Source: Prevotellaceae bacterium (GTDB taxonomy: Bacteria > Bacteroidota > Bacteroidia > Bacteroidales > Bacteroidaceae). From it: a DNA stretch of 15,997 nt. Both the position numbers and the translations under genes were made by a program. Shown one piece after another: positions 1 to 15,997 of the stretch. Each line of letters begins with the position of its first letter. The first letter of the stretch is position 1. The notes under the pieces are model-generated. The model made no database searches. It had not been told where the DNA came from and worked only from the letters and a program-made list of their open reading frames with translations. The stretch lies in the NCBI GenBank assembly GCA_022508685.1, contig JAFLUS010000002.1, positions 1 to 15,997 on the forward strand. Direction: 5' to 3'.

Positions 1-15
1 GTGTGTCTGTCGGAA

Positions 16-3000
16 TTACTTCACGAGCACCTTGTGAGTCTGACCATTCTGACGAATGATGTAGATGCCTGCAGGTGCGTTGTTGAGGCTGTTCAGACGA
101 CGGCCGTCGAGAGAGAAGAATGCAGGTGCAGCAGTTTCGTTGCTTACAGCGTTGATGCCTGTTGCAGGGTTGTAACCCGGCTGCTTGTTCTCAATCATCT
201 TCAGCGTGAAGTTGTCTGCAGAGAACCATGTGTTGGTAGATTCTACGCAGTCTGCGCCGTCAGTATCTTTGTGACCTTCAGTGTATTTGAAGTCGTTCGT
301 GATACCGAGTGTCAGCACGTTGCCTGTTACTTCGATTTGGTAAGAAGTGTAGAACCAACCGCGACCCAAACCACCATTTACGAGTGCATAGTCGTTGTCG
401 TCGGGGTTAGGACCGAGTTTAGCCTCTACCCAGAGTTCACCGTGAGTGTCAGTCTTGTATTCTACAGAATCCATGTCAGTAACGGTTTCGTCGATGAGGT
501 AAGCAGGTGTCGGCTTGATGTGTGCAGCAGCGAAGATGGCATTTTCCATTTCCGTACCGTCGATACCCAAGAGGTAGAGACCTTCTGCACCCGGAGTACC
601 GCTTGCGCGTGTGATAGCCTTCACTTCGTAAACACCATTCGGGATGTTAACGATAGTCTGGTAAGCAGTGTACTTCAACAATCCGGCAGTTCCGTTCCAA
701 GAGTCGAGGTAGCGGTTGTTGTCCATGTCACCAACTGCACCTTGTCCGTAAGCCGTGTAAGTGTTACCGTTTTCGCGTTCTACCGTCCAGCCAGTAGGAA
801 TAGCATTGTTGTCGGTAGTAGCACCGAAGTCACCGTTCACGATAGCGGCAGTGAGGTCGTCGTCACCGCTTGCGAGGAGGTCAGCCATTGTTACGACAGA
901 GATAGCCTTGTTGAGGTCGGCAATGTACTTGTCGAATGTTTCCTTCGTCGGGAATGCAGTGATGGCAGTGAGTTTAGCCACCTGTCCGTTAATCGTAGAT
1001 TGCAGTGCTTCTTTAGCAAGAGCGTCAGTTACTGTCACTTCTTCAGCATTGCGGAGAGCGGGCAGATATGCGCCGAGGTAGTATTCGCGGAGGATAGTCG
1101 TCAGCGAATCCATGTGCGTGTATGTAGCGTTGGCAGCATTGATGTAGCCATCCATGATTTCTACAGCCTTGTTAGCCACAGCCTTTTGGTTAGTAGTGTA
1201 CTCGTCGCCGTCAGAAGTCTTACCAGCCTTGAGCGTAGCGTAAGAACCGGTGATGACGCCGTTGTACTTGTCGATAGAAGCCTGTGCTTCAGTCAACGCA
1301 GCGTTGAGCACTGCGAGGGCAGCATTGATTTCTTCAGTTGTCGTTGCACCAGTTGCTTCAGTGATAGCAGCCTGCAGCGCAGCCTTGTCGAGTGCGAAGA
1401 CTACTTCATTCACCTTTGCATTGGCTTCAGCCAATTTTTCAGCATAGAGTGTCTGGAGAACGTCTTCTGCACCTTCGTTGCCCCAGTAGAGCAGACGGAA
1501 GTTCGTTACGAAGAACCAACCACCACGAGTATCGCTGAATCCGGCAGGAGTGATGAGTGTGCCGTCTTCTTCCTTCATCTGTGCACCAGAAGCACCGATA
1601 GTGAGTTTACCGTCGTTCACGTAAACCTTTTCAGTCGTGAGGTAAGTCCAGTCGATATCTTCAGCATTTTCATCGTACATGTTACCTTCGGTCAGAGCCG
1701 GAGAAACAGTTTCCTGTGCGCTACTGCGTGCGAAGAGGTGCTGGTCAGTTACACAGTTGGGCTGAGTCAGCATTTCTGCGCTGATGGTGTAGTAACCATT
1801 GGGCAGACCGGTAATATCTTGGTTGATAGTGATGGTCCAGTCGCCAGTACGCCATGCGTTCCAGCAGATACGACCTGCACGCCAGTTCAGACGTTGGTCA
1901 CCACCGCTTGTGCCGATGTACCAACCTTCGCTCGAGCCGTCAACAGGTGCGCTACCGCCTACGTATTCAGCCGACTTGTTGTCGTAAGAGATGTATTCGA
2001 TAGAACCGTCAGCAGCGTAAGAGATGGTGGGTTCGAAACCTGCCTTCGTGAAGTAAGGAGATTTTACGAAGAAGGTGTAGTCTGCACCATTCTCACCAAC
2101 TTCTTGCGAGGTGAGGTAGAGGTCGATAGCCGCTTGCAGTTTGTCAATCATTGCTTGTACTGCGTCTGACCATCCGTAACCGTCGCCACGGAAATCGTCT
2201 GCTTCATTAACGACTGCAGAAAGGTCGTCTGCACCCGGATACTTAAGACCCAAGAGGTCCCATGCACGGTCGATGAGCGCGTCGAGTTGCGGAATGAGCG
2301 CAGCAGCGAGTTCTGCATCTTCAGCAGCAGCCGTCAGTTTGTCGCGATATGCTTCCAGTTCTTCAACCGTCATGCCGTCGATGTCTTCTTCCAGAATTTC
2401 GGTAAAGCTTTCGCGTGTGCCGTCACCGTCAACAATCATGTATGCACCGAGGTCGTTGAGACGTTGATAGAGGTCATCCCAATAGTCCTGACGTTTAGCG
2501 TCAACGTCGATGCGGATGAGTTCTTCGGGAGTGATTTCGTCGAGACGATAGAGACGTGCCAACAGGAAGCCGTCGAAACAAGCCTGGATAGCGTTTTCCT
2601 TCAACCAACGAGCGTTGAATTGCAGGTAACGGAATTCTTCAGTTTCAAACGAACATGCCGTCTGTGCCCAGTCGCCACCATTGTATGCACCGTAGCCGAG
2701 GATGTCGTCATTCTTGTCACCGTTCATACCGATGAGAATCTTGTCTTCAGTATCACCGGGAGAGGTTGTCGGTTCGCGGTCTGTCAGCGAAACAACAGGA
2801 ATGTACTGGTTGAGGTCAGAGTTCTTTGCCAACCAGAACGAGAAGTAGTAGCGAGCACCTTGTTCCAGTTCCCAATAAGTAGCGATAGAACCTGCGCCAC
2901 CTACGCCAGTGTGAGAGTTTGCTTGGATGTAAGGGCCTCCGTCGTAACCACCTTCATTATGCCAAATGAACGTGTTGGTCGACAACGGATTGCGCTGACC

Positions 3001-3222
3001 ATTGAGCCATCCTTCAATTTCCCCGTTCGTCTTCGACGGGTCTTTTGTGAATGAAGAGTTCTTGACGATGTTTGAGCCGACGAGCCACTCCGAACCATCG
3101 CTCAAAGTGATTTTTTCGCCCACCTTTACATCACCAAAGACCAATTCATTTTGCGCGCTGACAGTGGTCGTTCCCATGAACATAGCCATTGCCGCGATAG
3201 CAAATGTAAATAGTTTCTTCAT
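16..3222 (-). CDS. Large secreted protein with three carbohydrate-binding-like domains and a C-terminal sorting-like module
   Basis: This 1068-residue protein has no catalytic family that I recognise. Residues 1-23 form a signal peptide (MKKLF, a hydrophobic stretch, then VSA before Gln24). Residues about 46-225 look like a galactose-binding-like beta-sandwich ('NIVKNSSF...GW', ending 'FDGFLLARLY'). Residues 230-375 are helical and charged. A second beta-sandwich covers about 380-580 ('LPNGYYTISAEM', 'TNFRLLYW'). Residues 585-780 are Ala-rich helices of FIVAR type ('LDKAALQAAI'). A third sandwich covers 785-1010 ('IVNGDFG', 'IPNGVYEVKA', 'SADNFTLKMI'). Residues 1022-1068 form a sorting-like end ('FFSLDGRRL', 'AGIYIIRQNG'). 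The family pattern suggests an exported or cell-surface glycan-binding protein, but that role is inferred. The start is fixed by the signal peptide and by an A-rich leader without Shine-Dalgarno. The gene has its own promoter upstream and lies in the same direction as the GH97-GH43 pair. It could instead be an uncharacterised enzyme. Confidence 0.85.
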   Translation of the reverse strand: MKKLFTFAIAAMAMFMGTTTVSAQNELVFGDVKVGEKITLSDGSEWLVGSNIVKNSSFTKDPSKTNGEIEGWLNGQRNPLSTNTFIWHNEGGYDGGPYIQANSHTGVGGAGSIATYWELEQGARYYFSFWLAKNSDLNQYIPVVSLTDREPTTSPGDTEDKILIGMNGDKNDDILGYGAYNGGDWAQTACSFETEEFRYLQFNARWLKENAIQACFDGFLLARLYRLDEITPEELIRIDVDAKRQDYWDDLYQRLNDLGAYMIVDGDGTRESFTEILEEDIDGMTVEELEAYRDKLTAAAEDAELAAALIPQLDALIDRAWDLLGLKYPGADDLSAVVNEADDFRGDGYGWSDAVQAMIDKLQAAIDLYLTSQEVGENGADYTFFVKSPYFTKAGFEPTISYAADGSIEYISYDNKSAEYVGGSAPVDGSSEGWYIGTSGGDQRLNWRAGRICWNAWRTGDWTITINQDITGLPNGYYTISAEMLTQPNCVTDQHLFARSSAQETVSPALTEGNMYDENAEDIDWTYLTTEKVYVNDGKLTIGASGAQMKEEDGTLITPAGFSDTRGGWFFVTNFRLLYWGNEGAEDVLQTLYAEKLAEANAKVNEVVFALDKAALQAAITEATGATTTEEINAALAVLNAALTEAQASIDKYNGVITGSYATLKAGKTSDGDEYTTNQKAVANKAVEIMDGYINAANATYTHMDSLTTILREYYLGAYLPALRNAEEVTVTDALAKEALQSTINGQVAKLTAITAFPTKETFDKYIADLNKAISVVTMADLLASGDDDLTAAIVNGDFGATTDNNAIPTGWTVERENGNTYTAYGQGAVGDMDNNRYLDSWNGTAGLLKYTAYQTIVNIPNGVYEVKAITRASGTPGAEGLYLLGIDGTEMENAIFAAAHIKPTPAYLIDETVTDMDSVEYKTDTHGELWVEAKLGPNPDDNDYALVNGGLGRGWFYTSYQIEVTGNVLTLGITNDFKYTEGHKDTDGADCVESTNTWFSADNFTLKMIENKQPGYNPATGINAVSNETAAPAFFSLDGRRLNSLNNAPAGIYIIRQNGQTHKVLVK

Positions 3223-3312
3223 GTGTAATTGGTTTTAGTTAGACAATAAAATAGTATTTATAATAAAGTATTTTCTTCCATGTGGACGAGTGACTATACA
3301 CCCTCCTCGTGG

Positions 3313-3343
3313 CAAAGGTATGAAAAAGAATGAAAACTACAAA
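3313..3343 (-). promoter_or_regulatory. Bacteroidetes-type promoter of the 1068-residue secreted protein gene
   Basis: Read on the minus strand, TTTG (3343-3340) is followed by a 19-base spacer and TACCTTTG (3320-3313). This is an exact match to the Bacteroidetes sigma-ABfr consensus TTTG-N19-21-TAnnTTTG. Transcription should start a few bases beyond 3313, leaving an A/T-rich leader of about 85 bases before the ATG at 3222. The leader has no Shine-Dalgarno sequence, as is usual in this phylum. The rest of the 199-base gap to the GH43 gene (3223-3421) holds no other clear element. Confidence 0.75.
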
Positions 3344-3421
3344 CTTTTTGTCATCAAAATTGCATTTTAACTGAAACATTTGGAATAAAGCCCTACTCCA
3401 CATTCCATTATTCTGCATCCT

Positions 3422-6298
3422 TTACTGCGTCACGCGCACCTTTCGTCCGTTGACGATGTAGATGCCCGGAGCAGTGATGCGGTCGAGGCGTCGTCCCGTC
3501 ATGTCGTAGATGCCAGTGCGTTGGAGGGCAGCATCGGCTTCGGGCGAGAGGACAGGTGTCGCTCCGGCTGTGAAGTCGGTGACGCGAGTGGCCGCGCTGT
3601 AGAGGTTGCGCACTTCGTCGAGGGTGTACGGGCGGTTGGAAATGAGGAGGTCGTCGTAGAGCGCAGCAGCCGTAGCGACGCGGTTACCCATACCTATAGT
3701 AAAGTATTGGGCTTCGGCAACGACGTCGATGACTTTCTGATAGTCGAAGTCGGCGTAGCGTCGTCCTGCCGTCGACATGAAACCGGTCTTGCTCCGTTGC
3801 GAGCCGTTCACGTAGAAGTTCATCTCGGTGGGGCTGACGGTGATGGTGACGAAACTCCATTTGCCTGTCGGAATGTCGGTACGGACAGCCGACGGATAGT
3901 TGAGCGCGAAGGTGTCGGCGAGGTTCGTAAATCCGACGTGTGCATTCTCCGTGAGGAAGAAGCGAGGTTGGTCGGATGCCAACTGCGGTGCGCTCTTGGT
4001 GAATGCCCAGAGTGAGCCCCACTTGTCGTTGGTTTCGCGACGTACCCACATGCTGACGGTGAAGCCTTCCATGTCAGTCTGTCCTTGCAGCGGGTTGGGG
4101 AAGCGGATGTATCCGCAGGTCTTGGCTTTGTCCGTACCGCCAACGACGCGTGCCACCTGACCGAAACGTGCGCTGTTTTCCTCCAATGTCGGCGTCGTGC
4201 CGGAGGATTGGCTGCCGTAGTATGCACGCTGCGAATCGTCATAGTAATTGATAGTGGGCTTGGCGTCGAAGTCGTAGTAAGCCACGAGTCCGTCGAGGTA
4301 GCCGGTGTTGACGTCGCCTGCCGGCTGTATGCGCAGGTTGTAGGTGCGGTCGTAATGATATGGCGCATTGACAAACCGCTGCGTCATGACGATGTCGGTC
4401 TGCGTTTCGGCAGGATTGTACTTGCCGTCGTTGCTGAATACGTCGGGATTGGACGATACCCATTCGCATGCCGTACCAAAATAGGTAGTGACTGCGAGGT
4501 CGGTATTTTCGGATATGCGCTGGTTGTCGGTGAGTGGCGAAGTGGTGTTCTTCACGGTGTAGGCAATGGCGTGAGCCGGACTGACGCGGTAGCCCCACAG
4601 CACGGTGCCGCTGGTGGAGAGTGCCGAGAAAGTGATGGCTTCCATCGTGGTGCCGTCCATGTGCTGCGTGGCGATAACGCCTTTGTAGGTCGTGCCGCCG
4701 GCGGTAATGGTGATGTAACTCGTGCCGGGCGTCTGCTTCCACGTGCCCGTGAGTGCGCCTGTCACCCTGCCTTCAGCCGTGAGTTGCACGGTCAAGGGTT
4801 CAGCCACTTCGAGTGCGGCACAATCGAGGCGATAGTTGTGGCGAATGAGGGTAAATTCGCCGACAAGGGATGCGGGGTCGTATTCTTTGGTGCGAACGTC
4901 TTCGTCCGTCCATTCTTCGCCGTTGAATTCAAATGGAAGGGCGACAATCCATCCGTCCTCGTTGGTGAGCAGTTGGTGAACGCGCACTTGGTGTCCTTCG
5001 GTGCCGTTGTTAAATCGCGTGTGATAGATGACGAAGGCACGTCCCATGTCGTCCACAATGGCGGAGTTGTGTCCTTGCGCCAGTTCGCCTAAGGTTTGGA
5101 AACCGAGGTGATTGTAAGCACCGATGAGGAGATTGCCGCAGAGGGCTGTTTCGTCGGCAGCATAGTTCTTCTGCCAACCGCTGTACACGGCACTCTTTCC
5201 CGATGCGTCGACATAGGGGCCGTCGGGGTTTGACGAACGGAACACGCGCATGGAGTATCCGCCCTTGGCGTCCAGACCGCCGTTGGTGATGAACAGGAAG
5301 TAGTAGTTGCCGATGCGCTGCACGTAGGAACCTTCGCCGCTGACGTAGTATCCGCCGGCAATGCGTTTACCGAAGTAGGGGTCGCTGGTGGGGCGTCCGT
5401 TACCATCGTTGGCGACGGGATAGGTCACCGTGTAGTCGCGCAATCCGGTTTCCTTGTCAAGCCGGAGTGCAAAGATGCCGCCAAACCACGAGCCGTAGGT
5501 CATCCACAACTCGCCGTCTTCGTCGTAGAACACACAGGGGTCAATGGAGTTGAGCCAATAGTTGGGCCAGTCGCCACCGCGATTGTAACGCGAAGGAAGC
5601 GTCGCTTGCCGTCCCAGCACCAAATCCATGTCGGTGAGATGCCAGTTGATAGCCGCATTCGTTGCATTGAGGAAACCGGAATAGACCACAGGGCCTTGGT
5701 AGACATACGGGCCTTCGATGTCGTCTGCCGTCATCAACACAATGACGGAATTCCATTTGTTTCCGTTCAGACTGAGGTAGAAGCACCATTTGCCGAGTGC
5801 TTCGTTATAGATGATGTCGGGCGCCCACATGTTGCCGTCGATGGTCCATGCCGCTCCGTTGTCGGCAGGTACGGCACAACTCCACGCCTTGGCATCGAAG
5901 GGATTGCCGTTTCCGTCGGCGAAATCCACTTCCGTCACCGCACCATTCACGAGTGCCTTCACACGCTTCACCTGCTGTGCAGAGAAGCAGTTGGTGTAGC
6001 CCGTGCGCACGACCGTTCCGGAAGCATTGACGATGCCGTAGATGTCTTCGCGTGCCCCACTCCAGTTCTGCAAGTCTTTAGAAGTGGCATGGGCACGATG
6101 CGAGCCATATATATGGTAAGTGCCGTTGTTGTAGACGACACTCGGGTCGTGTACGGAGACGCGGGTCTTCGTCTGCGTGCGGTACATGTTGTTGATTTGT
6201 GTCTGCGTCAGCGCATAGGGGTCGTCCTGCTCCTGTGCAAAGGCGTTGCCGATCATCAGGCATGAGAGGGCTGTGGCGAAAAGTTGTCGTCCGTTCAT
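3422..6298 (-). CDS. Secreted GH43 arabinanase-type glycoside hydrolase with LamG-like domain
   Basis: A 958-residue exported enzyme, probably endo-alpha-1,5-L-arabinanase or a related GH43 enzyme cutting arabinan. The signal peptide ends near AFA/Gln22. The five-bladed propeller runs from about 45 to 460. Its expected triad is visible: base Asp51 in 'SVHDPSVV', pKa-tuning Asp253 in 'NSIDPCVFYDEDG', and acid Glu322 in 'VSGEGSYV'. His410 in 'GHNSAIVDDMGRAFVIYHTR' matches the metal-site histidine of arabinanases. Residues 475-575 resemble the beta-domain that follows arabinanase catalytic domains, and 577-658 look like an atrophied Ig-like domain. Residues 663-900 form a LamG/concanavalin-like domain ('GLVAYYDFD', 'SMWVRRETN', 'NFYVNGSQ'). 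The end (926-958, 'IYDMTGRRL', 'APGIYIVNGRKVRV') is sorting-like. Exact substrate and GH43 subfamily are inferred. It lies 60 bases after the GH97 gene without a visible promoter, so the two are probably co-transcribed. The start follows an A-run (AAAAAAAG) rather than a Shine-Dalgarno sequence. Confidence 0.92.
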   Translation of the reverse strand: MNGRQLFATALSCLMIGNAFAQEQDDPYALTQTQINNMYRTQTKTRVSVHDPSVVYNNGTYHIYGSHRAHATSKDLQNWSGAREDIYGIVNASGTVVRTGYTNCFSAQQVKRVKALVNGAVTEVDFADGNGNPFDAKAWSCAVPADNGAAWTIDGNMWAPDIIYNEALGKWCFYLSLNGNKWNSVIVLMTADDIEGPYVYQGPVVYSGFLNATNAAINWHLTDMDLVLGRQATLPSRYNRGGDWPNYWLNSIDPCVFYDEDGELWMTYGSWFGGIFALRLDKETGLRDYTVTYPVANDGNGRPTSDPYFGKRIAGGYYVSGEGSYVQRIGNYYFLFITNGGLDAKGGYSMRVFRSSNPDGPYVDASGKSAVYSGWQKNYAADETALCGNLLIGAYNHLGFQTLGELAQGHNSAIVDDMGRAFVIYHTRFNNGTEGHQVRVHQLLTNEDGWIVALPFEFNGEEWTDEDVRTKEYDPASLVGEFTLIRHNYRLDCAALEVAEPLTVQLTAEGRVTGALTGTWKQTPGTSYITITAGGTTYKGVIATQHMDGTTMEAITFSALSTSGTVLWGYRVSPAHAIAYTVKNTTSPLTDNQRISENTDLAVTTYFGTACEWVSSNPDVFSNDGKYNPAETQTDIVMTQRFVNAPYHYDRTYNLRIQPAGDVNTGYLDGLVAYYDFDAKPTINYYDDSQRAYYGSQSSGTTPTLEENSARFGQVARVVGGTDKAKTCGYIRFPNPLQGQTDMEGFTVSMWVRRETNDKWGSLWAFTKSAPQLASDQPRFFLTENAHVGFTNLADTFALNYPSAVRTDIPTGKWSFVTITVSPTEMNFYVNGSQRSKTGFMSTAGRRYADFDYQKVIDVVAEAQYFTIGMGNRVATAAALYDDLLISNRPYTLDEVRNLYSAATRVTDFTAGATPVLSPEADAALQRTGIYDMTGRRLDRITAPGIYIVNGRKVRVTQ

Positions 6299-6358
6299 CT
6301 TTTTTTGTATCGTTGTGTGTGTTCTGTTTGGTGTTGGATTTTATTTGACAAGACTGGC

Positions 6359-8575
6359 TCATCGTTGCGCGGTGCTGCCACCACGCAGATGCATGATTGC
6401 ACCCGAACCAAGGTCTGCCGAGGTGGGCACGATTTCCAAATCGGAGATGCGTTTCTGCAAGTCCTCGTCAACGGAAAGACGCATGACTGAGCCCGAACCG
6501 AGGGCTGCCGAGTTAGGCACGATTTCCAGAGCGGAGATACGCTCCTGCAAATCCTCGTCGACGGAAGAGAGTGACAAACCTTCGAACGCCTTCATGACGA
6601 AACCGCCGTTGGGTGCCATCGTCACCTTGACGGCTGACACGTTGTTCAGCACACGGCGACGGTCGTACTTCGGGTCTTGGTTCTTCAGGTTGTCCGTATA
6701 GAGTTCGACAGCGGCGCCGTCGGTCAGTACGGCTGAAAGGTCGAGCGTCAGTTTCAGCGGAGCCGTTCCGGCATTGACGCCGGCGATGTACCACGTGCCG
6801 TGGTGGCGACGTGCCAGCACCACGTAGCGACCGGGATAGCCGTCGATGAAGCGGGTCTCTTCCCACGTCGTGGGTACGCGCTTCATGAAGTCTACGGCTG
6901 CTGCGGGAGCACCGCCTTCATCCTCCGGTTCGAGGTTTTCGGGCGTGAGTGCGAAGTTCTGAATGGGGTTCTGGAAGAGCACCGCCGTTGCCAGTTCAAA
7001 ACTGTCGGTGGTGCGACGAATTGTACCGCCCTTGTTGCCGCGTGAGAGCCGGCGGTTGAGCACGCTGCCACCAAACTCCATGCAACCTACGGCATTGCGG
7101 ATGTAGGGATGCAGACAGGCGTTGAAGGCTTCTTCGTCGCAGAAATCCTGTCCGAAGATGAGGTTCTCGCTGGCGAGCACAGCCTCGCTGCCCACGTAGT
7201 TGGGATACATGCGTTCCCATCCGCGCGGCAACGTGCAGCCGTGGAAAATCACCATCAGTGCGTGGTCGTCGGCATCGCTCAGGATGGCTTCGTACAGGCG
7301 CATCGTCTCTTGCTTGTCGCCGCCGAAGAAGTCTACCTTGATGCCCTTCACGTCGTTCTTCTGCATCCAGCGCATCCATTCCTTGCGCTGAATGGGGTTG
7401 TCCATGGCATTGATGGGCGACTGCACGATGTCGTTCCAGTAGCCGCTCGAACTGAACCACAGGAAGACGTCGACGCCTTGGCTGTGGGCATATTCAATGA
7501 GGCGTTCCATGCGCTCTTTGCCGATGGCGATGTCCCACCCTGCATCGATGAGGATGTATTCGTAGCCCAATTGCTTGGCGAGATTGATGAAATGCACTTG
7601 GTCGTCGTAGTTCATCGAGTTGTCTTGCCATACAATCCAACTCCATGTGCCACGTCCGAACTTGTAGTCATGCTGCGACGCATAGCGTGGCGCAACATTG
7701 TCGAAGGGTGCAGTGGTCTCGACGATGGGCGCAAGCGTCGTGCCGACCGTGATGGTGCGCCACGGCGTCGTGCCGGGCAGCGCGAATGCCGGTTCGGGCG
7801 TGCCGTTGCCGTTGTTCTCTTCCGCCATGGGGAAAGCAATGGTGTAGCAATCCACCGAACCCGTCGCAGCAGCCGGCGTCCAGTCGCTCAGGTGGCTGGC
7901 ACAATAGCGCGAATCCACGCCGGTTTCGCTCACGAGCACCCATGCCGTCGGCGTGTGGAACAGGCAGGGGAACGTGTAGCCGTGACCATATTGCGAACGT
8001 GCCGTGAGTGGCGCATCGGCCTTGTACTTTTCTTCATAACTGGGTTTCGTGCGCTTCCACCCTATCATGGCGTCGCTCTGCGGGCAGAGGAACGTGGTGG
8101 TCTGTTCGGGAAAGGCAAAACCGGTCTTCTCCTCCATGATGCGGACGGCACCCGTCTCGCCCCGCCGTCCTTGGCGCGGCATTTCGTAGCGGAAGGCAAT
8201 GTCGTTGTTGGAAACGCGGAAGCGGACATCCAGCGGCTGGCGGCGGGCATTGCGCAACTGCAACGTCAGTTCGTTGGCCACGTAGTGCACGTGCGCCACT
8301 TTCGAGCGGTTCAGTTCATAGTGTTCGTCCACCGCGCCCGACTGCTGCTCCTGCAGCGTCAGTCCTTGGGAGAAATCGCCCACGTCGGCCACCAGTCCGA
8401 GCGGCGAAGCAGGCATGACCGTCTCGCCGTCGTAGGTTACCTTATAAAATGCACGTCCGTCGGCAACGTCTACCGCCACTGCCAGACGTCCGTCGGGACT
8501 CTTCACTTCTGCCTTCTGGGCCACAGCCACGAGCGTGCAAGCCAGCAGCAAAGCCATACATAAATTACGTTTCAT
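6359..8575 (-). CDS. GH97 glycoside hydrolase, predicted retaining type, with duplicated C-terminal tail
   Basis: A 738-residue exported glycosidase of family GH97. Residues 1-20 are a signal peptide (cleavage likely near AVAQ). The N-terminal beta-sandwich (about 22-290) opens with the family-typical 'VKSPDGRLAVAVDVADG'. The TIM barrel (about 300-565) includes 'ILIDAGWD' and 'GIKVDFFGGD', and a C-terminal beta domain covers 570-665. Asp415 after 'GIKV' sits where retaining GH97 enzymes (alpha-galactosidase/beta-L-arabinopyranosidase type, e.g. BT1871) carry the nucleophile; as I recall, inverting SusB-type alpha-glucosidases have glycine there. Glu470 (or Glu464) is the acid/base candidate; the 55-residue gap from Asp415 to Glu470 matches what I remember for BT1871. 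A galactoside or arabinopyranoside substrate is therefore more likely than starch, by inference. The tail (671-738) is two copies of a 30-residue unit and is not part of the normal fold. An alternative lipoprotein signal (LLAC, Cys13) seems less likely because a hydrophobic stretch follows it. Confidence 0.93.
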   Translation of the reverse strand: MKRNLCMALLLACTLVAVAQKAEVKSPDGRLAVAVDVADGRAFYKVTYDGETVMPASPLGLVADVGDFSQGLTLQEQQSGAVDEHYELNRSKVAHVHYVANELTLQLRNARRQPLDVRFRVSNNDIAFRYEMPRQGRRGETGAVRIMEEKTGFAFPEQTTTFLCPQSDAMIGWKRTKPSYEEKYKADAPLTARSQYGHGYTFPCLFHTPTAWVLVSETGVDSRYCASHLSDWTPAAATGSVDCYTIAFPMAEENNGNGTPEPAFALPGTTPWRTITVGTTLAPIVETTAPFDNVAPRYASQHDYKFGRGTWSWIVWQDNSMNYDDQVHFINLAKQLGYEYILIDAGWDIAIGKERMERLIEYAHSQGVDVFLWFSSSGYWNDIVQSPINAMDNPIQRKEWMRWMQKNDVKGIKVDFFGGDKQETMRLYEAILSDADDHALMVIFHGCTLPRGWERMYPNYVGSEAVLASENLIFGQDFCDEEAFNACLHPYIRNAVGCMEFGGSVLNRRLSRGNKGGTIRRTTDSFELATAVLFQNPIQNFALTPENLEPEDEGGAPAAAVDFMKRVPTTWEETRFIDGYPGRYVVLARRHHGTWYIAGVNAGTAPLKLTLDLSAVLTDGAAVELYTDNLKNQDPKYDRRRVLNNVSAVKVTMAPNGGFVMKAFEGLSLSSVDEDLQERISALEIVPNSAALGSGSVMRLSVDEDLQKRISDLEIVPTSADLGSGAIMHLRGGSTAQR
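6387..6566 (-). repeat. 90-bp in-frame tandem duplication encoding the GH97 C-terminal tail
   Basis: Two adjacent 90-base copies, 6387-6476 and 6477-6566, match at 75 of 90 positions by eye. They encode residues 671-700 and 701-730 of the GH97 protein, which agree at 23 of 30 residues. Each unit has the form SVDEDLQxRISxLEIVPxSA followed by xLGSGxxMxL. The first part resembles a short amphipathic helix and the second a Gly/Ser turn. A short end 'RGGSTAQR' follows the second copy. The copies are diverged but in frame, so the tail appears to be maintained rather than newly created. Its function is unknown. Confidence 0.9.
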
Positions 8576-8636
8576 CGTCGGTGTTTATTTAGTTCGTTTG
8601 AAACGGAACAGCCTTCCGCGTTCCGCCTATTCGTTG

Positions 8637-8668
8637 CAAAGATATAAGAAATAAGTATGCAGACCAAA
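8637..8668 (-). promoter_or_regulatory. Bacteroidetes-type promoter of the GH97-GH43 operon
   Basis: On the minus strand, TTTG (8668-8665) is followed by 20 bases and TATCTTTG (8644-8637), matching TTTG-N19-21-TAnnTTTG. The leader to the ATG at 8575 would be about 55 bases and has no Shine-Dalgarno sequence. The -33 element lies only about 25 bases from the nearest unit of the palindromic array at 8693-8879, a suitable distance for a regulator bound there to contact RNA polymerase. Confidence 0.75.
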
Positions 8669-8692
8669 TTTTTTCCGAAAAACATTGCTGCC

Positions 8693-8904
8693 GACGTCGC
8701 GAAGGAAAGTCGGGAACGTCGCGAAGGAAAAATAAAAACGTCGAAGAGAAAAGTCAAAACCACACTGCGGATTGTACAAACCACACTGCGGATTATACAA
8801 TCCACACTGCGGTTTTGACTTTCCATCCCAACAAAATCAACTTTCTGCAGACACATTCCCGACTTTGTTTCGCCACGTTTTCAACTTTATTCTGCAACGG
8901 CATT
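8693..8904. repeat. Helically phased palindromic repeat array between divergent promoters
   Basis: Three copies of CCACACTGCGG start at 8760, 8781 and 8802 (21-base period). Each is itself a near-palindrome. On the left, ACGTCG-containing units start at 8693, 8715 and 8737. On the right, GACTTT or AACTTT units start at 8817, 8839, 8861 and 8883. Both flanks have an exact 22-base period. Read on the minus strand, the left units have the same form as the right ones: 8714-8693 matches 8858-8879 at 18 of 22 positions (core GACTTTnnTTCGCnACGT). AAAGTCAAAACC (8750-8761) and GGTTTTGACTTT (8811-8822) are perfect inverse complements. All of these pairs share one centre, base 8786. Every unit faces the same side of the helix, as expected for an operator array, but function is not shown. 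The surrounding intergenic sequence (8576-9074) holds no convincing gene. Confidence 0.85.
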
Positions 8905-8958
8905 GCCCGCAAAATCCGACAATTTTTCCAAAATACAGCCTTTTTTCTTACTTTTCTA

Positions 8959-8988
8959 TTGCTTGCATAAAAGTTTTTCTTATATTTG
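8959..8988 (+). promoter_or_regulatory. Bacteroidetes-type promoter of fusA2
   Basis: TTG (8959-8961) is followed by a 19-base spacer and TATATTTG (8981-8988), matching the phylum consensus with a shortened -33 element. The predicted start lies a few bases downstream, giving a leader of about 80 bases before the ATG at 9075. That ATG is preceded by A/C-rich sequence (ATAACACTAACACTT) with no Shine-Dalgarno. The first part of the leader could fold weakly: GTCGG 9001-9005 is complementary to CCGAC 9025-9029. The weak -33 element would suit an activator-dependent promoter, which is inference. Confidence 0.7.
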
Positions 8989-9074
8989 CGGCACAAAGTC
9001 GTCGGAGTGTCGCACAACAGGCTACCGACCGGAACGACAAAACTAACATAACACCTTAAATAACACTAACACTT

Positions 9075-11234
9075 ATGAAAGTTTACCAATCTAACGAAAT
9101 CAAGAACATTGCCCTGCTTGGCAATGACGGCGCGGGCAAGACTACGTTGACCGAAGCCTTGCTCTACGAAGCCGGAATCATCCAACGTCGCGGACGCATC
9201 ACACAGAAAAACACCGTGAGCGACTACTTCCCCGTGGAACAGGAATACGGCTACTCCGTCTTCTCCACCGTGTTCCACACAGAATGGAACGGCAAGAAAC
9301 TGAACATCATCGACTGTCCGGGAACCGACGACTTTGCCGGCGCAGCCATCACGGCACTCAACGTGACCGACACGGCACTGCTCCTCATCAACGGCCAGTA
9401 CGGCCCCGAAGTGCAGACGCAGAACCACTTCCGCTACACCGAAGAATTGGAAAAGCCCGTCATCTTCCTCGTCAACCAACTCGACTCCGACAAGTGCGAC
9501 TTCAACATGACGATAGAACGGCTGCGCGAACTCTACGGCCCCAAAGTAGTGCCCGTGCAATACCCGCTGAACGAAGGCCCCGACTTCAACGCACTCATCG
9601 ACGTGCTGCTCATGAAGAAATACAGTTGGAAGCCCGAAGGCGGCGCACCCATCATCGAAGACATCCCTGCTGAAGAACACGACCGCGCCATGGAACTCCA
9701 CCGCGCACTCGTCGAAGCCGCAGCAGAGAACGACGAAACCCTGATGGAGAAATTCTTCGAAGCAGAAAGCCTGACGGAAGACGAAATGCGCGAAGGCATC
9801 CGCAAAGGTCTGGTGACACGCAGCATCTACCCCGTATTCTGCGTATGCGCATACAAGGACATGGGCGTCCGCCGTCTGATGGAATTCCTCGGCAACGTCG
9901 TACCTTTCGTATCCGACATGCCGAAGCCCGTCAACGCAGCAGGCGAAGAAGTGGCACTCGACAGCAACGGCCCCGCAGCCCTCTACTTCTTCAAGACAGC
10001 CAACGAACCCCACATCGGCGACGTGCAGTACTTCAAGGTGATGAGCGGCAAGGTGCACGAAGGCGACGACCTCACCAACAACGACCGCGGTTCGAAGGAA
10101 CGCCTCTCGCAGTTGTTCGTCTGCGCCGGAGCCAACCGCACGAAAGTTGAAGAACTCGTTGCCGGCGACATCGGCTGCACCGTCAAACTGAAAGACGTGC
10201 GCACAGGCAACACGCTGACGGCAAAGGAAGTGGACTGGCGCTTCGACTTCATCGAATATCCCGACCCGAAGTACATCCGCTCCGTGAAACCGGAAAACGA
10301 ATCGGAATCGGAAAAGATGATGGCTGCCATCCAAAAGATGAGTCAGGAAGACCCCACATGGATTTTGGAACAAAGCAAGGAACTGAAGCAAACCCTCATC
10401 AAGGGACAAGGCGAATTCCACCTGCGCACACTGAAATGGCGCTTGGAAAACAATGCCAAAATCAAGGTGAAGTTTGAAGAACCGAAAATTCCTTACCGCG
10501 AAACCATCACCAAGAGCGCACGCGCTGACTATCGCCACAAGAAGCAATCGGGCGGCGCAGGACAATTTGGCGAAGTGCACCTCATCGTCGAACCTTACGA
10601 CGAGAACACACCCATGCCGGCCGTATACAAGTTCAACGGACAAGAATACAAAATCACCGCCAAAGGCGAAGAAATCGTCGACCTCGAATGGGGTGGCAAG
10701 TTGGTGTTCGTCAACTCCATCGTCGGCGGCAGCATCGATGCCCGCTTCCTTCCCGCCATTCTCAAGGGCGTAATGAGCCGCATGGAGCAAGGACCGCTCA
10801 CAGGCAGTTATGCCCGCGACGTGCGCGTCATCGTCTACGACGGAAAGATGCACCCGGTAGACTCCAACGAACTTTCGTTCATGCTCGCCGGCCGCCACGC
10901 CTTCAGCGAAGCCTTCAAGGCAGCAGGCCCGAAACTGCTGGAACCCATCTACGACGTTGAAGTCCTCGTGCCCAGCGACCGCATGGGTGACGTGATGAGC
11001 GACCTGCAAGGACGTCGCGGCATGATTGTCGGTTCGGAGAGCAGCAAGGGCTATGACAAACTCATCGCCAAAGTGCCGCTCAAGGAACTCTCCAACTACT
11101 CCACCTCGCTCTCGTCCATCACAGGCGGACGCGCATCGTTCACGATGAAGTTCTCCAACTACGAACTCGTTCCGACCGACGTTCAGCAGAAACTCGTCAA
11201 GGAATTCGAAGAACAAAACAAGGACGAAGACTAA
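9075..11234 (+). CDS. fusA2: Elongation factor G paralogue EF-G2 with degenerate GTPase motifs
   Basis: A 719-residue cytoplasmic translation factor with the full EF-G layout. It comprises a G domain (1-285), domain II (about 295-385), domain III (395-470), domain IV (472-600, with 'HKKQSGGAGQFGEV' near its start) and domain V (about 620-695). The P-loop is intact (G16 to T23, GNDGAGKT). Switch I is not the usual RGITI but 'EYGYSVFSTVF'. The G3 motif reads DCPGT (80-84), with Thr84 replacing the catalytic histidine of DTPGH. G4 reads NQLD (134-137) rather than NKxD. This agrees with published work on Bacteroides EF-G2, which supports translocation without GTP hydrolysis and is induced by the regulator Cur on carbon limitation. 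It is not the housekeeping fusA: no ribosomal protein or tuf genes are nearby, and it is divergent from a glycosidase operon. The long antisense reading frame across it is a codon-bias shadow. Confidence 0.93.
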   Translation: MKVYQSNEIKNIALLGNDGAGKTTLTEALLYEAGIIQRRGRITQKNTVSDYFPVEQEYGYSVFSTVFHTEWNGKKLNIIDCPGTDDFAGAAITALNVTDTALLLINGQYGPEVQTQNHFRYTEELEKPVIFLVNQLDSDKCDFNMTIERLRELYGPKVVPVQYPLNEGPDFNALIDVLLMKKYSWKPEGGAPIIEDIPAEEHDRAMELHRALVEAAAENDETLMEKFFEAESLTEDEMREGIRKGLVTRSIYPVFCVCAYKDMGVRRLMEFLGNVVPFVSDMPKPVNAAGEEVALDSNGPAALYFFKTANEPHIGDVQYFKVMSGKVHEGDDLTNNDRGSKERLSQLFVCAGANRTKVEELVAGDIGCTVKLKDVRTGNTLTAKEVDWRFDFIEYPDPKYIRSVKPENESESEKMMAAIQKMSQEDPTWILEQSKELKQTLIKGQGEFHLRTLKWRLENNAKIKVKFEEPKIPYRETITKSARADYRHKKQSGGAGQFGEVHLIVEPYDENTPMPAVYKFNGQEYKITAKGEEIVDLEWGGKLVFVNSIVGGSIDARFLPAILKGVMSRMEQGPLTGSYARDVRVIVYDGKMHPVDSNELSFMLAGRHAFSEAFKAAGPKLLEPIYDVEVLVPSDRMGDVMSDLQGRRGMIVGSESSKGYDKLIAKVPLKELSNYSTSLSSITGGRASFTMKFSNYELVPTDVQQKLVKEFEEQNKDED

Positions 11235-11264
11235 TCGCATCCGCAGCAATATCTGCATAAAGAG

Positions 11265-11301
11265 CAGGCGGCAAACCACCCCATCGGTAGTTTGCCGCCT
11301 G
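11265..11301 (+). terminator. Hairpin 31 bases after fusA2, probable terminator
   Basis: CAGGCGGCAAAC (11265-11276) is the exact inverse complement of GTTTGCCGCCTG (11290-11301), a 12-bp stem with a 13-base loop. It lies just past the fusA2 stop. The following GTGTCGTTTA is only a weak U-tract, so it may act as a pause or RNA-stabilising stem, with final termination at the next hairpin. Confidence 0.65.
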
Positions 11302-11325
11302 TGTCGTTTAGAGAGGAGCAACACG

Positions 11326-11360
11326 AAAAAAAGGTCGGCAACGCAATGCTGCCGACCTTT
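11326..11360 (-). terminator. Intrinsic terminator of the large minus-strand gene, probably bidirectional
   Basis: AAAGGTCGGCA (11330-11340) and TGCCGACCTTT (11350-11360) form an 11-bp stem with a 9-base loop. On the minus strand the stem runs into a seven-base T-run (from 11332 to 11326), a classic intrinsic terminator located 27 bases after the stop at 11387. On the plus strand it is followed by CTTC after TTT, so it can also back up termination of the converging fusA2 transcript. Confidence 0.8.
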
Positions 11361-11386
11361 CTTCGTAGGAGAAGAGTTTGGATGAA

Positions 11387-14300
11387 TTACTTCACCCAAA
11401 CCTTCTTGCCATTCACAATGTAGACTTGTCCCTTCACGATGTTCTGAACCTTGCGGCCTTGCAGGTCGTAGACGTCAGTCGCGTTCGTGTCAATCGTCAG
11501 GCCATTGATGCCTACAGGCGTTGATTGTACGAAAATCGCCATGATGGTGACGTCGCCGGCAGGCATGACGAAGGTGTTGTCGGCAGTCAGTTCAACTTCC
11601 GTTGCATCGTCGCCTTCGCCTGTGGTGACAGTCAAGGTCTTCAATTCATAGCCTTCGTCGGGCGTAATGGTGAGCGTAACGACTTCGCCGGCAGTGGCAG
11701 TCTGCTTGTCGGCTTCGACTGTACCATGTTCGCTTGTCACGATCGTGATGGTGTGACTGACAGCAACAAAGGTAGCCGTAATGGTGACGTTGCCGGCAGG
11801 CATGATGAAGGTGTTGTCGGCAGTCAGTTCAACTTCCGTCGCATCGTCGCTTTCGCCTGTAGTAACAGTCAGTGCGTCCAGTTCGTAGTCATCGTCAGGA
11901 GTAATGGTGAGCGTGACAACGTCGCCGGCAGCAGCAGTCTGTTTGTCGGCTACGACCACACCATTTTCAGTTGCAGCAACCGTAATGGTATACTCAGGAA
12001 TGATTTCGGGTGTTTCGTAAATCTTCCAGAGCGACTTGTCGTTTTGGCTCTTGTTGGCATAGCAATTCTTGCCGGCTTCCGTCTCGTCTACACCGATGAG
12101 GTGGTTGGTGTTCGTAGCCTTGGCAATGGTGTAGTAGCCGTCGCCAATGAGCGTCACCTTCCATGCGTATGGCGTAGCAGACGAGCCCATGCTCCATGTG
12201 TTGTCGCCAGTGCCGGTATATGCCACATATTCGCCTTCACCATTCGTGATGGCGTAGTTGCCGTTGTCCATCGCTTCGAACGAAAGTCCAACCACAGCGT
12301 CAGACAACTTCGTGCCTCCATCCAACGCCATGTAGAGGTCGGTGTCCTTCAGTTGAATTGTATACAACTTGCCGGCTTCTGGCTTATTGAGGTAGTTTTC
12401 AAGATTGAGCGACGCAAGAGCGGCTTGAATCTCTTCGAGCGTTGATTCAGCATTGTCAAGCACGGCTTGTGCATCGGCAATAGCCGCATTGAACGCATCA
12501 GCATCGTACTGGAGCAACTCGTCGCCAAAGAGGTCGGTGTTCTCGGCTTTCGCATTGGCGTTGGCAATGGCAACATTGAGGGTTGCCTTTGCTTCGAGTG
12601 CAGGAATCGTAGCGAGATAAGCATCACGTGCTTCATCGCTTTCGAAGACTTGAACATCTACCTTGTCGATGAAGAGGTGAGGCATATTTGCCGAACCTGT
12701 ATTGACAGGCGTGTAACCTACGGACAATGTACCGCGTGTGGCTGTTTCCACGTCGAACGAAATTGTTTCGTACTTCCACGTGTTGACAGGGTACTGCGTG
12801 GTCGTTGCATAGTGGTTAGTGCCGTCAACGGACATACCGATGAGGTTCTTCGAAATGGCTGTCGTACCACCGACAGAGTTGTAGACAGGAACGGTGATGA
12901 CGTACTTACCTGCAGCAAGTGCAGCCTCTTGAGTGTATTGCGATGTGGATGACCATACGCTGACGAGACCGAGGGCGTTGCTTTCCTTGCCTGTCGGGCT
13001 GACAGCAGGTGCCAAATAGCCTTCACCACCCAAGAATACGTCGGAACCATAAGCATAGACGGCTGCAGCACGATTGTCACCATTAGTGCTTGCAATGGTC
13101 CAGCCTTCTACTTCTTGCATATGGGCTATACCACCCTTGCTGTTGGCATCGCCTTGAGTGGTGCGGACACCGATTGTGGTCGGGGTGCTTGCTTCGAAAT
13201 CGAGATTGACAAATTCATCCTTTGCAAGAACGAAGTCGAGTGTCGGCGTAGCAGTTTCGCTGAAGTCTGCCGTCGCAGTTTGCGCTTTGTAGCCTTCTGC
13301 CGTCACGGTAACGTCGTAAGTGCGGTTGCTCTGTACGACGTTGATGTCGTAAGCACCTTCTGCATCGGTCGTTCCTGTGTACTGGATGTCGTCGCCGTCG
13401 TTGCTGACGAGCGTCACGGTTGCACCTTCGATAGCATTTTCACCATCAGTTACCGTACCTGAGATGGATGCCGGCTCGACGACGAGTTGGAAGTAAGCCA
13501 CAGGCCCTGCCTTCTTGGTACCATTGTACGACATTTCGATATCGTTGTCGTATGCATAGTTGACAGTTTGCCAGTTACCACTACCTTGTCCAACTGCCTC
13601 TGTGTAGACACGGATGTCGGACGTGCCGTCCCAAACAATCGGTTCGGGCAAAGTGATGACAGATTCAATATTGTCAGGGAATACAAAGGTTGCATCATTG
13701 GGGTCATATACCACAACTTCTATCATTGCTTCTTTGTCGGGCTGTCCGAAAGCAATTTCGCCGGTACTTGTAGCAACCCATGATGTAACACAGGCTTTTG
13801 TGAAAGCACCCTTTTCAGTATTGATGCCCTTAAATGTAATGGAAGAAATCTTATCGCCACTCTTCAAACCTGCGGCTTCGATTTTGGCTGCAGTATAAAG
13901 GATGTCGGTGTAACGTGTTCCACCATTACTATCGGTGTTGTACCAGTCAACAAATCCAAAATCACGACCTGTATTCGTCGGTGTACCTACTTGAACGCCG
14001 TCGGCAGAAGCCACTTCTTCGGTAAATTCAACGTCAACAGGTTCCGTTGCTACGACATAGTCGTCGGCCTTGATTTCGAAGTAAACAGGGAATGTACCAA
14101 CCTTCGGAGACTTGAATGGTGCTTCGATGGTCGCACTTACCGCAGTCAGTTGATTAACCACAGGGATGTCTGGCGTTCCTTCTGTTTCGGTAGCCTTGCC
14201 ATCGACATAAGCCACAATGGTATAGGCAGTTTCGGTGTGCAGACCGAGGTTGGTCAGTGCAATCTTCGCTGTGCTGTTGACGTTCTGCATAGCCGTTTCC

Positions 14301-15997
14301 GGAACGTTGGTTGTTCCGAGAATCCAGTCGTGAGCCACGTCAACAACGGTAAGACCATAGATTTCGTCAACGCGTGGGCTGCCCGCCAATTCGAATGCCA
14401 AATAGTAGTCGCCAGCGGTAGGAACGGTGATTTCAAATGTCTTGTAGTCGGGCAATATCGGATTTTCTTCATCCAAACCGCTTACGCAGCCCAATTCGAC
14501 ACGTGTAGCCGTTTCTTCGTCATCGTTCAGTGCTTCTTCGCGAGTAGCAGCAGCATAGACGGTAACCGTAGCGTCTTTCCATGAAGCATTGGAGTTGTAG
14601 AGTTTTGCATCGAACAGGATTTTGTCGCCTGCTTGCGCGTGCAACTTCGGCGTAACAAATGTACCTGTACCTGTGATAGCATAGTTGGCTTCGTAGGATG
14701 TTCCTGTGTTACTCGTGCTGATGCCTTTGTACACTGAACCTGCAGGCCATACCGAGTTGTTGTTGCCGTCGTCGAAGGTCGCATAGAACAATGTCGGGTC
14801 GAGACGTGTACCAATGACAGACGTGGTGAAGGTTGCGTCTTCGCCGTCTGCACCAACGTAGGTAATGACAATGTCACCGCTGTACGTACCGATTTCGGTA
14901 GCCGTGAAGGTGAAGTCGAGCGTCTGCTGACAAGTTTCCAAACCATCCTGTGTTCCGTCGAAAGCAGGGATAGTCATTGTAGTAGCCGACGCAGTAAAGC
15001 CTTCGGGCATAGTGACGTTCTTCACCGTAAGCGGAGCCGAACCCCAGTTGAAGATGTAGAATGTCTTGGTGTCTTCAGTAGTAGTCTTGCCAAAATTGAT
15101 TGGCGTTGTGTAGTCGGACGGCTCGTACCAGCGACTTGTGTACTTATTGTTCAAGAAGTGGAATACGGGCTCTTTCGTGACAGTGAAGTCGAACGCGTCG
15201 GTTTCGAATTTCGTTCCGTCAGTGAACTCAAATACTACTTTCGCACCCGTGTAGGCTGTCGTTTGCTCTACCTCGGGCGTCCACTTGAATGAGAAGGACT
15301 TTCTCGTCGTTGCCGTAGCAGTGAGGGCTACAGGCGTACCTTCTACGACGTTGTCGCCATAGATGAACTTTACGGTGTAGTTGTCTGCCGTTTCGTCGGT
15401 CAACGGAATAATGTCGAGCGATGGTTTGCTCTGCTCAACACCACTCTTGATGGAGGTTTCGGGCCATTCCGTAGAATAGATGTAAAGGTCGTGAGCCACG
15501 TCAACCTTTTCCAAACCGATGATGTTGTCGAGACGAACATAGAAGATTGCAAATCCGACGTAATAATCACCTTCAGTGTCAAAAGGAATCGAAACGTTTT
15601 GATAAGTGCTCGTGAGTTGGTCTGCCGTTACCGTGTAGACGGGTTCACCCCAAGTCTTACGGTCGGTGGACACGTACACTTTCAGATTATACTTTGCAGC
15701 GGAATTGTTACTGTAGCGACTTACGTCGAACGTCAAGACATCGCCTGCTTTTGCATGAAGTTTGGGCGTAATGAACTTGTTGTTTGCTTCCGCATAACTA
15801 TCAGTATTATATGAATATAGACAGCCATCGTAGTTACCGGAAGATATGTAGGTATAGTCTGTGCGGACACCACCTTCTGCTACAGAACCGGCAGGGAACG
15901 GAATCGTGCTGGAAGTGCTATTGAAGTCTGCAACCCACGTGTTGGCGCCAACGACGTTGGCAGAAAAGTCCAACGTATAGGTCTTTTCAGTCGTTCC
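11387..15997 (-). CDS. Giant secreted modular protein, C-terminal 1536 residues (5' end outside window)
   Basis: The reading frame is open to the window edge, so the apparent TTG start at 15973 is not real and the gene is partial. Positions below count from codon 15973. Residues 1-165 and 393-550 are two related 'choice-of-anchor/cleaved adhesin'-like jelly-roll domains; both contain TPKLHA, AGD and VDVAHD. Ig-like segments lie at 170-265 and 555-650, with an ASH/choice-of-anchor-D-like segment at 270-388. Residues 655-835 are a further beta-rich region. Residues 836-915 look like a carboxypeptidase-regulatory-like domain ('SISGTVTDGENAIEGATVTL'). Residues 920-1110 form a galactose-binding-like domain and 1113-1190 are FIVAR-like helices. 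Residues 1200-1320 resemble a ricin-type beta-trefoil, and 1327-1482 are two InlB B-type repeats. Residues 1498-1528 form a sorting-like end ('VYDLQGRKV', 'YIVNGKKVWVK'). An extracellular adhesin or glycan-binding role is inferred. A catalytic domain, for example a protease, could lie in the missing N-terminus. Confidence 0.88.
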   Translation of the reverse strand, partial: GTTEKTYTLDFSANVVGANTWVADFNSTSSTIPFPAGSVAEGGVRTDYTYISSGNYDGCLYSYNTDSYAEANNKFITPKLHAKAGDVLTFDVSRYSNNSAAKYNLKVYVSTDRKTWGEPVYTVTADQLTSTYQNVSIPFDTEGDYYVGFAIFYVRLDNIIGLEKVDVAHDLYIYSTEWPETSIKSGVEQSKPSLDIIPLTDETADNYTVKFIYGDNVVEGTPVALTATATTRKSFSFKWTPEVEQTTAYTGAKVVFEFTDGTKFETDAFDFTVTKEPVFHFLNNKYTSRWYEPSDYTTPINFGKTTTEDTKTFYIFNWGSAPLTVKNVTMPEGFTASATTMTIPAFDGTQDGLETCQQTLDFTFTATEIGTYSGDIVITYVGADGEDATFTTSVIGTRLDPTLFYATFDDGNNNSVWPAGSVYKGISTSNTGTSYEANYAITGTGTFVTPKLHAQAGDKILFDAKLYNSNASWKDATVTVYAAATREEALNDDEETATRVELGCVSGLDEENPILPDYKTFEITVPTAGDYYLAFELAGSPRVDEIYGLTVVDVAHDWILGTTNVPETAMQNVNSTAKIALTNLGLHTETAYTIVAYVDGKATETEGTPDIPVVNQLTAVSATIEAPFKSPKVGTFPVYFEIKADDYVVATEPVDVEFTEEVASADGVQVGTPTNTGRDFGFVDWYNTDSNGGTRYTDILYTAAKIEAAGLKSGDKISSITFKGINTEKGAFTKACVTSWVATSTGEIAFGQPDKEAMIEVVVYDPNDATFVFPDNIESVITLPEPIVWDGTSDIRVYTEAVGQGSGNWQTVNYAYDNDIEMSYNGTKKAGPVAYFQLVVEPASISGTVTDGENAIEGATVTLVSNDGDDIQYTGTTDAEGAYDINVVQSNRTYDVTVTAEGYKAQTATADFSETATPTLDFVLAKDEFVNLDFEASTPTTIGVRTTQGDANSKGGIAHMQEVEGWTIASTNGDNRAAAVYAYGSDVFLGGEGYLAPAVSPTGKESNALGLVSVWSSTSQYTQEAALAAGKYVITVPVYNSVGGTTAISKNLIGMSVDGTNHYATTTQYPVNTWKYETISFDVETATRGTLSVGYTPVNTGSANMPHLFIDKVDVQVFESDEARDAYLATIPALEAKATLNVAIANANAKAENTDLFGDELLQYDADAFNAAIADAQAVLDNAESTLEEIQAALASLNLENYLNKPEAGKLYTIQLKDTDLYMALDGGTKLSDAVVGLSFEAMDNGNYAITNGEGEYVAYTGTGDNTWSMGSSATPYAWKVTLIGDGYYTIAKATNTNHLIGVDETEAGKNCYANKSQNDKSLWKIYETPEIIPEYTITVAATENGVVVADKQTAAAGDVVTLTITPDDDYELDALTVTTGESDDATEVELTADNTFIMPAGNVTITATFVAVSHTITIVTSEHGTVEADKQTATAGEVVTLTITPDEGYELKTLTVTTGEGDDATEVELTADNTFVMPAGDVTIMAIFVQSTPVGINGLTIDTNATDVYDLQGRKVQNIVKGQVYIVNGKKVWVK
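11544..11997 (-). repeat. 237-bp tandem repeat encoding two InlB B-type repeats
   Basis: Two adjacent units begin at plus-strand positions 11544 and 11781, a period of 237 bases (79 residues). Both carry the run 'GTTGTCGGCAGTCAGTTCAA' unchanged. At protein level each contains ADKQTA, VVTLTITPD, YEL, LTVTTGE, DDATEVELTADNTF, MPAG and DVTI/NVTI. This is the pattern of divergent InlB B-repeat domains (small beta-grasp-like stalk repeats). The first unit by translation order is 11781 to about 11997 and lies next to the ricin-like domain; the second leads into the C-terminal module. The near-identity suggests a recent duplication or ongoing homogenisation. Confidence 0.85.

Follow-up and report, generated by a model that had tools for sequence, protein, structure and literature searches.

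A 21-bp-phased palindrome array between a GH97 glycosidase gene and fusA2 is a three-unit variant of a dispersed Bacteroidales repeat

The stretch of DNA analysed here, called the window, comprises 15,997 nucleotides of a Prevotellaceae genome. A palindromic array lies in the 499 bp that separate a GH97 glycosidase gene from the gene of a Bacteroidetes elongation factor G2 (fusA2), both of which are neighbours and stand outside the element (Table 1). An earlier note on this DNA had placed the array between two divergent promoters. The two genes are indeed divergent, and the promoters themselves, judged by eye, are putative. Elsewhere in the window, the 3′-terminal part of the GH97 gene holds a 90-bp tandem duplication (6387-6566; two copies, 83% match) that gives a repeated peptide near the C-terminus. 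A protein of 1068 aa, encoded at 16-3222, matches nothing in Pfam at E 0.001, and its C-terminal tail, judged by eye, resembles a type IX sorting tail.

The core of the array is formed by three copies of CCACACTGCGG, which start at 8760, 8781 and 8802 with a period of 21 bp, the middle copy being centred on 8786. This centre is shared by a perfect 12-base inverted pair (8750-8761 / 8811-8822) and by two outer stretches, 8693-8714 and 8858-8879, which match at 18 of 22 positions. From either side, outer 22-bp units run inward. On the left they begin at 8694, 8716 and 8738 and carry an AAAGT box in steps of 22 bp, and on the right the mirrored ACTTT box recurs with the same step. A further inverted pair found by repeat search, 8694-8719 / 8853-8878, links the two outer modules, and modules resembling the left one stand, by eye, beside sister arrays. 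The three core copies, the pairs with a common centre and the 22-base period of both flanks had all been described in the earlier note and were recovered at the same places. Its view that the symmetry exceeds chance also holds, as 63 of the 93 mirrored pairs within ±93 bases match when the axis is set exactly at 8786, compared with a mean of 37.1 and a maximum of 44 for the best axis in 300 dinucleotide shuffles of 8600-8980.

Table 1. Coordinates of the palindromic array and of its neighbouring genes in the window.
Feature	Position	Strand	Evidence
GH97 glycosidase, neighbour, outside element	6359..8575	-	Pfam PF10566, PF14508, PF14509
Left outer module of three 22-bp units; AAAGT-type boxes, one per unit, at 8706, 8728 (degenerate) and 8750	8694..8759	+	repeat search and box spacing
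AAAGTC box at the left edge of the core, arm of the perfect 12-bp inverted pair	8750..8761	+	repeat search and symmetry computation
Core palindromic unit 1, centre 8765	8755..8775	.	repeat search and symmetry computation
Core palindromic unit 2, centred on the array axis (8786)	8776..8796	.	repeat search and symmetry computation
Core palindromic unit 3, centre 8807; a fourth unit is present in most sister arrays found	8797..8817	.	
GACTTT box at the right edge of the core, other arm of the 12-bp inverted pair	8811..8822	-	repeat search and symmetry computation
Right outer module, inverted units, ACTTT boxes at 8840, 8862 and 8884 (core-edge box 8818), 22 bp apart	8823..8888	-	
Bacteroidetes elongation factor G2 (fusA2), neighbour, outside element	9075..11234	+	NCBIfam NF058620 above cut-off

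DNA and pattern searches revealed sister arrays on other contigs of the same genome, two of them cut by contig ends. Including these two, the genome carries about 13 arrays. A covariance model, R1, built gap-free over 108 columns from six of its four-unit copies, gave 26 matches there, mostly on both strands. In the host family, R1 matched 44 of 201 genomes (E 0.01), and its matches in 16 array-rich genomes included 105 in G092 and 70 in G133. Because most arrays are matched on both strands, these figures stand for about half as many arrays, that is, up to about 50 copies per genome. A second covariance model, R2 (60 matches in 30 loci), matched 95 of 399 host-family genomes, 50 of 207 good genomes and 16 of 30 genera at E 0.001, leaving 304 genomes with no R2 match. 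In 1.46 Mb from 80 relatives and the window, only the window and one relative's locus, L220, were matched by R2. The large searches used stricter filters with few candidates scored per genome, and their E-values are rough; since R2 also missed an array that was detected sequence-blind (locus L223), the genome counts are lower bounds. In addition, a contig end is only a few hundred bases away from several arrays (contigs C59, C83 and C104 of G000; C142, C64, C77, C14, C51 and C57 of G092), so that short-read assemblies may break at arrays and the counts may be low.

Among 393 genomes of the order, R1 matched seven, including the window's own genome and G037 of the host family. Outside this family, the matches in G223 (four units) and G470 (three clear units) were accepted, and those in G503, G239 and G517 were dropped as long tandem or coding-looking repeats. 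Plasmid and phage collections held no match to a copy from G092, and plasmids none to the window array. The dispersed intergenic repeat family, which the earlier note had listed as an alternative, is supported by the arrays within the window's own genome and by those across its family.

The window array is a three-unit variant of a dispersed Bacteroidales repeat, the units of which, usually four, lie two helix turns apart; four palindromes at 21-bp phase make a core of about 84 bp. When the three spacings were left free between 17 and 25 bp, 21, 21, 21 was a best fit in 98 of the 100 loci found with R1, a model built on 21-bp arrays, yet allowing insertions. A sequence-blind detector, applied to loci that had been fetched by the model, found 68 arrays at period 21 and only runs of N at 20 or 22. 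In 1.44 Mb from the 80 relatives, the detector gave two arrays at period 21 with a score of at least 24, and two unlike matches at the same cut-off over periods 16-29. Mirrored matches average 6.6 of 8 within the units of arrays chosen by the four-unit detector, against 1.7 and 1.6 in the adjoining outside registers; as 8 of the 136 registers outside the core score 5 or 6 of 8, a fifth unit may be present in a few arrays. Inverted AAA-S-T boxes usually bound the core, as judged by eye, and the flanking units of about 22 bp vary in number between copies. A different 22-bp palindromic tandem satellite was observed on a rumen Prevotella contig (L284, about 450-560).

Copies of one genome are, by eye, more alike than copies of different genera, and the units are lineage-specific, for example AATCAGCA-S-TGCTGATT in G141, AAACCAA-NNN-TTGGTTT in G133, types with GGCA or AGCA in G092, CCACA in the window's genome and TTTCATA types in G187. 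Palindromy is nonetheless kept across species, with 85.8% of cells paired against 60.6% after shuffling, and 343 two-sided changes against 133. This test covered 30 loci, two of which are the same place, on both strands with an alignment fitted to the structure; slid controls gave 28-41%.

Within genomes, the units combine fixed and free positions. In all 96 of 96 units of G092, positions ±2, ±5, ±7 and ±8 are invariant on both sides, whereas ±4 and ±6 do not covary and pair about as often as expected, or less (±4 in 42 of 96 units, 42.9 expected; ±6 in 30 of 96, 36.5 expected). The same style is found at other positions in G133 and G141. Some mirrored positions covary (±3 and ±4 in G074; ±5, ±7 and ±8 in G000; ±3 in G092), which could equally come from a hairpin or from mixed subfamilies. 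At doubly variable positions, pairing falls below independence in every topology tried in G092, G133 and G141, partly because both array orientations were pooled; it is above independence in all topologies in G000, and in G074 within units and for 1:3 and 2:4, but otherwise below. On balance, this base use would fit dimeric protein sites with an indifferent dyad base better than RNA hairpins.

The congeneric genomes G092 and G074 allow half-sites to be compared. Among arrays selected with R1, all eight consensus half-sites differ (CGGCA in 6 of 8 in G092, CCACA in 8 of 8 in G074), and flanks and linkers are nearly alike, but this sample is biased because R1 was built from CCACA-type arrays. 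Loci chosen by the right end of the element instead do not bear out a clean half-site switch between the two genomes, as the types overlap: CGGCA (51%), CAGCA (26%) and CTGCA (11%) in G092, CCACA (36%), CAGCA (33%) and CAACA (17%) in G074. Thirty such loci were examined, 21 of which have four-unit arrays; some of the nine others have, by eye, a smaller number of units or are located where a contig ends. The weaker claim is that the half-sites of the two genomes are shifted yet overlapping.

One orthologous copy is shared by G141 and G180, between neighbour proteins that are 92-95% identical. Its cores differ at 9 of 84 bases with no gap: the central base is flipped three times, and substitutions occur three times at position -10, twice at +3 and once at -8. 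The element is 88-91% identical without gaps, compared with 61% for the left intergenic sequence and 91%, with gaps, for the right promoter side; gene conversion between copies could also have caused the likeness. As judged by eye, copies in G092 and G074 reach very roughly 70-120 bp past the core on each side, and their ends are conserved and asymmetric, each unlike the other. In about 5 of 32 rows from these two genomes (L147, L149, L156, L164 and L194), the core is, by eye, inverted relative to the ends, hinting at recombination between inverted outer units. Homology between loci can be traced no farther than about 330 bp from the core centre; the exceptions are in G141, where L169 reaches 411 and a longer stretch is common to L174 and L176. 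As far as sequence comparison goes, the short homologous extent and the shared ends would fit a short mobile element.

The GH97-fusA2 gene pair was observed in four species, two of which carry an array there. In the nearest relative (G005, locus L219; fusA2 93% identical), the two genes are about 290 bp apart, and neither the detector nor the model search found an array in this interval. The same two approaches found none beside the pair in L233. In L220, which matches G006 by coordinates, the interval is about 840 bp long, and a four-unit array with a sequence unlike that of the window array lies at 9540-9647, which suggests independent insertion or concerted change. Therefore, the array is not a fixed part of the GH97-fusA2 interval. 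Loss from the nearest relative, instead of insertion in the window's genome, could also explain the array-free site. By model search, L220 is the only one of the 80 fusA2 loci of relatives with an array upstream of the gene, 79 of these loci having more than 500 bp of upstream sequence. The earlier note had proposed an operator co-regulating fusA2 and the glycosidase, to be given up if the array recurred at many unrelated intergenic sites with no link to promoters and weakened if it was not conserved upstream of fusA2 in close relatives. Similar arrays lie at many unrelated sites with no preference for divergent genes, and the nearest relative has kept the gene pair without the array, so by the note's own refuting observations this specific reading is not supported.

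The array is probably a dispersed, and likely mobile, intergenic element that offers a phased platform to a putative dimeric DNA-binding protein. Each palindrome would bind one dimer of a sequence-specific protein, with several dimers side by side along the same face of the helix and probably cooperating. Half-site preference would differ by lineage, allowing the sequence to drift while the geometry stays. The putative protein would most likely mobilise or control the element itself in a selfish, MITE-like role, and any effects on fusA2 or the glycosidase would be incidental. From the cooperative multi-dimer operator of the earlier note, the two-turn-phased array of dimers would stay a good description, and regulation of these two genes finds no support. 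A bolder version, which is put forward tentatively, is that of an undescribed nucleoprotein element, in which four dimers of one rapidly evolving protein sit on a 21-bp-phased array copied round the chromosome, the specificity of the protein and dozens of arrays per genome changing together between species.

It is also conceivable, but rather unlikely, that the arrays are structured nucleic acids, either RNA hairpins in transcripts or DNA cruciforms or single-stranded hairpins, recognised by shape and free in sequence as long as they stay self-complementary. The array folds very well in prediction, both as RNA and as DNA, and its structure may be recognised: the RNA fold reaches -58.8 kcal/mol (z -11.6) on the minus strand of the window and -32.3 (z -6.1) on the plus strand, and -85.4 (z -18.7) in the G092 copy L147. 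The two-sided changes that keep palindromy across species and the covarying mirrored positions within genomes point the same way. However, hairpins need no exact 21-bp spacing, and variable mirrored positions within genomes often pair at chance level. Furthermore, neither strand test shows a preference for the sense strand. Of 33 arrays in tandem contexts, 20 fold better on the antisense and 10 on the sense strand (p 0.10), and a comparison of G-U pairing comes out for antisense in 17 and for sense in 10, the other 6 being tied. The transcribed hairpin RNA considered in the earlier note finds no support in these tests, which show no link to gene direction. No Rfam family was matched at gathering score by 16 loci or by the window; the window has seven weaker matches, which appear to reflect a general likeness to hairpins and six of which are to microRNA precursors (best E 6.6e-05).

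That a global regulator acts on the arrays to control adjoining genes, including fusA2 and GH97, is improbable. The window array does lie between divergent genes, arrays of different sequence occur at the GH97-fusA2 pair in two of four species, an orthologous copy has been kept by two species, and divergent contexts outnumber convergent ones (17 to 8). Nevertheless, the contexts of 71 arrays, based on our own ORF calls, are close to random, with 33 tandem and 13 other contexts beside these (11 without a neighbour on one side and two inside an open frame). Common neighbours are also few, as only ten similar pairs were found among 171 near genes at 84 loci, two of which come from the single G141/G180 site. 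In addition, the array is missing from the pair in L219 and L233, and 304 of the 399 host-family genomes have no match. Arrays of two genera adjoin a gene that resembles, by eye, a CCA tRNA nucleotidyltransferase (L075, 1-60; L359, about 7001-7108; proteins 66% identical), a single shared site that may be due to chance. The orientation of arrays relative to GC skew is weakly and inconsistently biased (same to opposite: 16 to 4 with 1 undefined in G092, 4 to 7 in G074, 3 to 2 with 1 undefined in G141 and 9 to 3 in G133, by hand count). Least credible of all is a REP/BIME-type element moved by a RAYT, a Y1 tyrosine transposase. As with REPs, the palindromes are intergenic and present in many copies (PMC3733652, available text), and Y1_Tnp is in mild excess, matching 8 of 14 array-carrying genomes and 3 of 12 genomes without an R1 match. 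However, no Y1_Tnp match was found in the array-carrying genomes G092 (the richest), G052, G132, G187, G154 and G005, so that Y1_Tnp is not needed, and both the size and the phased four-unit core are unlike REPs of 20-40 bp.

A geometry held fixed while the sequence turns over suggests that a trans-acting partner exists in many Bacteroidales, for which the arrays offer a direct bait. The bolder nucleoprotein version, if true, would provide a natural series of matched protein-DNA specificities. A further lesson is that what looks like a striking palindromic operator next to a gene may turn out to be a dispersed element.

Searches of the literature, mostly at record level and with subscription journals largely outside their scope, for palindromic, intergenic, dispersed or MITE repeats of Prevotella, Bacteroidetes or Bacteroidales and for phased palindromes, returned no description of such arrays. 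To our knowledge, it is unusual for bacterial intergenic repeats to combine a fixed geometry with a sequence that turns over from one species to another. ERIC and BOX elements are imperfect palindromes or modular repeats of roughly 100-200 bp between genes, and we know of none that forms an array of palindromes strictly phased at two turns and specific in sequence to a lineage. In multi-site cooperative operators and iterons, sites are likewise repeated at a spacing of two helical turns, but these sit at one or a few regulated or replication loci, whereas the arrays occupy up to about 50 scattered sites. REPs measure 20-40 bp and mostly carry GTAG or CGTC tags, and the GTAG types are thought to be moved by RAYTs, according to the available part of the source (PMC3733652). 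The arrays are like REPs, BIMEs and REPINs in being intergenic, palindromic and present in many copies as species-specific families, but differ by their core of four phased palindromes and by the lack of an obligatory RAYT. As to a GTAG-type tag, array units and flanks, inspected by eye only, show the 21-bp units and the AAA-S-T boxes. A further likeness, within the same order, is to BrickBuilt, a MITE of Porphyromonas gingivalis with 19 intergenic copies, short tandem units and predicted stem loops, in which 1 to 22.8 tandem 23-nt direct repeats are accompanied by a leader, a tail and IS5-like terminal repeats; like BrickBuilt, the arrays are intergenic, multi-copy and made of short tandem units, but the available part of the source describes no fixed four-palindrome core (PMC4596501). 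In contrast to this variable 23-nt layout, the arrays hold to 21 bp in 98 of 100 loci and normally have four units; as dispersed, short, non-coding copies at non-orthologous sites, they resemble MITEs.
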